Assembly: GCA_900316305.1 (NCBI GenBank)
Contig: ONCM01000020.1
Coordinates: 87,178-151,177 of the forward strand
Direction of reading: 5' to 3'
Length of the DNA: 64,000 bases
Source of the DNA: an uncultured Bacteroidales bacterium
Lineage (GTDB): Bacteria; Bacteroidota; Bacteroidia; Bacteroidales; WCHB1-69
Made by a program: the position numbers and the translations under genes. Shown in pieces: positions 1 to 64,000 of this stretch; position 1 is the first letter of the stretch, and each line of letters begins with the position of its first letter. Under the pieces are notes generated by a model. It saw nothing but the letters and a program-made list of their open reading frames with translations, did no database searches and was not told where the DNA came from.

Positions 1-1
1 A

Positions 2-271
2 TTCGCCGGATTTGATGGACGTACCGTTCAGCCAGTCCTATATCAACCTCGCGTTGCCAATGCCAAACCAGCTAGTCAGATAATGATTGACACCTACATG
101 GCTGCACTTGGTTTTGAAAAGACTTCTGAAGAGGGTCGTTTCACCAATGGAGAGTACGAGGCCTGGGATCTCCTTCCTCGCAACGTTTTGGTTGATAGTG
201 AAGGAGATGTTTTTGTTGTTGATGCTGAAATCAAAAAAGTTCAAAGTTGCGATAACATAGGTCTAATTTGA
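2..271 (+). CDS. Polyvalent-protein kinase-like domain, C-terminal part (5' end outside window)
   Basis: The reading frame is open from the window edge to the TGA at 271, so only the last 89 residues are visible. They include DLLPRNVLVDSEGDVFVVD, which has the spacing of a kinase-like catalytic loop (Asp, five residues, Asn) followed by a short loop and a metal-binding-like Asp. This pattern is known from the kinase-like domain at the end of giant polyvalent proteins carried by phages and conjugative elements; assignment to that family is inference. The first in-frame ATG is at 83, but it lies inside conserved sequence and is unlikely to be the real start. The gene is convergent with the lipoprotein gene on the minus strand and overlaps its 3' end by a few bases. 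Its last residues (CDNIG) recur at about 2505-2519. Confidence 0.55.
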   Translation, partial: FAGFDGRTVQPVLYQPRVANAKPASQIMIDTYMAALGFEKTSEEGRFTNGEYEAWDLLPRNVLVDSEGDVFVVDAEIKKVQSCDNIGLI

Positions 272-616
272 TTCTAAAAGGTGTAACAACTTGGCTGCCT
301 GTTTCCTGCTTAAGATAAAAGTTGTCCCATTGACTTTTAGATATCTACATGTTTCACTCAAATAGACATAAAAAATTTGATCATTGTCCAATGTAACACG
401 AATTTCCTTTCTTGGGATGAACTTTGCTGGGACTTTCTTGGCTGTATTGATAACTTTTATCAGATCTTCTTTGCTTGAAACTGGATGATATTCATCCTGT
501 CTGTACATAGAAACCTCGATGGATTGTATATCGCATTGATTAAAGACTGTAATTTTCTCGTCACAACTTATTAGGAAAAGCGACATTGCAAGTATCAACA
601 GAACGTTTCTTTTCAT
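263..616 (-). CDS. Small predicted lipoprotein
   Basis: A protein of 117 residues whose N-terminus (Met-Lys-Arg, a hydrophobic stretch, then LISC) is a signal peptide with a lipobox, so the mature protein should start at Cys about 18 and be anchored in a membrane. An ATG four codons upstream (628) is possible, but the Met at 616 places the charged residues correctly for a signal peptide. The mature part is short, basic and has no family I recognise. The 3' end overlaps the convergent kinase-like gene. It lies in an accessory region, and its function is unknown. Confidence 0.55.
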   Translation of the reverse strand: MKRNVLLILAMSLFLISCDEKITVFNQCDIQSIEVSMYRQDEYHPVSSKEDLIKVINTAKKVPAKFIPRKEIRVTLDNDQIFYVYLSETCRYLKVNGTTFILSRKQAAKLLHLLESN

Positions 617-654
617 ATCTTCTACCAACTGAAACTATAATGTAGTGACATAGT

Positions 655-822
655 CTATTTCCCAGGTGCTTGGGACATTCTGGCCGCTTCCAGCATGGCC
701 ACCTGCTGTAAGGCTTCCTGTAGCGTAGCTCGCGATGACGGACGCCCCAATAAAAGCCGAGCCTGCCTTGCTGAGTCCTGAATGCTCTTGTTGATTAACT
801 CGAGGAAGGTCTGTTGATCCAT
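655..822 (-). CDS. Small hypothetical protein (55 aa)
   Basis: An ATG at 822 opens a 55-codon frame ending in TAG at 655. The product starts MDQQTFLELINKSIQDSARQ and is hydrophilic, Gln/Ala-rich and mostly predicted helical, with GRPSS in the middle and ALQQVAMLEAARM near the end, which looks like coding sequence rather than a chance frame. It stands between the small lipoprotein and the small membrane protein on the same strand. I recognise no family. Being this short, it could still be a spurious frame. Confidence 0.4.
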   Translation of the reverse strand: MDQQTFLELINKSIQDSARQARLLLGRPSSRATLQEALQQVAMLEAARMSQAPGK

Positions 823-861
823 TTTCTATGTCGTTTATAAATTCATCAATAAGTTGAAAAG

Positions 862-1131
862 CTAACGCAAGCAGCGCCTATATTGTACAATGTTTACAAC
901 CACGATTGGAATACTGATAATAAGGTACAATAACAACATTACCATGCACTCACGACCCGGCAGAACAATTAACACCCACAGTATCCACAGCACCAAGACA
1001 ACGACATTGACAATATTGAGACATAACACTAATTTCGGATTTTTAACCCCCTTATGATTCTTTACCCGAACAATCATATTGATGCTAAAATACAAACTCC
1101 ACAGATACCATATAAGAATAACTATCCCCAT
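862..1131 (-). CDS. Small membrane protein, three predicted TM helices
   Basis: Eighty-nine residues, nearly all hydrophobic, in three segments: about residues 2-21, 33-56 and 62-82. They are separated by a basic loop (RVKNHKGVKNPK) and a short loop with PGREC, and the protein ends in a basic tail (QYRRCLR). The start codon overlaps the last codons of the upstream nucleotidyltransferase gene by 10 bp, so the two are probably translated together. No family is recognisable. A role linked to the nucleotidyltransferase, for example as a membrane partner, is suggested only by position. Confidence 0.5.
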   Translation of the reverse strand: MGIVILIWYLWSLYFSINMIVRVKNHKGVKNPKLVLCLNIVNVVVLVLWILWVLIVLPGRECMVMLLLYLIISIPIVVVNIVQYRRCLR

Positions 1132-1508
1132 AACACAACTCCTTCTTTATTAATGTTTTCATAAAAAGGCGTGCCTTTCCGCATCGCCCATTCGTCATAC
1201 GTGTACACCTTCGGGCTGAAGTAAGTACCATACTCCCAACCTAATTGAACAAACGGATAGGCGTACATGCCAAATACATCGGCACTTTGATAGTTGTTCC
1301 CGAGCAATATCAGCAAATCCCAGTCCGATTCCGCGTGGGCATCTTTACGTGCCTGCGAGCCAAACAGGATAAGTTGTGCGTCCTTTGGAAGAACTTTCAT
1401 CCCCAACGCCCGATATTTTTCCAATTGAAACATCATGCAAAAAATAGCGTCAATTTCACTTTTCGCTTTTAGCTTTTGGAGTCCAAAAAATGCATATTTT
1501 TGCAGCAA
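1122..1508 (-). CDS. MNT-type nucleotidyltransferase domain protein
   Basis: The frame codes for up to 128 residues and contains LFGSQARKDAHAESDWDLLI, the GS-x-AR...SDxDL signature of the minimal nucleotidyltransferase (MNT/KNTase) fold, whose two aspartates bind metal. Such proteins transfer nucleotides to small molecules or, in HEPN/MNT pairs, to a toxin. No HEPN gene is adjacent, so this is not a standard HEPN/MNT module. The first 10 or so codons lie in a 32-bp repeat that recurs at 3443 as a promoter, so the long N-terminus is suspect. The double Met at residues 25-26 (1436/1433), about 20 residues before the motif, is a more natural start. Confidence 0.7.
   Translation of the reverse strand: MLQKYAFFGLQKLKAKSEIDAIFCMMFQLEKYRALGMKVLPKDAQLILFGSQARKDAHAESDWDLLILLGNNYQSADVFGMYAYPFVQLGWEYGTYFSPKVYTYDEWAMRKGTPFYENINKEGVVLWG
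1472..1503 (+). repeat. 32-bp direct repeat, copy 1 (promoter-like)
   Basis: Identical over 32 bp to 3443-3474. It contains the palindrome TTTTGGA-g-TCCAAAA (1474-1488) followed by a TATTTTTG -7 box (1495-1502). Copy 2 is the evident promoter of an outer membrane protein gene. Copy 1 points rightward into a stretch with no intact gene and overlaps the N-terminus of the opposite-strand nucleotidyltransferase frame. It may mark one boundary of an inserted or duplicated segment. Confidence 0.75.
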
Positions 1509-1597
1509 ATTTTTGCTACAAAATTTTGCGTTCTTTGAGAAACTACAAAAAAATGCACCGCTTTTTTCTTATCGGAAATGGTGCATCGAAACCTTCA

Positions 1598-1626
1598 ATA
1601 ACTGACTGAAAATCAGTTATTTTTAT
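1598..1626. terminator. Hairpin terminator
   Basis: ATAACTGA at 1598-1605 pairs perfectly with TCAGTTAT at 1613-1620 across a 7-nt loop and is followed by a T-rich run. It could end transcription entering the accessory remnant region from the left. Confidence 0.45.
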
Positions 1627-1723
1627 TGCTTTGTACTGAGACAGAAATGAGACAAAAGGCAGTCAAAATCGCCTTTTATGAAAAATATAATTTACTCACT
1701 TGCAGCGAATTACAAAATCGCAA

Positions 1724-1777
1724 AAGGTAGTCGGGACCGTGTCCGAGAATCGCGGGTTCGAACCCCGTTTACCGCTC
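1724..1777 (+). pseudogene. tRNA 3'-half fragment (att-like)
   Basis: The bases at 1750-1766 form a perfect T arm (stem GCGGG/CCCGT with one G-T pair, loop TTCGAAC), followed by an acceptor 3' strand TTACCGC and a discriminator T. The segment just upstream could be a long variable arm. No matching 5' half (GCGGTAA plus a D arm) occurs upstream, so the gene is not functional. Phages and integrative elements that insert at tRNA 3' ends leave such fragments. Tail coordinates are approximate. Confidence 0.45.
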
Positions 1778-1780
1778 ATC

Positions 1781-1808
1781 TGTAGAGACGCGCCATGGCA
1801 CGTCTCTA
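1781..1808. repeat. 28-bp palindromic repeat, GTAGAGACG family, copy 1
   Basis: GTAGAGACG and CGTCTCTAC flank a 10-bp centre, giving a near-perfect 28-bp palindrome directly after the tRNA fragment. The same element recurs at 5305, 26732 and 27862. Confidence 0.8.
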
Positions 1809-2138
1809 CGTTCGTTTAAATCGGGACAGAAACGGGACAAAATGTTTGTTGATTAAGATTCATCTCGGTTTTGTCAAAAAATGCATCATTATTCGTCTCG
1901 GTTTTATCATAATTTGTTATTCAAGTTTCGCATATTTTTTTGCAATAAGTACTTTTTTAAGTAGAATCGTGGATTATTCCTGCCGTGTGCGGATATGAGA
2001 GATCAATCCGTTCGCGAAGCAGCCCGAAGGGCTGAAGGGCTCGGTAGCAAATGGGATTTCCATGCGCGAGTTTCGCAGGCCGTCAGGCCTGCGGGCAAAA
2101 AAACATTAAACCATTAGAGCCTGCGTGTTGTAAAGAAT

Positions 2139-2522
2139 ATGTATTCCATTGGGATTGTCAAACGTGAAACCATCCCCCGCACACCTGACGGCGTGCGTAT
2201 CCCTTCGCGACCGTCCATTCCTACCGAGCCCGGCAGACCTAACGGACTGCCAGCGCTGCCAGGTAGTCAGTGATTTGGCGGAACTAGTTGGGCTGGCCGA
2301 GGAAAACGTGATGTCAACATCAACGATAAAAAATAGAAATGTATATAGAACGACTGGGATAAGCCTAACGACAAAAGGGACAGCTGTGCGCTACGGCACG
2401 TGAAAATACTGCCGCTATTTGCAATCTCCAATCTGTACGACGAAACTGAAGACACAGCTATGTATGCCGAAAAGGCACAACAGGAGATAGACCAAATGTG
2501 GGAGGACGGCACCTTTCAATAT
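2139..2522 (+). pseudogene. Degraded coding remnant
   Basis: One reading frame starts with ATG at 2139 (MYSIGIVKRETIPRTPDGVR...), is broken by stops at 2271, about 2334 and about 2346, and then continues with a well-composed acidic C-terminus (ISNLYDETEDTAMYAEKAQQ ... QYCDNIG) ending at 2522. The composition of the two ends looks like protein, and the last residues resemble those of the kinase-like protein ending at 271. I read it as a broken accessory gene. The front 44 codons could instead be an unrelated short ORF. No family is recognised. Confidence 0.35.
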
Positions 2523-3250
2523 TGCGACAACATAGGTTGAATCTGATTCCAATTAGCAAGAACCCTTTGCGCCTGCTTGACGATCACTTGCCAATTTGAA
2601 TCTTTGATTATCAGTTCGTCTTCAATATGTCCATTCGTATAGGGTTCTTCATAGTTATCGAGCAAAGTGCTCAATTTGTATAATTCATTTAAGGCATTAT
2701 TGGAGTGTCCATATTTCTCCATTACTTTTCTTAAGACTAGTTCTAAATTTAAATCGTCATATAAAGAACACATTAGTTCTGCATACGAAGAAATACGCCC
2801 TGTGTCATTATTTCGATTTAGCCACATTTTTTCTTGCAAATCCACACTTGACAATTCCTCTATTCTGTCGTGAATATACTCTAATTCACAATCTAACAAC
2901 ACTGCTTCATTTTTCACCCCTGCAACAGCTTCATCCACAAGGGAAACCAAATGTTGCCATCTTTCTGATCGCCCCTTTAAACAGTCCATTGTCAATTCTC
3001 CGCAGTCTTCTATTTCAAAAAACAATGCTCGAATTTTTCTACTTAAATCATATTGTTTTTTGTCTATAAGATGATTGTTAATGAGCGTGTTTAGAGAATC
3101 ATCATGTAAAAAACTAGTAGCACCGATAACAAAATCCTCAAAAACCATCGTCTCAATAATATCATCAGCATAATTGAATATTTTGCTTTGACATTTATAT
3201 AATGTGTCCTTATATAACGAATACAACTCTTCAGGGGATATTTTTTCCAT
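2516..3250 (-). CDS. Hypothetical protein (244 aa)
   Basis: A soluble, acidic, largely helical protein with no signal peptide or membrane segment. Leu/Ile/Glu-rich stretches such as LEYIHDRIEELSS and ELYKLSTLLDNYEE suggest helical repeats. I recognise no family. Position beside a broken accessory gene on the opposite strand would suit an immunity or cargo protein, but nothing in the sequence proves that. It has its own -7 box (TATCTTTG, complement of 3300-3307), and the ATG at 3250 fits this promoter. Its 3' end overlaps the remnant by a few bases, the same convergent arrangement as the pair near 263-271. Confidence 0.6.
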   Translation of the reverse strand: MEKISPEELYSLYKDTLYKCQSKIFNYADDIIETMVFEDFVIGATSFLHDDSLNTLINNHLIDKKQYDLSRKIRALFFEIEDCGELTMDCLKGRSERWQHLVSLVDEAVAGVKNEAVLLDCELEYIHDRIEELSSVDLQEKMWLNRNNDTGRISSYAELMCSLYDDLNLELVLRKVMEKYGHSNNALNELYKLSTLLDNYEEPYTNGHIEDELIIKDSNWQVIVKQAQRVLANWNQIQPMLSQY

Positions 3251-3299
3251 AAAATAAAACTTTAAAGTATTCTAATGCATTTCATATCCTTTTTGAGCG

Positions 3300-3307
3300 C
3301 AAAGATA
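3300..3307 (-). promoter_or_regulatory. Bacteroidetes -7 box for the 244-aa hypothetical gene
   Basis: TATCTTTG on the minus strand, with transcription expected to begin near 3293, about 40 nt before the ATG at 3250. Confidence 0.6.
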
Positions 3308-3348
3308 TAAAATTTCGGAATCATCCCCTCGAATCCTGTAATCAACCT

Positions 3349-3415
3349 TCTGCGTCATTCTGCGAGTTCAACGGGCGTTTTATCATCCCGCAGACTACGC
3401 AGATTTTCGCAGATT
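3349..3415. repeat. Dispersed repeat TCTGCG...CCCGCAGA, copy 1
   Basis: A run of TCTGCG/CGCAGA words in opposite orientation around AACGGGCG...TCCCGCAG. A similar element lies at 63646-63711 beside the receptor gene. It resembles an intergenic foldback element and has no coding potential. Confidence 0.6.
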
Positions 3416-3442
3416 GTCACACATTTTTTTGTTGGAACACAC

Positions 3443-3474
3443 GCTTTTGGAGTCCAAAAAATGCATATTTTTGC
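3443..3474 (+). promoter_or_regulatory. 32-bp repeat copy 2: promoter with palindromic operator
   Basis: Contains TTTG (3446-3449), a perfect palindrome TTTTGGA-g-TCCAAAA (3445-3459) and a -7 box TATTTTTG (3466-3473). Transcription would begin near 3480, 26 nt before the ATG at 3506. The palindrome overlaps the -33 region, which suits repressor binding. It is identical to 1472-1503. Confidence 0.65.
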
Positions 3475-3505
3475 CGCCGGATCAAAAACAGAAAAACAAA
3501 GGCTT

Positions 3506-4036
3506 ATGAAAAGAAACGGTATCATCCTTCTGTTCATCGCAATGTTCGCGGGAACGTTGTTCCAGACAAATGCACAAGCCCCTTACAGGCGTAGCTATGG
3601 CTTGACCATCGGCACCACGCAGGGCATCTCCTACAAGAGCTTCCCTTCCCGACATTTTGCCATTCAGCTCGACCTGGGCACCAAATACTGCTATGTGTAT
3701 GGTTCCAACCTGTGGACCGCTGAACTCGCGCCAAACTTCATGTACGAGGGCTGGTTCTGCGAGGGTCTGTACGGGTTTGCGGGACTGGGCGCAAGCATCG
3801 GCTACAACTGGCAGGAATTCAAGTACTTCAACGACAAGCCCCCATACGAGCATGTGAGCGACAACAACTACAAGGGCGGCGTGAACGGCATCTTCGGACT
3901 GGAATACAAGTTTTACATCCCGCTTACGCTGCAGTTCGATTTCCGGCCGGGCTACCGCTGTGTTTTCAACTCCGACGGACTCGCCGACCACAAGTTCGAC
4001 TGGGGCTTGAATTTTGGTGTACGGTACACCATGTAA
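3506..4036 (+). CDS. Exported outer-membrane beta-barrel-like protein
   Basis: A 176-residue protein with a signal peptide (MKRNGIILLFIAMFAGTLF, cleavage near QTNAQA). The mature part has alternating aromatic and small residues and repeated Gly-rich strands (GLYGFAGLGASIGYNW, WGLNFGVRYTM), ending in a terminal aromatic-x-Met strand as in small outer membrane barrels. Start chosen at 3506: the longer frame from 3461 begins inside the promoter, and the -7 box lies at 3466. No specific family or ligand can be named. It stands alone, 45 bp before yqeY. Confidence 0.75.
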   Translation: MKRNGIILLFIAMFAGTLFQTNAQAPYRRSYGLTIGTTQGISYKSFPSRHFAIQLDLGTKYCYVYGSNLWTAELAPNFMYEGWFCEGLYGFAGLGASIGYNWQEFKYFNDKPPYEHVSDNNYKGGVNGIFGLEYKFYIPLTLQFDFRPGYRCVFNSDGLADHKFDWGLNFGVRYTM

Positions 4037-4081
4037 AAATCTTATTTTGCAGATTATAAAACTAACAAAATAACAACTATT

Positions 4082-4534
4082 ATGGCATTAGAACAAAAGA
4101 TCAACGAAGACATCAAGGCCGCTATGCTGGCCCGCGAATCACAGAAGCTCAACGCCTTGCGCGCCGTAAAATCCGCTATTTTACTGGCCAAGACCCAGAA
4201 GGGTGGTGCCGGCGACCTGGACGAGGAGTCCGAAATCAAGATCCTCAAGCAGCTGGTGAAACAACGCCAGGAGTCGGCCGAGACTTACAAGGCACAAAAC
4301 CGCGAAGACCTGGCCGCCGAGGAGCAGTTCCAGATGGACGTCATCAAGAACTACATGCCCAAAATGCTCTCGAAAGAGGAAATAGAAGCCACGTTAAAGA
4401 AAATCATCGCCGACAACGGTTTCAGCGGCATGAAGGACATGGGCAAGGTAATGGGCATGGCTACCAAAACCTTCGCTGGCAAGGCCGACAACAAGATGGT
4501 GTCCGACAGCGTGAAAACTCTTTTGGCCCAATAA
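4082..4534 (+). CDS. GatB/YqeY domain-containing protein
   Basis: A 150-residue protein of the YqeY family, the stand-alone version of the tRNA-binding tail domain of GatB/GatE. Seen in the sequence: the N-terminal helix pair (LEQKINEDIKAAMLARESQK), LRAVKSAI, and the C-terminal GMKDMGKVMGMATK motif typical of the family. Its exact role is not settled; homology to the amidotransferase tail suggests tRNA binding. It is followed by lpxB after 8 bp, so the two are likely cotranscribed. The presence of GatE 14 kb away, which carries the same tail fold, makes its tRNA link worth noting. Confidence 0.9.
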   Translation: MALEQKINEDIKAAMLARESQKLNALRAVKSAILLAKTQKGGAGDLDEESEIKILKQLVKQRQESAETYKAQNREDLAAEEQFQMDVIKNYMPKMLSKEEIEATLKKIIADNGFSGMKDMGKVMGMATKTFAGKADNKMVSDSVKTLLAQ

Positions 4535-4542
4535 CTTAGCCA

Positions 4543-5742
4543 ATGAGATACTACATCGTGGCCGGGGAGGCTTCTGGCGACCTGCATGCCTCCAATCTGA
4601 TCAAGGCTCTGCGTGAGAAGGACCCCGCCGCCGAAATCCGAGGCTGTGGCGGCGACCTGATGCGGAACGCCGGTGCTGACCTGCTGCTCCATTATAAGGA
4701 CATGGCCTTCATGGGGTTTTGGGAGGTCTTTGTGCACCTTTCCGAAGTGCTCGGCAACATCAACAAGTGCAAAAAGGATATCCTCGACTGGAATCCCGAT
4801 GTGTTAGTGTTGGTCGATTACCCCGGCTTCAACCTTCGTGTCGCCAAATTTGCCAAAGAGCAGGGTATCAAAGTAGTCTATTACATTTCCCCGCAGATCT
4901 GGGCCTGGAAAAAGGGCCGCATCAAACAGATCAAGCGCGACGTGGATGAGATGATGGTTATCCTGCCGTTCGAAAAGGACTTTTACGCCAAACAGGGCAT
5001 GGAGGTGCATTACGTGGGGCATCCGTTGCTGGACGCCGTGAGCCGCGACCTGCCCGAACGTCCCGATGTAATCAACTTTCGGAAAAACAACCATCTGGAT
5101 GACAGGGAGATTATCGCCCTGCTGCCCGGTAGCCGCAAACAGGAAATCAACGCCATCTTACCGAACATGCTGCAAATGGCAGAACGATTCCCGCAATACC
5201 AATTTGTAGTGTCCACGGTTTCGTGGCTTCCGAAAGAGCTGTACGACAAACATTTGAATGCAGAGACACGCCACGAAGAGATGTGCCACAAAGAGACGCG
5301 CCACGTAGAGACGCGCCACGGCACGTCTCTACAGGAGGGCAACGTCTTTACCATCTGTGACCAGACATACGCGTTGCTCGCCAACACCAAGGCTGCTATC
5401 GTGGCTTCCGGAACCGCCACGCTGGAAACCGCGATGATTGGCACGCCTCAAGTTGTCTGCTACGCCGGAAGCGAGTTCTCCTACTTGATAGCCAAACATT
5501 TAATATCGGGAATTAATTATATATCCTTGCCTAATCTCATTCTGGACGCACCTGTTGTGACGGAGCTCATCCAGCACGACTACAACCCAGAAAGGTTGGA
5601 AAAAGAACTGCGCCTCATCACAGAAGATGCGAACAATATCTCCAGGATGGAAGCGCAGTATAAGGAATTATACACCCAATTAGGCAACGGATCCGCCTCG
5701 GAAAAAGCCGCCGAGGTGGTGATGGAAACCGCCCTGAAATAG
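4543..5742 (+). CDS. lpxB: Lipid-A-disaccharide synthase
   Basis: A GT19 enzyme that joins UDP-diacylglucosamine and lipid X into the lipid A disaccharide at the inner membrane. The N-terminus MRYYIVAGEASGDLHASNLI is diagnostic, as are VLVDYPGFNLRVA, YYISPQIWAWKKGRIKQIK, YVGHPLLDAV, LLPGSRKQEI and SGTATLETAMIGTPQVVCY. At 399 residues it is longer than usual (about 380). The excess is residues 240-264, four in-frame pentapeptides of the form xE(T/M)(R/C)H, encoded by tandem 15-bp units and a full 28-bp GTAGAGACG palindrome (5305-5332). The repeat therefore sits inside the gene without breaking the frame, in the variable linker before the C-terminal nucleotide-binding domain. The gene ends 1 bp from the convergent response regulator. 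Confidence 0.96.
   Translation: MRYYIVAGEASGDLHASNLIKALREKDPAAEIRGCGGDLMRNAGADLLLHYKDMAFMGFWEVFVHLSEVLGNINKCKKDILDWNPDVLVLVDYPGFNLRVAKFAKEQGIKVVYYISPQIWAWKKGRIKQIKRDVDEMMVILPFEKDFYAKQGMEVHYVGHPLLDAVSRDLPERPDVINFRKNNHLDDREIIALLPGSRKQEINAILPNMLQMAERFPQYQFVVSTVSWLPKELYDKHLNAETRHEEMCHKETRHVETRHGTSLQEGNVFTICDQTYALLANTKAAIVASGTATLETAMIGTPQVVCYAGSEFSYLIAKHLISGINYISLPNLILDAPVVTELIQHDYNPERLEKELRLITEDANNISRMEAQYKELYTQLGNGSASEKAAEVVMETALK
5260..5334. repeat. In-frame 15-bp tandem repeat and GTAGAGACG palindrome inside lpxB
   Basis: Four 15-bp units (consensus AGAGACGCGCCACG plus one base) run from 5260 to 5319, and the last one merges into a complete 28-bp GTAGAGACG...CGTCTCTAC palindrome at 5305-5332. 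Because each unit is a multiple of three, it reads as pentapeptides and not as a frameshift. Confidence 0.85.
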
Positions 5743-5743
5743 C

Positions 5744-6427
5744 TTACCAGACCAGCTTGAAGCCAGTACTGTGGACATTGATAATCTGTACGTTTGGCTC
5801 ACTTTTGAGGAGCTTGCGCAACCGCGTGATATAAACGTCCATGTTGCGGCTGTTGTAGAAGCTGTCCTCGCCCCAAATTTTCTTTAACGCATAGCTCCGA
5901 TAAAGCACGTCGTTGTGCTTCTCGTAAAGCATATCCAGCAACGCCGCCTCGCGCGAGGTCATCTTGTGTTCTTCCCCGTTGATAATCAACACCTGACGTT
6001 TACGATCAAAACGGATGTTGCCGATGCTGACCACATGGTCCTCCTGCTCCTCCTTCATGCCCGTGCGACGCAACAGCGCCTGCATCCGCGCCAGAAGGAT
6101 CTCCATGGTGAACGGTTTGGTTATGTAGTCGTCACCGCCGATAGAGAGGCCCTTGATCATATCCTCCTGCATCGTCTTCGCTGTCAGGAAGATAATCGGG
6201 ATACGCATATCCATTTTCCGGATTTCCTGCGCCAATGTGAAGCCGTCTTTGAGGGGCATCATCACATCGATGAGACACAAGTCGAACTCATTAGTGCAAA
6301 AGAGTTCGTACGCGGCCTCCCCGTTGTTTGCGTGCTTCACGTCGAAGCCCTTGCCCGTGAGCACTGTGGACAACACTTTCCCTAAATTCATGTCATCCTC
6401 GGCCAAAAGTATCTTTTTCGCATCCAT
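5744..6427 (-). CDS. OmpR/PhoB-type response regulator
   Basis: A 227-residue two-domain regulator. The receiver domain has the acidic pocket (AEDD at 9-12), the phospho-acceptor Asp54 in CLIDVMMP, the Thr in FLTAK and Lys in YITKPF. The C-terminal winged helix (about 128-227) has TSREAALLDML, the Arg-rich recognition helix region NMDVYITRLRKLL and the terminal TGFKLVW. No histidine kinase gene is adjacent, so its partner is unknown. The family includes Bacteroidetes RprY, but the sequence alone does not prove that identity. A -7 box lies at 6453-6460 on the same strand. It is convergent with lpxB. Confidence 0.9.
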   Translation of the reverse strand: MDAKKILLAEDDMNLGKVLSTVLTGKGFDVKHANNGEAAYELFCTNEFDLCLIDVMMPLKDGFTLAQEIRKMDMRIPIIFLTAKTMQEDMIKGLSIGGDDYITKPFTMEILLARMQALLRRTGMKEEQEDHVVSIGNIRFDRKRQVLIINGEEHKMTSREAALLDMLYEKHNDVLYRSYALKKIWGEDSFYNSRNMDVYITRLRKLLKSEPNVQIINVHSTGFKLVW

Positions 6428-6452
6428 TTTTTCCGCATTTTAATTGAAAAAG

Positions 6453-6460
6453 CAAAAATA
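6453..6460 (-). promoter_or_regulatory. -7 box of the response regulator gene
   Basis: TATTTTTG on the minus strand, about 26 nt before the ATG at 6427. Confidence 0.6.
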
Positions 6461-6527
6461 CAAAAACTTTGCAAACGAGCCACTTTTCGACGATTTTTTT
6501 TTCGATTAAACTTAACCATAAATTTTA

Positions 6528-6535
6528 TATCTTTG
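6528..6535 (+). promoter_or_regulatory. -7 box of the DUF4412-like gene
   Basis: TATCTTTG followed by GC, about 48 nt before the ATG at 6584. It is divergent from the response regulator promoter 70 bp away. Confidence 0.7.
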
Positions 6536-6583
6536 CAGATTGAATAAATGCGATTTTTATTAACCCAAAATACGTAAAAAAAA

Positions 6584-7288
6584 ATGAAAAAACAACTCCG
6601 TTTAATGATGATCATCGCCATGATGATCTGTACTGTGAGCACTTTTGCACAGAAACCTTTTGCAGGCCACATCACCTTTGAGACGACCGCCGAAGGCTGT
6701 TCAGACCCTAATGTCGCTGCCGAACTGGCCGAACAGACCGTCGAATACACGGTCATGGGCAACAGCTACCGCCTCGACATGAGCGTGGGTATCGACGTGA
6801 GCGTCATTTCCAATGGCAACAACAAGACCGTGACGACCGTGTTCAACATCCCCGGCTATGGTAAGTATTACCGCAAAATCACGGCGGAAGAACTCCAAAA
6901 GAAACAGGCCAACACCAAATACGACTACAAGTACAGCGATGAAACCAAAACCATCGCCGGTTACACGTGCAAAAAAGTTATCGTGACCGCCACCGACCTG
7001 GAGACTGATGAGGAAGAAACCGCAACGCTGTGGGTGACGAATGAACTCGGTCTGGGCGACGACATCAACTTCGCCGAGCACCCGGATTTGAAAGGCTACC
7101 CGCTCAGCACGGAAGCAAAAACTGAAATCAACGGCGAACAGGTGACCATCATCACGTCAGCCACCAAAATCGTTCCCGACAAGAAGGTAAAAGCCACGGA
7201 GTTCCTGCTTCCTTCTGACGCAAAGGATTTCAAAGATGCTCCCGAGGATCTGAAACAGATGCTCGGCATGGGTGACGACGAGGAATAA
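6584..7288 (+). CDS. Exported DUF4412-like protein
   Basis: A 234-residue protein with a clear signal peptide (MKKQLRLMMIIAMMICTVST then FAQ). The mature part has GHITFETTAEG near the start, a KYYRKI segment, KTIAGYTCKKVIVTA and TLWVTNELG. This layout (early beta strands, a central AGYxCKK motif and a LWVT strand) matches DUF4412, a periplasmic/exported family common in Bacteroidetes and of unknown function. It ends acidic (GMGDDEE). The DUF4954 gene follows after 14 bp, so they probably form one transcript. Confidence 0.7.
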   Translation: MKKQLRLMMIIAMMICTVSTFAQKPFAGHITFETTAEGCSDPNVAAELAEQTVEYTVMGNSYRLDMSVGIDVSVISNGNNKTVTTVFNIPGYGKYYRKITAEELQKKQANTKYDYKYSDETKTIAGYTCKKVIVTATDLETDEEETATLWVTNELGLGDDINFAEHPDLKGYPLSTEAKTEINGEQVTIITSATKIVPDKKVKATEFLLPSDAKDFKDAPEDLKQMLGMGDDEE

Positions 7289-7302
7289 TAATTCCACTTA
7301 CC

Positions 7303-9051
7303 ATGTGGCGACAGCTCACAGAGTCTGAGATCAATTTGCTGACTCAGCAGAACAACAGTGCAGACGACTGGAAGAAAATTTCAGTCGTCGGCACTTTTTC
7401 TGTTTTAGGCATTCACCACTGTCACTTTGCAGGCAAAGTCGAGATTGAAGACAATGTGTTATTGTCCAATGTTTTACATATAGAGAACTACCATATCGGG
7501 GCGAACACTCGTATTTCCAATGTCGGCACGCTCACCTTTACGGAAGAGCGGTTCGCCTACCCGCTGGAACTCTGCAACGAGGATGGTCGTTTCACCGTCA
7601 CCGCCGTGCCGGGCATGAACAGCACGGACGTTTTCTGCGCCCTATACACCGGAAAACCAAATCTTTACGCCGATAACAAACCCGAAACGATGGGACACAT
7701 CGGCGACAACGTAACCATCGAAAACGTCACCACCATCCATAACACCCACATCGAATCAAACGCCATATTGTCAGGCTGTTGCGAAATCCGACACGCCTAC
7801 ATAGATTCCACTGCGGAAGAGCCCACCCACATCGGTGCCGGAGTCATCCTCCGCAACGCCATCGTGCACAAGGGGGCAAACCTCGACTCCCGCGCCTACC
7901 TCTCGGACGTGCTTGTCGGGCAGCAGGTTAGTATCGCCGAAGGAGCGCGTGTCTATCAGTCGGCCATCGGCGACAACAGCCACATCTCTGGCTGCGAACT
8001 CGGGCACTCGTTCCTCTACCCCTGCCACGAGCAGCATCACAGCAGCTCGTTCCTGATCGCCGCGCACATCCAAGGACAGAGCAACATCGCTTCCGGCGCG
8101 ACCCTCGGCTCCAACCATAACGGTCGCAAGAACGACGTTGACTTGACGGCCGGGCGTGGTTTCTGGCCCGGACTTTGCTCCTCGTTAGCATTCCCCTGCT
8201 CCTTCGCTCCTTACACCCTCATTGCCAAAGGAGCTTATCCGCGACCGCTGCACATTCCGTTCGCTTTCTCCCTGATTAACAACAATGTACAGGAGAATTG
8301 TTTGGAGATCATGCCCGCTTTTTGGTGGATGCACAACGCCTACGCGATGATGCGCAACGAATGGAAGTACCAGAATCGCGACAAACGCAAAAAGCATACG
8401 CAATACTATGACTACAAGCCACTTGCACCTGACACAATACATATTGTAATGGAAAACCACCGGCTGCTGACCCGCCATCTCGCGGGCGAGGCTGAGCTCC
8501 CGAAAATGGAGATGTCGAACCGGCCGGTCAAGATACTGAAAGAGAAGGAGGTCGTCGCCGCCTACCGTGAAATGATGCTCTGCTACGTCTTGGCTGAAGG
8601 CGTTTTCAACAATAAGCCTGAAACCTTAGTAGAAAATTTTGAAAGCACTGATATACAATGGATTAATGCAGGCGGAAACGTATTGACGACAGAACAATGG
8701 CAGAAAATCTGCAATACTACTTCATTGAAAGAGAGCCATGAATTGCAACTGGAATATGTGGATGAGAACTTCTCTTTCGTTCACTTACAAGATGCCGTCA
8801 GCATTATGACTTACCTCTGCAATGGCGAGGTCACCGTGCCGCGCATCCTGTCTCTTTGCCGGGAAGCCATCGACGCGCAAATCCGTTTCTATGAGCGGGT
8901 TATCGCAGAGCGAAAGAAAGACCTGACCTCCGAATTCCGCCAGACAAACCCGATGTTCCCATACAAGACCAAAGATGCGATGGACGACAACATCTGCCAA
9001 AAGGCGGCAGCACATATAAATGATTATCAACAGCTACTAGCCAAAAGCTAA
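7303..9051 (+). CDS. DUF4954 left-handed beta-helix protein
   Basis: A 582-residue protein whose N-terminal 280 residues are hexapeptide-like repeats (VEIEDNVLLSNV, IGANTRISNVG, IGAGVILRNAIVHKG, ISGCELGHS), the left-handed parallel beta-helix of acyl- and nucleotidyl-sugar transferases. The remaining 300 residues are helical. This architecture matches DUF4954, a Bacteroidetes family often described as UDP-GlcNAc acyltransferase-like; the substrate is unknown. The last codons and the TAA stop lie within a GCCAAAA heptamer array. The nucleotide-sugar dehydrogenase gene follows 31 bp later, so a role in cell-envelope sugar metabolism is plausible. Confidence 0.85.
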   Translation: MWRQLTESEINLLTQQNNSADDWKKISVVGTFSVLGIHHCHFAGKVEIEDNVLLSNVLHIENYHIGANTRISNVGTLTFTEERFAYPLELCNEDGRFTVTAVPGMNSTDVFCALYTGKPNLYADNKPETMGHIGDNVTIENVTTIHNTHIESNAILSGCCEIRHAYIDSTAEEPTHIGAGVILRNAIVHKGANLDSRAYLSDVLVGQQVSIAEGARVYQSAIGDNSHISGCELGHSFLYPCHEQHHSSSFLIAAHIQGQSNIASGATLGSNHNGRKNDVDLTAGRGFWPGLCSSLAFPCSFAPYTLIAKGAYPRPLHIPFAFSLINNNVQENCLEIMPAFWWMHNAYAMMRNEWKYQNRDKRKKHTQYYDYKPLAPDTIHIVMENHRLLTRHLAGEAELPKMEMSNRPVKILKEKEVVAAYREMMLCYVLAEGVFNNKPETLVENFESTDIQWINAGGNVLTTEQWQKICNTTSLKESHELQLEYVDENFSFVHLQDAVSIMTYLCNGEVTVPRILSLCREAIDAQIRFYERVIAERKKDLTSEFRQTNPMFPYKTKDAMDDNICQKAAAHINDYQQLLAKS

Positions 9052-9070
9052 AAGCCAAAAGCCAAAAGCC
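9040..9070 (+). repeat. Heptamer tandem array (GCCAAAA)n at a stop codon
   Basis: Units GCCAAAA, GCTAAAA, GCCAAAA, GCCAAAA and a partial unit. The TAA inside the second unit is the stop codon of the DUF4954 gene. Confidence 0.85.
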
Positions 9071-9082
9071 AATAATAAAATT

Positions 9083-10378
9083 ATGACCATATACGAAGAA
9101 ATTCTCAGCAAAAATGCCAAAATCGGTGTCATCGGTTTGGGCTATGTCGGACTCCCCTTGGCGATGGCCTTCGCACACAAGGCATCTGTCATCGGCTTCG
9201 ACATCAACGAAGATCATCTCAACGTAATGCGCGGCGGCAAAGACCCGTGCAAAGAGTTGGACGACAGCGTTTTCGAAAATGCGGACATCCTGTTCACCTC
9301 ATCTCTGAAGGATCTTGCCGAGGCTAAGTTCTATATCGTGGCGGTGCCGACCCCCATCGACAAGAACAACAAACCCGACCTGAAGCCGCTGCTCGGTGCG
9401 ACCAAGTCTGTCGGCCAAGTGCTGAAGAAAGGTGACTATGTGGTCTATGAGTCAACCGTTTATCCCGGCTGTACAGAAGAAGACTGCGTCCCGTTGTTGG
9501 AGAAGCTCTCCGGTTTGAAGGCCGGTACGGATTTCAAGTTTGGCTATTCGCCCGAGCGCATCAACCCTGGTGAAAAAGTACACACGTTGGAGAAAACCGT
9601 CAAAATCGTCTCCGGCTGTGACGACGAATCGTTAGAGCAAATTGCGAAGACATACGAACTGGTCGTGGAACCGGGCGTACATCGTGCCCCGAGCGTCAAA
9701 GTGGCCGAAGCCGCCAAGATTATCGAGAATACCCAGCGTGATGTCAACATCGCCTTGATGAACGAGCTTTCCATCCTGTTCGGCAGAATGGGCATCAACA
9801 CCTACGATGTGCTGAAGGCCGCCGGCACCAAGTGGAACTTCATGAAGTTCTACCCTGGTCTGGTGGGCGGACACTGCATCGGCGTGGATCCCTACTATCT
9901 CGTGCACAAGGCCGCCGAGCTGAAATACCACACGCAGGTGATCTCCGCCGGTCGTTTCGTCAACGACTCCATGGGTGGCTATATCGCCAAGAATGTGGTC
10001 AAGAAGATCATCGCCTCCGGCAAGCCCGCCATGAACGCCCGTGTTCTAGTAATGGGACTCACCTTCAAGGAGAATGTGGCCGACATCCGCAACTCCAAGG
10101 TGGTCGATATTATTCACGAGTTACAGGATTTCGGCGTTTTCGTGGATGTGGTTGACCCGTTCGCTGATCCCGAAGAGGTCAAGAAATGCTACAATATCGA
10201 CCTGAAAACTCAACCCGAAGGTCCCTACAACGCCATCATCCTCGCTGTCGCGCACAACGAATACAAGAACCTGCCCGAAAACTATTTCCAGCAGATTTCC
10301 GATGGCAACGGTATCTTTGTTGACGTGAAAGGATTGTATCTCAGGAAGATCAATGAGATGACGTATTGGAGCCTGTAA
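9083..10378 (+). CDS. UDP-N-acetyl-D-galactosaminuronate-type nucleotide sugar dehydrogenase
   Basis: A 431-residue enzyme of the UDP-glucose/UDP-GlcNAc dehydrogenase superfamily, closest in layout to WbpO/TviB. It oxidises C6 of a UDP-HexNAc to the uronate with NAD+. Seen: the Rossmann motif GVIGLGYVGLPLAMAF, VAVPTPIDKNN, STVYPGCTE, SPERINPG, the catalytic Cys in VGGHCIGVDPYYL and the second-domain motif MGLTFKENVADIRNSK. The name follows the VGGHCIGVDPYYL pattern; exact substrate (GalNAc or GlcNAc) is inferred. It is 24 kb away from the polysaccharide locus but could supply it with a uronic acid. The TAA stop is followed at once by a TTAGCAG array. Confidence 0.9.
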   Translation: MTIYEEILSKNAKIGVIGLGYVGLPLAMAFAHKASVIGFDINEDHLNVMRGGKDPCKELDDSVFENADILFTSSLKDLAEAKFYIVAVPTPIDKNNKPDLKPLLGATKSVGQVLKKGDYVVYESTVYPGCTEEDCVPLLEKLSGLKAGTDFKFGYSPERINPGEKVHTLEKTVKIVSGCDDESLEQIAKTYELVVEPGVHRAPSVKVAEAAKIIENTQRDVNIALMNELSILFGRMGINTYDVLKAAGTKWNFMKFYPGLVGGHCIGVDPYYLVHKAAELKYHTQVISAGRFVNDSMGGYIAKNVVKKIIASGKPAMNARVLVMGLTFKENVADIRNSKVVDIIHELQDFGVFVDVVDPFADPEEVKKCYNIDLKTQPEGPYNAIILAVAHNEYKNLPENYFQQISDGNGIFVDVKGLYLRKINEMTYWSL

Positions 10379-10420
10379 TTAGTTAGCAGTTAACAGTTAG
10401 CAGTTAGCAGTTAGTAGTTA
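10376..10420 (+). repeat. Heptamer tandem array (AGTTAGC)n at a stop codon
   Basis: Six imperfect AGTTAGC/AGTTAAC units begin at the TAA of the dehydrogenase gene and fill the gap to the next gene. Confidence 0.85.
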
Positions 10421-10431
10421 CCTGAAACTTC

Positions 10432-11070
10432 ATGGCAGACAATTACATAGAGAATAAATTCGACGAGTACAACAGCAAAAAGAAGGTGGTCTATAAATCC
10501 GCCGGGAGATCGTTGGACCAGCTGTTGAGAGCGAACCGCAGTTATCGCGGGTATGATCCGGCGTACAAAGTATCTAAATCGGTTCTGGAAAAACTGGTGG
10601 CAGTTAACACGCTACTGCCCTCGGCGAAGAACCAGCAGGCATTACGTTTCAAACTGGTCACCGAAGAGACCGGTGCTGATATTGTGTTGGATAACATCAA
10701 ATTAGGTGGGATGCTGCCGGAGTTACACCTGCCGTTTGCCGGTACCGAGCCGAAAGCGTTCATTATTATTTGCAGCACAGCTCCGGAGAGCAAGATGCTA
10801 CACGTCGATGTGGGGATTGCCGCGCAAAGTATGTTGCTGAAAGCCGTCGAACTAGGCTATAACGGGCTGATTATCGGTGCGTTCAACGCAAAAAAAATCG
10901 AAGAGGCTTTTGCACTTCCCTACCCGCCCGTCTTGATCCTCGCTATCGGAAAAGGCAACGAAAAAATTGAGCTGAAAGAGATTTCAGCGGACGAAAGCCA
11001 TGCCTATTATCGTGAAAACGGGACACATATCGTGCCGAAAGTGAAATGGGAGGAACTTATAATTAGTTAG
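10432..11070 (+). CDS. Nitroreductase family protein
   Basis: A 212-residue FMN-binding nitroreductase-fold protein. Visible family features: LLRANRSYRGYDP near residues 28-40 (the Arg-Ser-x-Arg FMN-phosphate site), LLPSAKNQQALRFK (Ser/Asn flavin contacts), HVDVGIAAQSMLLKAVELGY and GLIIGAFNAKKIEEAF. Such enzymes reduce nitro, quinone or enone compounds with NAD(P)H; the natural substrate cannot be told. The final residues IIS and the TAG stop are encoded by the first unit of an AGTTAGC array, so the array has replaced or created the gene's end. It lies in line with the dehydrogenase gene. Confidence 0.85.
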   Translation: MADNYIENKFDEYNSKKKVVYKSAGRSLDQLLRANRSYRGYDPAYKVSKSVLEKLVAVNTLLPSAKNQQALRFKLVTEETGADIVLDNIKLGGMLPELHLPFAGTEPKAFIIICSTAPESKMLHVDVGIAAQSMLLKAVELGYNGLIIGAFNAKKIEEAFALPYPPVLILAIGKGNEKIELKEISADESHAYYRENGTHIVPKVKWEELIIS

Positions 11071-11116
11071 CAGTTAGCAGTTAGCAGTTAGCAGTTAGCA
11101 GTTAGTAGTTAGCAGT
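11063..11116 (+). repeat. Heptamer tandem array (AGTTAGC)n at a stop codon
   Basis: Seven or more units, of which the first contains the nitroreductase TAG stop (11068-11070). Confidence 0.88.
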
Positions 11117-11171
11117 TGGTGGACGGACTTATTTCCTTATTATCAATATTCTCGTAACTCGCAATCTTAAC

Positions 11172-11270
11172 CTTGTAAACTTGTAAACTTGTAAGCTTGT
11201 AAACTTGTAAGCTTGTAAACTCGTAAGCTTGTAAACTCGTAAGCTTGTAAGCTTGTAAACCTGTAAACTT
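11172..11270 (-). repeat. Octamer tandem array (CTTGTAAA)n
   Basis: About twelve 8-bp units (CTTGTAAA / CTTGTAAG / CTCGTAAA) abut the stop codon of the 2-hydroxyacid dehydrogenase gene. The 7-mer and 8-mer arrays face each other in the gap between two convergent genes. Confidence 0.88.
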
Positions 11271-12196
11271 TAACGGATACACTCCAAATTTCCCAATATA
11301 ATATCAATCCGGATATCGAAGGCTTCGCGGGTGGCGTAGCCGACGTGCGGGACGAGCACGCAGTTAGGTGCATTCAACAGCGGATGATTTTCCGGAAGCG
11401 GAGGTTCCTTTTCATAAACATCGATGCCCGCGCCGGCGATTTTGCCATCACGGAGGCATTCTGCCAAGGCATCCATATCCACCACATTTCCCCGGGCAGT
11501 GTTGATCAGAATAGCCGTAGGTTTGCACACAGCCAACAATTCCCTGCTAATCAGATGATTTGTTTCTGCGGTCAGCGGAACATGGAGGGAAATGATGTCG
11601 CTGGTGCGCATCAACTCTTCCAAACTCACATATGGGATTCCCATAGCGACCACCTCAGGTTTTTGAGTTCTGCTCCAAGCAATCACCTTGCAGCCAAACG
11701 CCTGCAACAGCTGCGCCGTGCGAATACCGATAGCACCTGTGCCGACGATTCCGACCGTCTTGCCATGAAGCTCACGACCCAGAAAAGCACCGCGTACACC
11801 GCCTTGGCGAATAGAGCCATCCAAGAACGTTATCTTACGATATACGTCAATCATCAGTCCTACAGCCAATTCAGCCACAGCCTCAGTCGCGTAACCTGAA
11901 GCGTTCTTAACCTGAATGCCATGTTCTTGACAATAAGCCATATCAATATGGTCAAGTCCCGTAAAGGCCACATTCAGAAACTGCAGTTTCGGGCACTGGG
12001 AGAGCACCTCTTCACGCACGGGGATGTTGGAGATCATCACGACCTCGGCATCCCGCATCCGTTCTATCAAGGTGGCGGCATCTTCTTTACGGTCGCCATA
12101 CCACACAAACTCATGCCCTTTGAGGGCCAATTCTTGTCTGATTTCCTGAGCTCTGGACTCGGAAATACCTATCGGTTCAACCGCTACAATCTTCAT
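11270..12196 (-). CDS. D-2-hydroxyacid dehydrogenase (NAD-dependent)
   Basis: A 308-residue member of the D-isomer-specific 2-hydroxyacid dehydrogenase family. The NAD-binding motif is GKTVGIVGTGAIGIRTAQLL, followed by INTARGNVVDMDAL with the catalytic Arg, AGAGIDVYEKEPPLP with the catalytic Glu, and VLVPHVGYAT with the catalytic His. Members reduce or oxidise glyoxylate, hydroxypyruvate, lactate or phosphoglycerate; the short C-terminus rules out the ACT-containing phosphoglycerate dehydrogenases, but the substrate is unknown. It starts 12 bp after the Omp28 gene and is probably cotranscribed with it. An octamer array begins at its stop. Confidence 0.88.
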   Translation of the reverse strand: MKIVAVEPIGISESRAQEIRQELALKGHEFVWYGDRKEDAATLIERMRDAEVVMISNIPVREEVLSQCPKLQFLNVAFTGLDHIDMAYCQEHGIQVKNASGYATEAVAELAVGLMIDVYRKITFLDGSIRQGGVRGAFLGRELHGKTVGIVGTGAIGIRTAQLLQAFGCKVIAWSRTQKPEVVAMGIPYVSLEELMRTSDIISLHVPLTAETNHLISRELLAVCKPTAILINTARGNVVDMDALAECLRDGKIAGAGIDVYEKEPPLPENHPLLNAPNCVLVPHVGYATREAFDIRIDIILGNLECIR

Positions 12197-12208
12197 ATAC
12201 TCAAAAAA

Positions 12209-13069
12209 TTATCTGGAAATAACAGGTAACGTCTCGGCTTGCAATACCTCATGCAATTCATAGTCATAAAGGACCGCCACCACAGAGCAATTCCCAGGTA
12301 CCCAATCGGTGTTCGACATATCCAACGTAGAAGCATAAACACAGCTGCTGCCCGGTTCAAGTACAGCCCCGCCGTTCAACTGCATACCCATAGGTTGTTG
12401 GTTGAAGGTCGCACGGAGAACATGGTTATGTACGTAATCCTCAATATTTTCCGTACCGTTCTTTTGAGGCTTCACGACCCCGTCTTCAATAAGGAAAAGA
12501 ATCAGATTATATGGCACATTGCTACGTTTCAATGCGGTAACTTTGACATTGGCTTTCACCGTTTGAAGCTCCGGATCATATTCATTTATCAATTGGAGGG
12601 CAGCACTAACCTCACGACTCTGGTTGCGAAGGACATTGGCCCATTCGTCACGCTGCCAGCCACCCAACTCATAACCCCGATTGATAATGGCAGATGGGAT
12701 GGCATCAATATTAAAGTACTCACCCAGTGTATTGCCTTCCGCAGTACGGAAATCATAGGTGTAGAGCCCGCTGCTTTGCGGTTTGGCCAGCGTACCGTAA
12801 TGGATGCCCACGACCACCAGCGTGTCACCGTACTGATTCTTCAGCTGCTCAATGACCTCATGACCGGCAGGACAGTTGACACAACGGTGTCCAGTAAATT
12901 CCTCCATATACAGTTTCCGATAGACTTTTGATTCGTCCAACGGCGGGAACTCCACCGTAACATCTTCATCAAATTGCATGTAATAATAGGGTGGTTCTAT
13001 TTTGTCACAACTGCTCAGCAAGACAACGATGCCAAACAATACTGGCAATAAGGCTCTTAGCTTTTTCAT
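12209..13069 (-). CDS. Omp28-related outer membrane lipoprotein
   Basis: A 286-residue lipoprotein with a signal peptide (MKKLRALLPVLFGIVVLL, then SSC). The mature part has EEFTGHRCVNCPAGHEVIE, a thioredoxin-fold-like CxxC segment, and later SAIINRGYE with the cis-Pro-type loop. This matches the Omp28/thioredoxin-like outer membrane family of Porphyromonas and Bacteroides. Start chosen at 13069 because a -7 box (TATTTTTG, complement of 13090-13097) lies just upstream, so the longer frame from 13111 would begin before the promoter. It is followed by the hydroxyacid dehydrogenase. Confidence 0.85.
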   Translation of the reverse strand: MKKLRALLPVLFGIVVLLSSCDKIEPPYYYMQFDEDVTVEFPPLDESKVYRKLYMEEFTGHRCVNCPAGHEVIEQLKNQYGDTLVVVGIHYGTLAKPQSSGLYTYDFRTAEGNTLGEYFNIDAIPSAIINRGYELGGWQRDEWANVLRNQSREVSAALQLINEYDPELQTVKANVKVTALKRSNVPYNLILFLIEDGVVKPQKNGTENIEDYVHNHVLRATFNQQPMGMQLNGGAVLEPGSSCVYASTLDMSNTDWVPGNCSVVAVLYDYELHEVLQAETLPVISR

Positions 13070-13089
13070 TATATTGGATTTTGAACGGG

Positions 13090-13097
13090 CAAAAATA
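13090..13097 (-). promoter_or_regulatory. -7 box of the Omp28 gene
   Basis: TATTTTTG on the minus strand with start of transcription expected near 13083, about 14 nt before the ATG at 13069. It overlaps the end of the BatD gene region and gives Omp28 its own promoter. Confidence 0.65.
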
Positions 13098-13107
13098 CAA
13101 AAAAGAT

Positions 13108-14493
13108 TCATATTTTATAAACTTTGCCTTGTGGCTTGTCTGTTTTTTCTTCTTCTTTCGGCGATTGCTGACGGCCCGGCTTCACGTCTAAGCGGAAATC
13201 TTGCGATATGATGGTTTTATAATTTTCCATTTCATCATCATAGTATATAAATTGAGCTCCAGGTATGAAATATTCGCCTTCGGAGCGCGGAATCAGCGTA
13301 AACTGGAACGTCTTGGAGCCGCTCACCAGATTGCCCTTCGCGCTGATGCGCTGACTGACCCGTGGATAGGTGATATCGCAATCGGATGGGAATTCTATGT
13401 TCAGATCCTTAGCCTCTATATGATGGAGATTGCCGTTGCCCGAGACGGTCACCGTAAGTGTAACCGAATGATTGGCACTGACTTCCGTTTTGCTTATGGA
13501 GGCCGAAATATCGAAATGGCCCACAATCTCGGTTTTTCCGTCGTTACGAGCGCCCGGGAGTGGTTTCACCTTGAGAGACAGCTCATTAGACGTCAGATGA
13601 AAATCCTTGGCACGGGTGGTCGTCATGGTGCCCCAGAAAGGATTGTTAACCACCGCCGGCACCCCGATGCGTACAATCAGATCGAGCTTGGGTATCGTCA
13701 CTTTGCCGGTTTTCAGCGGATAAGCCGCCGTCTGCATGATAGTGTAGACATGGTAGCTCACCCCTTTGATCGTCTCTGTGGATTCATCGCTGTAGTTCAG
13801 GTCCAAGCGGTCCAACCAGAGGGCATCAGTGGCTGCATAGTTGGCGCGTGCAATCTCGTAGCCGCGGATGTCTTGCTTGATGAAAAGTTTGTGCGTGACC
13901 ACGACGGCCTCGCCCTGCCACGCCTCCGCTTGGGCAATCTCGGACTTCACGAAAATATCGTCCTTCTTGATCTCATCCTTGTATTCCACGCGCTCCGACT
14001 TGGACTTGGGCTGCTGGGAAGGCTGGTTATTGAAGGGGTTCAGATCCGGGAAGTCGAAATGGAAGAAGTTGGAAAAGCCGTCATCTTGGTTGTCTTGCTG
14101 TTTGGCAGCCGTTTTCACCACGCGGACCTCCACGGCGTTGCTGCGCAGCACCTTGCCATCCACAGAAACCGACACGCCGGGAATGGTAAACGTACCCTCC
14201 CGCTTGCACATAAGCACGTAAGTATAAGTGTATTGCGTGTTCTGTTCCGTATGACCGTTGGCAATGGAGATAGACGTGCTGGAGCCCATGCTCGGACCTC
14301 CCACAAACTCGAATTTGCCGAAGTCTGTCTCCAAAATCGTGCCCTTTTCCGAAGTGGTGACCGTATATTGAAATTGTTGGTTCACAATCACTTCCGCAGG
14401 TGCTTTCGCCACACACATCTCTTCGGTTTGGGCTTTCATTGTAATGGCGCCGAACAGGAACAGCGCGGTCAGAATCAGAATATTATGTCTCAT
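13108..14493 (-). CDS. BatD-family (aerotolerance) exported protein, short form
   Basis: A 461-residue protein with a signal peptide (MRHNILILTALFLFGAITM, then KAQ) and repeated immunoglobulin-like strands: FQYTVTTSEKGTILETDFGK, SYHVYTIMQTAAYPLKTGKV, VTVSGNGNLHHIEAKDLNIE and FQFTLIPRSEGEYFIPGAQF. These are hallmarks of BatD (oxygen tolerance protein). Usual BatD proteins are about 550-600 residues with a C-terminal membrane helix and cytoplasmic tail. This one stops after a Lys/Glu/Gln-rich linker with no helix, so it is a secreted/periplasmic short form. None of the usual partners (MoxR, BatA, BatB, BatC) is next to it. Confidence 0.85.
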   Translation of the reverse strand: MRHNILILTALFLFGAITMKAQTEEMCVAKAPAEVIVNQQFQYTVTTSEKGTILETDFGKFEFVGGPSMGSSTSISIANGHTEQNTQYTYTYVLMCKREGTFTIPGVSVSVDGKVLRSNAVEVRVVKTAAKQQDNQDDGFSNFFHFDFPDLNPFNNQPSQQPKSKSERVEYKDEIKKDDIFVKSEIAQAEAWQGEAVVVTHKLFIKQDIRGYEIARANYAATDALWLDRLDLNYSDESTETIKGVSYHVYTIMQTAAYPLKTGKVTIPKLDLIVRIGVPAVVNNPFWGTMTTTRAKDFHLTSNELSLKVKPLPGARNDGKTEIVGHFDISASISKTEVSANHSVTLTVTVSGNGNLHHIEAKDLNIEFPSDCDITYPRVSQRISAKGNLVSGSKTFQFTLIPRSEGEYFIPGAQFIYYDDEMENYKTIISQDFRLDVKPGRQQSPKEEEKTDKPQGKVYKI

Positions 14494-14568
14494 TTTCTAC
14501 AAATTTTTCGACGGCCATAACGCTCGAAAGCCGAAAATATTGTATGGGAAAGGAATCGGGGATTTTCG

Positions 14569-14576
14569 TATTTTTG
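14569..14576 (+). promoter_or_regulatory. -7 box of the nucleosidase gene
   Basis: TATTTTTG followed by CCGCG, 33 nt before the ATG at 14609. Confidence 0.65.
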
Positions 14577-14608
14577 CCGCGAAAAAATCACCAAACAAAG
14601 AAAGGAAT

Positions 14609-15187
14609 ATGAAAATCGCATTATTTGCAGCTGTAGAAGAAGAGGTTTTGAGCATGAAAGAGCAGGTCCACCTAACCGGCATCGGCCGGGAGAGCGCGAC
14701 TTCTTCGATGCTAAAGTTCATGCAACAACATCATAATGAAGATTTTACCATATTTAATATGGGAACAGCCGGTGCCCACTCTGCCCCGGTCGGAAGCCTG
14801 GTACGCATCACCGAGATTGTCTCTGGAGGTGCCGCATTTTTGGATCACCCGATGCTGACGGACACGCTCCCCGTTCCCACGCCCAAGGCTATTGACGGGA
14901 AGTTGTTCTCCTCCGACTGTTTCGTTTCTCATCACGTCTATTCCGCTGATTTTCTGAAAGATCTGACCACCAAGGCCGACTGTTTCGACATGGAATCGTC
15001 AGCCCTTTACAGCATCGCACGGCATTTCAACAAACCGTACGTCTCTTTCAAGATTGTCTCCGACCACTTGGACGTTGACCTCTCGGTCTGGCAGGAGCGC
15101 GTCCACAAACTCTCCCCCAACCTCTGCGACTTCGTCCGCCACACCCTTGACGAATTGAACAAAATCGAACCGGTTATTCTCCTATAG
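14609..15187 (+). CDS. Purine nucleoside phosphorylase/nucleosidase-like protein (MTAN fold)
   Basis: A 192-residue protein of the phosphorylase superfamily (PNP_UDP_1). Seen: MKIALFAAVEEEVLSM at the start, FNMGTAGAHS (the phosphate/ribose loop seen as NxGxAG in MTA/SAH nucleosidases), ITEIVSGGAAF, FDMESSALYSIARHF with the ribose-binding Met-Glu and SFKIVSDHLD with the catalytic-type Asp. It resembles 5'-methylthioadenosine/S-adenosylhomocysteine nucleosidase but is about 40 residues shorter than MtnN, so the substrate is uncertain. The start is placed at 14609 because the promoter at 14569 lies inside the longer frame. Confidence 0.75.
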   Translation: MKIALFAAVEEEVLSMKEQVHLTGIGRESATSSMLKFMQQHHNEDFTIFNMGTAGAHSAPVGSLVRITEIVSGGAAFLDHPMLTDTLPVPTPKAIDGKLFSSDCFVSHHVYSADFLKDLTTKADCFDMESSALYSIARHFNKPYVSFKIVSDHLDVDLSVWQERVHKLSPNLCDFVRHTLDELNKIEPVILL

Positions 15188-15190
15188 ACA

Positions 15191-15270
15191 TCTTCCTTGA
15201 GCAGCCTCGAAGAGGCAAGACGCGCAGAGCGCAAATAACCCCACACAAGGCGTTAGCCGCAGTGTGGGGC
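15191..15270. repeat. Dispersed palindromic repeat (CCCCACAC...GTGTGGGG), copy 1
   Basis: Two nested inverted repeats: CAGCCTCGAAGAGGC and CCCCACACAAGGC...GCAGTGTGGGG, with CGCGCAGAGCGC between. The reverse-complement element lies at 26631-26710, near 80% identical. It fills the gap before the agmatinase gene. Confidence 0.75.
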
Positions 15271-15291
15271 AACCACAAAAATAAAGACATC

Positions 15292-16158
15292 ATGACAGTA
15301 AAAAGAATGCCCCACTTCCTGGATATGGACGATGAACGGCTCTACGAGCTGGACAACGCTCGTTATGTAATCTTAGGTGTGCCTTACGACGGCACGAGCA
15401 CATTCGTGAAAGGCGCCGACAAAGGGCCGCAAGCCATCTTGGACGCGTCCGACAGTCTGGAGCTTTATGACATTCAATATCAATACGAAGGGTGGCTCGC
15501 TGGCATCCACACCGACCATCACGACTACGACCTGCAAACGCCGGAGACCATGGTGGATTCGGTCTATCGTCGCATGAAGCACTTCATGGAAATGGGCAAG
15601 CGCCCCATCCTGCTGGGAGGCGAGCACTCTGTATCGGTCGGGGCAATCCGGGCGATGGCAGAGTCCTATCCGGATCTCACCGTGTTGCAAATTGATGCGC
15701 ACGCGGACCTGCGCGACAGCTACCACGATTCACCGTACAACCACGCCTGCGTGATGCGTCGAGCCCAAGAAGTTGCCAAAGTGGTACAGATCGGCATCCG
15801 CAACGTCTGCTCCGAGGAGCTTCCGAACGTAGTTCCTGAAAACATCTTCTATGCTCACCTAATCCACAATCGCGAAGATTGGATGGAGAAGGCGCTCGGG
15901 CGGCTTTCTGACAATATATATATAACTGTGGATTTGGACGGTTTCGACCCGTCGATTCTGCCAGCCACCGGCACACCGCTGCCCGGCGGACTGCAATGGT
16001 ATCCCACCCTCGCTTTCTTGGAGAAAGTGTTTAAGAACAAAAACGTCGTCGGATTCGATGTCGTGGAATTATGCCCGCAAGAAGACAACAAAGTCTCGGA
16101 CGTGTTAGCCGCGACGCTAGTCTATAAGATGCTGACGATGTGGGAGATGAACAGATAA
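15292..16158 (+). CDS. speB: Agmatinase / ureohydrolase
   Basis: A 288-residue arginase-family enzyme that should split agmatine to putrescine and urea. The binuclear manganese site is complete: LLGGEHSVSVG (His), QIDAHADLRDSYH (Asp-x-His-x-Asp) and VDLDGFDPSILPATGTP (Asp-x-x-x-Asp). The start is at 15292 (MTVKRMPHFLDMDDERLYEL). The upstream ATG at 15262 lies in a dispersed repeat. In Bacteroidetes agmatinase often follows arginine decarboxylase, which is not present here. A strong terminator follows, and the initiator tRNA is convergent. Confidence 0.88.
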   Translation: MTVKRMPHFLDMDDERLYELDNARYVILGVPYDGTSTFVKGADKGPQAILDASDSLELYDIQYQYEGWLAGIHTDHHDYDLQTPETMVDSVYRRMKHFMEMGKRPILLGGEHSVSVGAIRAMAESYPDLTVLQIDAHADLRDSYHDSPYNHACVMRRAQEVAKVVQIGIRNVCSEELPNVVPENIFYAHLIHNREDWMEKALGRLSDNIYITVDLDGFDPSILPATGTPLPGGLQWYPTLAFLEKVFKNKNVVGFDVVELCPQEDNKVSDVLAATLVYKMLTMWEMNR

Positions 16159-16165
16159 AAACAAC

Positions 16166-16190
16166 AAAGGCGCAGAATTCTGCGCCTTTT
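16166..16190. terminator. Bidirectional terminator
   Basis: A perfect 24-bp palindrome, AAGGCGCAGAATTCTGCGCC flanked by A and T runs, between agmatinase (+) and the initiator tRNA (-). It can work in both directions. Confidence 0.85.
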
Positions 16191-16197
16191 GATTTAG

Positions 16198-16269
<72 letters not shown>

Positions 16270-16350
16270 ATGTTTCAGGCCGCAAAAATACACATTTTTC
16301 GTATTCAACAGATAATTGTCGAAAAAAAATTTTTCATATCGTTTTTTTTG

Positions 16351-16358
16351 TATCTTTG
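16351..16358 (+). promoter_or_regulatory. -7 box of rpsA
   Basis: TATCTTTG followed by CC. It gives a leader of about 95 nt before the ATG at 16462. Confidence 0.75.
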
Positions 16359-16363
16359 CCGCC

Positions 16364-16453
16364 TCAATTGAAAGAGGCTCTTCAATTGATTATTAAATAA
16401 TTAACCTCATTGTTTCATCCTTAAAAAGCCCCTGTCTCAGGCTAATTTGAGAC
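16364..16453 (+). promoter_or_regulatory. rpsA mRNA leader with two hairpins
   Basis: Hairpin 1: TCAATTGAA (16364-16372) pairs perfectly with TTCAATTGA (16381-16389). Hairpin 2: GTCTCA (16434-16439) pairs with TGAGAC (16448-16453), ending 8 nt before the start codon. S1 often controls its own translation in bacteria; these hairpins are candidates for such control, which is inference. Confidence 0.5.
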
Positions 16454-16461
16454 AAATTTTT

Positions 16462-18405
16462 ATGTCAGAAGAATTATTGAATGCTCCTGAACAAACTGAA
16501 GAAATTGCACAAAACGTGGAAAATGTTGCCGAAACCGCTGCTCCCGTAGTGGAAGAACAACTCCCCGAAACCGAAGCTGTCGAGGAAAAAGCCCCCAAGG
16601 CCGCCCGCAAAATGCGCAACTTTGAGAACGCTTACGCTAACGCTCTCGAAAACTTCAGCTGGGACAAAGTTTCTGAAAGCAACGACCGTTATCCGAAGGA
16701 AGAGCAAGCTCGTTTGGAAGACGTTTACACCAAGTCTTTCAAATCCCTTGAACAAGGTGACGTCATCACCGGCAAGGTGGTTTCCATCAACGACCGCGAA
16801 GTGGTGATCAATATCGGCTTCAAGTCCGACGGTGTCATCAACGCTTCCGAGCTCCGCTACAACCACGACCTCAAGATCGGTGACGAAATCGAGGTTTACG
16901 TTGAAAGTCAGGAAGATGCCAACGGTCAAATGCAACTTTCCCACAAACGCGCCCTCATCCTCAAATCATGGCAGCGCGTCAACGAAGCATACGACAACCA
17001 AGAGGTTATCACCGGTTATGTCAAGGGCAAGACCAAAGGCGGTCTCATCGTGGACGTCTTCGGTATCGAAGCCTTCCTGCCGGGTTCCCAGATCGATGTC
17101 AAGCAAATCCGCGACTTCGACGTGTATGTTGGCAAGACCATGGAGTTCAAGGTTGTCAAGATCAACCACGACTACAAGAACGTTGTCGTTTCCCACAAGG
17201 CTCTCATCGAGGCTGAAATCGAAGCCCAGAAGGCTGAGATCATCAGCAAACTCGAAGTCGGCCAAATCTTGGAAGGTACTGTCAAGAACATCGTTTCCTA
17301 CGGTGCATTCGTCGATCTCGGCGGTCTGGACGGTCTCATCCACATCACCGACCTCTCTTGGGGCCGTATCAACCATCCTTCTGAAGTGGTTGAGCTCGAC
17401 CAGAAGGTCAACGTCGTTATCCTCAACTTCGAAGAGGGTAAGAAACGTATCGCCCTGGGTCTCAAGCAACTCACTCCTCAACCTTGGGAGAAACTCGATC
17501 CCAATTTGAAGGTGGGTGACAAAGTCAAGGGTAAAGTGGTCGTCATCACCGACTACGGCGCCTTCGTGGAGATTCTTCCCGGCGTGGAAGGCCTCATCCA
17601 TGTGTCCGAGATGTCTTGGTCACAGCACCTCCGCACCGCTCACGACTTCCTCAAAGTCGGCGACGAAGTGGAAGCTGTTGTCCTCACGCTCGACCGCGAA
17701 GGTCAGAAGATGTCCCTCGGCATCAAGCAACTCATCCCCGATCCTTGGGCAAACATCCTTGAGAAATATCCTGTTGGTTCCCGTCACACCGCTACTGTGC
17801 GTAACTTCACCACCTTCGGCATCTTCGTCGAACTGGAAGAAGGCGTTGACGGCCTGATCCACATTTCCGACCTCTCCTGGAACAAGAAGATCAAACATCC
17901 GGCTGAATTCACCAAAGTGGGTGAGTCCATCGACGTGGTCGTCCTCGAAGTGGACACCGAGAACCGTCGTCTGAGCCTCGGTCACAAACAGCTTGAGGAG
18001 AATCCTTGGGACGTTTATGAGACCATCTTCACCATCGGTTCCGTGCACGAAGGTACCATCACCGGCATGAACGACAAGGGTGCCACCGTGATGCTTCCGC
18101 ACAACATCGAAGGTTTCGCCTTCAACCGTCATCTCCAGAAAGAGGACAAGTCCACCGCTAAGGAAGGTGAGACCCTGCCCTTCATGGTGGTTGACTTCTC
18201 GAAGGACGCCAAGAAGATCCACCTTTCCCACACCAAGACCTGGCAACCCGACAGAGATTCTGAAGAGAGAGCCAAGAACGATGAGGAAAGACAAAAAGAG
18301 CGTGATATTCAGAAAGTTAACGAGAGCAACGTGGAAAAAGCCACTCTCGGCGATCTGAACATCCTGCAATCTTTGAAAGAGGATCTCGAAAAGGAAGGTA
18401 AATAA
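16462..18405 (+). CDS. rpsA: 30S ribosomal protein S1
   Basis: A 647-residue protein with six S1 OB-fold domains, beginning near residues 98, 187, 271, 357, 443 and 530. Each of the four central ones has the GAFVDLGG/GAFVEILPG plus GLIH(I/V)(S/T)(D/E)(L/M)SW signature. It has an acidic, Glu/Ala-rich N-terminal extension of about 60 residues, typical for Bacteroidetes S1, and a charged C-terminal tail. S1 brings mRNA to the 30S subunit, important here because the phylum largely lacks Shine-Dalgarno sites. The Met at 16462 (MSEELL) is a better start than one five codons earlier. A strong terminator follows. Confidence 0.95.
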   Translation: MSEELLNAPEQTEEIAQNVENVAETAAPVVEEQLPETEAVEEKAPKAARKMRNFENAYANALENFSWDKVSESNDRYPKEEQARLEDVYTKSFKSLEQGDVITGKVVSINDREVVINIGFKSDGVINASELRYNHDLKIGDEIEVYVESQEDANGQMQLSHKRALILKSWQRVNEAYDNQEVITGYVKGKTKGGLIVDVFGIEAFLPGSQIDVKQIRDFDVYVGKTMEFKVVKINHDYKNVVVSHKALIEAEIEAQKAEIISKLEVGQILEGTVKNIVSYGAFVDLGGLDGLIHITDLSWGRINHPSEVVELDQKVNVVILNFEEGKKRIALGLKQLTPQPWEKLDPNLKVGDKVKGKVVVITDYGAFVEILPGVEGLIHVSEMSWSQHLRTAHDFLKVGDEVEAVVLTLDREGQKMSLGIKQLIPDPWANILEKYPVGSRHTATVRNFTTFGIFVELEEGVDGLIHISDLSWNKKIKHPAEFTKVGESIDVVVLEVDTENRRLSLGHKQLEENPWDVYETIFTIGSVHEGTITGMNDKGATVMLPHNIEGFAFNRHLQKEDKSTAKEGETLPFMVVDFSKDAKKIHLSHTKTWQPDRDSEERAKNDEERQKERDIQKVNESNVEKATLGDLNILQSLKEDLEKEGK

Positions 18406-18425
18406 TTCCAAACCTCCAATACGCG

Positions 18426-18461
18426 AAAAGCGGTCCGATTATTCCGGGCCGCTTTTTTTTT
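18426..18461 (+). terminator. Intrinsic terminator after rpsA
   Basis: AAAAGCGG-T-CCG pairs with CGG-G-CCGCTTTT across ATTATTC, followed by a run of nine T. Confidence 0.9.
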
Positions 18462-18496
18462 GTGAAAGAATTTGGAAAACAAAAAAATTAATTTTT

Positions 18497-18504
18497 TATC
18501 TTTG
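18497..18504 (+). promoter_or_regulatory. -7 box of the gatE-gatD operon
   Basis: TATCTTTG followed by CGG. Transcription is expected near 18511, leaving a leader of about 125 nt before gatE. Confidence 0.75.
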
Positions 18505-18519
18505 CGGCTTAAAATTGTC

Positions 18520-18592
18520 TGATGCTAGACTGTGCTCTGGCGAGTCTGGGGTTCCGCCCTCCTAACGTCGGACGGAATGGAGGGAAGCATCA
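18520..18592 (+). ncRNA. Structured RNA leader upstream of gatE
   Basis: TGATGC (18520-18525) pairs with GCATCA (18587-18592) and closes a domain holding AGACT/AGTCT (18527-18531 with 18543-18547). Two mutually exclusive pairings also lie inside it: TTCCG/CGGAA (18552-18556 with 18573-18577) and CCCTCC/GGAGGG (18557-18562 with 18579-18584). Its G+C content stands out against the AT-rich flanks. This suits a cis-regulatory element or a separate small RNA. I do not recognise a known riboswitch; a small SRP-type RNA is not excluded. Confidence 0.5.
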
Positions 18593-18636
18593 AATTAATG
18601 AATATATATATTGAATTAATAAATATTAAGACAAGA

Positions 18637-20586
18637 ATGCAAACGATTAATCCACAGAAGAATTACGAGGCCAGCAGAGACGCCATCGGCTATGTTGACC
18701 GGAAGAAGGCCACGCAGGCCGACTACGACCGCATCGGGTTCATGTCGGGACTGGAAGTGCACCAGCAGCTGGCCACCAAGGAGAAACTGTTCTGCCGCTG
18801 TCCCGCCGGCATTTTCCAGAAACCGGACCAATTTGACGCGGAGCTGCTGCGCCACATGCGCCCCACCCTCTCCGAGATGGGCGAGTACGACGGCACCGCG
18901 CTCATGGAGTTTAAGACGCGCAAGAACATCATCTACCGCATCGCGCACCGCACAGCGTGCACGTACGAGGTCGATGACACCCCGCCGTTCCCCATCAACC
19001 CCGAGGCGCTGCAGTACGCCCTCGAAATCGCCCTCGCTTCCAAGCTGAAGATCGTGGGCGAAGTCCACATCACCCGCAAACAGTACCTCGACGGTTCCAT
19101 CCCGACGGGCTTCCAACGCACCGCCATCCTCGGCATCGACGGCGAAATCCAGCTGCGGAAGAAAAAAGTGCGCCTCATCCAACTCAGTGTGGAGGAAGAT
19201 GCCTGCCGTGAGGTTTCCGATATCGGACATACCCGTATCTACCGCACCGACCGCCTGGGAATGCCTCTGATTGAGACGGTTACGTATCCCGACATGATCA
19301 ATCCCGACGAGGTGGAGGAAGCCGGCAACGTCATCCGTTTCATTAACCGCAGCACCGGCCGCGTGCGCACCGGCATCGGCGCCGGCCGTCAGGACGTGAA
19401 CGTGAGCTGCAAGGGCGGCACCCGTATCGAGGTGAAGGGCGTGGCCCACACCAAGTGGATTCCAGAGGTCACCCACGTGGAGTGCTTCCGCCAGTGGGCG
19501 CTGCTCGCCATCCGTGAGCAACTCAAGTCCCGCATCAGCAAGGAAAATTGGAAAATGAGCTATATGGAACTCTGTCCCAAGGAGTTCCACTTCTATTTCG
19601 ATCCCATCACCGACGCCATCAAGCGCGGAGAAAAGGTCTATATTGTTAATTTGCCGCAATTTGCAGGCTTGCTCTCTCACTTTACCCAACCCGGTCATCC
19701 GTTCTACAGCGAATTCGCTGACAGATTGAAGGTTATCGCCTGTCTGGAGCGTCCGAACATGGCCACGAGCGAAGATCTGGAAGATGTGGTGAGCCGCAGC
19801 GTCTTCGAGAAGGCAGCGAAAGCCCTCAACGCTGGCGACAACGACGCGCAGATCATCTTCTGGGGTCCCGAAGACGACGTGAAGACCGCCTTAGAGACCA
19901 TCGAAGAGCGTGCGCTGATGGCCTTCGACGGCGTGCCGCAGGAGACCCGCAAGGTGCTGCCCGACGGCACCACCATCTTCGAACGCGTGCTGCCCGGTGC
20001 CGACCGCATGTACCCCGACACCGACTCCGCGCCCATCCCGTTGACCAACGACTACATCGAGGAGCTGAGAAAGAACATTCCCGAGTCCATCGCCGACCGT
20101 TACGCGCAACTCGACAGCTGGGGCGTTCCGAAAGACTGTTACAAATACATCTTCACCTACAACTTCTTCCCGCTCATTAAGCGGATTGTCAACGAGTTGG
20201 ATGTCTGCCCGAAATTCATCGGCACCTTCTTCGGCCACCGGCTCAAGTACCTGAACGGTCAATACGGCAACATCCCGTTCTACACGGATCGTATATACGA
20301 CCTCTTTGCTTTCCTAAAACAAGAAGGCATTGACAAGGCCATCGCCCGCGATATGTTGGAGGAAATGTTCATCTATCCCAATGCAGAAATGCCGCAGATA
20401 CTAGGACTCGCCGGTTATAAGAAGATGACCAAGCAGGAAATCGAAGATCTGTACAACATGGCTATCAGTGATTTCGAACCTTACCGGACTCGCAGCAACG
20501 ACAACGATAAACGCAACTATGCCATCGGTAGGGTTAGACGCAGAGCTATTGGCAACGCCGCATTTACCGAATTAGCCAAGAAATAA
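18637..20586 (+). CDS. gatE: Archaeal-type Glu-tRNA(Gln) amidotransferase subunit E
   Basis: A 649-residue protein of the GatB/GatE family. GatE takes ammonia from GatD, activates Glu on tRNA(Gln) with ATP and makes Gln-tRNA(Gln). The GatB/E kinase core is clear: GLEVHQQLATKEKLFCRCP (about 38-56), EVDDTPPFPINPEAL, HITRKQYLDGSIPTGFQRTA, QLSVEEDACR, YRTDRLGMPLIE and GIGAGRQDVNVSCKGGTRIE. Length and the inserted AspRS-like (GAD) domain at about residues 290-430 fit GatE, not bacterial GatB (about 480 residues); the Cys-x-Cys pair and 'FQRT' also match GatE. The helical and YqeY-like tail follows. GatD lies next. Start set at 18637 (MQTINPQ), since earlier ATGs lie in the leader. Confidence 0.92.
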   Translation: MQTINPQKNYEASRDAIGYVDRKKATQADYDRIGFMSGLEVHQQLATKEKLFCRCPAGIFQKPDQFDAELLRHMRPTLSEMGEYDGTALMEFKTRKNIIYRIAHRTACTYEVDDTPPFPINPEALQYALEIALASKLKIVGEVHITRKQYLDGSIPTGFQRTAILGIDGEIQLRKKKVRLIQLSVEEDACREVSDIGHTRIYRTDRLGMPLIETVTYPDMINPDEVEEAGNVIRFINRSTGRVRTGIGAGRQDVNVSCKGGTRIEVKGVAHTKWIPEVTHVECFRQWALLAIREQLKSRISKENWKMSYMELCPKEFHFYFDPITDAIKRGEKVYIVNLPQFAGLLSHFTQPGHPFYSEFADRLKVIACLERPNMATSEDLEDVVSRSVFEKAAKALNAGDNDAQIIFWGPEDDVKTALETIEERALMAFDGVPQETRKVLPDGTTIFERVLPGADRMYPDTDSAPIPLTNDYIEELRKNIPESIADRYAQLDSWGVPKDCYKYIFTYNFFPLIKRIVNELDVCPKFIGTFFGHRLKYLNGQYGNIPFYTDRIYDLFAFLKQEGIDKAIARDMLEEMFIYPNAEMPQILGLAGYKKMTKQEIEDLYNMAISDFEPYRTRSNDNDKRNYAIGRVRRRAIGNAAFTELAKK

Positions 20587-20596
20587 TTAACGAACA

Positions 20597-20662
20597 TATT
20601 CCAAAAAGGGCTGAAAGCCCGACCTAAGTCAACCCAGGGTGAAGCGAAGCGGAGCCCTGGGA
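20597..20662. repeat. Dispersed repeat (AAGGGCTGAAAGCCC ... CCCAGGGT...ACCCTGGG), copy 1
   Basis: Two adjacent hairpins, GGGCTGAAAGCCC and CCAGGGTGAAGCGAAGCGGA-type ending in GCCCTGG, sit in the 94-bp gap between gatE and gatD. A reverse-complement copy lies at 22938-23003, so the gatD gene is framed by inverted copies. Confidence 0.7.
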
Positions 20663-20680
20663 CAACAAAAACAAAGAAAT

Positions 20681-22159
20681 ATGGAAAATAACGATAAAGT
20701 CACATTCCAAGGATACAAAGGCAGAGCACTGGAAATGCTCAAAAAATACGATGTCCATGTGTGGGACAAGGCCGAGGTCGAGACCACCCGCGGACACTTC
20801 TCGGGCAAGATCCTGCCCAGAGCCGAGAACACCGACGACATCCACATCGTCATGAAGGTGGCCACCGGCTACAACATCGGCATCGATATCGAGACGGTGA
20901 CCGACATGAAGGGCGAGCGCGACCCGCAGCCCGTCTTCAAGATTCCGGAAAAGGAGTTCCCTTACACACCCGGTCTGCCGCACGTGAAACTGTTAGGCAC
21001 CGGCGGCACCATCGCCTCGCGACTGGACTACCGTACGGGAGCCGTAATTCCCGCCTTCTCGCCCGGCGAGCTGTATGGTGCCGTGCCCGAGCTGGCCGAC
21101 ATCTGCAACCTGGAGACCGAAAAGGTCTTCGCCGTATTCTCCGAGAACATGTCGCCCGTGGAGTACAAAGCCTTAGCACAAAAGATTGGCGATGAGGTGA
21201 AAAAAGGCATCGAGGGCATCGTAATCGGTCACGGTACAGATACGCTGGCGCACACCGCCACCGCGCTCACCTACATGTGCCAGAATTTGCCCATGCCCGT
21301 GGTGCTGGTCGGTTCTCAAAGAAGTTCCGACCGTCCGAGCTCCGACGCGGCGTTGAACCTCATGCACGCCATGACGGCCGCCGGTCACGGAGACATCGCC
21401 GAGGTGATGGTCTGCATGTTCGGACCCACCAGCGACGACTACGGTTTCCTGCACCGCGGTACTCGCGTGCGCAAGATGCACAGCTCCTACCGTTCCACGT
21501 TCCGCACCATCGGCGACACGCCGTTAGCGACAGTGAACCGCAAGGACGGCGTGCAGCCCATTAAGGAAGTCTATAACCACCGTAGAAAAGGTCAACACCG
21601 TCAAGTCGAGGTCATCACTAACTACGAGGACTACAAGCGCAGTTTGGCCCTCAACGACCCGAACGTCACCCGCATCGTGCCCACCTTCGACGACCGCGTG
21701 GCCATCCTCTACTACTATCCGGGCATGAAACCCGATGTGTTGGATGCGCTCATCGACAACGGATACAAGGGCATCGTGTGGGACGGCACTGGCTTGGGCC
21801 ACGTCAACAAGCACATGTTCGATGCCATCCAACGCGCCACCGACGCGGGCGTACACCAGTACATGAGCGTGCAGACCATCTGGGGCTACACTCACATGTT
21901 CGTCTATGACACCGGCCGTGACATGATGGCCCGCGGCATCATCCCCGCCGACAACATGCTGGCGGAAAGCTCTTACATTAAGCTCGGCTGGGCGCTCGGC
22001 CTCACCAAGGACAGCGGCCAAAAGCGCGAAGATGTGAAGAAGCTGATGCTTACCCCCATCAACGACGAAATCACCAAACGCGAACCCTACGACGGCTACC
22101 TCGTCTATCAAGGCGGCGTGCCGGAAGTCGAGGAGTTCGTGAAGAAAGTCCGCAAATAA
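20681..22159 (+). CDS. gatD: Archaeal-type Glu-tRNA(Gln) amidotransferase subunit D
   Basis: A 492-residue L-asparaginase-type glutaminase that frees ammonia for GatE. The N-terminal 90 residues carry the GatD-specific barrel (GHFSGKILPRAENTDDIHIV, TGYNIGID), absent from true asparaginases. The asparaginase domain has the catalytic set: Thr110 (LLGTGGTIAS), Thr186-Asp187 (GHGTDTLAHTA) and Lys265 (RVRKMHSS). Their spacing (76, 1, 78) agrees with that known for archaeal GatD (76, 1, 76). It is longer than archaeal GatD (about 430). Start at 20681; the longer frame begins in a repeat. It follows gatE after 94 bp and ends at a TTAGCAG array and a terminator. GatD orthologues are known almost only from archaea. 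Confidence 0.94.
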   Translation: MENNDKVTFQGYKGRALEMLKKYDVHVWDKAEVETTRGHFSGKILPRAENTDDIHIVMKVATGYNIGIDIETVTDMKGERDPQPVFKIPEKEFPYTPGLPHVKLLGTGGTIASRLDYRTGAVIPAFSPGELYGAVPELADICNLETEKVFAVFSENMSPVEYKALAQKIGDEVKKGIEGIVIGHGTDTLAHTATALTYMCQNLPMPVVLVGSQRSSDRPSSDAALNLMHAMTAAGHGDIAEVMVCMFGPTSDDYGFLHRGTRVRKMHSSYRSTFRTIGDTPLATVNRKDGVQPIKEVYNHRRKGQHRQVEVITNYEDYKRSLALNDPNVTRIVPTFDDRVAILYYYPGMKPDVLDALIDNGYKGIVWDGTGLGHVNKHMFDAIQRATDAGVHQYMSVQTIWGYTHMFVYDTGRDMMARGIIPADNMLAESSYIKLGWALGLTKDSGQKREDVKKLMLTPINDEITKREPYDGYLVYQGGVPEVEEFVKKVRK

Positions 22160-22182
22160 TTAGCAGTTATAAGTTAGCAGTT
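22157..22182 (+). repeat. Heptamer tandem array (AGTTAGC)n after gatD
   Basis: Imperfect TTAGCAG / TTATAAG / TTAGCAG units begin directly at the gatD TAA stop. Confidence 0.75.
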
Positions 22183-22218
22183 GGCTGAGAGGCTGTTGCT
22201 GACTGAGAATATGAAACC

Positions 22219-22250
22219 CGAGCCGTCACAATGTGGCGGCTCGAGTTTTA
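22219..22250 (+). terminator. Terminator between gatD and lptE
   Basis: CGAGCCGTCACA pairs with TGTGGCGGCTCG (one G-T pair) over a tight loop, followed by AGTTTTAT. It lies between convergent genes. Confidence 0.85.
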
Positions 22251-22334
22251 TAGGTTTTATAAGAATATCTCAACGGAAAATTGAGGTTTTCATTGGGAAG
22301 GCTTGCTCAACATAGGGTCAGCAATCATTCGTCT

Positions 22335-22844
22335 CTACCAATTAACAAAGGCTTTATTGAAAATATCATCCGTAAGAGCGTCAGAGATTTCGGCCACAAG
22401 TCCGGCCTCCACACTACTCAGGTTCTGCGAGCTATAGTAGTCGGCATAGCGAGAGAAGGACTGGTCGAAGTTCTGGTCCTCGTTGAATTTGTTGGTGAAC
22501 CGCACCCGCACGGTGATGGTCAGACGGTTCATGGCCGGGGAGTCGTTGCCCTGGATAGCCACGGGGTTCACGGTATAATTGGTAATCTCACCGTCAATTT
22601 CGTAGTCGCCGTCACGATCCACAATGGTCAGCGGGGTCTGTCCCTGAATCTTGTCCTTCAGCACAGTCGTGAAACTTTGGCTCAACGTCGGGTTGATCAG
22701 CGTGGCGTTGTTCGGGAACGTGTTGATGGCCACGGTCTTCGCCCGCGCATCGACGGTGCCGCCGGTGAGGGAGACGGACATGCGACAACCTGCCAATAAT
22801 ATCGCTACGGCTATCATTATACTATATATAATACGTTTTCTCAT
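22335..22844 (-). CDS. lptE: LPS assembly lipoprotein LptE-like
   Basis: A 169-residue lipoprotein: MRKRIIYSIMIAVAILLAGC is the signal peptide and lipobox. The mature part has SLTGGTVDARAKTVAINTFPNN and LSQSFTTVLKDKIQGQTPL, with DYEIDGEITNYTVNPVAIQG and a C-terminal NKFNEDQNFDQSFSRYADY strand region. This pattern is the Bacteroidetes LptE family, which would plug the LptD barrel during lipopolysaccharide export. The upstream sigma-54 activator gene is the usual neighbour in the phylum. Start at Met3 of the longer frame (22844). Confidence 0.87.
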   Translation of the reverse strand: MRKRIIYSIMIAVAILLAGCRMSVSLTGGTVDARAKTVAINTFPNNATLINPTLSQSFTTVLKDKIQGQTPLTIVDRDGDYEIDGEITNYTVNPVAIQGNDSPAMNRLTITVRVRFTNKFNEDQNFDQSFSRYADYYSSQNLSSVEAGLVAEISDALTDDIFNKAFVNW

Positions 22845-22848
22845 ATTC

Positions 22849-22932
22849 ATCGTTCATTCATCGTTCATTCATCGTTCATTCATCGTTCATTCATCGTTCA
22901 TTCATCGTTCATTCATCGTTCATTCATCGTCA
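22849..22932 (-). repeat. 11-bp tandem array (CATCGTTCATT)n
   Basis: Seven or more perfect 11-bp units fill the gap between the sigma-54 activator and lptE, directly before the lptE start. Copy number could vary and change the spacing to the promoter. Confidence 0.88.
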
Positions 22933-22937
22933 TTCGT

Positions 22938-23003
22938 TCCTAGGGCTCTGCTCTGCCTCACCCTAGGCTAACATACGTCGGGCCTTCAGCCCTTTTGGAA
23001 TAA
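22938..23003. repeat. Dispersed repeat, copy 2 (inverted relative to 20597)
   Basis: CCTAGGGCT...CACCCTAGG followed by GGGCCTTCAGCCC, the reverse-complement layout of the element between gatE and gatD. Confidence 0.7.
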
Positions 23004-23022
23004 CTGCTAACTACTAACTAAT
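23004..23022 (-). repeat. Heptamer array (AGTTAGC)n at the activator stop
   Basis: In gene orientation ATTAGTTAGTAGTTAGCAG, the same word that ends the nitroreductase gene. It supplies the Ile-Ser-stop codons. Confidence 0.75.
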
Positions 23023-24237
23023 TCCGTATTCCTTGATTTTCCGGTACAGGGTGCGTTCGGAGATGCCGAGTTCCTGGGCGGTGAGCTTGCGGTTGTCCTT
23101 GTTGCGGCGGAGGGCGGCGATGATGGCCTGCTTCTCCAAGCCTTCCATGGAGTAGTCCGCGGTGTCCTCGATGACCTCGGAGTCATCGTACTGCTCGGGT
23201 TCCGAGCCGTGGTGCTCGTGGGTGGTCACGAACGGGTATTGTCCGTCGGCGGGCAGGGCGTTGTCAGGGAGAACGTGGTGGTGCGTGCCCTGGACATACA
23301 CCGGCTGGTTCTGGGCCAGCTGCGCCACAGTGGCCTTCAGCTCATTCACCTCGCGCCGCAGTTCAGCGATAAACTTGAAGACGATTTCACGCTGCATGTT
23401 GTCCTGACGTTCGCTGTCGGTGGGCATCACTGCCGGCAGGTTGGAACCGACAGGACCGGTCAGGTAGGGTTTCAAGGTCTCCGCATCAATCAACCGTTCT
23501 TTCTCAATGATGGAAATCTGCTCGGTGACGTTCTTGAGCTGGCGCACATTGCCGGGCCAACGGTAAGCACGCAGCACGGCCTGCGCCTCTTCGGTGAGCG
23601 CGATGGTCGGGACGTGGTACTTGTCGGAGAAGTCGGCAGCGAACTTAACGAACAGCGGGTAGATGTCGCCGGGACGCTCGCGCAGCGCGGGCACGCGGAT
23701 CGGCACCGAGTTAAGGCGGTAGTAGAGGTCCTCGCGGAACTTGCCCTTGGCGATGCGGTCGGCAATGTTGACGTTGGTGGCGGCCACCACCCGCACATCG
23801 GTTTTCATCACCTTGGAGGAACCCACACGAATGTATTCGCCGGTCTCCAGCACGCGCAACAGACGCACCTGCGTGGAGAGCGGCAGGTCGGCGACCTCAT
23901 CGAGGAAGAGCGTGCCACCATTGGCCTCCTCAAAGTAGCCCTTGCGGGAATCAATGGCTCCCGTAAAAGCACCCTTCTCGTGCCCGAAAAGTTCGGAATC
24001 GATCGTGCCCTCGGGAATGGCACCACAGTTCACCGCAATATAAGTCTTGGTCTTGCGCGGCGAGTAGGCGTGGATGATCTTCGGCACCACCTCCTTGCCG
24101 GAGCCGCTCTCGCCAGTCACCAGCACGGAGAGGTCCGTCACGGCCACCTGCATCGCCACGTCGATGACATGGTCGAGCGCGGGATCGAACCCGACAATCC
24201 CGAAACGGCGCTTGACATTGTTGATGTTTTCGTTCAT
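23014..24237 (-). CDS. Sigma-54-dependent AAA+ transcriptional activator
   Basis: A 407-residue activator without an N-terminal receiver domain. The AAA+ domain starts near residue 15: VLVTGESGSGKEVV (Walker A), GHEKGAFTGAIDSRKGYFEE with the sigma-54-contacting GAFTGA loop, GGTLFLDEVADLPL (Walker B), the arginine-finger region FREDLYYRLNSVPIRVPALR, then WPGNVRQLKNV. A linker rich in His and Glu follows, and the C-terminus has a Fis-type helix-turn-helix (KLTAQELGISERTLYRKIKE). It would open promoters read by RpoN. Genes of this layout are commonly upstream of lptE in Bacteroidetes. The last two residues and the TAG stop fall in an AGTTAGC array. Confidence 0.9.
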   Translation of the reverse strand: MNENINNVKRRFGIVGFDPALDHVIDVAMQVAVTDLSVLVTGESGSGKEVVPKIIHAYSPRKTKTYIAVNCGAIPEGTIDSELFGHEKGAFTGAIDSRKGYFEEANGGTLFLDEVADLPLSTQVRLLRVLETGEYIRVGSSKVMKTDVRVVAATNVNIADRIAKGKFREDLYYRLNSVPIRVPALRERPGDIYPLFVKFAADFSDKYHVPTIALTEEAQAVLRAYRWPGNVRQLKNVTEQISIIEKERLIDAETLKPYLTGPVGSNLPAVMPTDSERQDNMQREIVFKFIAELRREVNELKATVAQLAQNQPVYVQGTHHHVLPDNALPADGQYPFVTTHEHHGSEPEQYDDSEVIEDTADYSMEGLEKQAIIAALRRNKDNRKLTAQELGISERTLYRKIKEYGIS

Positions 24238-24247
24238 ATTATTTTGA

Positions 24248-24278
24248 ATGGTTATTGGTTATCGGTTATTGGTTATTG
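24248..24278 (-). repeat. Heptamer array (AATAACC)n
   Basis: Four AATAACC/GATAACC units 10 bp upstream of the sigma-54 activator start. Confidence 0.8.
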
Positions 24279-24341
24279 AATGAGAGGACAAACAGAAAGA
24301 TTGCGCCCGCCAAGATAATCCCGATATAGACCGATTCATTT

Positions 24342-24372
24342 TTCATTCATAATTCATAATTCATAATTCTGA
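24342..24372 (-). repeat. Heptamer array (ATTATGA)n at a stop codon
   Basis: Four imperfect units begin at the TAA of the LysM esterase gene. Confidence 0.8.
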
Positions 24373-24373
24373 A

Positions 24374-25501
24374 TTACTTCACTCGCAGTTTACGGCCAAT
24401 CTGCAATATCGTTGTCTCCTTAATCTTGTTCAGCTTGCAGATCTTATCGACCGTGGTATGGTATTTCTTGGCGATGGCGTACAGCGTGTCGCCCTGCTTG
24501 ACGGTGTGGTATTTGGCACCAGTGGCAGGCTTGTTGGCGGGCTGCGACTTCTGCTCAGGCTTCTGCACGGTCTGGTTGTTGGCGGGAGCCTCCGTTTTTA
24601 CATCTGTCTTAGCAGCGTCAGTGGCGGTTACCTCGTCGTCATCGTCGTCGGCGCGGCGCATGTCGGTGGTGTCCTGCACTTTCTTGCGGCTATAGTTCTT
24701 CACCGTGATCACGTTGGAGCCACGGGTGATGTCATTGTAGGCGCGGGACATATCCTCTTTCGCCAGTTTGATTTCCTTGTTGACCTGACGCGGGTTGTCG
24801 GCTTTGGAGTGCGCGAAGAGCCAGTCGTAGGTTTCTTTCAGGTAGAACAAACGGGCCAAGTCGCCGTGATTGACACCCGGCCACTTGTCGAGACGCAGCA
24901 AATCAGTAGGACCGCACTTCTTCATGGACTCGTAGATCTCCTGCGCGCGGGAGACGGGCACGGCCCTGTCCGCTGTACCGTGGATGATCCACAACGGCAC
25001 CGTATTCAGTTTGCAAAGATCTTTGCGGATGGTGCCGCCGCACAACTCCATCGAAGCGGCTATCTTTTCCGCATGGTTGGCTAAGAACTCAATCGTTCCA
25101 AAACCGCCCAAACTCATGCCTATCAAGTAGATACGGTTGGTATCAACATCATACTGTTTGCACACCCAGTTGAGGATGTCCAGCACCTTGACAGAGTTCC
25201 ACGCGCCGCCGGGATTCTGCGGAGCAATGATGATGGCGTTGATGTCGCGACCCATGGAAATGGCATCCAGCGGACCGTAACGGCGCACACGATTGAGGTC
25301 GGTACCACGCAAACTGGCGCCATGCAGGAACAGCACCACCGGAATCTCGCCCTTCTGTTCTTCGTAGGTGTCCGGCACGGAAACCCAGAAGTTGTAGCTG
25401 TTTTTCACTACGTTATGGTGCGTAATGAACGTGTAATTGGTTTGGGCGGACAAGCAGAGGCTTGCGGCAACAAATAGGATTATTGTTAGTATTTTTTTCA
25501 T
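24374..25501 (-). CDS. Secreted alpha/beta-hydrolase (esterase) with C-terminal LysM domain
   Basis: A 375-residue protein. After the signal peptide (MKKILTIILFVAASLCL, then SAQ) comes an alpha/beta-hydrolase of the PHB-depolymerase/dienelactone type: VVLFLHGASLRG (oxyanion region), the nucleophile elbow GMSLGGFGTIEFL, and GTADRAVPVSRAQE plus GVNHGDLARL for the acid and His. A disordered, acidic and Pro/Gln-rich linker with DDDDDE follows, then a LysM repeat (YHTVKQGDTLYAIAKKYHTT ... LQIGRKLRVK), which binds peptidoglycan. The enzyme may therefore act on wall- or surface-linked esters; substrate unknown. It precedes the activator gene on the same strand. Confidence 0.85.
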   Translation of the reverse strand: MKKILTIILFVAASLCLSAQTNYTFITHHNVVKNSYNFWVSVPDTYEEQKGEIPVVLFLHGASLRGTDLNRVRRYGPLDAISMGRDINAIIIAPQNPGGAWNSVKVLDILNWVCKQYDVDTNRIYLIGMSLGGFGTIEFLANHAEKIAASMELCGGTIRKDLCKLNTVPLWIIHGTADRAVPVSRAQEIYESMKKCGPTDLLRLDKWPGVNHGDLARLFYLKETYDWLFAHSKADNPRQVNKEIKLAKEDMSRAYNDITRGSNVITVKNYSRKKVQDTTDMRRADDDDDEVTATDAAKTDVKTEAPANNQTVQKPEQKSQPANKPATGAKYHTVKQGDTLYAIAKKYHTTVDKICKLNKIKETTILQIGRKLRVK

Positions 25502-25514
25502 TTGATCATTTTTT

Positions 25515-25545
25515 AGTTAGCAGTTAGCAGTTAGTAGTTAGCAGT
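25515..25545 (-). repeat. Heptamer array (AGTTAGC)n upstream of the esterase gene
   Basis: Four units (TTAGCAG, TTAGCAG, TTAGTAG, TTAGCAG on the plus strand) lie between the HdrA-like gene and the esterase gene. Confidence 0.85.
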
Positions 25546-25591
25546 TGGGTGGGAGAATGTCATAATCTGACAAAAAATTCTTATCCCCCTT

Positions 25592-25611
25592 ATTCATCAT
25601 TCATCATTCTA
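25592..25611 (-). repeat. Heptamer array (AATGATG)n at a stop codon
   Basis: Two and a half AATGATG units begin within the TAG stop of the HdrA-like gene. A second array of AGTTAGC units follows at 25515-25545. Confidence 0.7.
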
Positions 25612-26601
25612 CATTATCTCCAGTGCAGCAGCGCGGGCATCCTGAATCGTATCCTCGATGCACATCGGACGTTTGCAGGAGCCGGCGAGGAAGAGGTTCG
25701 GCTGGGCGGTGAGGTTGTCCTCGGTGTGGGGCGATAAGCTCTGAGCAAAACGGTAGAGACCGTCGATGCCGGCACACTTCGACAGGGTGGCAGTGCCTTC
25801 GGAGGCGCACATGCCGACCATCAGCACCAGCAGGTCGCTGTTCATCGTCATAGGGTTGCCCATGAGGGTATCCTCGGCCTTGATCTGCACGCGGTTGTCG
25901 AAGGTAGAGGCGGCTTCGGAAATGCGTCCTCTCACGAAGCTGACGCCGTACTTCTCCTGCGCCTCGCGGTACATCTCCTCGAAGCCCTGTCCCCACATTC
26001 GCAAATCCATGTAGAAAATATAGACATCCGTCTCGGGATGTTGCTTCTTGATCTCGATGGCCTGCTTCACGGCAGTCACGCAGCAGACTTTCGAGCAGTA
26101 GTGGTTGCCCGACTTCTCGTCGCGGGACCCTACGCACTGCAGGAAAACGATCTGCTTCGGGATCTCGTTCATGTTGTTACGGATATTGTTCTCCTTGATC
26201 ATCTTCTCCATTTCCAAGGAGGTGATCACACCTTTGTAGATGCCGTAGCCGAGCTCTTCCTTCTGGTGCGCGTCGAAAACCTTGTAGCCCGTGGCCAACA
26301 GCACCGCATCGAAAGTGGCGGTGGTGCCGTCGGCGGTGGTTAGCGTCCACTGTTCGCCCGTGCGCTGCATGGAGACAACCGGCGTGGCGGTCTTGAGGGT
26401 GATGTTCTCGTGCGACAGCTTGGATTCCAGCTTGTCGGCCAGCTCGTCGGCGGAACTGAAGTCCGGGAACAGGAAGGCCTTGTCGCGGATGTTGCAGAGC
26501 GGTCTCTCCTCCCTCTCGAAGAGGATGACCTGATATTGTTTGGCCAGCACGGAGGCGGCCTCTATGCCGGCGGGGCCGGCGCCTATGATTGCTATCGTCA
26601 T
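25609..26601 (-). CDS. HdrA-like FAD-dependent heterodisulfide reductase subunit
   Basis: A 330-residue flavoprotein. The FAD-binding motif TIAIIGAGPAGIEAASVLAK opens it, with ATGYKVFDAH and later LVLMVGMCAS and NLFLAGSCKRPMCIEDTIQD. The sequence FLQCVGSRDEKSGNHYCSKV and VCCVTAVKQAIE is the cysteine-rich segment typical of HdrA, the electron-bifurcating/connecting subunit of heterodisulfide-reductase-like complexes. It is short, without the extra ferredoxin domains of methanogen HdrA. The HdrB-like gene is just upstream. The third subunit, HdrC, is not found in this cluster. Partner electron donors are unknown. Confidence 0.85.
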   Translation of the reverse strand: MTIAIIGAGPAGIEAASVLAKQYQVILFEREERPLCNIRDKAFLFPDFSSADELADKLESKLSHENITLKTATPVVSMQRTGEQWTLTTADGTTATFDAVLLATGYKVFDAHQKEELGYGIYKGVITSLEMEKMIKENNIRNNMNEIPKQIVFLQCVGSRDEKSGNHYCSKVCCVTAVKQAIEIKKQHPETDVYIFYMDLRMWGQGFEEMYREAQEKYGVSFVRGRISEAASTFDNRVQIKAEDTLMGNPMTMNSDLLVLMVGMCASEGTATLSKCAGIDGLYRFAQSLSPHTEDNLTAQPNLFLAGSCKRPMCIEDTIQDARAAALEIM

Positions 26602-26630
26602 ATTCTCTTTGTTATTCGTTCTTGTTTCAT

Positions 26631-26710
26631 CCCCACACTGCGGCTCCGCCTTGTGTGGGGTTAATTGCGCTTCGCGCGTTTTGCCTCTCCGAGGCTGCTC
26701 AAAGAAGCAT
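26631..26710. repeat. Dispersed palindromic repeat (CCCCACAC...GTGTGGGG), copy 2
   Basis: Reverse-complement relative of 15191-15270, with the same two nested hairpins (CCCCACAC/GTGTGGGG and GCCTCTCCGAGGC), here between the HdrB-like and HdrA-like genes. Confidence 0.75.
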
Positions 26711-26731
26711 CTTATATATCCTCGTCATTCC

Positions 26732-26759
26732 GTAGAGACGCAAAATTTTGCGTCTCTAC
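26732..26759. repeat. 28-bp palindromic repeat, GTAGAGACG family, copy 3
   Basis: GTAGAGACG, a CAAAATTTTG centre and CGTCTCTAC: a perfect 28-bp palindrome beside the HdrB-like stop codon. Confidence 0.88.
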
Positions 26760-26765
26760 AACTCG

Positions 26766-27821
26766 TCACACCTTCAGCACGTCCGGTTTTTCCGGTGCGC
26801 GGAGGATTTTGCCGGAGGCGCCGCGGTATTTGTCGTCGGGGTTGTAGGCGACGCCGATCTTGTCGAGGAGGCGTTCGCACTGCACCTGGTGGAGCTGCAT
26901 GCCCATCACCCACGGGTCGTAGCCGAGCAACAAACCGGCGAGCTCTTCGTAGGTGAGCACCGGGATGCCGTAGCCCTCCTTGTCGTAGGTCTTGTGCTCC
27001 ATCTCGGCGATGGTGTACTGCCATTTGTCGAGGAACATGGCGCAACCAGGGCAGTTGGCCACGATGAAGTCGGGCTCGTAGGGTTCCATCGACTCGAACT
27101 TCTTCTTGGAGTTGGCGATGGAATAGCCGCGGTTCTCCTGCACGAGGTACTGGCGGAAGCCGAAGCCGCAACAGTGACGGCGTTCGGGGTAATCGACCAC
27201 CTCGCCGCCCCAGGCCTCAATCATGCCGGCGAGCACGTAGGGAAACTCCGCGTTGCCGATGCCGTGCTTCGGGAAAATCTTGGCGTAGTGACAACCGATG
27301 TGCTCCACGCCACGCAACGGCTTGCCCGTGAAGCGGTTAATCAGCTGGTACTTCATCTTCTCCTTCAGCTCGAAACGGAACTTGAAGATCAAGTCCGACG
27401 GGTGTACGATGTTCTCGGGCATCTCAAACGTCCTACCCGTGGCTTTGTACAGGTACTCGCGGGCCTTCTCCAGGATCTCGGGTTGCTCTTTCCATTTCTC
27501 GATGAGCTCGGTCATCACCCCAAAGGAGGTGACGCACGAGGGGACGTAGTTCTTGTAGCCGCGTTCGGTCATCAGCGAGAAGAGGCGCGCCACGATGGTC
27601 ATGGTTGTCTCGAACGGCACCACGTCGGAGTGGTAGCCGATGCCCGTGCAGGTGTGCTGGTGCGAGGAGTCGTAGATATCCTTCCCAAGGTCATTGCGCA
27701 TGATGTTCAGGAAGGTCGCCTCCGACCCAGGGAAGAAGGTCTGCCGGATGCAGCTCCTTTCGTAAAAGAAGTGGTCATCCGCGATTTCCTTCTGATATTC
27801 GTTCCAAAAGCGTTTTTCCAT
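26766..27821 (-). CDS. HdrB-like protein with two CCG domains
   Basis: A 351-residue protein with two cysteine-rich CCG modules, the unusual iron-sulfur ligands of HdrB. Module 1 has RSCIRQTFFPGSEATF, HTCTGIGY and YVPSCVTSFG; module 2 has HIGCHYAKIFPKHG, RRHCCGFGFRQ and VANCPGCAMF. HdrB reduces disulfides such as the CoM/CoB heterodisulfide in methanogens. In bacteria the substrate is usually unknown. The gene is followed by the HdrA-like gene after 164 bp of repeats, and it is preceded by an iron-type alcohol dehydrogenase. Confidence 0.88.
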   Translation of the reverse strand: MEKRFWNEYQKEIADDHFFYERSCIRQTFFPGSEATFLNIMRNDLGKDIYDSSHQHTCTGIGYHSDVVPFETTMTIVARLFSLMTERGYKNYVPSCVTSFGVMTELIEKWKEQPEILEKAREYLYKATGRTFEMPENIVHPSDLIFKFRFELKEKMKYQLINRFTGKPLRGVEHIGCHYAKIFPKHGIGNAEFPYVLAGMIEAWGGEVVDYPERRHCCGFGFRQYLVQENRGYSIANSKKKFESMEPYEPDFIVANCPGCAMFLDKWQYTIAEMEHKTYDKEGYGIPVLTYEELAGLLLGYDPWVMGMQLHQVQCERLLDKIGVAYNPDDKYRGASGKILRAPEKPDVLKV

Positions 27822-27861
27822 TGTTTTTCTGTAATCTGTAATTGGTGGTTTATGGTCCGTC

Positions 27862-27906
27862 GTAGAGACGTGCTGCAGCGCGTCTCTACAATGGCGCGTC
27901 TCTACA
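27862..27906. repeat. 28-bp palindromic repeat, GTAGAGACG family, copy 4, plus half copy
   Basis: A full palindrome at 27862-27889 and a half element (GCGCGTCTCTACAG) at 27894-27906. The half element contributes the TAG stop of the alcohol dehydrogenase. Confidence 0.85.
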
Positions 27907-29071
27907 GTGCCCGTTTCAAAATTTCCACAACGTCCTCCCGTGTCAATTGCATGAAACCGCCACCGAGGACCGTCGCATCAGCGATAGTCTCGATGTTGTC
28001 GGGGGTGACGCCCAGTTCGGAAGCCTTCATCGTCACGCCGATTTCGCGCATCCAAGCCTCCATCGCAGCCAAACCTTCCAAGGCAATCTCTTCGTCGGTT
28101 TTACCTTCAGGACGGACGTTCCAAACATTCTTGGCAAAGCGCACGAACTGGTGCAACCCGCTGTGCATGATGTATTTGTAGTACGGGATGGAGACCGACG
28201 CGAGGGTCATGCCGTGGGTGGCGTTGGTCACCACGCCGATGGCATGGCCGATCATGTGCACCATCCAGTCCTGACGCTTGCCCTGCTTGAGCAACGTATT
28301 GAGTGCCCAGGTAGCCGTCCACATAATGTTGCTGCGTGCCTCGTAGTCCTGCGGGTTCTTCACGGCGATGCGCGAACTGTGGATGAGCGAACGCATGAGC
28401 CCTTCATTGAGGTAGTCGCTGGTGTTGTCGTCCTCGTTGCTGCAGTACTGCTCCAGAAGGTGCGACATGATATCGAAAATGCCGGCCACCATCTGGTACT
28501 GCGGCACCGTAAAGGTCAACTTCGGGTTCAGAATCGTGAACTTGGGCATCAGACGGCTGTCGAAGACCTTGCCGAGCTTGAGGTTCTGCGTGTGGTTGGA
28601 GATGACGGAGCCACCGTTCATTTCGGAGCCAGTGCCCACCATAGTCAGCACACAGCCGACGGGCAGGATGTGCAAGTCGGGGGCAGGATTCTTACCTTCC
28701 ACGTAGTAAGTCTGCCACGGGTCGCCGTCGAGCCAAGCGGAGGCGGCCACGCCCTTGGCGTAGTCGCACACGGAACCGCCGCCCACCGCGAGGATGAGAT
28801 CGACATTATTCTCGCGAGCGAGTTTGCAACCCTCGTAGAGTTTCTCCACCGTCGGGTTCGGCATCACGCCGGGATCCTCCACGATGGTCTTGCCAGCTTC
28901 TTTCAAGATGGCCACAACCTGATCGTAAAGTCCTGTGCGCTTGATAGATCCGCCGCCATACGACAGCATAACGGTCTTGCCGTATCGGGTCAGTTCCTCT
29001 TTCAAGAATTCCAGACTGTTTTCGCCGAAATGCAGGCGGGTGGGGTTTTCGTATGTGAAATTTCCTAACAT
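27902..29071 (-). CDS. Iron-containing alcohol dehydrogenase (YqhD/BdhA-like)
   Basis: A 389-residue member of the iron-dependent group III alcohol dehydrogenases. Seen: FTYENPTRLHFGENSLEFL at the start, the nucleotide-binding loop VDLILAVGGGSVCDYAKGVA, VGTGSEMNGGSVI, and metal ligands in FDIMSHLLEQY, MIGHAIGVVTNATHG. These fit the NADPH-dependent butanol/aldehyde reductases (YqhD/BdhA). The natural aldehyde is unknown. It has its own promoter (TATCTTTG, complement of 29097-29104). Its end is formed by a GTAGAGACG repeat. It may be cotranscribed with the HdrB-like gene. Confidence 0.9.
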   Translation of the reverse strand: MLGNFTYENPTRLHFGENSLEFLKEELTRYGKTVMLSYGGGSIKRTGLYDQVVAILKEAGKTIVEDPGVMPNPTVEKLYEGCKLARENNVDLILAVGGGSVCDYAKGVAASAWLDGDPWQTYYVEGKNPAPDLHILPVGCVLTMVGTGSEMNGGSVISNHTQNLKLGKVFDSRLMPKFTILNPKLTFTVPQYQMVAGIFDIMSHLLEQYCSNEDDNTSDYLNEGLMRSLIHSSRIAVKNPQDYEARSNIMWTATWALNTLLKQGKRQDWMVHMIGHAIGVVTNATHGMTLASVSIPYYKYIMHSGLHQFVRFAKNVWNVRPEGKTDEEIALEGLAAMEAWMREIGVTMKASELGVTPDNIETIADATVLGGGFMQLTREDVVEILKRAL

Positions 29072-29096
29072 AATTTTGCGATTTTAATCAAAACGG

Positions 29097-29104
29097 CAAA
29101 GATA
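29097..29104 (-). promoter_or_regulatory. -7 box of the alcohol dehydrogenase gene
   Basis: TATCTTTG on the minus strand, 26 nt before the ATG at 29071. Confidence 0.7.
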
Positions 29105-29171
29105 CACTTTTTTCCGACTTAAAACTTATTATTATTTATCAACATCGCCCCATTTCTAATGGAGTAATCCG

Positions 29172-29179
29172 TATTTTTG
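29172..29179 (+). promoter_or_regulatory. -7 box of the M3 peptidase gene
   Basis: TATTTTTG followed by CCG, 47 nt before the ATG at 29226. Confidence 0.7.
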
Positions 29180-29225
29180 CCGATTATTTGTACGTCTGAT
29201 TGCAAATCAATAAATTTTTAACAAT

Positions 29226-31352
29226 ATGAACCGTAAATTATTCATTATGAGTTTAGTAATGGCGACCGCAGTGTTAGGCGGCGCTTGCAAGAAGAAAACG
29301 GCCGAGAACCCCGAACTGGCCAACAACCCCTTCATGAAGGAGTGGGACACTCCGTATGGCGTGCCGCCCTTCGACAAAATCAAGACCACCGACTATCTGC
29401 CGGCCATCCAGGAAGGTATCCGTCAGCAGGCCGAGAACATCCAGGCCATCTGCGACAGCAAGGAAGCCCCGACGTTTGCCAACACTATCATTCCTTACGA
29501 ATACAGCGGCGAACTGTTGACCAAGGTCTCCGCCGTCTTCATGAACCTCGCCGAGTGCATGAACAGTAAGGAAATGGAGAAACTTGCCGACACCATCTAC
29601 CCGCTGCTCACCCGTCACGGCGATGACATCATGCTGAACGCCAAACTGTTCGAGCGCATCAAGACAGTCTATAACAACCGCGACAAGGAGAACCTCAACG
29701 ATGAGCAGAAACGTCTGCTGGAGGTCATCTACAAAGACTTCGAGCGCGGCGGTGCCAATGTGCCGGCCGACAAGCAGGATCGCTTCCGCGAAATCAATGA
29801 GCAACTCGCCAAACTCACCCAAAAGTTCGGCAACAACGTGCTCGCCGCCACCAACAATTACGCCCTCTTCGTGGACAACGAGGAAGACCTTAAAGGTCTG
29901 ACGGAAGGACAGTTGGCCGCCGCCAAGGAGGCCGCCGCCGGTATGGAGAACGCCAAGGGCAAGTACGCCTTCACGGTGCATATCCCCTCCATGGAGCCGT
30001 TCCTCCAGAACTGCCAGAATCGCGAGCTGCGCAAGGAGCTCTGGACCGCTTACTCCACCCGCTGTCTGAACGGCGATCTCTCCAACAAGAAGATTATCAA
30101 CGAGATCGTCAACCTTCGTCTGGAGAAGGCCAAGATTCTCGGTTTCGACAACTATGCCAACTACGTGCTGGACGACTGCATGGCCAAGAACGCCGACAAC
30201 GTCTATGAACTGCTGATGAAGGTGTGGGAACCCGCTCTCGCCAAAGCTAAGGAGGAGGCCGCCATCTATCAGAAGATGATGAAGAAAGACGGCATCGCCG
30301 GCGACCTGCAGCCCTACGACTGGCGCTATTACTCCGAAAAGCTCAGAAAGGAGAAATACGACCTCGACGACGAGGCCATTCGTCCTTACCTCTCCCTTGA
30401 CTCCGCCCGCAAGGGTCTCTTCTACGTCTGCAACCGTCTCTACGGTCTCACCTTCAAGGAAAACAAGGAAATCCCTGTCTATCACAAAGATGTGAAGGCA
30501 TACGAAGTCATTGACAACAACGAGGTCATCGCCGTGGTCTATATGGACTTCTTTCCGCGCGAGAGCAAGCGCAGCGGCGCGTGGATGACTAACTTCCGCG
30601 AGCAGTATTACGACCGCGACGGCGAAAACCACATTCCCGTGGTGTCGTTGGTCTTCAACTTCACCAAGCCCGTCGGCGACAAACCTTCGATGCTGAACAT
30701 CGACGAGACGCAGACCCTCTACCACGAGTTCGGTCACGCGCTGCACAGCATCCTGTCGCGCTGCCACTACCCCACCCTGTCGGGTACCAACGTCCCGCGC
30801 GACTTCGTGGAGATGCCCTCGCAGTTCATGGAGCACTTCGCTTTCGAACCCGAAGTGTTGAAGGTCTATGCCCACCACTACCAGACCGGTGAGCTAATCC
30901 CCGACGAGCTCGTCAAGAAGATCGAGGCCGCCGCCACTTACGGACAGGGCTTTATCAACACCGAACTGCTGGCCGCCTCCATCTTGGACATGGACTACCA
31001 CACGGTCACCGCGCCCGCAAAGTTCCAACTGCCTGATTACGAAGACCAACAGATGGCCAAAATCGGACTAATCCCGTCCATCATCTCCCGTTACAGAAGT
31101 CCGTACTTCCAGCACATCTTCGCCGGCGGCTACGGTGCAGGCTACTACAGCTACACCTGGGCAGCCGTCTTGGACAATGACGCTTACGAGTGCTTCCGCG
31201 AGCACGGCATCTTCGATCCTGCAACCGCTACATCTTTCAGAACCAACATCTTGGAACGCGGCAACACTGCTGACGCGATGACGCTCTACGTTGCCTTCCG
31301 CGGCCACGAGCCCTCCATCGAGCCGCTGCTGAAAAACCGCGGACTGAAATAG
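29226..31352 (+). CDS. M3-family metallopeptidase (peptidyl-dipeptidase Dcp-like), lipoprotein
   Basis: A 708-residue zinc peptidase of the M3 (thimet/Dcp) family. The zinc motif HEFGHALH lies at residues 500-507 in TLYHEFGHALHSILSRC, with the third ligand Glu about 30 residues later in FVEMPSQFMEHF. The N-terminal MNRKLFIMSLVMATAVLGGAC is a signal peptide with a lipobox, so the enzyme is probably exported and membrane-anchored, with the peptidase outside the cytoplasm. It would trim dipeptides from peptide C-termini. The TAG stop begins an AGTTAGC array, and a terminator follows. Confidence 0.93.
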   Translation: MNRKLFIMSLVMATAVLGGACKKKTAENPELANNPFMKEWDTPYGVPPFDKIKTTDYLPAIQEGIRQQAENIQAICDSKEAPTFANTIIPYEYSGELLTKVSAVFMNLAECMNSKEMEKLADTIYPLLTRHGDDIMLNAKLFERIKTVYNNRDKENLNDEQKRLLEVIYKDFERGGANVPADKQDRFREINEQLAKLTQKFGNNVLAATNNYALFVDNEEDLKGLTEGQLAAAKEAAAGMENAKGKYAFTVHIPSMEPFLQNCQNRELRKELWTAYSTRCLNGDLSNKKIINEIVNLRLEKAKILGFDNYANYVLDDCMAKNADNVYELLMKVWEPALAKAKEEAAIYQKMMKKDGIAGDLQPYDWRYYSEKLRKEKYDLDDEAIRPYLSLDSARKGLFYVCNRLYGLTFKENKEIPVYHKDVKAYEVIDNNEVIAVVYMDFFPRESKRSGAWMTNFREQYYDRDGENHIPVVSLVFNFTKPVGDKPSMLNIDETQTLYHEFGHALHSILSRCHYPTLSGTNVPRDFVEMPSQFMEHFAFEPEVLKVYAHHYQTGELIPDELVKKIEAAATYGQGFINTELLAASILDMDYHTVTAPAKFQLPDYEDQQMAKIGLIPSIISRYRSPYFQHIFAGGYGAGYYSYTWAAVLDNDAYECFREHGIFDPATATSFRTNILERGNTADAMTLYVAFRGHEPSIEPLLKNRGLK

Positions 31353-31373
31353 TTAGCAGTTAGTAGTAGTAAT
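31350..31373 (+). repeat. Heptamer array (AGTTAGC)n at the M3 peptidase stop
   Basis: TAGTTAGCAGTTAGTAG starts with the stop codon itself. Confidence 0.75.
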
Positions 31374-31379
31374 TAACAT

Positions 31380-31415
31380 CCGGCGCGGAATTTTCATTCT
31401 GCGCCGGTTTTGTTT
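31380..31415 (+). terminator. Terminator after the M3 peptidase
   Basis: CCGGCGC pairs with GCGCCGG across a 14-nt loop, followed by TTTTGTTT. Confidence 0.8.
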
Positions 31416-31425
31416 GGATAAAATG

Positions 31426-31433
31426 TACTTTTG
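31426..31433 (+). promoter_or_regulatory. -7 box of the GH89 gene
   Basis: TACTTTTG followed by CA, about 25 nt before the ATG at 31458. Confidence 0.7.
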
Positions 31434-31457
31434 CACTTTCATTTGCAAAAATACCTT

Positions 31458-33677
31458 ATGAGAAAAACGCTCTCCCTGATTGCAATTTACATGCTGCTTA
31501 CAATGGGTGCGATAGCCCAGCGCCCTATCAATGGGCTGGCACACCGTATTCTCGGCAACAAAGACACCCATTTTATCTTTGTGTGTCAACCAGATACTAT
31601 AGATTTTTTTCAGATTGAAGCCGCATACGAGCACCACATCCTCATTATCGGCAACAACGACAATTCGTTAGCCATGGGGCTGAACTACTACCTCAAACAC
31701 ATTGCGGGCGTGCATGTCTCGTGGCTGTTATGCGAACCTGTAGAGCTGCCCGTCGAGTTCCCGACTCCTCCCGAGACCATCCGCAAGGAGGCGCTCGTCA
31801 AAGACCGCTTCTTCCTGAACTACTGTACTTACGGCTACACAATGCCGTGGTGGAAATGGCCGCAGTGGGAGCGGTTCATCGACTGGATGGCGCTGAACGG
31901 CATCAACATGCCGCTGGCCATCACCGGGCAGGAGGCCGTCTGGTACGAGGTGTGGAAGGAATTCGGGATGACCGACGAGGAAATCCGCAGCTACTTCTCG
32001 GGACCGGCGCACCTCCCGTGGCACCGCATGGCCAACCTCGACGGTTTCGGCGGTCCACTGCCAATGTCGTGGTTGGAAGGACAGAAGGATCTGCAACAGC
32101 AAATCGTCGCCCGCGAGCGCGAGTTCAACATGACGCCGGTGCTGCCCGCCTTCGCCGGACACGTACCCAAACGTTTCGCCGAGATGCACCCCGATGCTGA
32201 CATCCAGCAGCTGAGCGCATGGTGCGGTTTCGAGCCCACTTACTTCCTCAACTCCGCTGACCCGCTCTTCGCCAAAATCCAAAAATCCTTCATGGACAAG
32301 GAGATAGCCCTTTTCGGCACCGACCATATCTACGGCGTGGATCCCTTCAACGAGATGGACCCGCCCAGCTGGGAGCCCGACTATCTCGCCAACGTGGCCC
32401 GCAACATCTACACCTCTCTGCAGCAGAGCGACCATCAAGCCCGCTGGCTGCAGATGACCTGGGTGTTCTACTACAAACGCAAGTCGTGGACGCCCGAACG
32501 ACTCCGCGCCTACCTCACCGCCGTACCACAAGACAAACTTGTACTGCTCGACTACTTCTGCGAGAAGACGGAGGTGTGGCGCACCACCGAGGGCTTCTAC
32601 GGGCAGCCCTTCATCTGGTGCTACCTCGGTAACTTCGGCGGCAACACCATGCTGGTGGGCAACATTAACGAACTGGAAAAGAAACTGGATGTCGCGCTGA
32701 AGGAGGCTGGGACGAATATGACCGGCATCGGCTCCACCTTAGAGTCCTTCGACGTAAGTCCGCAAATCTACGAGTACCTCTTCGACCGCGCGTGGGAGAG
32801 CAAACCCGATGTGCATCAATGGATTGATGATTGGAGTTACCTTCGAGCGGCTTCTCATATTTATAAGAATGACTGGCAACTGCTGAACGACAGTGTCTAT
32901 AAGGACTGGTCATTTTACGGACTCGGCACGCAGTTGGTAGCGCGGCCGTCGTTGGAGGGTCACGGAACCTACTACACCAAACCCTACTATTCCTATAGCA
33001 ACGACACGCTGAAAGAAATCTGCATGGCGTTTGTCACCAAATGGTCCAGCAAAGATAATGTCGATTACTTCGGACCACCGTGGACATGGAAAGACACCTA
33101 CCTATACGACCTTGTCAACCTCTTCTCGCAGTGGATGGGCAACCACTTCATGGACATCCGCAACGACTTCACGATGGCGTACAAGAGCCGCGATATCAGG
33201 GAGATGGAACGACAGGTAGAGATCGCCAACCAGCTGTTTGCGGATGTCGATACGCTACTCAACACCCATCCCGCCTTCATGTTGGGTCCGTGGGTTGAGT
33301 CGGCCCGCGACTGGGGTACCACCGACGAGGAGAAGGACTACTACGAACGTCAGGCTCGTACATTACTCACCATTTGGGGTGGACCCATTCTCAACGACTA
33401 CGCCAACCGGATGTGGGGCGGCTTGGTCGGCGACTACTACGCCAAACGCTGGAACCTCTTCTTCGAGGCGGTCATAAAGGCCGTGAAAGAGGGCAAAGAG
33501 TTCGACGAGAAGGCCTTCGGCGAGGAACTTTCCAAATTCGAACACGCTTGGACCGAAAATCACACGAAATACCCCGTCGAGCCACTGGAGCTGAAACGCG
33601 AATTGCCGAACGTCATGAACGTTCCGTGCCCTGCATTCGATGCGGCGTGGAAGATTTACAAGCGGTGGATGAAGTAA
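31458..33677 (+). CDS. Alpha-N-acetylglucosaminidase (GH89)
   Basis: A 739-residue homologue of human NAGLU, which removes terminal alpha-linked GlcNAc (for example from heparan sulfate or mucin glycans). A signal peptide (MRKTLSLIAIYMLLTMG, then AIAQ) shows export. Family motifs: an N-terminal small domain, WWKWPQWERFIDWMALNGIN, AVWYEVWKEFGMT, YGVDPFNEMDPPSWEPD with the acid/base Glu299, and TLESFDVSPQIYEYLFDRAW with the second catalytic-region Glu at 429. Length matches the family. Start at 31458, after the promoter at 31426. It stands at the edge of the polysaccharide locus; a 26-codon remnant of a second GH89 3' end lies at the other edge (59587-59664). Confidence 0.93.
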   Translation: MRKTLSLIAIYMLLTMGAIAQRPINGLAHRILGNKDTHFIFVCQPDTIDFFQIEAAYEHHILIIGNNDNSLAMGLNYYLKHIAGVHVSWLLCEPVELPVEFPTPPETIRKEALVKDRFFLNYCTYGYTMPWWKWPQWERFIDWMALNGINMPLAITGQEAVWYEVWKEFGMTDEEIRSYFSGPAHLPWHRMANLDGFGGPLPMSWLEGQKDLQQQIVAREREFNMTPVLPAFAGHVPKRFAEMHPDADIQQLSAWCGFEPTYFLNSADPLFAKIQKSFMDKEIALFGTDHIYGVDPFNEMDPPSWEPDYLANVARNIYTSLQQSDHQARWLQMTWVFYYKRKSWTPERLRAYLTAVPQDKLVLLDYFCEKTEVWRTTEGFYGQPFIWCYLGNFGGNTMLVGNINELEKKLDVALKEAGTNMTGIGSTLESFDVSPQIYEYLFDRAWESKPDVHQWIDDWSYLRAASHIYKNDWQLLNDSVYKDWSFYGLGTQLVARPSLEGHGTYYTKPYYSYSNDTLKEICMAFVTKWSSKDNVDYFGPPWTWKDTYLYDLVNLFSQWMGNHFMDIRNDFTMAYKSRDIREMERQVEIANQLFADVDTLLNTHPAFMLGPWVESARDWGTTDEEKDYYERQARTLLTIWGGPILNDYANRMWGGLVGDYYAKRWNLFFEAVIKAVKEGKEFDEKAFGEELSKFEHAWTENHTKYPVEPLELKRELPNVMNVPCPAFDAAWKIYKRWMK

Positions 33678-33748
33678 CGTGACGTGCTCAGAATTGTTTT
33701 ACGCCTATGAACATATTAGGAACAGCCAATCAACATATTTGGAATGGC

Positions 33749-34828
33749 TCATGAACATATAGTGCATTTCTGATGTGTCGAACACACTTCATTAAATTGA
33801 AGCACACGGCTGACCCCTTCTTTAAGGAAAATCTGAGGCTTCCAGCCCAATTGCGCAATGGCAGTCGTATCCAAGGCGGTGCGACGATAGGCACAATACC
33901 CTTTCTGCCCGCCTTCCGACACCACAACCCGAATCTTCCGATCTTCTCTCAACACTGCCAATAGCTGCGCCAAATCCTTGATACTGACTGGTTCTGTCTC
34001 ATTAGCCAGATTATAGGCCTTGGCCGTTTCCCCATGAAAGAGAACGGTAAACATGCCCACGACGGCATCTGTCACATAAAGGAATGCGCGGACAGCCTCT
34101 CCACTGCTTTTCAACACAATATCCCGGCCTGCCACCACATCGCCCATCAGGTCGGCCATCACCCTTCCGTCGTTCTCCAATCTCATCGTCGGGCCATACG
34201 AATGAGCAATACGGACAATGTTATAAGGAATGCCATATTGCAGAAAGTAGCTCCTCAGCAAGGTCTCTGCGGCCCGTTTGCTCTCGGGATAGCACGAGCG
34301 GTCATCCTGCGGGTCGAGCGTGCCGTATGCCTGCTCATCCAACAGCTCTGCCTCCTCGTTCTTGCCATAGACCTCGCGTGTGGAGGCAAAGATGACTTTC
34401 GCGACTCCCGAAACACGAGCCCAATCCAGCACATTCATCGTTCCCACCAGATTGCACCTCATGATGCCCACAGGGTCAGAATTGATGAAATACGGGCTGG
34501 CATTACCGGCCAGATGGAACACGTAGTCCACCTTCCCCTCGTATGCGATGGGCTCGCAGACATCCTGAATCAACAGATGGAAATAAGGCTCGCCTACATA
34601 CGAGCCGAAGAACTGCTCTGCCTTCTGGCGATTTCGGCAAAGCGCCACCACTGAGACATGGATGCCTTCCCGCTCATGCAGATGGAGCAACAGCCAAGTG
34701 ACATACGAGGCCAACATGCCTGTCGCCCCGGTGACGAGGACGGTCTTCCCGTCAAGCTCACCCCACGGCAACTTCGCCTCGCACATTTCCCGCAGATCCT
34801 CTATGACAACCTCTCTTTTCATAATCAC
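33749..34828 (-). CDS. Extended SDR, NAD-dependent epimerase/dehydratase
   Basis: A 359-residue nucleotide-sugar-modifying enzyme. The Rossmann motif is TVLVTGATGMLASYVTW, followed by VFHLAGNASP, FASTREVYGK and the catalytic Tyr-x-x-x-Lys in SCYPESKRAAE. It would epimerise, dehydrate or reduce a nucleotide-activated sugar. As the last gene of the minus-strand operon it lies 24 bp after an IspD-like cytidylyltransferase and next to a CDP-glycerol transferase-like gene, so a CDP-linked substrate is a fair guess. In Haemophilus, a related pair fused in one protein makes CDP-ribitol, but there the reductase is of a different subtype. Confidence 0.85.
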   Translation of the reverse strand: MIMKREVVIEDLREMCEAKLPWGELDGKTVLVTGATGMLASYVTWLLLHLHEREGIHVSVVALCRNRQKAEQFFGSYVGEPYFHLLIQDVCEPIAYEGKVDYVFHLAGNASPYFINSDPVGIMRCNLVGTMNVLDWARVSGVAKVIFASTREVYGKNEEAELLDEQAYGTLDPQDDRSCYPESKRAAETLLRSYFLQYGIPYNIVRIAHSYGPTMRLENDGRVMADLMGDVVAGRDIVLKSSGEAVRAFLYVTDAVVGMFTVLFHGETAKAYNLANETEPVSIKDLAQLLAVLREDRKIRVVVSEGGQKGYCAYRRTALDTTAIAQLGWKPQIFLKEGVSRVLQFNEVCSTHQKCTICS

Positions 34829-34852
34829 AATTCACTCTTCACTAATCACTTC

Positions 34853-35569
34853 TTAAAACCCAAACACCGCACTCTCTTCTCTCGCCTCTATGATGGCTTT
34901 GAACATAAAGTAGTCGGCAGGCGTCGTGACCTTGATATTCTCAGCCGTTCCGCTGATGGTGTGCAGTTCGTAACCATAATGTTTCATCATGGAGCAGGTG
35001 TCCACGAAATCATGCCTTCCCTCCGCCAACGCTTTCTGATGGGCCGCCAGCACATCTTTCAGCACAAAACATTGTGGGGCTCTGACCATCAGGACGGAAT
35101 CGCGATCGGGCACCTCCAGCGAGCCGTCTGTTTCCTTGATGACGATGGTCTCCATCGCGGGCACACATACGACACTGTTCCCTTTCTTCTTGGCGACTTC
35201 TATGGATTCAACAATCGTTTTCTCCATCGCCAAGGGGCGCACACCGTCGTGTATCAGCACCAAAGAATCCTCCGAGAAATGTTGTTTGGCGCATACCAGC
35301 CCATTATAGATGGAATCCTGCCCTTTTGCGCCACCGGGTACGATATCCGCCACTTTCGTCAACGCATATTTCTCCACCTGACCACGCAGATAAGGAATCC
35401 AGTCTTCCAGACAGACCACCACGATGGCGTCAACTGTCTGGATATGTTGAAACACCTCGATGGTATAGACCACGATAGGTTTCCCCCGGAACTCCAGAAA
35501 CTGCTTGGGGCGACTATGGTTATAGAGTCTGTTCCCTTGTCCTCCTGCAAATATTACGGCTATATTCAT
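34853..35569 (-). CDS. IspD/TarI-family cytidylyltransferase
   Basis: A 238-residue cytidylyltransferase of the IspD/TarI family, which joins CTP to a sugar- or polyol-phosphate (methylerythritol-P, ribitol-5-P). Seen: IAVIFAGGQGNRL and RPKQFLEFRGKPIVVYTI at the start, LIHDGVRPLAMEKTI in the middle and TISGTAENIKVTTPADYFMF near the end. Location between a polyol-phosphate transferase and an SDR gene argues for a capsular CDP-polyol role, not isoprenoid synthesis; TarI-like is inferred. It overlaps the upstream TagF-like gene by 4 bp. Confidence 0.85.
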   Translation of the reverse strand: MNIAVIFAGGQGNRLYNHSRPKQFLEFRGKPIVVYTIEVFQHIQTVDAIVVVCLEDWIPYLRGQVEKYALTKVADIVPGGAKGQDSIYNGLVCAKQHFSEDSLVLIHDGVRPLAMEKTIVESIEVAKKKGNSVVCVPAMETIVIKETDGSLEVPDRDSVLMVRAPQCFVLKDVLAAHQKALAEGRHDFVDTCSMMKHYGYELHTISGTAENIKVTTPADYFMFKAIIEAREESAVFGF

Positions 35570-36816
35570 ATTTTTTTAGGTATTTGTATCGGATAATCAT
35601 TGGGCCATTCCACTGTCTTGCCATTCAGGAAATCCGCCATCTTCTGTGCGATGTCCTTGGCTGCATGGCCCGTCTCGTTCAGCCCCATTCTCACGGCAAA
35701 GGCATCCCACTTCTTCAGATATTCCTCCATGTCGAAAGCCTTCACGTTCTGCTCCATTTCGTCGTTATTCTTGGCATACGGGAAGGGGAGTTCTTCCATT
35801 TCGTAATAGACGCCCCGTTCCTCATACTTATACGCCTCGAAGTCTGTGGCGTACGTGAAACAGGGGATGCGCCTCAGGGCGGCGTCGAAAACACAGCTCG
35901 AATAGTCGCTCACCATCACGTCCGTCGCCATCAGCAACCGTTGCATGTCGGGATAGTCCGTCACATCCATCACCTCTGGCTGCGCTTCCAGACAGCCTTT
36001 CGCGTAGTGTCTCAGTTTGGGATGGAATCTGATGAGCATCGTCCATTCTCCCCCGAACCTCTCTGTCAGAGCCTGTTTCAATCGCAGCATATCCAAGTCG
36101 TAAACCTTCATATCGACATGTTGTTCTTTTTCGAACCGAAGTCGCCAAGTGGGGGCATAAAACAACACCTTGTGGGTTTTCGGAATACCGAGCTCCCTAC
36201 GAGTCCGTTCGCCATCCTCAGGATCATTCCGTACGAGAATATCGTTTTTCGGATAGCCGCATTTCCAAATTGGGCCATGGTATTTGAATGCTCTCCGGTA
36301 TATTTTCGAGAGGTGGTCGGAGTTTGAGATAAAGACATCTGCCATATTTGAGGCTTTTTTCAGAAATACGGCGTTTTCCTCGGTAGCATAAAGGCCAATG
36401 CAATCCCCGGCCACTTTCTTGATGCCCAGTCCGCCATGCCAGGTTTCCACATACAGCTGGCCTTTGCGCTTTACGAAATAGTCGGGTACTATAACATTAC
36501 TATTCCATATCTTGGCCGTGATATACTCATACAGCCATTGCCAACTGCGCCATTTCACAGGTCGAATCCATGCTGGTAGTTCGTATTCATATTTGGGATC
36601 CTTCACCCAGACGATATCCAAATCAGGAATGAGCTTATGAAGCTCTTCCATGATATACTTCTGGTTGTCGTCATAGCGGCTGCCAGCTGAAACACAAGCC
36701 AAGACTTTATTCTTCTTTATCGGAAATATGCGCAACAGGTAGAACAAGACAATTATCATTGCCCCACCCACTGGCCTCAGCACAGGCCTTGTCATCTTCC
36801 ATATTTTCTGTTTCAT
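35566..36816 (-). CDS. CDP-glycerol/ribitol glycerophosphotransferase family protein
   Basis: A 416-residue enzyme of the TagF/TarF/TarL family, which moves glycerol- or ribitol-phosphate from CDP onto a polymer. An N-terminal hydrophobic stretch is followed by WHGGLGIKKVAGD, VFISNSDHLSKIYRRAF, the acceptor/CDP-side LFYAPTWRL, and MVSDYSSCVFDAALRRIPCF, the C-terminal nucleotide-binding signature of the family. Teichoic acid enzymes are usual in Gram-positives but also occur in Gram-negative capsule loci. The pair with a cytidylyltransferase means that the product probably contains phosphodiester-linked polyol. Confidence 0.88.
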   Translation of the reverse strand: MKQKIWKMTRPVLRPVGGAMIIVLFYLLRIFPIKKNKVLACVSAGSRYDDNQKYIMEELHKLIPDLDIVWVKDPKYEYELPAWIRPVKWRSWQWLYEYITAKIWNSNVIVPDYFVKRKGQLYVETWHGGLGIKKVAGDCIGLYATEENAVFLKKASNMADVFISNSDHLSKIYRRAFKYHGPIWKCGYPKNDILVRNDPEDGERTRRELGIPKTHKVLFYAPTWRLRFEKEQHVDMKVYDLDMLRLKQALTERFGGEWTMLIRFHPKLRHYAKGCLEAQPEVMDVTDYPDMQRLLMATDVMVSDYSSCVFDAALRRIPCFTYATDFEAYKYEERGVYYEMEELPFPYAKNNDEMEQNVKAFDMEEYLKKWDAFAVRMGLNETGHAAKDIAQKMADFLNGKTVEWPNDYPIQIPKKI

Positions 36817-36827
36817 CTTAATTTACC

Positions 36828-37781
36828 TTAATCAATTGGATTAATTTCTATAAAATTATTCTTATCAGTAGGACGTATTTTCATCCACCGTAAAACATCA
36901 CCTACAGCAGTTCTTATCTTTGTATAAATGGACCTGTTATCTACCTTTATTCCCCTCCATTTCGATAAATTTTGGTATTTATAAAAAGAACTACTATAAG
37001 GATTATGGTACTTGATATACTTCGTCCAGGGTTTTCCTCCTGTGTAATGGATAATCACAGGATCCTTACGAGCCTCCAACACTTGCTGCTCATACTTCCA
37101 ATAATCGTATAGCGGCTCTTTCCAGAGATGCCCATGCTGAAAATTAAATTTAATGGGAAGCATGATTTTCTGCTCATGGAACACATCATTCAGCACATCT
37201 TGATCATGGTAGACAAGTTGCGCGTGGTGTTTTTGTATGCAGTCCAGAAATCGCTCCAAAGTATGATGTTCTCGCCAGTATTTCAAATTAATAAGCAACA
37301 TGCCAGAATTAAAATACCCCCACGATGGCGAGTATTTTAAGCGGTTATATCTGTCAATAACACCCTCTCGCATATCAGGAACGGCAGCCAGGGCATAGCC
37401 CGAAACATCCGTATTCCATAATTCCGTCAAAGAGTGTCTGACGATGATGTCTCCGTCAAAATATAACACCTTGTCCACTTTTTCTGGAAGTAATGCTGAC
37501 AGAAACAGGCGATAATACGCAGCTCTTGGGATCCTTTTGTCTATATTGGGGAACTGATTATCTATCATATTGAGGGGAATTGGATAGAATGTGATGGCTT
37601 TGCCCTTATAGGAAGCAAGTAACTCCTCCAGGTCATTGCATTGACTGGTTGAGACGTCCGTATCTGTTACAAGATGAAAATGTATATCCACCTTTGGGTT
37701 GTTCTCGCAGACGGAGATCATCATGACGCCAGTGGGCATCACATTTCTTTTATCAGTACAAGCAACTATATCCATAACCAA
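36828..37781 (-). CDS. Glycosyltransferase family 8
   Basis: A 317-residue GT8 retaining glycosyltransferase. It has the GT8 start (MDIVACTDKRNVMPTGVMM), the Asp-x-Asp motif in VLYFDGDIIVRHSLTELW, WGYFNSGMLLINLKYWRE, the later DQDVLNDVF and the HYTGGKPW motif near the end, as in LgtC-like galactosyl- or glucosyltransferases. The N-terminal ATG overlaps the stop of the last GT2 copy. The gene is AT-rich compared with the genes downstream, like the GT2 array. Confidence 0.9.
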   Translation of the reverse strand: MVMDIVACTDKRNVMPTGVMMISVCENNPKVDIHFHLVTDTDVSTSQCNDLEELLASYKGKAITFYPIPLNMIDNQFPNIDKRIPRAAYYRLFLSALLPEKVDKVLYFDGDIIVRHSLTELWNTDVSGYALAAVPDMREGVIDRYNRLKYSPSWGYFNSGMLLINLKYWREHHTLERFLDCIQKHHAQLVYHDQDVLNDVFHEQKIMLPIKFNFQHGHLWKEPLYDYWKYEQQVLEARKDPVIIHYTGGKPWTKYIKYHNPYSSSFYKYQNLSKWRGIKVDNRSIYTKIRTAVGDVLRWMKIRPTDKNNFIEINPID

Positions 37782-38692
37782 AAAGCGTATATGTATAACA
37801 TGACTTGATATATCATAGAATGGCCTTTACAAAGGTCGTTAATTGCTTTCAATTTTGACGGATATATCTCGTCGAGCTTATAAAAGTAATATTTAAACAA
37901 CCTGCGGTCCTGTTTTAACATTCTCCATAGATAAGGCTTTAGCTTACGTTCTCTGTCAAATTTGTTTTGTATCAAAAATCTGTCCGCACGAAAAACCACT
38001 TTTGCCCTTATTTCTAACTCTCCTGGTTTAGAACAAAAATCTGAAGCTAAAGAGTTGGGACGGAGAGTGCAAACATAGAGGACTGTATTGACTACATTAA
38101 TGCTTTTAGCATGATAACCTGATTGTATAGAAAATAATATATCATTAGCATACATTACTTCGTCAAATCTGATATTGTACTTGTTTATCAAATCTCTTTT
38201 AATCAATTTGCTCCATGGAATATCCAACTTAACTCTAATAGGCCAGTCGTCTCCATCTAAAAAATATTGATCAATTACCCTATTTAAATTAATATCTCTA
38301 ACATCTTCTATATTAACATTATCAGAAAGAACTGACTTCATTTTGAAGATTATGATATCTGCTTCTGAATCGTTATAAGAAAGAATCATATCGTACATAC
38401 CTTCAACAAAAAAGTCATCAGCATCAGCAAACAGTAGCCATTTCCCTTTAGCATGATCTAAACCAACATTCCTGGCATAGCCAGCACCTCCACCTTTTGT
38501 CGTGCGGATGAATTCCAAATAAGGCCGAGATAGTTCTGGATATTTTTCCAAATAGGTGTCTGCCTCTGGGCTGTTGTCATCCACCACGATTACCTGAATA
38601 TCCTTAGATACAGGTATCGACTTCAGACAACGCATCAGCAAGTCTGGAATATCGAAATGAGGTATTATGATACTAAACAACGGCTTATCCAT
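37766..38692 (-). CDS. Glycosyltransferase family 2, tandem paralogue 5
   Basis: A 308-residue GT2 enzyme, last of five tandem paralogues. The GT2 catalytic domain is clear: FSIIIPHFDIPDLLMRCLKS, QVIVVDDNSPEADTYLEKYP, GGGAGYARNVGLDHAKGKWL and FADADDFFVEGMYDM (DxD). Residues 1 to about 115 are nearly identical to the other copies, but the C-terminal half (acceptor side) differs. It starts MDKPLFSIII without the extra N-terminal segment seen in copies 2-4. It overlaps the previous copy by 28 nt, and its stop overlaps the GT8 start. The product probably adds a distinct sugar of the ABC-exported polysaccharide. Confidence 0.88.
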   Translation of the reverse strand: MDKPLFSIIIPHFDIPDLLMRCLKSIPVSKDIQVIVVDDNSPEADTYLEKYPELSRPYLEFIRTTKGGGAGYARNVGLDHAKGKWLLFADADDFFVEGMYDMILSYNDSEADIIIFKMKSVLSDNVNIEDVRDINLNRVIDQYFLDGDDWPIRVKLDIPWSKLIKRDLINKYNIRFDEVMYANDILFSIQSGYHAKSINVVNTVLYVCTLRPNSLASDFCSKPGELEIRAKVVFRADRFLIQNKFDRERKLKPYLWRMLKQDRRLFKYYFYKLDEIYPSKLKAINDLCKGHSMIYQVMLYIYAFWLWI

Positions 38693-39648
38693 ATTAGAAA
38701 CGAATACAAGTACAATTTGATTTTAAATCTGCAAGAACAACTTTTACTGATGTCTTTGAGCGCGGCTATCTTTGATGTATAGATTTCGTCCAATCTTGTG
38801 AAGTAGTACTTAAATAAATTCCTGTCCTGGCTTAACATCCTTTTTATGTAAGATACAATTTCTCTTCCTTGGCTCATATTGTGTTGAAATAAAAAAGAAT
38901 CATATCTGAATGCAGCTCCTGCTCTAATTCTTAATTCATCAGGTTTTTTACAAAATTCATAAGTCGCTGAACCTTCATGAGATGTCACGACATATAGAAC
39001 AGTATCAATGGCTTCGATCTTCTTTGCTAAACAACCTACATGTACGGAAAAAAGAATGTCATTAGAATACTTGATTTCTTCAAAACGAATGTGATGATTC
39101 TCTACCAGACTTTTCTTAATCATTTTACCCCATGGTACATTATATCTGGTTCTTACTGGCACCTCATCACCCGTTTTGAGATAAATATCCATTATTTTAT
39201 CAATATAGCCACTTCTGGATGATTTGCAGTTCAGATTATCAGAATAAACTGCCCGTTTCTGGAAATAGATAACATCGGCGTCAGATTCTGCATACGTAGT
39301 AATAATATCATACATTTCATCAACATAAAAGTCATCAGCATCGGCAAACAGCAGCCACTTCCCTTTTGCACGATCCAACCCTACATTCCTGGCATAGCCA
39401 GCCCCTCCCCCTTTAGTCGTTCTGACGAACTCCAGATAGGGGCGCGACAACTCTGGATACCTTTCCAAGTAGGTGTCAGCATCGGCACTATTGTCATCGA
39501 CTACTATCACCTGGATGTCCTCAGACACAGGAATTGACCTCAAGCACCGCATTAGCAGATCCGGTATGTCTTTATGAGGTATGATGATACTAAACGTAGG
39601 ACTCACCGATGTCATATTAGCCGTAATACTTACAGAATTCTTGCCCAT
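38665..39648 (-). CDS. Glycosyltransferase family 2, tandem paralogue 4
   Basis: A 327-residue GT2 paralogue with the shared N-terminal half (FSIIIPHKDIPDLLMRCLRS, VVDDNSADADTYLERYPE, FADADDFYVDEMYD) and its own C-terminal half. The first codons MGKNSVSI overlap the end of the preceding gene by 19 nt, so the internal Met12 (39615), directly before SVSPTFSIII, may be the real start. Overlap points to translational coupling. Function as for the other copies, with a different acceptor likely. Confidence 0.88.
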   Translation of the reverse strand: MGKNSVSITANMTSVSPTFSIIIPHKDIPDLLMRCLRSIPVSEDIQVIVVDDNSADADTYLERYPELSRPYLEFVRTTKGGGAGYARNVGLDRAKGKWLLFADADDFYVDEMYDIITTYAESDADVIYFQKRAVYSDNLNCKSSRSGYIDKIMDIYLKTGDEVPVRTRYNVPWGKMIKKSLVENHHIRFEEIKYSNDILFSVHVGCLAKKIEAIDTVLYVVTSHEGSATYEFCKKPDELRIRAGAAFRYDSFLFQHNMSQGREIVSYIKRMLSQDRNLFKYYFTRLDEIYTSKIAALKDISKSCSCRFKIKLYLYSFLIWISRCLVS

Positions 39649-40604
39649 ACCATAATTGAATATAAATAGAACTTGATCTTAAACCTTAGTGATTTGCCTT
39701 TACTAATATCCCGTAATGCCGATAACTTTGACGGATAGATTTCTTCCAACTTGAAGAAGTAGTACTTGAACAACCTCCTGTCATGCGTTAACATCTTAAC
39801 TAAAAAAAATTTCAATCGATGCTCTCTACAAAAATCATTTTGCAGCATAAATTTATCCATCCGAAAGGCTGCCTCTGCCCTTAGTCTCAACTCATTAGGC
39901 TTCAAACAAAAATGATACATCTGGGAATTAGGACGATAAGTGACAACATAAAGGACTCTATTGACAACCTGAATTGTCCTTGCGTAATAGCCTATCTGTA
40001 AAGAACAATAGGCATCATCAGCATACATTACTTCGTCAAAACGGATGTCGTGTTTGACCATCACATCTCTTTTAACCATTTTACCCCATGGTACATACAT
40101 TTGTGCTCTAATAGGCCACTCGTCACCGTTTGATAGGAAATTGTCAATATTTTTATTCACGTGAGAACACCTTTCCGTTATTATACTTATATCTTCCGAA
40201 AGAACCGACTTCTTTTTGAAGTATATGGCATCCGCATCAGAATCAACGTATGAGCAGATGATACTGTACATATCATCAACATAAAAGTCATCTGCATCGG
40301 CAAACAGCAGCCATTTGCCTTTAGCATGCTCTAATCCCACATTCCTGGCATAGCCAGCCCCTCCCCCTTTTGTCGTTCTGATAAACTCCAGATAGGGGCG
40401 TGACAGTTCCGGATACCTCTCCAAGTAGGTGTCAGCATCTGCACTATTGTCGTCTACCACAATCACTTGAATGTCCTCAGATACAGGGATTGACTGTAAG
40501 CACCGCATTAGAAGATCCGGTATCTCTTTATGAGGAATGATAATACTAAATGTAGGATGCATTGTTTTTAGTGTTTGTTGAATATTCACAGAATCCTTGC
40601 CCAT
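39630..40604 (-). CDS. Glycosyltransferase family 2, tandem paralogue 3
   Basis: A 324-residue GT2 paralogue. The catalytic half carries FSIIIPHKEIPDLLMRCLQS, VVDDNSADADTYLERYPE and FADADDFYVDDMYSI. The C-terminal half shows CSLQIGYYARTIQVVNRVLY and KYYFFKLEEIYPSKLSALRD, the latter a segment conserved near the end of all five copies. The start overlaps the preceding stop by 19 nt; Met15 (40562), before HPTFSIII, is an alternative start matching the end copies. Confidence 0.88.
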   Translation of the reverse strand: MGKDSVNIQQTLKTMHPTFSIIIPHKEIPDLLMRCLQSIPVSEDIQVIVVDDNSADADTYLERYPELSRPYLEFIRTTKGGGAGYARNVGLEHAKGKWLLFADADDFYVDDMYSIICSYVDSDADAIYFKKKSVLSEDISIITERCSHVNKNIDNFLSNGDEWPIRAQMYVPWGKMVKRDVMVKHDIRFDEVMYADDAYCSLQIGYYARTIQVVNRVLYVVTYRPNSQMYHFCLKPNELRLRAEAAFRMDKFMLQNDFCREHRLKFFLVKMLTHDRRLFKYYFFKLEEIYPSKLSALRDISKGKSLRFKIKFYLYSIMVWARIL

Positions 40605-41560
40605 ATCAGCAATGAATATATATACAACTTGATTTTAATAAGCAGAGATGTACCTTTTCCTATATCATGCAATGCCAATAGTTTTGATGGATATAATTCA
40701 TCTAACTGGTAAAAGTAATATTTGAATAAAGAATGGTCTCTCTTCAACATTATCAATAAATATTTTCTCATAGACCTAACTCTACAGATATTATGCCTAA
40801 TCAAGAATTTTTCTTCTCGGAAAAACACTTCTGCCCTTGTTTTCAATTCACCTGGCTTGGTGCAAAATTCTGCACTTAATGATTTGGGACGAAAAGTCAC
40901 GACATATAGGGTTATATTTGCAACCTTGATGGTTCCTGCATGATAACCAACAAGCATGGAAAAATATACATCAGCCGAATACACTACTTCGTCAAATCGG
41001 ATATTGTATTTAATAACTAAATCCCTTTTAACCATTTTGGCCCATGCAACAAACAACTTAAATCTTACAGGCCATTCATCACCATCTTTCAAACATTGAT
41101 CAATCTTTCTATTCATCCAAGAACATCGATTTGATTCTATGTTTATATTCTCCGAAAGAACCGCCTTGTTTTTGAAGTATATGACATCTGCTTCCGAATC
41201 AACGTATGAGCTGATGATGTCATGCATATCTTCAACAAAGAAGTCATCCGCATCGGCAAACAGAATCCATTTTCCTTTGGCATGATCCAATCCTACATTC
41301 CTGGCATAGCCAGCCCCTCCTCCTGTTTTCGTCCTGATAAATTCCAGATAGGGTCGCGACAATTCTGGGTACGTATCTAAATAAGTATCAGCATCCGCGC
41401 TGTTGTCATCCACTACTATCACCTGTATATCCTCAGATACAGGTATGGACCTCAAGCACCGCATCAGCAGATCCGGTATTTCCTTATGAGGAATGATGAT
41501 ACTATACGTTGGAATCATCGTTTTAATATTTGCGACAATACTTACAGAATCCTTGTCCAT
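40586..41560 (-). CDS. Glycosyltransferase family 2, tandem paralogue 2
   Basis: A 324-residue GT2 paralogue with YSIIIPHKEIPDLLMRCLRS, VVDDNSADADTYLDTYPE and FADADDFFVEDMHDI. It is unusual among the five in having KTGGGAGYARN where others have TKGGGAGYARN. Its variable half includes FRPKSLSAEFCTKPGELKTR. The ending SLLIWARIL is shared with other copies and encodes, in another frame, the start of the next gene. Met15 (41518) is an alternative start. Confidence 0.88.
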   Translation of the reverse strand: MDKDSVSIVANIKTMIPTYSIIIPHKEIPDLLMRCLRSIPVSEDIQVIVVDDNSADADTYLDTYPELSRPYLEFIRTKTGGGAGYARNVGLDHAKGKWILFADADDFFVEDMHDIISSYVDSEADVIYFKNKAVLSENINIESNRCSWMNRKIDQCLKDGDEWPVRFKLFVAWAKMVKRDLVIKYNIRFDEVVYSADVYFSMLVGYHAGTIKVANITLYVVTFRPKSLSAEFCTKPGELKTRAEVFFREEKFLIRHNICRVRSMRKYLLIMLKRDHSLFKYYFYQLDELYPSKLLALHDIGKGTSLLIKIKLYIYSLLIWARIL

Positions 41561-42474
41561 ACTAAAAATGAATATAAATAGAATTTAATCTTGAATCTTA
41601 GGGGTTTGTTCTTGCAAAAATCCCGCAGTGCCGATAACTTTGACGGATAAATCTCATCAAGTTTAAAGAAGTAGTATTTGAACAGTTTCCGGTCATTATT
41701 GAACATGAGTAACAAATATTGTTTCATGGACCTTTCCTTACACATTTGATGCTGATGCAAAAACAGATCAGAACGATAATGCACTTCTGACCTTATTCTT
41801 AACTCATTTGGTTTTGAACAATAATTAGCCACTAACGAATCGGGGCGGGAAGTCAAGACATAAAGGACTTTATTAACTACCTCAATAGTTTCAGCATGAT
41901 ATCCTACAAACAAAGAGAAAAACGCATCATTTGAGTATCTTATTTCTTCAAAGCGGATGTTAAATTTATTAATCAAATCTCTTTTGATCATCTTGCCCCA
42001 TGTAGGACAATACATAAATCTTAAAGGCCATTCGTCACCATTCGCATAATAATTATTAATCATTCTATCAATATAAATATCCCTATCTGTTTTTTGGATA
42101 ATATTTTCTGAAAGTACAGATTCTTTCTTGAAATATATGACATCCGCTTCCGAGTCTGCATTTGAAGAAATGATATCATACATATCTTCCACATAAAAAT
42201 CATCGGCATCAGCAAACAGTAGCCATTCACCCTTTGCATGTTCTAAGCCAACATTCCTTGCATAACCAGCACCTCCTCCTTTTGTCGTTCGGATAAACTC
42301 CAAATAAGGACGCGATAGTTCAGAATACCTCTCTAAATAGGTATCTGCCTCTGGGCTGTTGTCATCCACCACAATGACCTGTATTTCTTTAGATACAGGT
42401 ATGGACTTTAGACACCGCATCAGCAAGTCTGGAATATCGTAATGAGGTATTATGATGCTAAACAGAGGTTTCAT
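41542..42474 (-). CDS. Glycosyltransferase family 2, tandem paralogue 1
   Basis: A 310-residue GT2 enzyme, first of the array in transcription order. It starts MKPLFSIIIPHYDIPDLLMR with no N-terminal extension, which supports the internal starts in copies 2-4. The catalytic segments match the others (VVDDNSPEADTYLERYSE, FADADDFYVEDMYDI), and the C-terminal half is distinct. Copies 1 and 5 share SPEAD and PLFSIII, copies 2-4 share SADAD, so at least two subtypes exist. It starts 5 bp after the pyruvyltransferase stop. Confidence 0.88.
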   Translation of the reverse strand: MKPLFSIIIPHYDIPDLLMRCLKSIPVSKEIQVIVVDDNSPEADTYLERYSELSRPYLEFIRTTKGGGAGYARNVGLEHAKGEWLLFADADDFYVEDMYDIISSNADSEADVIYFKKESVLSENIIQKTDRDIYIDRMINNYYANGDEWPLRFMYCPTWGKMIKRDLINKFNIRFEEIRYSNDAFFSLFVGYHAETIEVVNKVLYVLTSRPDSLVANYCSKPNELRIRSEVHYRSDLFLHQHQMCKERSMKQYLLLMFNNDRKLFKYYFFKLDEIYPSKLSALRDFCKNKPLRFKIKFYLYSFLVWTRIL

Positions 42475-42479
42475 AAGAG

Positions 42480-43553
42480 TTAATTCATTTTTGAACTATT
42501 CAAAAAAGAAACAAGATATATTTTGTTCTGGAGAGCACTTTGTTTTAATTCATCAGAAAGAGAGAATGTTGTTGATTCAAAGAATGATCTAAACAATTCC
42601 TTATTATTTTCTCCACCCTCAGATAATGGAATACAGTAAATATTACCTATCTGACGATGAAATCGTTTCGTTTTAGGGTGATTGTAAATCGAGAAAACTC
42701 TTTTATTAAGTGCAGCGGCAGTTATTCCCACATGTAGTTTAGTCGTAATGACAAATGTGGATTTATTGATTAAGTCAATTAATTCATCCACACCCGGATA
42801 TGCTATGATTTCATAATCAATTCCTTTTTTATTGAATCTCTCTAGAACATTATTATACCGTGGACTGCTATAATAACTACCCCGATTATCACTTATGAGT
42901 ATGGTTTTGCTATTCTTCAGTTGGCAGATCTGCTCAAGTAAAACATCTAACAAATCAATATTCTTATATATGCGACATAAGTGTAATAATATGAAAGGAA
43001 TACTATTTGCGTTTTTGGCGGGCTTAATATATTCCGAAAGCGCGAGGACGGCATCAGGGCATACAATAGCCTTTTTAAATCCATTCTCCTGAAGAAAGGA
43101 TTTCGACTCATCATTTCTCACTACAACAAGTTTAGCATACTTTGTTATAAGGAGGACATAGAATCTATATATTTTATTCGTCAACGGACCATATTCCAAA
43201 CCAATGATGGCGATTGGAATCCGAAAAAGAATAGCTATTAATCCAACAACAATATGTCTTTTAAAATTTCTTTTTGACCAATGGGTTACATTATTTGGCG
43301 GTTCACCAAAATGGCCTCCTCCAACATATATTAATGCTTTAGATCGGCATAGATTGATTAGGCCTGTTAATCCTCTATTGGTAGTGAAATTTTTTATTGT
43401 CTTTTGGTCCGCAAGCGGATAGTTTATCAGAACCTTGTCTCCATACGCTTCACTTATCCATTTACTGTAGAGGCGTATCAACAAAATATCACCATAGTTA
43501 ACTTCGAAATAGTTTCCATGAACTGATATAATTGGAAATCTTGAATTTGCCAT
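42480..43553 (-). CDS. Polysaccharide pyruvyl transferase family protein
   Basis: A 357-residue protein of the polysaccharide pyruvyltransferase family (CsaB/WcaK type), which adds pyruvate ketals from PEP to sugars of surface glycans. Family signs: NYGDILLIRLYSKWI near the start, LIYVGGGHFGEPPNN, GLEYGPLTNK, VVVRNDESKSFL, and the C-terminal FVITTKLHVGITAAALNKRV with the conserved His. It is AT-rich, like the GT2 array it leads. It sits directly after the ABC transporter genes of the second export system. Confidence 0.85.
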   Translation of the reverse strand: MANSRFPIISVHGNYFEVNYGDILLIRLYSKWISEAYGDKVLINYPLADQKTIKNFTTNRGLTGLINLCRSKALIYVGGGHFGEPPNNVTHWSKRNFKRHIVVGLIAILFRIPIAIIGLEYGPLTNKIYRFYVLLITKYAKLVVVRNDESKSFLQENGFKKAIVCPDAVLALSEYIKPAKNANSIPFILLHLCRIYKNIDLLDVLLEQICQLKNSKTILISDNRGSYYSSPRYNNVLERFNKKGIDYEIIAYPGVDELIDLINKSTFVITTKLHVGITAAALNKRVFSIYNHPKTKRFHRQIGNIYCIPLSEGGENNKELFRSFFESTTFSLSDELKQSALQNKIYLVSFLNSSKMN

Positions 43554-43570
43554 AGATTATTATGATGGGT

Positions 43571-44845
43571 TTAGACAGATTTCAGACCAATGAAGCCTTC
43601 CTTTGACAGTTTAATGGGATGAGCATATTGGTCATAAAAACCTTCAATACGGATGGTTTGACAATTTGGAGCCTGAAAAAAATGTTGGCGATTGGGTTCA
43701 CATAAAAACATGTCTATGGTATAAACACCATCAGCCATATATTTCGGAAGACGTATGTGGCGACTAATCGCAAATTCACCAGGCAGGATATCGTAAAGAT
43801 GCCCTTTATAGCGACCTTCCATAAAACAGGCCATTGGAGTTCCATCCAACTTTTTTATGATCAATTTAATGTCGCACTTCATAGGTTCTTGAGTTTTTCC
43901 CTTAATAAGTACATCAAGCACTTCTTGACCTTGAGCGAGTGATGTGGAGTTATATGGTGTGTTGTTGATCTGTATTTCGTTAATTTTCAAGAAACTTTTG
44001 CAGTTGGTAATATAATCTGTCATCAGTTTCTGTTCCTCTGCTTGAGGTGTGGATGATTCCAGATAATGGTTGATGGCTTCATCTGCAGTACCGATAAAGT
44101 CTGTCATACCATCGCGAAGCACCATGCCTTTCTGACAAAGGCTACGGACAGCAGCCATATTATGACTCACAAATAGAACAGTCCTTCCTTGTCCTTTCGA
44201 CACATCCTGCATCTTGCCGATGGCTTTCTTCTGGAACTCGGCGTCGCCTACGGCCAGCACCTCATCAACCACCAGAATCTCTGGCTCCAAATAAGCGGCT
44301 ACGGCAAACCCTAAGCGTACCTTCATACCCGACGAATAGCGTTTCACAGGCGTATCGATATAGCGTTCGCAACCAGAGAAATCGACAATCTCGTCGAGTT
44401 TGCGGGTAATCTCTGCCTTGGTCATGCCCATGATGGCACCATTCACATTCATATAGATATTCTCACGGCCTGTCATCTCTGGATGAAAGCCTGTACCAAC
44501 CTCAAGCAGCGAGGCGATGCGCCCACAGACGTTAATCTCGCCAACGGTGGGGGCTGTTACTCGTGAAAGCAGTTTCAATAGGGTGCTCTTACCAGCTCCA
44601 TTCTTGCCAATGATACCAACCACATCACCTTGTTCCACACTGAAATTGATATCCTTAAGCGCCCATACGAATTCGCTCTCGCCCTTCGTAGAACGTATGT
44701 TGGTATCGCCAATCTTCAGGAAAGGGTCTTCCTTGCCCAGCACATTCATGGCCCACCAACGACTCAAGTCATTTTTGAAGGTACCTGTGGATACCAGACC
44801 CAAGCGATACTGCTTGCCTACATGATTAAACTCAATAGCCTTCAT
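43571..44845 (-). CDS. wzt: Polysaccharide ABC exporter ATP-binding protein (Wzt-like)
   Basis: A 424-residue protein. Residues 1-245 are the ABC ATPase: VVGIIGKNGAGKSTLLKLLS (Walker A), YSSGMKVRLGFAVA (signature), ILVVDEVLAVGDAEFQ (Walker B) and the switch His in VLFVSHNMAAV. Residues 290-424 form a beta-rich C-terminal domain, as in Wzt proteins that recognise a modified end of the O-antigen chain before export. It overlaps wzm by 4 nt. Symbol used as a family name. Confidence 0.92.
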   Translation of the reverse strand: MKAIEFNHVGKQYRLGLVSTGTFKNDLSRWWAMNVLGKEDPFLKIGDTNIRSTKGESEFVWALKDINFSVEQGDVVGIIGKNGAGKSTLLKLLSRVTAPTVGEINVCGRIASLLEVGTGFHPEMTGRENIYMNVNGAIMGMTKAEITRKLDEIVDFSGCERYIDTPVKRYSSGMKVRLGFAVAAYLEPEILVVDEVLAVGDAEFQKKAIGKMQDVSKGQGRTVLFVSHNMAAVRSLCQKGMVLRDGMTDFIGTADEAINHYLESSTPQAEEQKLMTDYITNCKSFLKINEIQINNTPYNSTSLAQGQEVLDVLIKGKTQEPMKCDIKLIIKKLDGTPMACFMEGRYKGHLYDILPGEFAISRHIRLPKYMADGVYTIDMFLCEPNRQHFFQAPNCQTIRIEGFYDQYAHPIKLSKEGFIGLKSV

Positions 44846-45732
44846 ACAGTATCCATGAAATTACGTTGTACTTTATTGAATATGGCCACGCTGAACAGCA
44901 GCAGCACGCTCATAAACAGGAAGCTATAGCCTAAGGCGAGCCAAGAGAAATAGCCCTGTCCCAACGTGGCATACTTGAATGCCTCAATGATGGAGGTCAT
45001 CGGGTTGGCCATAATCAGCGTGCGCAGCGTACCTTTTTCCACCATGCTGAGCGGATAGACAATCGGCGTGGCGTACATCCAGAGTTGGACGATAAAGGTG
45101 AAGAGGATGGTAAAGTCACGATACTTCGTGGTGAGCGAGGAGATCAGGATGCCGAAGCCAAGGCCAAGACCTGCCAGCATCACGACCAAAAGGGGCGTGA
45201 GCAGGAGGGTCCAATTTGGGGCAATCGGAGCGTCTTTCACAAAGAAATAGAGGTAGAGCGCCGCAAAGAGCCCTAACTGTATGACAAAACGAAGCAGATT
45301 GGATATCACCACCGCGATGGGCACCACCAGACGGGGGAAATAGACCTTGCCAAACATATTCTGGTTGGCTATGAACGTGTTTGACGACCCGTTCAGACAA
45401 GAGGAGAAATAGAACCAGCAGATATTGCCTGCCATATAGAAAAGGGCCTGGGGCATCCCGTCGGTACTCATCTTGGCAATATTTCCAAACACTACCATAT
45501 TCATGATGACCGTCAATACGGGTTGTATCAGATACCACAGCGGACCGAGGACGGTCTGCTTATATTGCACCACGATATTGCGCCTTACGAACAGTTCTAT
45601 CAGGTCGCGATAACGCCAGATCTCGCCCAGATCGATGTGCCACAGCTTCTCGTGTGGGCGGATCTTCATTGTCCAGGATTGTTTTGGCTCTTTGCTGTTC
45701 ATTTTCCCCATGCTATCTGTCGTGTTCATCAA
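44842..45732 (-). CDS. wzm: Polysaccharide ABC exporter permease (Wzm-like)
   Basis: A 296-residue ABC-2 permease with six predicted membrane helices and the family motif RNIVVQYKQTVLGPLWYLIQ before the first helix. Together with Wzt it would carry a lipid-linked polysaccharide across the inner membrane, a route different from the Wzx/Wzy system encoded upstream. The GC content here is like the core genome. The gene starts about 55 bp after the stop of a wzc remnant. Confidence 0.92.
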   Translation of the reverse strand: MMNTTDSMGKMNSKEPKQSWTMKIRPHEKLWHIDLGEIWRYRDLIELFVRRNIVVQYKQTVLGPLWYLIQPVLTVIMNMVVFGNIAKMSTDGMPQALFYMAGNICWFYFSSCLNGSSNTFIANQNMFGKVYFPRLVVPIAVVISNLLRFVIQLGLFAALYLYFFVKDAPIAPNWTLLLTPLLVVMLAGLGLGFGILISSLTTKYRDFTILFTFIVQLWMYATPIVYPLSMVEKGTLRTLIMANPMTSIIEAFKYATLGQGYFSWLALGYSFLFMSVLLLFSVAIFNKVQRNFMDTV

Positions 45733-45787
45733 ACCGGCCTTCCCGTTTTCTTGTCGCTATTCTTCAGCGCAGGTCTTTGGTGAGAGG

Positions 45788-46016
45788 TCATTTCTTTATG
45801 CTGTCATCCTCCTTGTTGCCGTAATGGGAGGCGGCGTAGTTGCCGTAACTGCCATAGTTCCCGTACGCCCCGTTATTGCCATAGCGTCCGTACTTGCCGT
45901 ATCTTCCGTAGCCGTAGTAGTAGCCGTATTTCCTCTTCGACATGTCCACGCCGTTGAGGATACATAATTTAAGTTTCGCATGTTTGTTGTCAACTATATG
46001 TATCTCAGAAAAAAGC
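45788..46016 (-). pseudogene. 3' remnant of a second wzc (tyrosine autokinase) gene
   Basis: On the minus strand the frame reads ILNGVDMSKRKYGYYYGYGR and then a Tyr/Gly-rich tail ending DDSIKK and a TGA at 45788. The intact Wzc at 55997 has ILNGIDMSKKKYGYDYGYGR and the same DDSIKK end. Upstream the frame continues weakly (about 18 codons, SEIHIVDNKHAKLK) and then loses similarity, with no start. So only the last 75 or so codons of a second wzc survive. It marks a junction between the two polysaccharide clusters. The 5' limit is approximate. Confidence 0.8.
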
Positions 46017-46109
46017 CTTTTCTTGCAAAGGTGTTGTCATTCCCGATGCCGAGACTCGCGTCCGCACGCTTTTTCCGGCTACGGCACATCGTGCCGATGC
46101 GGGACAATT

Positions 46110-46930
<821 letters not shown>

Positions 46931-47099
46931 ATTATTATTTATTCAATTTCCAGAGTTAAGAAATTATGGAGTTATCGCTTCGCTTGTCCTTCAGACAGAA
47001 GTTAAGACGTTTGCAAATAACAGTTTTTATTGATTACAGTTAAATATAACTGTCATCGTAACTCCTTAACTTCCGAAAGTTTAGTTATTTATAAATAAT

Positions 47100-47942
47100 T
47101 CAGCTTTTACATATAGTTTTATTTTCGTCTCCCTTTTCGTTTTCTTTCATGTATCTTCTACTGTCTCTCTGTCTCTTTAGAATCTTCAGTAAATAAGTTG
47201 GCATGAAGCTAAACAGGAAGTGGAAATAGGCACGAATCTTAGTATATCCAAAAACCGTTTGATATACATCGACATTGTATTTTATAAGTGAAAGCTTGTT
47301 GCTGGAAATAGAACCCTTACGCTGTCTGTAATATGCCAACGGTTCAGTTACACAAAAACATATCTGACACTCTTTCATGATGTTGAGGAATAGTGCCCAA
47401 TCCTGACGTTTGCGGATGGCAGGCATGTAGAATTTGTGTCCAAGACGCTTGATGTCATAGATAGCTGTCAGGCAGCCTATCTTGTTATCGCGTTTCATCA
47501 TGCCTAAAGTCAGATGCTTAGGTGAGAGGCTGATGCCTGTTACTTGGTTGTTCTCATCACAGATGAGGTATGATGAGCTGCAAAGGGCGCAGTCCTTCCT
47601 ATTCATGTGTGCAATCTGCTTCTCTAATTTCTCCGGGATCCAACGGTCATCACAGTCACAAAAGGCTATATAACGCCCATTAGCCCGTTCAATAGATTTG
47701 TTGCGAGCAATACCAGAACCACAGTTTGTTTCAAGGTACTCAACTTTTACTCGTGAGTCTTTCTTAACATAACGATCTAAAATCTCTTTTGTGCTGTCCT
47801 GAGAGCAGTCATCGGAAATGAGCAGTTCCAGATTAGTATAGGTCTGATTAAGAATACTCTCAATACTGTCAGCAAGATACTTACTGGCATTGAAAGTCGG
47901 CATGATAACTGATACAAGTTCTTGGTTTATATTATGATTCAT
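47100..47942 (-). CDS. Glycosyltransferase family 2
   Basis: A 280-residue GT2 enzyme with ELVSVIMPTFNASKYLADSI at the start, LLISDDCSQDSTKEILDRY, RNKSIERANGRYIAFCDCDD (DxD) and the family RKRQDWALFL region. The C-terminal part is basic and hydrophobic and ends in a lysine/arginine-rich tail. It is unlike the five-gene array further downstream. Start at Met 47942; a longer frame begins at 47972. It follows the C5-epimerase-like gene by about 36 bp. Confidence 0.87.
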   Translation of the reverse strand: MNHNINQELVSVIMPTFNASKYLADSIESILNQTYTNLELLISDDCSQDSTKEILDRYVKKDSRVKVEYLETNCGSGIARNKSIERANGRYIAFCDCDDRWIPEKLEKQIAHMNRKDCALCSSSYLICDENNQVTGISLSPKHLTLGMMKRDNKIGCLTAIYDIKRLGHKFYMPAIRKRQDWALFLNIMKECQICFCVTEPLAYYRQRKGSISSNKLSLIKYNVDVYQTVFGYTKIRAYFHFLFSFMPTYLLKILKRQRDSRRYMKENEKGDENKTICKS

Positions 47943-47978
47943 AATTCGTTGCAATAATACATTTTTATACACGAATAC

Positions 47979-48884
47979 TTATTCCATTATCTTCTGCCAA
48001 GCTTTTTTGATGAAAGCACGTGTATGTGAAATCCAATTATGTTCCTCAATTTGCCATTTCTCGGCATAATCCTTAAATATATTGTGCCCAGTGAGTCTGT
48101 ACATTGCATGCATTTGGGAAATATGTAAGTGGTGATAAAAAGGACTTGCTATATGACCGGCAAGGTCGTACATACTCCAGTAACTGTTGCTGAATTTTGT
48201 CAGATGGTCTTCCAATTCCTGACACGATTTTTCAAGGCTGTCATAATAATAACCCTTGTCGTGAGTTACCAATACATAATCGTAAAGTCCCCACCATGCG
48301 AATATCCAACCGTTCAAGACTGCTGGCAGGTGGGTGTACTCCAAAAGTATGTTACCATCTGCCGTCCCCCCCTCGTTTAAAGGTTTCAACATGAAGTCGA
48401 TGCTTTTTTTTGCAGATAACAAAAATCGCTTTTCACCACTCTGAGCGTACGCTCTCAATAGCAGTGACGTCCCCTCTCCTTGAGCCATGGCTCCGTAAGG
48501 ATTTTGAGGATAGCGGAAGAAAAAATTGTTCCATGCTCCCGAAGGCTCCTGATTACTAAAAGCCCATTCGGCACACTGCATAAACTTACGTAGAAACCTG
48601 CTGTCGGTCTTTTCTGACGCCAGATAAAGATCGTATGCTCCTAAGCCATACTGGAAGATTGCAACAGGAAAAAGTATCTCTCCCCCTGACTCATCAGGTG
48701 ACATTGGAAGCTCCTCGGTGTCTAAGAGATGTTCCAATCTAGTTACTTTTTCTGTCAGGTTGTTATAGTAGCCTTTTAACTCTGTAGTTGAGAAAAACTG
48801 ACCAAGATTCTGATTGACATGTAGAATACTGCGTCCTGTGAGCATAAGACTCCATTTCTTGATGTTATATGCGTTGAGAGCCAT
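47979..48884 (-). CDS. D-glucuronyl C5-epimerase C-terminal-like protein
   Basis: A 301-residue protein resembling the catalytic C-terminal half of heparosan/D-glucuronyl C5-epimerases. Seen: SGAWNNFFFRYPQNPYGAMA, QGEGTSLLLRAYAQSGEKRF, HLPAVLNGWIFAWWGLYDYV, SYWSMYDLAGH and YHHLHISQMHAMYRLTGH, an (alpha/alpha) barrel series conserved in that family. Eukaryotic enzymes turn glucuronate into iduronate inside the polymer. Here it may act on, or be descended from enzymes acting on, the Wzy-built polysaccharide. No N-terminal beta domain or signal peptide is present, so it is probably cytoplasmic. Confidence 0.75.
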   Translation of the reverse strand: MALNAYNIKKWSLMLTGRSILHVNQNLGQFFSTTELKGYYNNLTEKVTRLEHLLDTEELPMSPDESGGEILFPVAIFQYGLGAYDLYLASEKTDSRFLRKFMQCAEWAFSNQEPSGAWNNFFFRYPQNPYGAMAQGEGTSLLLRAYAQSGEKRFLLSAKKSIDFMLKPLNEGGTADGNILLEYTHLPAVLNGWIFAWWGLYDYVLVTHDKGYYYDSLEKSCQELEDHLTKFSNSYWSMYDLAGHIASPFYHHLHISQMHAMYRLTGHNIFKDYAEKWQIEEHNWISHTRAFIKKAWQKIME

Positions 48885-48907
48885 ATAGAGATGAGTGTGG
48901 TGAACTT

Positions 48908-49954
48908 TTATACAATTTCGGATACTAATGTTTTTATGACTATTTCCGGTTTGTATTTTCGGGCTTTCTTAATGCATAAAGGTCTCATGTTGTTGATGAG
49001 TGCCGGATTCTTGGCACATTCAATCAGCCTATCGGTCAGCTGGTCAATGTTACCCATTGAAAAGAGTAATCCCGTCTGACCATTAGTAATCAGTTCCTTA
49101 CATGAAGGGCAGTCGCTGGTAATAGGAGGTACACCAGCTGACATCGCATCAATGAGTGTTCCTGGAAAACCCTCTGTTGAGAAATGGGTGGGGAAAAGAA
49201 GTGAGAAATACTTCTCAAGTGCTTCTGTACTTTTGTTGAAGGGTACAATACCGCAATATTTAATGTCTTTAGGTTGCTGTTGCATCAACTGTTCAAACCA
49301 CTGCTCTTCCCCTTTTTGGACAAGTCCGTAGATATCAAGACTGAATACATGTCCGCTCAACAATTCGTTGCATTTTCTTACGGCAAGTATAGCATCCTCA
49401 ATGCCTTTCTCTTTCATGACTCTTGAGAATGTACAGAGGCGAAATGGAGGAGTATCTACAGACTTTAGTTTTTCCTCCTCTTTTATGATAATGTTCTTGA
49501 AATTTGGCATCAATTTCAGATTCTTATACCCCACATGTTCCATCTCTTCAACCATGTGCTGCGTCTCTAAATACACCACATCAATCTTTCTGACAGCCCA
49601 TTGGAGAATGGGATATTTTCTGACAAACTTGGGTAGCCAGCCTCCGATAACGACGTAATGTAGTTTACGATGGAATACCATGTTTAGTAAAACTGCTAGT
49701 GGAACTATCAAGTGTACCCCCTTGTAGGCTGGCATGACGATGACATTTCGGTGGTTTCGCAAGATGCGTAACAAAACGAATGGTAATTTAATCAGAAATA
49801 TCCATCCTCCCATCGTGTCGAAAAAGGTCACCTGTTCATCTCCAATCTCTTTCTGTAGAGTGGTCCCGACAATTTTGGTCTTGACAGTTTGGCCATTGGC
49901 CTTGTCTCTACCAAAGGCAAAGTGTCCCAAGATAGCTATTGTCCTCATGCTCAT
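48908..49954 (-). CDS. Glycosyltransferase family 4/1
   Basis: A 348-residue GT-B fold glycosyltransferase. RLCTFSRVMKEKGIEDAILA is the donor-domain entry and FPTHFSTEGFPGTLIDAMSA with GVPPITSD is the family GPGxE-like motif that binds the nucleotide-sugar. The N-terminus (ILGHFAFGRDKANGQTVKTK) is the acceptor domain. It overlaps the WbsX gene by 4 nt. Specificity is unknown. Confidence 0.88.
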   Translation of the reverse strand: MSMRTIAILGHFAFGRDKANGQTVKTKIVGTTLQKEIGDEQVTFFDTMGGWIFLIKLPFVLLRILRNHRNVIVMPAYKGVHLIVPLAVLLNMVFHRKLHYVVIGGWLPKFVRKYPILQWAVRKIDVVYLETQHMVEEMEHVGYKNLKLMPNFKNIIIKEEEKLKSVDTPPFRLCTFSRVMKEKGIEDAILAVRKCNELLSGHVFSLDIYGLVQKGEEQWFEQLMQQQPKDIKYCGIVPFNKSTEALEKYFSLLFPTHFSTEGFPGTLIDAMSAGVPPITSDCPSCKELITNGQTGLLFSMGNIDQLTDRLIECAKNPALINNMRPLCIKKARKYKPEIVIKTLVSEIV

Positions 49955-51102
49955 TCCTTGTTGTGATTCTCTATTGCTTGGCGAATGGCCTGGATATACC
50001 CATGTCCGAATTTCTGGTCAGGTTCTACGTAATTGCCTTCAGCCCATTCGTTCCAAGCTTTTAGGAAGAGAAGTTGATGCTCTGGCAGTTTATGCTCTAC
50101 TAAGCGAAGGGCATTTTCAACTGTTTCTTTAAACTTTTCAGGTGTGGAATTTGTGAGTGGGTCGCTGTTGTGGGCATCACGAGGTGTTCTATCCCATTGG
50201 GGCATCAAGGTGGGGTAAACGTTTTCCCAGGTATCTTCTTCCACGTAGTAATGCTCCATAGTTTTGGCATAGTCGGAACGCATGGCCATCCATGGTATTT
50301 TTTTGTATGTGGCAACGAACAAAGCTTTGTGCCATTTACCTTTGACGATGGTCTGTGCACGACCAAGTCCTGACGAAATGACAGCATCGAAGCCTAAATC
50401 GAGTATTTCTTGGTAGCGTTCAGCGGCTTGATTTGCATCCCATAGTTTCTTACCGCTCTTTGTAGCATGACTAGATGCATTCTGAGTATATCCAACCAGA
50501 TGTATACCTGGAAAACCATTCTCTTTTGCCAACTGTTGCCAGAGGTCAATGAATTGTTTTGCATCGGGAATGTCTCGTGGAGCCCAGACTGCGAACAGGG
50601 GCTTGCCGTCAACCTTAATGTAGCGCGAATCGCGAAAAGCAGGAAGCAAATAGTTGAAATGGCGAATGTAGTCGTTGCGGTCATAGTGCATTTGTGCAAT
50701 AATCGCGTCTTTTCGCAAGCTTGTTCCCGTTGTCCATGTTTTGTTCGTCCAGTCGTGGTTTGTCCAACAAAGGCAGAAGGGGAAGTCAGGCTTGCCGCTG
50801 GCCAGCACTTCCTCGAACGGACGTTGTAGCAGTTGCTTGCCGTTGCCAAACCAGTAATGGTAGTAACAAAAACCCTCTAATCCTGCCTCACGCGCTAATT
50901 CAGCCTGTTGCTCGCGCACCTCCGGCAGCCGAAGGTCGTAAAAGCCCAAGTCGGCAGGGATGCGTGGCTGGTAATGACCTCGGAATTGCGGACGAGCTTT
51001 AGCAACATTAGTCCATTCTGTGAATCCTTTTCCCCACCATTCGTCGTTCTCTGGGATGGGATGGTATTGTGGGAGATATAATCCTATGATTCTTGGTTTC
51101 AT
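49951..51102 (-). CDS. WbsX-family (GH99-like) polysaccharide protein
   Basis: A 383-residue member of the WbsX/glycoside-hydrolase-99-like family: IIGLYLPQYHPIPENDEWWG, GFTEWTNVAKARPQFRGHYQ, GFYDLRLPEVREQQAELARE, GFCYYHYWFGNGKQLLQRP and FLKAWNEWAEGNYVEPDQ. Such genes are common in O-antigen loci; they may build or trim glycans, but the reaction is not established for most. It lies between two glycosyltransferase-related genes. Confidence 0.87.
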   Translation of the reverse strand: MKPRIIGLYLPQYHPIPENDEWWGKGFTEWTNVAKARPQFRGHYQPRIPADLGFYDLRLPEVREQQAELAREAGLEGFCYYHYWFGNGKQLLQRPFEEVLASGKPDFPFCLCWTNHDWTNKTWTTGTSLRKDAIIAQMHYDRNDYIRHFNYLLPAFRDSRYIKVDGKPLFAVWAPRDIPDAKQFIDLWQQLAKENGFPGIHLVGYTQNASSHATKSGKKLWDANQAAERYQEILDLGFDAVISSGLGRAQTIVKGKWHKALFVATYKKIPWMAMRSDYAKTMEHYYVEEDTWENVYPTLMPQWDRTPRDAHNSDPLTNSTPEKFKETVENALRLVEHKLPEHQLLFLKAWNEWAEGNYVEPDQKFGHGYIQAIRQAIENHNKE

Positions 51103-51115
51103 ATCTTTTAGAATA

Positions 51116-51679
51116 CTATAATTGCTTGATAACTTTCGCAGGTATGCCGGCTGCTACAGCATATGCAGGAATATGATGGGTAACAACGCTATTGGCTCCG
51201 ATAATGGCTCCGTCGCCAATGGCCACTCCTGACATGACACAGACATTGTTTCCCAGCCATACATTATTGCCGATAGCAACAGGTCCTTTGCTGTACAGTG
51301 GGCGCTCTGTGAAAGGCAGACTCATGTGTTCGCGAATGCTCTGCCCATGGCTATTGTCGGTAATAAGCACGTTGGTGCCTGTCAGTAGATTATCGCCAAT
51401 GGTAATGCTATTAATAGCAGTAATATGGCAATTTTCACGTATAGCACAACAGTTACCAATAGTGATCGATGGGTTATATCTTTTGCCGTTGTGGCTGTCC
51501 CAGGCTGTAAGTTGTACACCTGAAGCAATGAATGTTTTGTCGCCTACTGATATATTTTGAAGACCTTTCAGTCTCAGAGCCTTCCATCCTATATGAGAAT
51601 CCTTTCCCAAATGGGCAAAGCGTGGACGTAAGAACAGTGTATAGATTCTGATTAAGAAGTAGTTGATGATTTTTGACAT
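51116..51679 (-). CDS. O-acetyltransferase of the hexapeptide-repeat (LbH) family
   Basis: A 187-residue acyltransferase with many hexapeptide repeats: ISVGDKTFIASGVQL, ITIGNCCAIRENCHITAI, ITIGDNLLTGTNVLITD and VAIGNNVWLGNNVCVMSG plus VAIGDGAIIGANSVVTH, ending in AVAAGIPAKVIKQL. The His of NSHG in the middle and the terminal GIPAK motif are typical of sugar O-acetyltransferases (maltose/NodL type). It probably acetylates the surface polysaccharide. Confidence 0.87.
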   Translation of the reverse strand: MSKIINYFLIRIYTLFLRPRFAHLGKDSHIGWKALRLKGLQNISVGDKTFIASGVQLTAWDSHNGKRYNPSITIGNCCAIRENCHITAINSITIGDNLLTGTNVLITDNSHGQSIREHMSLPFTERPLYSKGPVAIGNNVWLGNNVCVMSGVAIGDGAIIGANSVVTHHIPAYAVAAGIPAKVIKQL

Positions 51680-51680
51680 A

Positions 51681-53234
51681 TTAGTTTTCTGAAAATTTAT
51701 TCATTCGTTGCATTAAGAATTGGCGTAGCGTTTGTTGTTCTTTGGCAGAAATTCCTATGAAATAGACGGCAATGAGCATCGTAATGAATGTAGATGCAAA
51801 AACTGTGACTAGTCTGACAATGCCTGGATGTAATGCTTGGTGAACAAGGTAAACGACAAAGAAGGTGCATACAGCAACGAATAGCCCCCGCAGAATTATT
51901 TCTGAAATATAAGGGGCATAGTAAAAAGAGGGATATTGATGGCGTAAAATGACAAGTCTGACAAGATGAGCTATCATACACATCGCTATCATAAGTATAA
52001 TGCTTATTTCGGAAGATGCTCCAATGTGGAAAGCTAACCATGTGGCAGGAAGACATAAAATGATTATACTATCGACAAATAGACTATAATATTTAAGTTG
52101 ACCTGTGGACTGGACAATAGTTGTTACAGGGTTATGCATGGAGAAGCACAGTATATATATGATGGTAAGTCGGGTATAGGTGATGGCTTCTTCTGATACA
52201 TTGCCCAACCACCATTCGAAAATGGTGCGCAATTCCAATATAAGGGGTATTGCAACCATCAGGAGTAGATAGAGTATTAATTTATTATTGGCACTGAACA
52301 TCTTGTTGAGTGAAGTGTAGTCCTTCTCAGCGTATGACTTAACCATTGCGGGGCGGAAGGCAACAACAATGCTGTTACTTAGTGCTGTTAATGCGTGAAA
52401 CACTTGTTGTGAGATGGTATAGGCTGCAGTGGCTATCGGGCCAAAGAACATATAGAGCAAGATGGTGATGCCTTGCGTCATACCTACTGCGGCCAAAGCA
52501 CTATACATGGTCCATCCGGAAAAGGTCAGCAGTGAACGATAAGTTTCTTTGGGTATTTTCCTGCAGTATTTGTATTCCGGGTAGCGGTGACGAACGATAA
52601 ATGCGTAGAGTAAGAATATAATCACAGCAACGGCACTAAGGCCAATGCTGTAGAAAATCAAGCCGTCCATGGCGGTGATGCCGATAAATAATATCACGCC
52701 GAGACGTAGTAAGCATTCGGTTAGGGAAATAAGGGCAAAAACCCCCATTTCCTCCTGTGCAAAGATAGCTGCCGTAAAGGGTAGTTGCAATAAGCCAAAC
52801 CATAATGTGATTAGTGAGAATTGAAATACCCAATTGGCAGCGAAAAGACGTTCTGGTGGTATTGGCAATTCGTTGTTGACAAACCAAAGACCAATAGTCT
52901 CAAAGATAATCAACAAACCTACAGACAATACCAAAATGATGTTCATACTGGCTGAGAAGATCATTGACAGTCTGTCGGTTCGTCTTTCTCCCAGCGTATA
53001 TGAATAGAAGCGCTGGATGCTGACTGCCAGTGTGGTTGTAATGAAGGTACTGGCCAGCACGACACCTGCAACGGCATTGAAAGTGCCATAGTCTTCTTGT
53101 CCCAGGTCTCGTAGTAGCAGGCGTACAGCATATAGGTTGATGGCTGTGATAACCATCATTCTTACAAACAGCATTAAACTATTTGATGCAATGCGTTTAG
53201 ACTTTGGAGTCTGTTGACCTGTTCTGATTACCAT
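51681..53234 (-). CDS. wzx: Polysaccharide flippase (Wzx-like)
   Basis: A 517-residue integral membrane protein with about 12-14 hydrophobic helices and the family start KSKRIASNSLMLFVRMMVIT, then DLGQEDYGTFNAVAGVV. It belongs to the MOP/polysaccharide transporter superfamily and would flip lipid-linked repeat units to the periplasm. The start is set at Met 53234, which overlaps the end of wzy by a few bases. Symbol used for the family. Confidence 0.88.
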   Translation of the reverse strand: MVIRTGQQTPKSKRIASNSLMLFVRMMVITAINLYAVRLLLRDLGQEDYGTFNAVAGVVLASTFITTTLAVSIQRFYSYTLGERRTDRLSMIFSASMNIILVLSVGLLIIFETIGLWFVNNELPIPPERLFAANWVFQFSLITLWFGLLQLPFTAAIFAQEEMGVFALISLTECLLRLGVILFIGITAMDGLIFYSIGLSAVAVIIFLLYAFIVRHRYPEYKYCRKIPKETYRSLLTFSGWTMYSALAAVGMTQGITILLYMFFGPIATAAYTISQQVFHALTALSNSIVVAFRPAMVKSYAEKDYTSLNKMFSANNKLILYLLLMVAIPLILELRTIFEWWLGNVSEEAITYTRLTIIYILCFSMHNPVTTIVQSTGQLKYYSLFVDSIIILCLPATWLAFHIGASSEISIILMIAMCMIAHLVRLVILRHQYPSFYYAPYISEIILRGLFVAVCTFFVVYLVHQALHPGIVRLVTVFASTFITMLIAVYFIGISAKEQQTLRQFLMQRMNKFSEN

Positions 53235-54559
53235 TTTCCATAAATAGTACGATGACACCCTAAGTAATAGTTATGGGCCTCATGGTTCCTAAGCCATATA
53301 TACAACAAAATCATTACGCCAACGCCCAGGTTGCCAGTGTCTGAATACATAAAGAGTGTCATTCCTCCCTGAAGACTGACGCACAGGGCAAAATAGACAA
53401 GAAGAAGCTGATGTAGTTCGATGATACCGTATCGCGGTCGTATCTGGAGGAGGGCCCACCCGTTGAACACAACGAAGATAATAAAGGCACCCCAAGGGCC
53501 GAAGTCAATGGCAAAATCGCCCACAAATGTTGTGAAACAGAAGTCATCAATTCTCAAATCACTATATTTTTCACGTCTTTCCGTATAGTTCCTCGGTGTG
53601 TCGGAAAATAGAAGCCTTTTCCCAAAATTGAAAGTGCGGTCGCCATGTCTTGTGCCACCTGCATCAAGGGCATAGTTATTGAAATAGATGTTGGCTTGGC
53701 CTATGTACCAATATACATAACCGCTTGTATCGGGACTGTCCTTTCTGTCGCTGAAGCGACTGACGGTAATCGCTATAATGGGTATAGCCACTATAACAGT
53801 TAGTATAATGCCGGCAATTTGTATGATGCGATCAATTCGTTTAGAGATGAATTTGCGGAAGAGCATATAGCCCGCAACAATAGTAAAGCCGGATTTGATA
53901 ACCGAACCTCGCTGTCCGTCCATGACGGGTATTATCATTCCGATGACAATGGCGAGAAACAGAACGACGAGAAAAATGACGTTTTTGTCTTTTCGTGTGA
54001 GGAGAAAAAAGAAAATAAATACGGTGCAGTCATATAACATGTTAAATAATACAGCAGGTAGGTTTCTTATTGCGATTCCCACGCTTTCGGCATTCTCGAA
54101 TGCATCCAGATAAGCTTCATTTCCTGCATCGATATCCATTAGGAGACTAACAAAATTGCTGTTGAAATTCGACAAAATAGACGGTAACTGCACAATAATG
54201 CATAGGATGGTAACAAAACATGGGATAAGCAACGCCTTTGAGTGAGGATCTTTTATTTTTATGACAGGACTATAATGTAACTTGATTGCAGGTGACAGAG
54301 CTAACATCAACATCACATACAGATAGATAAAGGGGAACAGGCGCAGCTGTTCGTATGTGCTATCGAATAACAATTCGTTTAAGCTACCGAAGAACTCATC
54401 GTTTAAAGTGATGAATGAAAAAAAACAGTAAGCAATATAACTGGCCATAACGGCACTACCACCGTCAATGTGGCGGTTTCGGTAGTGATATACTATAAAA
54501 GAGATTACCCAAAGTAATGTATAGAGGGCTAACAAAACGTTATCAGCTGTTGTGACCAT
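53228..54559 (-). CDS. wzy: O-antigen/capsule polymerase (Wzy-like)
   Basis: A 443-residue membrane protein with about ten to twelve hydrophobic helices and a large outer loop of about 60 residues in the middle (GTRHGDRTFNFGKRLLFSD and following), as in Wzy polymerases. Sequence identity across Wzy proteins is low, so the call rests on topology and position between wza and wzx. It would link repeat units at the outer face of the inner membrane. A 172-bp gap with no clear gene precedes it. Confidence 0.78.
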   Translation of the reverse strand: MVTTADNVLLALYTLLWVISFIVYHYRNRHIDGGSAVMASYIAYCFFSFITLNDEFFGSLNELLFDSTYEQLRLFPFIYLYVMLMLALSPAIKLHYSPVIKIKDPHSKALLIPCFVTILCIIVQLPSILSNFNSNFVSLLMDIDAGNEAYLDAFENAESVGIAIRNLPAVLFNMLYDCTVFIFFFLLTRKDKNVIFLVVLFLAIVIGMIIPVMDGQRGSVIKSGFTIVAGYMLFRKFISKRIDRIIQIAGIILTVIVAIPIIAITVSRFSDRKDSPDTSGYVYWYIGQANIYFNNYALDAGGTRHGDRTFNFGKRLLFSDTPRNYTERREKYSDLRIDDFCFTTFVGDFAIDFGPWGAFIIFVVFNGWALLQIRPRYGIIELHQLLLVYFALCVSLQGGMTLFMYSDTGNLGVGVMILLYIWLRNHEAHNYYLGCHRTIYGKW

Positions 54560-54731
54560 AATTGGAACTATTCTTTACTAAAGTAACACTGCTGCACACA
54601 AACTGCACATACTTGCCTTCCCAATAATGCTCTCGTCATTCAGGAACGTCACACTGTTGTCAGTCTTTGAGGCCACACGCATAAAGTTCTCCATTTCTCT
54701 ATCCCTATGGGAAAAAATTGCCCTGACACTG

Positions 54732-55529
54732 TTATTTCAGGATGTTGAAGATAAGCGTAGCAAGGGAAATCACAATACCCGTTGCAGAGAGCGCCAAAGT
54801 CGTTATCTGACCGACATTGGCGTTTTGTGACTTCACCTTGTTGGGCTCCACATACACCACATCATTCTGCTGGAGATAGTAATAGGGGGAATTCACAATG
54901 TTGGCGTCCGTCAAATCCAGGGTGTGAATTTTCTTCCGGCCCTTGGCATCTTCGCGTACCAGTTTCACACGATCGCGTACACCATAGATGGTCAGGTCGC
55001 CTGCCAATGCCAACGCTTCCAAGATGGTGATTTTCTCGCGCGTCACCTGAAAGCTGCCGGGACGGGCCACTTCGCCTAACACCGAAACGGAATAGCTCGA
55101 CATACGGACCGTTACGATAGGACTCTCATTTTCATTCAAATAAGGCTTGATCTTGTCATGGATCAGCTGTTCGCAGGCAGATTTCGTCAGACCGCCGACC
55201 TGCAGCGTGCCCACCACCGGGAATTCGATGCAGCCGTTGTTATCGACCAGATAAGCCTGCAGAACAGGTTGGGCGGTCGAACTACGGTTGCTCATATTAA
55301 TAGCGGTAGGGACAGACAGGTTGAAAGGAGTTGCGGCCTCAGGATCTGTCGTGCTCACCGTAATCGTCAGCACATCCTTAGGCATGATGTGCGCATCATA
55401 GAGGGAATCGCTAACCTCGTAGGTAATGGTGTCACTATTTTGCAAATAGGCAATCTTCTTCATGCTGACACAGGAGGACATCAACAATACGGTGACGCAA
55501 AGGATTGCCAAGAGGGAATATTTCTTCAT
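54732..55529 (-). CDS. wza: Polysaccharide export outer membrane lipoprotein (Wza/BexD-like)
   Basis: A 265-residue export lipoprotein with a lipobox signal peptide (LLMSSC). The PES domain has YEVSDSLYDAHIMPKDVLTI, then a SLBB-like part with GCIEFPVVGTLQVGGLTKSA and VSVLGEVARPGSFQVTREKI. It ends in a single membrane helix (TTLALSATGIVISLATLIF), as usual in Bacteroidetes. It forms the outer membrane channel that works with Wzc. It is 27 bp after the HAD gene. Confidence 0.92.
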   Translation of the reverse strand: MKKYSLLAILCVTVLLMSSCVSMKKIAYLQNSDTITYEVSDSLYDAHIMPKDVLTITVSTTDPEAATPFNLSVPTAINMSNRSSTAQPVLQAYLVDNNGCIEFPVVGTLQVGGLTKSACEQLIHDKIKPYLNENESPIVTVRMSSYSVSVLGEVARPGSFQVTREKITILEALALAGDLTIYGVRDRVKLVREDAKGRKKIHTLDLTDANIVNSPYYYLQQNDVVYVEPNKVKSQNANVGQITTLALSATGIVISLATLIFNILK

Positions 55530-55556
55530 ATCGTTTTAATTTTTGGAATTTACTAT

Positions 55557-55991
55557 TTAAAACTGCCACCAGTGCTTTTTCTTGGGAGGGGCCGTATGAG
55601 TGATGCTCGTCTGGAAAATGGATTCGTCAATGACATCTTGCCAGGTTTGGTGCTGGCTAATCATTTGGTAGATGGTGCCCCAGTCGGGAAGTCCGCCGAG
55701 GTTACGGTCGTCGATGAACATATCGACCTTCAACTTCCGGGAGAAATGCGGGTTGTTGCCCGTCGTCTCTTCGGGATAATCACGATTCACGGCGTAGAAC
55801 TCCAAACCGCGGTCACGGCACCACTGAAGTGCCGCATCCAGCAACTCGCCCTCACGGACGGACCACAGAATCAACTTGTGGCCGTCCTGGCGGAGCATCT
55901 TTAAAGTATCGACGGCGAAAGGGATTTCCTCGCCGATATTCGGATATTTGTGAGTGACAATGGTTCCGTCAAAATCTACTGCAATGGTCAT
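55557..55991 (-). CDS. Small HAD-superfamily hydrolase
   Basis: A 144-residue HAD-like protein: AVDFDGTIVTHKYPNIGEEI holds the nucleophile Asp and acid/base Asp, LILWSVREG the second motif and DMFIDDRNLGGLPDW the metal-binding Asp pair. It lacks a cap domain. Similar short proteins are known from Bacteroides structural work and are often found inside capsule loci. Substrate unknown. It lies between wzc and wza, 5 bp after the former. Confidence 0.8.
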   Translation of the reverse strand: MTIAVDFDGTIVTHKYPNIGEEIPFAVDTLKMLRQDGHKLILWSVREGELLDAALQWCRDRGLEFYAVNRDYPEETTGNNPHFSRKLKVDMFIDDRNLGGLPDWGTIYQMISQHQTWQDVIDESIFQTSITHTAPPKKKHWWQF

Positions 55992-55996
55992 ATATG

Positions 55997-58525
55997 TTAC
56001 TTTTTAATACTGTCATCATTCTTGTTAGAGTAGTGCGACTCGGCATAATTGCCGTAGTTGCCATAATGCCCATAATTGCCATAGCGACCGTACTTGCCGT
56101 ACCTGCCATAACCGTAGTCGTAGCCGTATTTCTTTTTGGACATATCAATGCCGTTGAGAATCACGCAAACATTTTTCAGTTTCTCCTCCTCAACCAAAGT
56201 GTTCAACATGCCGATATTCGCCTTGGGCGTATAGTCAGCACGACAGACATAGCAGCTCACATCGGCATAACGGGCGAGCTGAAGCGTGTCGGTCACCAGA
56301 CCAACAGGAGCGGTGTCAAGGATAATGTAGTCGTATTTTTGCTTCAGCAGTTCGATTACCTGGTGCATGTTCTCACGTGCCAACAGTTCCGCCGGGTTCG
56401 GGGGAGTAGGGCCGGCCAGCATCAGGTCGAGGTTCGCATCCACCTCGGAAGAACGGAGGGCGGTGCTGAGGTCCGACTCTGTCACCTCATTCTTCGCTAA
56501 CAACAGGCTGATGCCACCTGAGCGATCTTTCAGGCCGAAAAGACGACCGAGGGCGGGCTTGCGGATATCCAAGCCGCAGAGCACCACCTTTTTGCCCAAC
56601 AGTGCAAACGACATAGCCAAGTTTGCCGCCAAAAATGTCTTACCCTCGCCAGATGTACTCGAAGTGAAGAGAATGACCTGGTCGCGCTCCCTCATCATAA
56701 ACTGAATGTTCGTACGCATCGAGCGGAAAATTTCGTCGATCTGGTTGTTTTTGTTGGCCTGGACCACGATGCCGGCGGATGTCTTCACGCTGTCGCTTGC
56801 CATTGGGACATCTGCCACAATCGGCAAACGTGTTAGGCTCTCCACATCCTCATGGCCTTCGATGCGAAAACGCATTAGATGGATTAAATAGAGCACCAAA
56901 GAGGGGATGCCTAAAGCAAGTAAAAGGGCAAGGGCAAGAATCATTTTTTTCTTCGGACTCACTTTGCCCTCCACTTGTGGCTCATCAATCAGTTTGCCTT
57001 TGTCGGCCGTGGCGGCTAAAGATATGCTGTTTTCCTCTCGTTTTTGCAGCAACAGCAGATAAAGTCCGGACTTCACCTCCTGCTGGCGGCCAATCTGCGT
57101 CAGCACACGTTCCCGTTCGGGTGAATTCGCTATGCGGTTCTGATAAATATTGTACTTCTCCTCAATACCCTGTCGCAAAATCTCAGTAGAACGTTGCGCT
57201 TGAATCAACGCCGTACGGATGGTGGGGCGAATCTCATCAAGGGTCTGCGTCAGCGTCAGCACTTGAGGAGACTGCTCGCTCGCGCTTTTAAGCAAGCGGT
57301 TGCGGTCAAGCACCGCTTGGTTGAAATTTGCGATTAATGTTGTCGATGCGGGATCCGTCAGGCCGACATTGGAGGGGATGATCTCATATTTGTTGGCAGG
57401 ATTATCTACAAACTCACGCAAATAGCTGATTAGTTGCAATTGCGTATTCGCTTCCATCAGTTTGGCAGCATACGCGCTCTCCTCTTTGAGCGTTTGGGAT
57501 GCATCTAATTGGAATTGTGTCACGTGATTTCGCTTTTTATAGCTTTCCAGTTCCCCTTCTGTAGAGCCCAACTCGGCATCGATTTTCTCCAAACGCCCGT
57601 TGATAAACTCCTCGGTTTTCAGGGCAACCTCATTTTTATCTTCATTAGCCTGCTCATTATAGCTCTCGACCAATGCTTTGATAAAGTCGATGGCACGGAG
57701 TTTATTGCTGCTGTTTACCGTAATTTTAGCTATAGAAGTCTTTCTTGATTTGGGTTTCACGTTCATGCCACTCACATATTTTTTGGCAACGTACATCGGA
57801 GGTTCCAATGTCACATACAAAGAGCGGCCGGACTCAAACTTCTTGAGTGTCGCGGGGTCAGCATTTGCCAAGTTCGAGCTGACGGTAACTGTGCCCAAAG
57901 AAGTCTTCAGCGAGACAGGCAGCGTTTTCACCGTTTTGTGGAAACTATCGCTCTCTTTGCCTTTTCGCAAAACCGTTCCCTCTATGACATAGCCATCAGC
58001 CTCCTTTGTCACCGTTACCTTCAACGTATTAATGGATTCCAAAAGGTCTGCATCCATCTGGTTAAGTGCCTCTTGGCTCAAATCCACATTCACCGGTTGG
58101 TGTTTATAAATTTCGGTGTTCTTGACAAGGCCTTCCAATTTGTATGAAGCATACAACTTAAGTTTTACAATGGCCTCTCGGGCAAGGAGATGCGATTTCA
58201 GGATTTCCACTTCGTTCTCAACACCCGCCGAATTGGTCATGATGCCGAAATCTTGCATATTGGAAAGCATCTGACTCATATTGCCGCCAGGGCGGTTCTT
58301 CTGTTCGTCCTTGACCAGCATTTTCGCACTGACTTCGTATGTGGGGGTCTTGTAGCGCAGATACAGCATGGCACCGCCGAGGCAGATCAGTAGCGACAGC
58401 AAAAACCATTGCCAGTTCAGCACCAGTATCTTGTAGATGTTCTGGAAATTGATAGAACGCTTATGTTCTTTTTTGTCAAGCATTTCCAGCTCATCTAAAA
58501 TAGAATAATTCTTTTCTTCAGACAT
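55997..58525 (-). CDS. wzc: Polysaccharide co-polymerase / tyrosine autokinase (Wzc)
   Basis: An 842-residue protein: N-terminal Wzz domain with the first membrane helix (WQWFLLSLLICLGGAMLYL), a long periplasmic coiled-coil part with two heptad-rich segments around residues 300-480, a second helix (MILALALLLALGIPSLVLYL) and a cytoplasmic BY-kinase domain with Walker A (FTSSTSGEGKTFLAANLAMS), Walker A' (VVLCGLDIRKPALG) and Walker B (YDYIILDTAPVG). It ends in 15 or so tyrosines in GRYGKYGRYGNYGHYGNYGN, the autophosphorylation cluster. It controls chain length and export with Wza. A broken copy of its 3' end lies at 45788. Confidence 0.95.
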   Translation of the reverse strand: MSEEKNYSILDELEMLDKKEHKRSINFQNIYKILVLNWQWFLLSLLICLGGAMLYLRYKTPTYEVSAKMLVKDEQKNRPGGNMSQMLSNMQDFGIMTNSAGVENEVEILKSHLLAREAIVKLKLYASYKLEGLVKNTEIYKHQPVNVDLSQEALNQMDADLLESINTLKVTVTKEADGYVIEGTVLRKGKESDSFHKTVKTLPVSLKTSLGTVTVSSNLANADPATLKKFESGRSLYVTLEPPMYVAKKYVSGMNVKPKSRKTSIAKITVNSSNKLRAIDFIKALVESYNEQANEDKNEVALKTEEFINGRLEKIDAELGSTEGELESYKKRNHVTQFQLDASQTLKEESAYAAKLMEANTQLQLISYLREFVDNPANKYEIIPSNVGLTDPASTTLIANFNQAVLDRNRLLKSASEQSPQVLTLTQTLDEIRPTIRTALIQAQRSTEILRQGIEEKYNIYQNRIANSPERERVLTQIGRQQEVKSGLYLLLLQKREENSISLAATADKGKLIDEPQVEGKVSPKKKMILALALLLALGIPSLVLYLIHLMRFRIEGHEDVESLTRLPIVADVPMASDSVKTSAGIVVQANKNNQIDEIFRSMRTNIQFMMRERDQVILFTSSTSGEGKTFLAANLAMSFALLGKKVVLCGLDIRKPALGRLFGLKDRSGGISLLLAKNEVTESDLSTALRSSEVDANLDLMLAGPTPPNPAELLARENMHQVIELLKQKYDYIILDTAPVGLVTDTLQLARYADVSCYVCRADYTPKANIGMLNTLVEEEKLKNVCVILNGIDMSKKKYGYDYGYGRYGKYGRYGNYGHYGNYGNYAESHYSNKNDDSIKK

Positions 58526-58546
58526 ATTATTGATTTACGTTGCTTA

Positions 58547-58608
58547 TTTCAGGTTTCAGGTTTCAAGTTTCAGGTTTCAAGTTTCAAGTTTCAGGTTTCA
58601 GGTTTCAA
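58547..58608 (-). repeat. Heptamer array (TGAAACC)n at the UpxY stop
   Basis: Nine or so AGGTTTC/AAGTTTC units on the plus strand. In gene orientation TGAAACC, whose first TGA is the stop codon of the UpxY-like gene. Confidence 0.88.
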
Positions 58609-59296
58609 CGGGGCGGATGTCTTGGACGGATATTTCTGTTAGGACGTAGTTTCTTTCGCCCATTTCCATTTTCAGGACGATATAAGAGGTGTTTTCAATC
58701 TTTGCCAGCTCTCCTTGGAGCCCTATCAGCGGGCCTCGCGTGATCTCGATTTTCTGTCCCAAGGAAAGCCGCTGGGTGGTGATCATCACCGGGTTGGGGG
58801 CGTTGTTCAGGACATACTGCAGCTGCTGCATCTCCTCATCGCGGACGTATGCGAAAACCCGTTTCCCTTTCTCCCGGTCGGAGGCCGCCAGGTTAATCAT
58901 AAAACGATAGATGCCTGGGTAGTCCAATAGGATTTCCCAAAGGTGGGCTTCGGTTGTGTGGATGAAGATTTTGCCAGGAATCACAATTTTTTCCACTTCC
59001 CTGCGATTCCTGCTGGCATAGACCTTGGTCTCTTTGAGACTCGCCACATAGACTTCGTAGCTCTTTTCAAGCGATTTGCGGATGGTGCGTTCCCTGGTGG
59101 GCTTGCATTCGCCTATGTACCACTTTTCATCAGATTCGACAATTCCCAAACCTCTATGCAAATCTGCATAGCCTGAGTTGGCATTGTCGGAAATATTAAC
59201 TTCTTTATTCACAAAAAAATAAAGTTTTGATGTTAACCAAGTGAGGCTCGATTCACTGGTAATAAACACGGCAAAGCCAGAGCCTTTATGCACCAT
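58598..59296 (-). CDS. UpxY-like NusG-family antiterminator
   Basis: A NusG N-terminal-domain protein of the UpxY type, which loads onto RNA polymerase in capsule operon leaders and prevents early termination. The domain begins at EKWYIGECKPTRERTIRKSL and runs through VASLKETKVYASRNRREVEK, VIPGKIFIHTT and YRFMINLAASDREKG, then a KOW-like part (KIEITRGPLIGLQGELAKIE). No ATG lies close to KWYIGE. The nearest is at 59296, leaving 49 residues of unusual sequence, while TTG at 59149 would give 183 residues, the usual UpxY length. The earlier ATG at 59422 is upstream of the -7 box and cannot be used. Confidence 0.85.
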   Translation of the reverse strand: MVHKGSGFAVFITSESSLTWLTSKLYFFVNKEVNISDNANSGYADLHRGLGIVESDEKWYIGECKPTRERTIRKSLEKSYEVYVASLKETKVYASRNRREVEKIVIPGKIFIHTTEAHLWEILLDYPGIYRFMINLAASDREKGKRVFAYVRDEEMQQLQYVLNNAPNPVMITTQRLSLGQKIEITRGPLIGLQGELAKIENTSYIVLKMEMGERNYVLTEISVQDIRPVET

Positions 59297-59405
59297 TGCA
59301 CGGCTCAGGTCGGCTTTTGAGAATTTAAAGGGACCTCTATTTTTACCATTTTTCGCGCCATTCCTCCACAGCATACGAGATCCGTTGAACAAAACTTGAA
59401 AATAA
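59297..59405 (-). promoter_or_regulatory. Leader of the polysaccharide operon
   Basis: From the expected transcription start near 59405 to the first usable ATG there are about 110 nt, and 255 nt if the TTG start is used. UpxY proteins of Bacteroides need sequences in this 5' untranslated part to act. No clear terminator hairpin stands out by eye. Confidence 0.45.
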
Positions 59406-59411
59406 AAGCTG

Positions 59412-59419
59412 CAAAGATA
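59412..59419 (-). promoter_or_regulatory. -7 box of the UpxY/polysaccharide operon
   Basis: TATCTTTG on the minus strand followed by CAG. No inverted repeats of the invertible-promoter type were seen around it. Confidence 0.75.
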
Positions 59420-59586
59420 CATAATTTTTTATTCCGAACTGCAGTTTGATTCTCTATTGAATTTAAAAATATATTGTTGATAACCAATTAGTTTATACTT
59501 GAAAAATACTATATCGCAGAACCTGCTTATAGCTGTTCAGGGTGTAAACGAGGTTTTTCAGGATGCTTTTGGCCGCATTCCGCACA

Positions 59587-59664
59587 ATGCTAACCACCCT
59601 GCTGAACATCCCGTACTCCTCATTCGACGCGGCTTGGAACATTTACGAGCGGTGGATGAGGTAG
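59587..59664 (+). pseudogene. GH89 3'-end remnant
   Basis: The frame from 59587 reads LLNIPYSSFDAAWNIYERWM plus an Arg and a TAG. The intact GH89 ends MNVPCPAFDAAWKIYKRWMK. The upstream part of the frame is soon stopped, so only about 26 codons remain. DNA identity to the intact copy is roughly 75% over the last 60 bp, so this was a distinct second GH89 gene, not a fresh duplicate. Same orientation as the intact gene 26 kb away. Confidence 0.75.
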
Positions 59665-59677
59665 TGAAGATTTTTCT

Positions 59678-59685
59678 TACTTTTG
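59678..59685 (+). promoter_or_regulatory. -7 box of the T9SS cargo gene
   Basis: TACTTTTG followed by CACC, 22 nt before the ATG at 59707. Confidence 0.7.
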
Positions 59686-59706
59686 CACCTTCAAATTATT
59701 CTGAGA

Positions 59707-61185
59707 ATGAAACAGCTTTACATCTTCCTGCTTGCATCCTGCATGCTCCTGTCACTGAATTCGATAGCACAAACCCCTGACAGCACCATCGCCATCCCGA
59801 ACCCCAGCTTCGAGGAGTGGTCCACAGGCAGCGGCTACAGTGTCACGGTCTATTACTTTCCCCTGTCCATTTACGACAGCTACACTTACCCCACCGGCTG
59901 GGACTATCCGACCTACCCCGTGAACGAGAACATCACCTACAGCGGCTTAAACGTTAATGTGAACACCAACGTTCCGCTGCTGAAAGTTTCCAATGTGACC
60001 AGCGGCGCTCCCGACGGCAGCCATGCACTCAAGCTGCAGAGTTTCATGCTCTCCGACCTCATCAATCCGCTTGTATATAACCTGGCGGAATCCTCATTGG
60101 ATCCCATGCTGACCGCTTCGGTTTTCCCTACCGTGTTATCCACTGGCGTGGTTGACATCGACCATTTGTTGCCCCTGATGGACAACATCACCTCCAATCT
60201 CGGAGACCTCTCGCAACTGGTTTCCCTTTTGTCGAGCGTGGACATGAACACCATTGTAACTGGCGGGCTTCCCTTGAATGGAGCCACTCCAGACAGACTG
60301 AGCGGCTATTACAAATATACATCGGCCGCCGGTGGCGACAACGGTGGCATTGTGATTCTGGGCACCCGGCACAATCCAGTCACCATGCAGCGGGAGGTGG
60401 TCGGCGGCGGCTACTCCCTAGCCCTGACCGACACGTCCGAATACGCTCCTTTTGACGTCTTCTACGCCCCTCTCTCTGAGATGGACCCCTCTTTACCCTA
60501 CATGGAGGCCGATTCCGTGGTCATCTTTTTGTTTTCGTCGGCCAACACCAACCCCAAGCAAGGCTCGGCCCTTTATCTTGACAACTTGCAGCTCTGGACC
60601 CAACAAGAAGTGGTTCCCGAGGACACCTGCAGCGCAGTCTTCAACCTGCATCTCATCGATGTGGACACCATGAATGCCACCATCGGATGGGGATTCGAGG
60701 GTGAGCCCGACCACTTCCAGGCGGAATACGGCGTGCAGGGATTTGAACTTGGCAGCGGCACCACCGTCGGCACCACGGAGAGTTTCCTGCACCTCTCGAA
60801 CCTGCAGCCCGACACCAAGTACGACCTCTATGTGCGTTGCGTTTGCGACAGCGACCTCTATGGCGAATGGGCGATACTCACCTTCCACACTGACACCCTC
60901 GTGCCGCCCGCCCCTCCCGTTGAGCCCGAGGACAGCACTGGCATACAGACCCTTACCACCGACCAGTTGCTCATCTACCCCAACCCCACCCATGGACAGT
61001 GCATGGTGCAATTCAAGCAAGAACCCCCCAAAGTGGCACGTCTTTACACGCTTGAGGGCGCTCTAGTAAAGGAGGTTATCCCGACCAAGGAGACCTTCGA
61101 GCTCACCATGCCCACCCCCGGCGTGTACCTCCTCGTCTGCGAAATGAAAGAGGGAGCGGTGGTGAAGAAGGTGGTGAGCAGGTAG
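59707..61185 (+). CDS. T9SS-secreted protein (PCMD-like, Fn3, type A sorting domain)
   Basis: A 492-residue surface protein. Signal peptide MKQLYIFLLASCMLLSLNSI (cleaved near AQT). The mature start IPNPSFEEWSTGSGYS and long beta-rich region to about residue 300 resemble the putative carbohydrate-binding PCMD domain. A fibronectin type III domain follows (about 320-395: VDTMNATIGWGFEGEPDHFQ, LSNLQPDTKYDLYVRCVCDS). The C-terminus is a type A T9SS sorting domain: LLIYPNPTHGQCMVQFKQ ... GALVKEV ... PGVYLLVCEMKEGAVVKKVV. It should cross the outer membrane through the type 9 system. Promoter at 59678; start at 59707. Confidence 0.88.
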   Translation: MKQLYIFLLASCMLLSLNSIAQTPDSTIAIPNPSFEEWSTGSGYSVTVYYFPLSIYDSYTYPTGWDYPTYPVNENITYSGLNVNVNTNVPLLKVSNVTSGAPDGSHALKLQSFMLSDLINPLVYNLAESSLDPMLTASVFPTVLSTGVVDIDHLLPLMDNITSNLGDLSQLVSLLSSVDMNTIVTGGLPLNGATPDRLSGYYKYTSAAGGDNGGIVILGTRHNPVTMQREVVGGGYSLALTDTSEYAPFDVFYAPLSEMDPSLPYMEADSVVIFLFSSANTNPKQGSALYLDNLQLWTQQEVVPEDTCSAVFNLHLIDVDTMNATIGWGFEGEPDHFQAEYGVQGFELGSGTTVGTTESFLHLSNLQPDTKYDLYVRCVCDSDLYGEWAILTFHTDTLVPPAPPVEPEDSTGIQTLTTDQLLIYPNPTHGQCMVQFKQEPPKVARLYTLEGALVKEVIPTKETFELTMPTPGVYLLVCEMKEGAVVKKVVSR

Positions 61186-61212
61186 GTGTAGCCGACTTTG
61201 CAGCCATTATTT

Positions 61213-61220
61213 TACTTTTG
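61213..61220 (+). promoter_or_regulatory. -7 box of the ion channel gene
   Basis: TACTTTTG followed by CACCCC, 19 nt before the ATG at 61240. Confidence 0.7.
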
Positions 61221-61239
61221 CACCCCAAAATTCATTGCA

Positions 61240-62031
61240 ATGGACCGCTTAAAAAATCTGCTCCTCAACGAGAAATTCATTTTCAGCATCATCCTGCTGA
61301 ATGCCATAATTATCTTCCTGCAAGCCAGCAACGTTGACAATATCTGGATTCAAATTATAGACGTGGCATGCACCCTGATCTTCACGATGGAGATGATCAC
61401 CAAACATGTCGAATACGGCGTGAAAGGCTACTGGTCGTCGGGGTGGAACCGTCTGGACGGCATCCTGGTCATCCTGTCCATTCCCTCCGTCATCGCGCTA
61501 TTCGTCCCCGAGCATCTGATGGATCTGTCGTTCCTCATGGTACTGAGGCTGTTGCGCACGCTCCGGTTCCTGCGTGTGCTGCACTTCTTCCCCAATTTCG
61601 ACCAAATCGCCAAAGGGTTCAAGCTGGCTGTGAAGCAATCTTACGGCATCCTGCTCTGCTTCCTCGTGTTGATCATCGTGTTCGGGCTCGTCAACTGCAG
61701 CCTGTTCAAGGACATCGCGCCGGCCTATTTCGCCACGCCGCTAGACTCTATCTACTCCGTCTTCCGCATCTGCACGGTGGAGGGCTGGTACGACATCCCC
61801 GACACCATCGCGGCGGCTACCTCCCCGGCCATCGGCCGCATCGTACGGTTTTACTTCTGCCTGCTGCTGGTATTCGGCGGCATCATCGGCATGTCGTTCA
61901 TCAACTCCGTCTTCGTGGACGCGATGGTAGCCGACAACAACGACGACGTGTTGAAAAAGCTGGACGACCTCGAAAAGAAGATTGACGAGCTGCTGAAGGA
62001 GAAAGAAAAAAATGAAATTTTAAAAGACTGA
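61240..62031 (+). CDS. Voltage-gated cation channel (single-domain, BacNaV-like)
   Basis: A 263-residue ion-transport protein with six membrane helices: S1-S3 in the first 90 residues, S4 with spaced arginines LMVLRLLRTLRFLRVLHFF (about 96-114), S5 (ILLCFLVLIIVFGLVN), a pore loop with FRICTVEGWYDIPD and S6 (FYFCLLLVFGGIIGMSFINS). The filter TVEGW is close to the TLESW of bacterial sodium channels (NaChBac family). The acidic/basic C-terminal coiled coil (DDVLKKLDDLEKKIDELL) suits a tetramer bundle. Na+ or Ca2+ selectivity cannot be told from sequence. Start at 61240 after the -7 box. Confidence 0.88.
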   Translation: MDRLKNLLLNEKFIFSIILLNAIIIFLQASNVDNIWIQIIDVACTLIFTMEMITKHVEYGVKGYWSSGWNRLDGILVILSIPSVIALFVPEHLMDLSFLMVLRLLRTLRFLRVLHFFPNFDQIAKGFKLAVKQSYGILLCFLVLIIVFGLVNCSLFKDIAPAYFATPLDSIYSVFRICTVEGWYDIPDTIAAATSPAIGRIVRFYFCLLLVFGGIIGMSFINSVFVDAMVADNNDDVLKKLDDLEKKIDELLKEKEKNEILKD

Positions 62032-62110
62032 TTCACAGATAGATGAATATTGATTTGTATTAAAAACATTACTTTTTGTAATTTATACTTGCTTTTTGTC
62101 AAGAATTGTG

Positions 62111-62118
62111 TATTTTTG
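62111..62118 (+). promoter_or_regulatory. -7 box of the membrane protein/XRE pair
   Basis: TATTTTTG followed by CAGCG, 42 nt before the ATG at 62161. Confidence 0.7.
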
Positions 62119-62160
62119 CAGCGTCAAAATTATCATCATTCATTTTAAAAATTTAAAGTT

Positions 62161-62670
62161 ATGAAAAACACAAAATTCTTGTTACCAAGCGGTTACAAAA
62201 AATCAGGTTGGTGGATATTCGGTATCACTGTTGTGCTGATCATCCTCCATTTCATCTTCCAAAGTCAATGCGACTTCAGTCTAAACAACCTCCGAGAGCT
62301 TTTCGGAATGGAACGTCTGGAAGGCAAAGGGGATCTGTTCTCCGGCTTCCTTTCTTCCTCTTTCGGTCCAAACGACGACCTTCTGCTGACATTTATCGGC
62401 ATCTTGCTCATTGTGGCAGGCATTTTCATCGGTTTCTCCCGCAATAAGGAAGACGATGAGTTCATCGAGCAACTTCGGTATGAGTCGCTGATTCTGTCGC
62501 TGTACATCAACAGCGGAATTGTGCTGTTCTGTCTGATTTTCGTATGGGGCCTTCCCTTCCTGTGGGTGATGATGATCAACATCTTCTCTATCCTTTATGT
62601 CTTCATCATTTGTTTTTACCTTCGTCTGTACCTTAACAAACGTTCCATTCGCTATGAAAAACAGGATTAA
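62161..62670 (+). CDS. Four-helix membrane protein paired with an XRE regulator
   Basis: A 169-residue protein with four hydrophobic segments (about residues 16-36, 77-98, 115-132, 136-157) and charged loops (SRNKEDDEFIEQLRYESLIL). Small membrane proteins of this layout often precede a short XRE-type regulator in Firmicutes and Bacteroidetes. The function of such pairs is not known. The stop overlaps the regulator's start by 17 nt. Confidence 0.65.
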   Translation: MKNTKFLLPSGYKKSGWWIFGITVVLIILHFIFQSQCDFSLNNLRELFGMERLEGKGDLFSGFLSSSFGPNDDLLLTFIGILLIVAGIFIGFSRNKEDDEFIEQLRYESLILSLYINSGIVLFCLIFVWGLPFLWVMMINIFSILYVFIICFYLRLYLNKRSIRYEKQD

Positions 62671-62854
62671 AGTAGCACGTGCCGAGGTGAACATCACTCA
62701 AGGCGAACTGGCGGAAAAGATCGGCGTGACCCGCCAGGCGGTGAACTCCATCGAATTAGGGAAATACGTCCCCAGCACCCTCCTAGCGCTAAAGATGGCG
62801 CAGTATTTCGGCAAAACCGTTGAGGAACTGTTTATGCTGGAAGAGGGGGATTGA
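62654..62854 (+). CDS. Short XRE-family helix-turn-helix regulator
   Basis: A 66-residue regulator made almost entirely of the helix-turn-helix: MKNRIKVARAEVNITQGELA, EKIGVTRQAVNSIELGKYVP, STLLALKMAQYFGKTVEELF. This is the classical minimal XRE protein of YozG type. It starts inside the end of the membrane protein gene, so the two are translationally coupled. It may repress its own promoter at 62111. Confidence 0.9.
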   Translation: MKNRIKVARAEVNITQGELAEKIGVTRQAVNSIELGKYVPSTLLALKMAQYFGKTVEELFMLEEGD

Positions 62855-62894
62855 GAGAGTTATTTTTCGTTATCGCAAAAATCCGAGTATTTAG

Positions 62895-62921
62895 AAGGTG
62901 GTCAAAAAATTTGACCACCTT
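62895..62921. terminator. Perfect inverted repeat AAGGTGGTCAAA/TTTGACCACCTT
   Basis: A 12-bp perfect stem with an AAA spacer lies between the XRE gene and the next promoter at 62942. It could be a terminator or, since it ends about 20 bp before the -7 box, an operator. Confidence 0.6.
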
Positions 62922-62941
62922 ACCATTTGTTGAAAAAAGCG

Positions 62942-62949
62942 TATCTTTG
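62942..62949 (+). promoter_or_regulatory. -7 box of the antitoxin-like gene
   Basis: TATCTTTG followed by CCGCG, 27 nt before the ATG at 62976. Confidence 0.75.
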
Positions 62950-62975
62950 CCGCGAAATAATGAAAGGAAACAATT

Positions 62976-63170
62976 ATGGCAACTTATACTATCAACATCA
63001 ATGAAAGAACAACTTTCGGAAAACAGCTGTTACTGTTTTTGAAAGGCCTTGGGATTATCGTGGAAACACCCAAAAAGGGATCTCTCAGTGAAGCTATTGC
63101 AGACTACAAGACTGGCAACACCACAAAATGCAAAGACTTTGACGACTACCTGAAGAAAATAAACGAATAA
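62976..63170 (+). CDS. Small antitoxin-like protein
   Basis: Sixty-four residues: MATYTININERTTFGKQLLL, FLKGLGIIVETPKKGSLSEA, a helical middle and the acidic tail DDYLKKINE. The start MATYTINxNERTxxGK is widespread in small Bacteroidales proteins that come just before RelE/YoeB-type toxins, so this looks like an antitoxin. No toxin gene follows; the next gene is a lipoprotein. It is thus orphan or has another partner. Own promoter with an inverted repeat upstream. Confidence 0.6.
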   Translation: MATYTININERTTFGKQLLLFLKGLGIIVETPKKGSLSEAIADYKTGNTTKCKDFDDYLKKINE

Positions 63171-63221
63171 CCATGTATAGCATTGAATATTCTAACAGAC
63201 ACAAATAATCATACAAATATT

Positions 63222-63614
63222 ATGAGAAAAATAGTTTTCATCTCTACACTTTTTGCACTCCTGCTATTCCAAGTAGGCTGTACCAAACACAATAAATGTG
63301 ATTGTATTGAAGAATCCATCAATCTTTCTGGTGTTTTAATAATTTATGATGATCCCCTTATTCTTGGTGTTGTTAGTCAATATAAAGTCCCCGCTTTAAT
63401 TTTGCCAGGGAATCCTTCTCAAGAAGAAATCGAAAAGGCGTTAAATAAGGACATCAACCCTTACAATGGCGATTTATGTTATCTAATTGCAGGTGTTCGC
63501 AACACGTTCAAGAAATACAATTTACAAAATGTATATGTAGCATTGAGCGGGAATTATCATAATTGCTTTGACCAGCCACAAACTTTTAATATTTTGTGTA
63601 TAGAAAAGAAGTAA
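63222..63614 (+). CDS. Small predicted lipoprotein
   Basis: A 130-residue protein with a lipobox signal peptide (MRKIVFISTLFALLLFQVGC), then a Cys-rich start (KHNKCDCIEESINLSG). The rest has no recognised family; two more cysteines near the end (NCFDQPQTFNILCIEKK) suggest disulfides in the periplasm. Start set at 63222 since the earlier ATG (63183) would put the signal peptide 13 residues in. Composition is AT-rich compared with neighbours. Confidence 0.6.
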   Translation: MRKIVFISTLFALLLFQVGCTKHNKCDCIEESINLSGVLIIYDDPLILGVVSQYKVPALILPGNPSQEEIEKALNKDINPYNGDLCYLIAGVRNTFKKYNLQNVYVALSGNYHNCFDQPQTFNILCIEKK

Positions 63615-63645
63615 AACTGTATTCCAAAATGCTTATAGAATAGCT

Positions 63646-63711
63646 TCTGCGAAAATCCGCGGGTTCAGCGGGCATATTTTCTCCCGCAGATCTCGCAGAC
63701 TTACGCAGATA
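63646..63711. repeat. Dispersed repeat TCTGCG...CCCGCAGA, copy 2
   Basis: Inverted TCTGCG and CGCAGA words around GGGTTCAGCGGGC and TCCCGCAGA, related to 3349-3415. Confidence 0.6.
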
Positions 63712-63735
63712 AATATAGCATGATGATGAATTACT

Positions 63736-64000
63736 TCACACCCCCGTCCGAATCTTGCTCCTGTCCTCCCCTTCAACCTTTCCCGCGCCGGCCTTCTTGT
63801 AGGCGTTGAAGTTGTAGCTCACTCCTAACCAGAACATCCGGCTCTTGCCGTGTAACATATTATCTAACTGATAATACTGGTTGTCGGCGAAGATCTCCCA
63901 TTTGCGGGTGTTGAAGACGTCCGTGAGCTGCGCGGAGACCGTGAGCGCGCCCTTCAGGAACTTCTGGCTGATGCCGATGTTCAGGTAGTGCGAGAGGCGC
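63736..64000 (-). CDS. Outer membrane beta-barrel (TonB-dependent receptor-like), C-terminal end
   Basis: The last 87 codons of a gene that enters from beyond the window. The sequence has alternating hydrophobic barrel strands: RLSHYLNIGISQKFL, ALTVSAQLTDVFNTRKWEIF, QLDNMLHGKSRMFWLGVSYN with the terminal FNAYKK. DVFNTRK and FWLGVSYNFN are typical of the C-termini of the outer membrane beta-barrel family of TonB-dependent receptors in Bacteroidetes. Substrate cannot be judged from this end. Confidence 0.75.
   Translation of the reverse strand, partial: RLSHYLNIGISQKFLKGALTVSAQLTDVFNTRKWEIFADNQYYQLDNMLHGKSRMFWLGVSYNFNAYKKAGAGKVEGEDRSKIRTGV

Follow-up and report, generated by a model that had tools for sequence, protein, structure and literature searches.

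A GatDE-type amidotransferase encoded alongside glutaminyl-tRNA synthetase in a Bacteroidales genome

The amidotransferase GatDE, made up of subunits GatD and GatE, is confined to archaea according to two reviews, and its coexistence with glutaminyl-tRNA synthetase (GlnRS) is not reported in archaea. One study describes archaeal GatDE as using the A1:U72 pair and the D-loop of tRNA-Gln (PMC9499178). For bacteria, a survey of GlxRS enzymes takes a missing GatCAB to mean a defunct indirect route and applies this reading to Bacteroidetes (PMC3927822); that survey nowhere mentions GatDE by name. Among the matches listed from the open-access literature (subscription journals lie mostly outside it), no title or abstract opening takes bacterial GatDE as its subject. 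Automatic annotation may name such genes already.

We analyzed a window of 64,000 nucleotides from an uncultured Bacteroidales bacterium, in which an initial annotation had recognized a gene pair for GatDE, neither GatB nor a plain asparaginase (Table 1). That identification is confirmed, since family cut-offs, the GatD_N domain, and structure comparison agree. GatE scores over both curated cut-offs (TIGR00134 gatE_arch, 412 bits against 319.6; NF003107 GatE, 468 bits against 456), far above the best GatB model, which gives 134 bits and stays under its own cut-off of 338. The GatB/E core reported earlier is present (GatB_N, 161 bits). The GAD-type insertion is weaker than had been implied: all 95 model positions are matched, but the score of 21.9 bits falls below the cut-off of 23.4, and AspRS chains are weak Foldseek matches. 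The C-terminal helical/YqeY-like tail (PF02637) likewise scores below its cut-off (21 bits against 27), and the predicted structure is helical from residue 471 on. GatD exceeds the TIGR02153 gatD_arch cut-off (459 bits against 324) and carries the GatD-specific N-terminal barrel (GatD_N, PF18195, 39.6 bits against 25.7). Its motifs TGGT, GHGTDT, and RKMH, at residues 107, 183, and 264 of the 492-aa protein, align with both archaeal chains 2d6f_A and 1zq1_A and contain what we take to be the catalytic Thr, Thr-Asp, and Lys, the set named in the initial annotation. In phmmer searches the top matches are 2d6f_C and 1zq1_C for GatE and 2d6f_A and 1zq1_A for GatD. Foldseek with the AlphaFold model of GatE (pLDDT 82.7) returned 1zq1_C as the best match (E 2.7e-43), along with 2d6f, at 32-35% identity in structural alignments.

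Table 1. Features of the gatE-gatD region, in window coordinates
Feature	Coordinates	Strand	Description
Terminator-like hairpin	18425..18457	+	between gatE and the S1-like gene upstream, the latter named by eye
Possible Bacteroidota-type promoter	18471..18504	+	TTTG-N22-TATCTTTG, upstream of gatE
gatE	18637..20586	+	Glu-tRNA(Gln) amidotransferase subunit E, 649 aa; kinase/transamidase, GAD-like insertion, helical tail; ATG at 18637 within a longer open frame, stop ends 20586 (ORF list)
gatD	20681..22159	+	Glu-tRNA(Gln) amidotransferase subunit D, 492 aa; GatD_N barrel and asparaginase-like ammonia donor
Terminator-like hairpin	22219..22243	+	11 pairs, 3' of gatD

An alternative GTG start for gatD at 20639 would yield 506 aa; the tabulated ATG is more likely, the frames of two congeners being 490 and 493 aa. 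Terminator-like sites in the region are not above chance, with 5 found and 5.1 expected from shuffles. The promoter pattern, based on what we assume to be the Bacteroidota-type consensus, occurs twice in the window against 1.7 matches expected by chance, and position is all that commends the tabulated one.

GatDE stands beside GlnRS in this genome and does not replace it. The suggestion that GlnRS had been lost did not survive a whole-genome search, which found a 543-aa intact ORF scoring 773 bits. The genome also encodes AsnRS and one copy of GluRS. The corresponding check for gatB returned a single match below the cut-off, GatE itself at 84.7 bits. The absence of GatB would fit GatDE being the main route to Gln-tRNA in this organism, but with GlnRS in the same cell GatDE is not the main supplier of Gln-tRNA(Gln). 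Furthermore, both tRNA-Gln genes carry U1-A72 and G2-C71, like those of relatives, and we regard such a role as highly improbable. Nor does it follow, as had been argued, that GluRS must be non-discriminating.

Genomes of the same order give a similar picture. Of 247 genomes, 107 have GatE above the cut-off and 140 below it; a GlnRS match (E <= 1e-40) is found in 99 of the 107 and in 129 of the 140, counts that are not independent of kinship; GatDE is thus no substitute for GlnRS. Four genomes (G507, G132, G294, and G124) carry GatE and GlnRS on one single contig, which argues against misbinning. The presence of GatDE is patchy but family-coherent, consistent with the earlier view that it is old in the lineage. 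Among the sampled congeners of the window genome, two of three have GatE, and it was not found in the third (G296). In other classes of the phylum, GlnRS occurs in 19 of 21 GatDE-bearing genomes versus 39 of 78 GatDE-lacking ones, the latter hand-picked from 202 to span families (Fisher P 0.0009). This difference vanishes within GatDE-holding families, where 17 of 20 GatDE-lacking relatives have GlnRS. The association is a family-level pattern and no independent test.

We also looked for bacteria that might depend on GatDE. Fifteen of 69 GatDE-bearing genome entries, in which two genomes appear twice (G066/G543 and G116/G544), have no GlnRS over the cut-off. Seven of these have GatB (in fragments in G582) and two a partial GlnRS (G567 and G584); G546, G552, G553, G554, G572, and G585 show neither GlnRS nor GatB, with GatE on contigs of 6-15 kb and completeness not given. 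When 16 GlnRS-less genomes were searched again for GlnRS at E 0.001, 9 had matches, all under the cut-off; nine frames from 8 of the 16 are GluRS-like by motif. The best lead is G572 (Neomarinimicrobiota, L173), with two GluRS-like frames and neither GlnRS nor GatB found, a candidate for GatDE as the main route. Within the order, GlnRS is missing from 8 of 107 genomes with GatE and 11 of 140 without. One of its genomes, G369 (99% complete), yielded neither GlnRS nor a GatB-like match. Gaps are the likelier cause of such absences, that of G369 included, because its congener G472 has GlnRS and GlnRS is missing equally often with and without GatE.

Judged by database matches, GatDE is widespread in bacteria: the best 80 relatives of GatE are all titled as bacterial, under about a dozen phylum names. 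In a quick GatE tree of 126 rows, for which 8 of the 130 loci were discarded for want of a clean frame, 123 bacterial rows lie apart from 3 archaeal rows, one of which, from Natrinema, is short (448 aa) and on a very long branch; the window sequence falls inside its order's group. By this tree, a recent import from an archaeon is very unlikely. Viral contigs yielded no relative, and plasmids a single archaeal record. Recent import or an assembly artefact would agree with the published view of GatDE as archaeal, but we give this reading hardly any credence given the position of the window GatE in the tree, the two congeners that share the gene, and the single-contig genomes that carry it. As to the broader claim that GatDE was gained from archaea, the bacterial sequences do stand apart, but with only 3 archaeal rows and a GatB-rooted tree that gave no resolution, it is neither confirmed nor refuted.

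Among three congeners, dN/dS ratios are 0.05-0.10 for GatE and 0.02-0.04 for GatD (approximate values, dS being near saturation), indicating purifying selection. Many GatE columns are conserved, and the GatD motifs are present in 95 or 96 of 96 frames picked by script from 130 loci, a pick that itself required GHGTDT. Of 146 stretches searched, 131 have GatD close to GatE; the set includes stretches with truncated flanks and some genomes represented twice. Besides gatD we found no conserved neighbor, the next cluster reaching 7 of 80 loci and 3 of 15 stretches. Adjacency of GlnRS and gatED is rare: it occurs in one genome from the window's order and in one from another class (L301 and L302, fetched because their coordinates showed the adjacency), and in 0 of 80 named loci with flanks of up to 6 kb. 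We also weighed whether GatDE is a functionless relic of an earlier indirect pathway. A relic could account for its absence from the G296 search results and for the 140 genomes of the order below the cut-off; strong purifying selection, open frames, kept GatD motifs, and family-coherent retention make it very unlikely.

We then considered whether tRNA-Gln reflects the presence of GatDE. The initial annotation had proposed comparing its first acceptor pair with archaeal rules, and in the window genome that pair is not the archaeal one. A pattern search with a fixed D-arm, matching in all but 20 of 78 genomes and limited in comparison to the acceptor end and discriminator base, returned 28 tRNA-Gln genes from 22 GatDE-bearing genomes of the order and 49 from 32 GatDE-lacking ones, all with U1-A72. 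The 3:70 pair is mixed in both groups, and A73 is present in 28 of 28 genes with GatDE and 47 of 49 without. The tRNA-Gln genes of the GatDE-lacking congener G296 are identical to those of the window genome. We thus saw no co-adaptation of tRNA-Gln to GatDE at the acceptor end or discriminator base in genomes of the order. This null result, together with the redundancy of the canonical reaction given GlnRS, could suggest that GatDE in bacteria now serves another substrate, either a different tRNA or a glutamate not attached to tRNA. We find this unlikely: the catalytic motifs are conserved, as are many columns of GatE, the GatE model has the fold of a tRNA-binding GatE, ARAGORN assigned an ordinary type to 45 of 45 tRNA hits, and gatD is the only conserved neighbor.

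In GluRS, Arg358, a known discriminating residue and the only one compared, is kept in 30 of 30 genomes, with no GatDE-linked change. It is kept as well in G287, a genome without a GlnRS match over the cut-off, and is therefore a poor marker of discrimination. The residue matters for the idea that GatDE is a condition-dependent second route, making Gln-tRNA(Gln) from Glu when free glutamine is low, with asparagine as a possible ammonia donor. The anatomy would be the same, GatD belongs to the asparaginase superfamily, and an ecological trait could well be retained in this patchy, family-coherent way. Such a route depends on appreciable charging of tRNA-Gln by GluRS. The retained Arg358 speaks against this, though G287 keeps it too, and we consider the route unlikely.

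On balance, we somewhat favor a working GatDE kept beside GlnRS that repairs mischarged Glu-tRNA(Gln) or backs up direct charging. By analogy with the archaeal enzyme, GatD would free ammonia from glutamine (or asparagine), and GatE would activate the gamma-carboxylate of the glutamate carried by misacylated tRNA(Gln) and swap in the amide to give Gln-tRNA(Gln). In repair, the Glu-tRNA(Gln) would come from mistakes of GluRS or GlnRS; as a backup, GatDE would step in when direct charging falls short. Against repair or backup, neither the GluRS nor the tRNA-Gln comparison lends it support, 140 of the order's 247 genomes have no GatE over the cut-off, and U1-A72 departs from the pair reported for archaeal GatDE. 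More tentatively, a bacterial GatDE family spanning about a dozen phylum names, overlooked as "archaeal," might perform "editing by conversion" of mischarged Glu-tRNA(Gln) beside GlnRS, with no hydrolysis, and set the Glu-for-Gln error rate.

Bacteria with both GlnRS and GatDE make it possible to test what purpose a redundant amidotransferase serves. The inference from GatCAB absence to a defunct indirect route need not hold for GatDE-bearing genomes, and the bacterial set bears on whether GatDE was present in the last common ancestor. Compared with known systems, the pair shares both subunits, domain content, catalytic motifs, and the GatE fold with archaeal GatDE (Methanothermobacter 2D6F, Pyrococcus 1ZQ1); it differs in residing in a bacterium with GlnRS and U1-A72 tRNA-Gln, and its GatE falls in a bacterial group of the tree, away from the 3 archaeal rows. 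The catalytic core of GatD, like type I L-asparaginases, scores over the TIGR00519 cut-off, but GatD has the GatD_N domain and adjoins gatE. Thermus, Deinococcus, Pseudomonas, and Bdellovibrio likewise combine an amidotransferase with a direct synthetase (PMC3927822, PMC4206432). Theirs is GatCAB, discussed for making Asn on tRNA (PMC4206432), whereas the window genome lacks GatB and has AsnRS; GatDE is a different heterodimer, for which only Gln is reported.

The paired genes of the archaeal-type Glu-tRNA(Gln) amidotransferase GatDE are intact in the window, and their initial identification is upheld by curated models, Pfam domains, structural relatives and conserved motifs. GatE exceeds the cut-offs of two curated GatE models but not those of the GatB models; GatD passes two curated GatD models and, at a lower score, a type I asparaginase model. 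Pfam places GatB_N in GatE, and GatD_N with both asparaginase domains in GatD. In sequence searches, archaeal GatDE complexes are the best solved relatives of both proteins, and 1zq1_C (E 2.7e-43) and 2d6f rank above every GatB chain for the AlphaFold model of GatE (mean pLDDT 82.7). The motifs TGGT, GHGTDT and RKMH of GatD and GLEVHQQL of GatE are intact. Two finer claims about GatE proved weaker than first described, as the GAD insertion (21.9 bits against 23.4) and the YqeY-like tail (21 bits against 27) both score below cut-off.

Positions of the GatDE genes in the window
Gene	Position	Strand	Remarks
gatE	18637-20586	+	open frame, neighbours gatD
gatD	20681-22159 (alternative GTG start 20639)	+	open frame, neighbours gatE

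Hairpins lie on both sides of gatED, and gatE is preceded by a promoter-like sequence of the Bacteroidota type; in neither case was the number of such sites above chance. At 20603-20661, within the gap between the genes, are two short palindromes, AAAAAGGGCTGAAAGCCC and CCCAGGG...CCCTGGG, the former of which recurs with two mismatches at 22980-22997. Elsewhere in the window, a frame of about 165 residues at 4253-4528 (G000:C58:91430-91705 in contig numbering) matches the GatE model in its tail part (E 2.2e-5) and probably encodes a stand-alone YqeY-like protein. At locus L311 of genome G392, gatE and gatD, which are mostly adjacent elsewhere, are separated by a further open frame some 650 codons long.

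Both genes are being maintained rather than decaying, as indicated by low dN/dS between the window's genome and two congeners (GatE 0.05-0.10, GatD 0.02-0.04; dS 0.8-2.2). A third congener, G296, yielded no GatE.

The suggestion that GlnRS had been lost is contradicted by the window's own genome (3.28 Mb, 99 contigs, 97% complete), in which GlnRS is matched at 773 bits (C22:48319-49893) within a 543-residue open frame beginning with ATG. AsnRS is also found, GluRS is present in a single copy at E <= 1e-30, and a genome-wide search returned no GatB. Among 45 tRNA matches typed with ARAGORN are two tRNA-Gln (UUG, CUG) and two tRNA-Glu genes (UUC, CUC). Both tRNA-Gln carry U1-A72, G2-C71 and A73, and so depart from the A1-U72 rule of archaea.

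GatDE and GlnRS likewise occur together in other genomes. GlnRS was matched in 99/107 GatE-bearing and 129/140 other genomes of the window's order, and in 19 of 21 GatE-bearing genomes of other classes. Four single-contig genomes (G507, G132, G294, G124) carry GatE and GlnRS on one contig. Of 145 GatE stretches, two have GlnRS adjoining gatED (GlnRS upstream on the same strand in L301, convergent in L302); the remaining stretches mostly had flanks of 1.5 or up to 6 kb. Across 69 GatDE-bearing entries, with the window's genome included and two genomes counted twice, 54 had GlnRS over the cut-off; the other 15 comprised seven with GatB, two with partial GlnRS and six with neither, these six being MAGs of unstated completeness. 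One Neomarinimicrobiota MAG, G572 (L173, L316, L325; completeness not given), has GatDE, two GluRS-like frames and no GlnRS match over the cut-off, and its GatB search matched only GatE. It is the lead candidate among the six for a possible GatDE-dependent bacterium. Only about 130 bases separate the gltX match from the glnS match in three GatDE carriers from other classes (G116:C81, G294:C1, G172:C4).

The phylum is Bacteroidota in the broad GTDB sense: G116, assigned to it, has a GatE row identical to that of L121, a named Ignavibacteria-type MAG. In a phylum-wide draw, GatE exceeded the cut-off in 22/296 genomes: the window's own and 21/223 of other classes, with none among 70 same-class genomes outside the window's order and neither of two further genomes of that order. 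A draw of the order itself, likely Bacteroidales, gave 107/247. Of the 98 families with two or more sampled genomes, 34 had GatE in every genome and 48 in none; the other 16 were mixed (including f72 and f97, where fragmentary GatE was scored negative), whereas 2,000 shuffles gave 55 mixed families on average. GatE presence therefore tracks families, as expected for an old gene with losses.

An alignment of 15 GatE sequences recovered at least 552 relatives from the genome collection. Each of the top 80 has a bacterial title, the ranking being by likeness to an Ignavibacteria-type query, so that archaea are not to be expected there. They cover Ignavibacteria, Kapabacteria, Aminicenantes and other Acidobacteriota, Phycisphaerae, Latescibacterota, Calditrichota, Cloacimonetes, Neomarinimicrobiota, Krumholzibacteriota, KSB1, Gemmatimonadetes, Zixibacteria and Aegiribacteria. 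All 80 are metagenome-assembled; misbinning is nonetheless unlikely as a general explanation, given four records titled as chromosomes and the single-contig genomes with GatE.

As for the proposed archaeal origin, a recent gift to the window's genome is very unlikely: in a quick GatE tree of 126 rows, a fully supported branch parts 123 bacterial from three archaeal sequences. Ancient transfer and great age of bacterial GatDE are both compatible with the data, which comprise only three archaeal rows and an unresolved GatB-rooted tree that unites the bacterial rows in 59% of bootstrap trees. GatE of the window's order forms one group plus one outsider in the quick tree, L024 of G156. This genome, of another class and also bearing GatB, has its GatE nested within the order's group, through either transfer or misbinning.

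By homology, GatD would produce ammonia and GatE would activate and amidate Glu on tRNA-Gln. Since GlnRS is present, repair of mischarged Glu-tRNA(Gln) or service as a backup would be the sensible roles, by inference. Co-adaptation tests came out negative or weak. Acceptor features of tRNA-Gln did not differ between genomes with and without GatDE. GluRS had been expected to be non-discriminating, yet Arg358, described as a discriminating residue (PMC3927822), is kept in 30/30 genomes, GatDE-bearing or not; it decides nothing here, as G287, seemingly without GlnRS, has it too. In the window's order (L097, L104, L225-L299), 75 of 77 genes for tRNA-Gln have A73 and just five have G3-C70, which contrasts with a statement in PMC3927822 that G3-C70 is absolutely conserved among GlnRS-bearing genomes.

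The identification thus stands, while the evolutionary and functional account built on it needs revision. PMC8007984 places the enzyme "only in archaea missing AsnRS", PMC7373986 assigns it to archaeal genomes, and PMC3927822 leaves GatDE unmentioned and regards the indirect route as no longer operating in genomes that lack GatCAB, those of Bacteroidetes among them. Among the titles and abstract openings listed from an open-access library, none concerned bacterial GatDE. Alongside GlnRS, bacterial GatDE is real, intact and widespread: the same kind of enzyme as in archaea, in a new setting.
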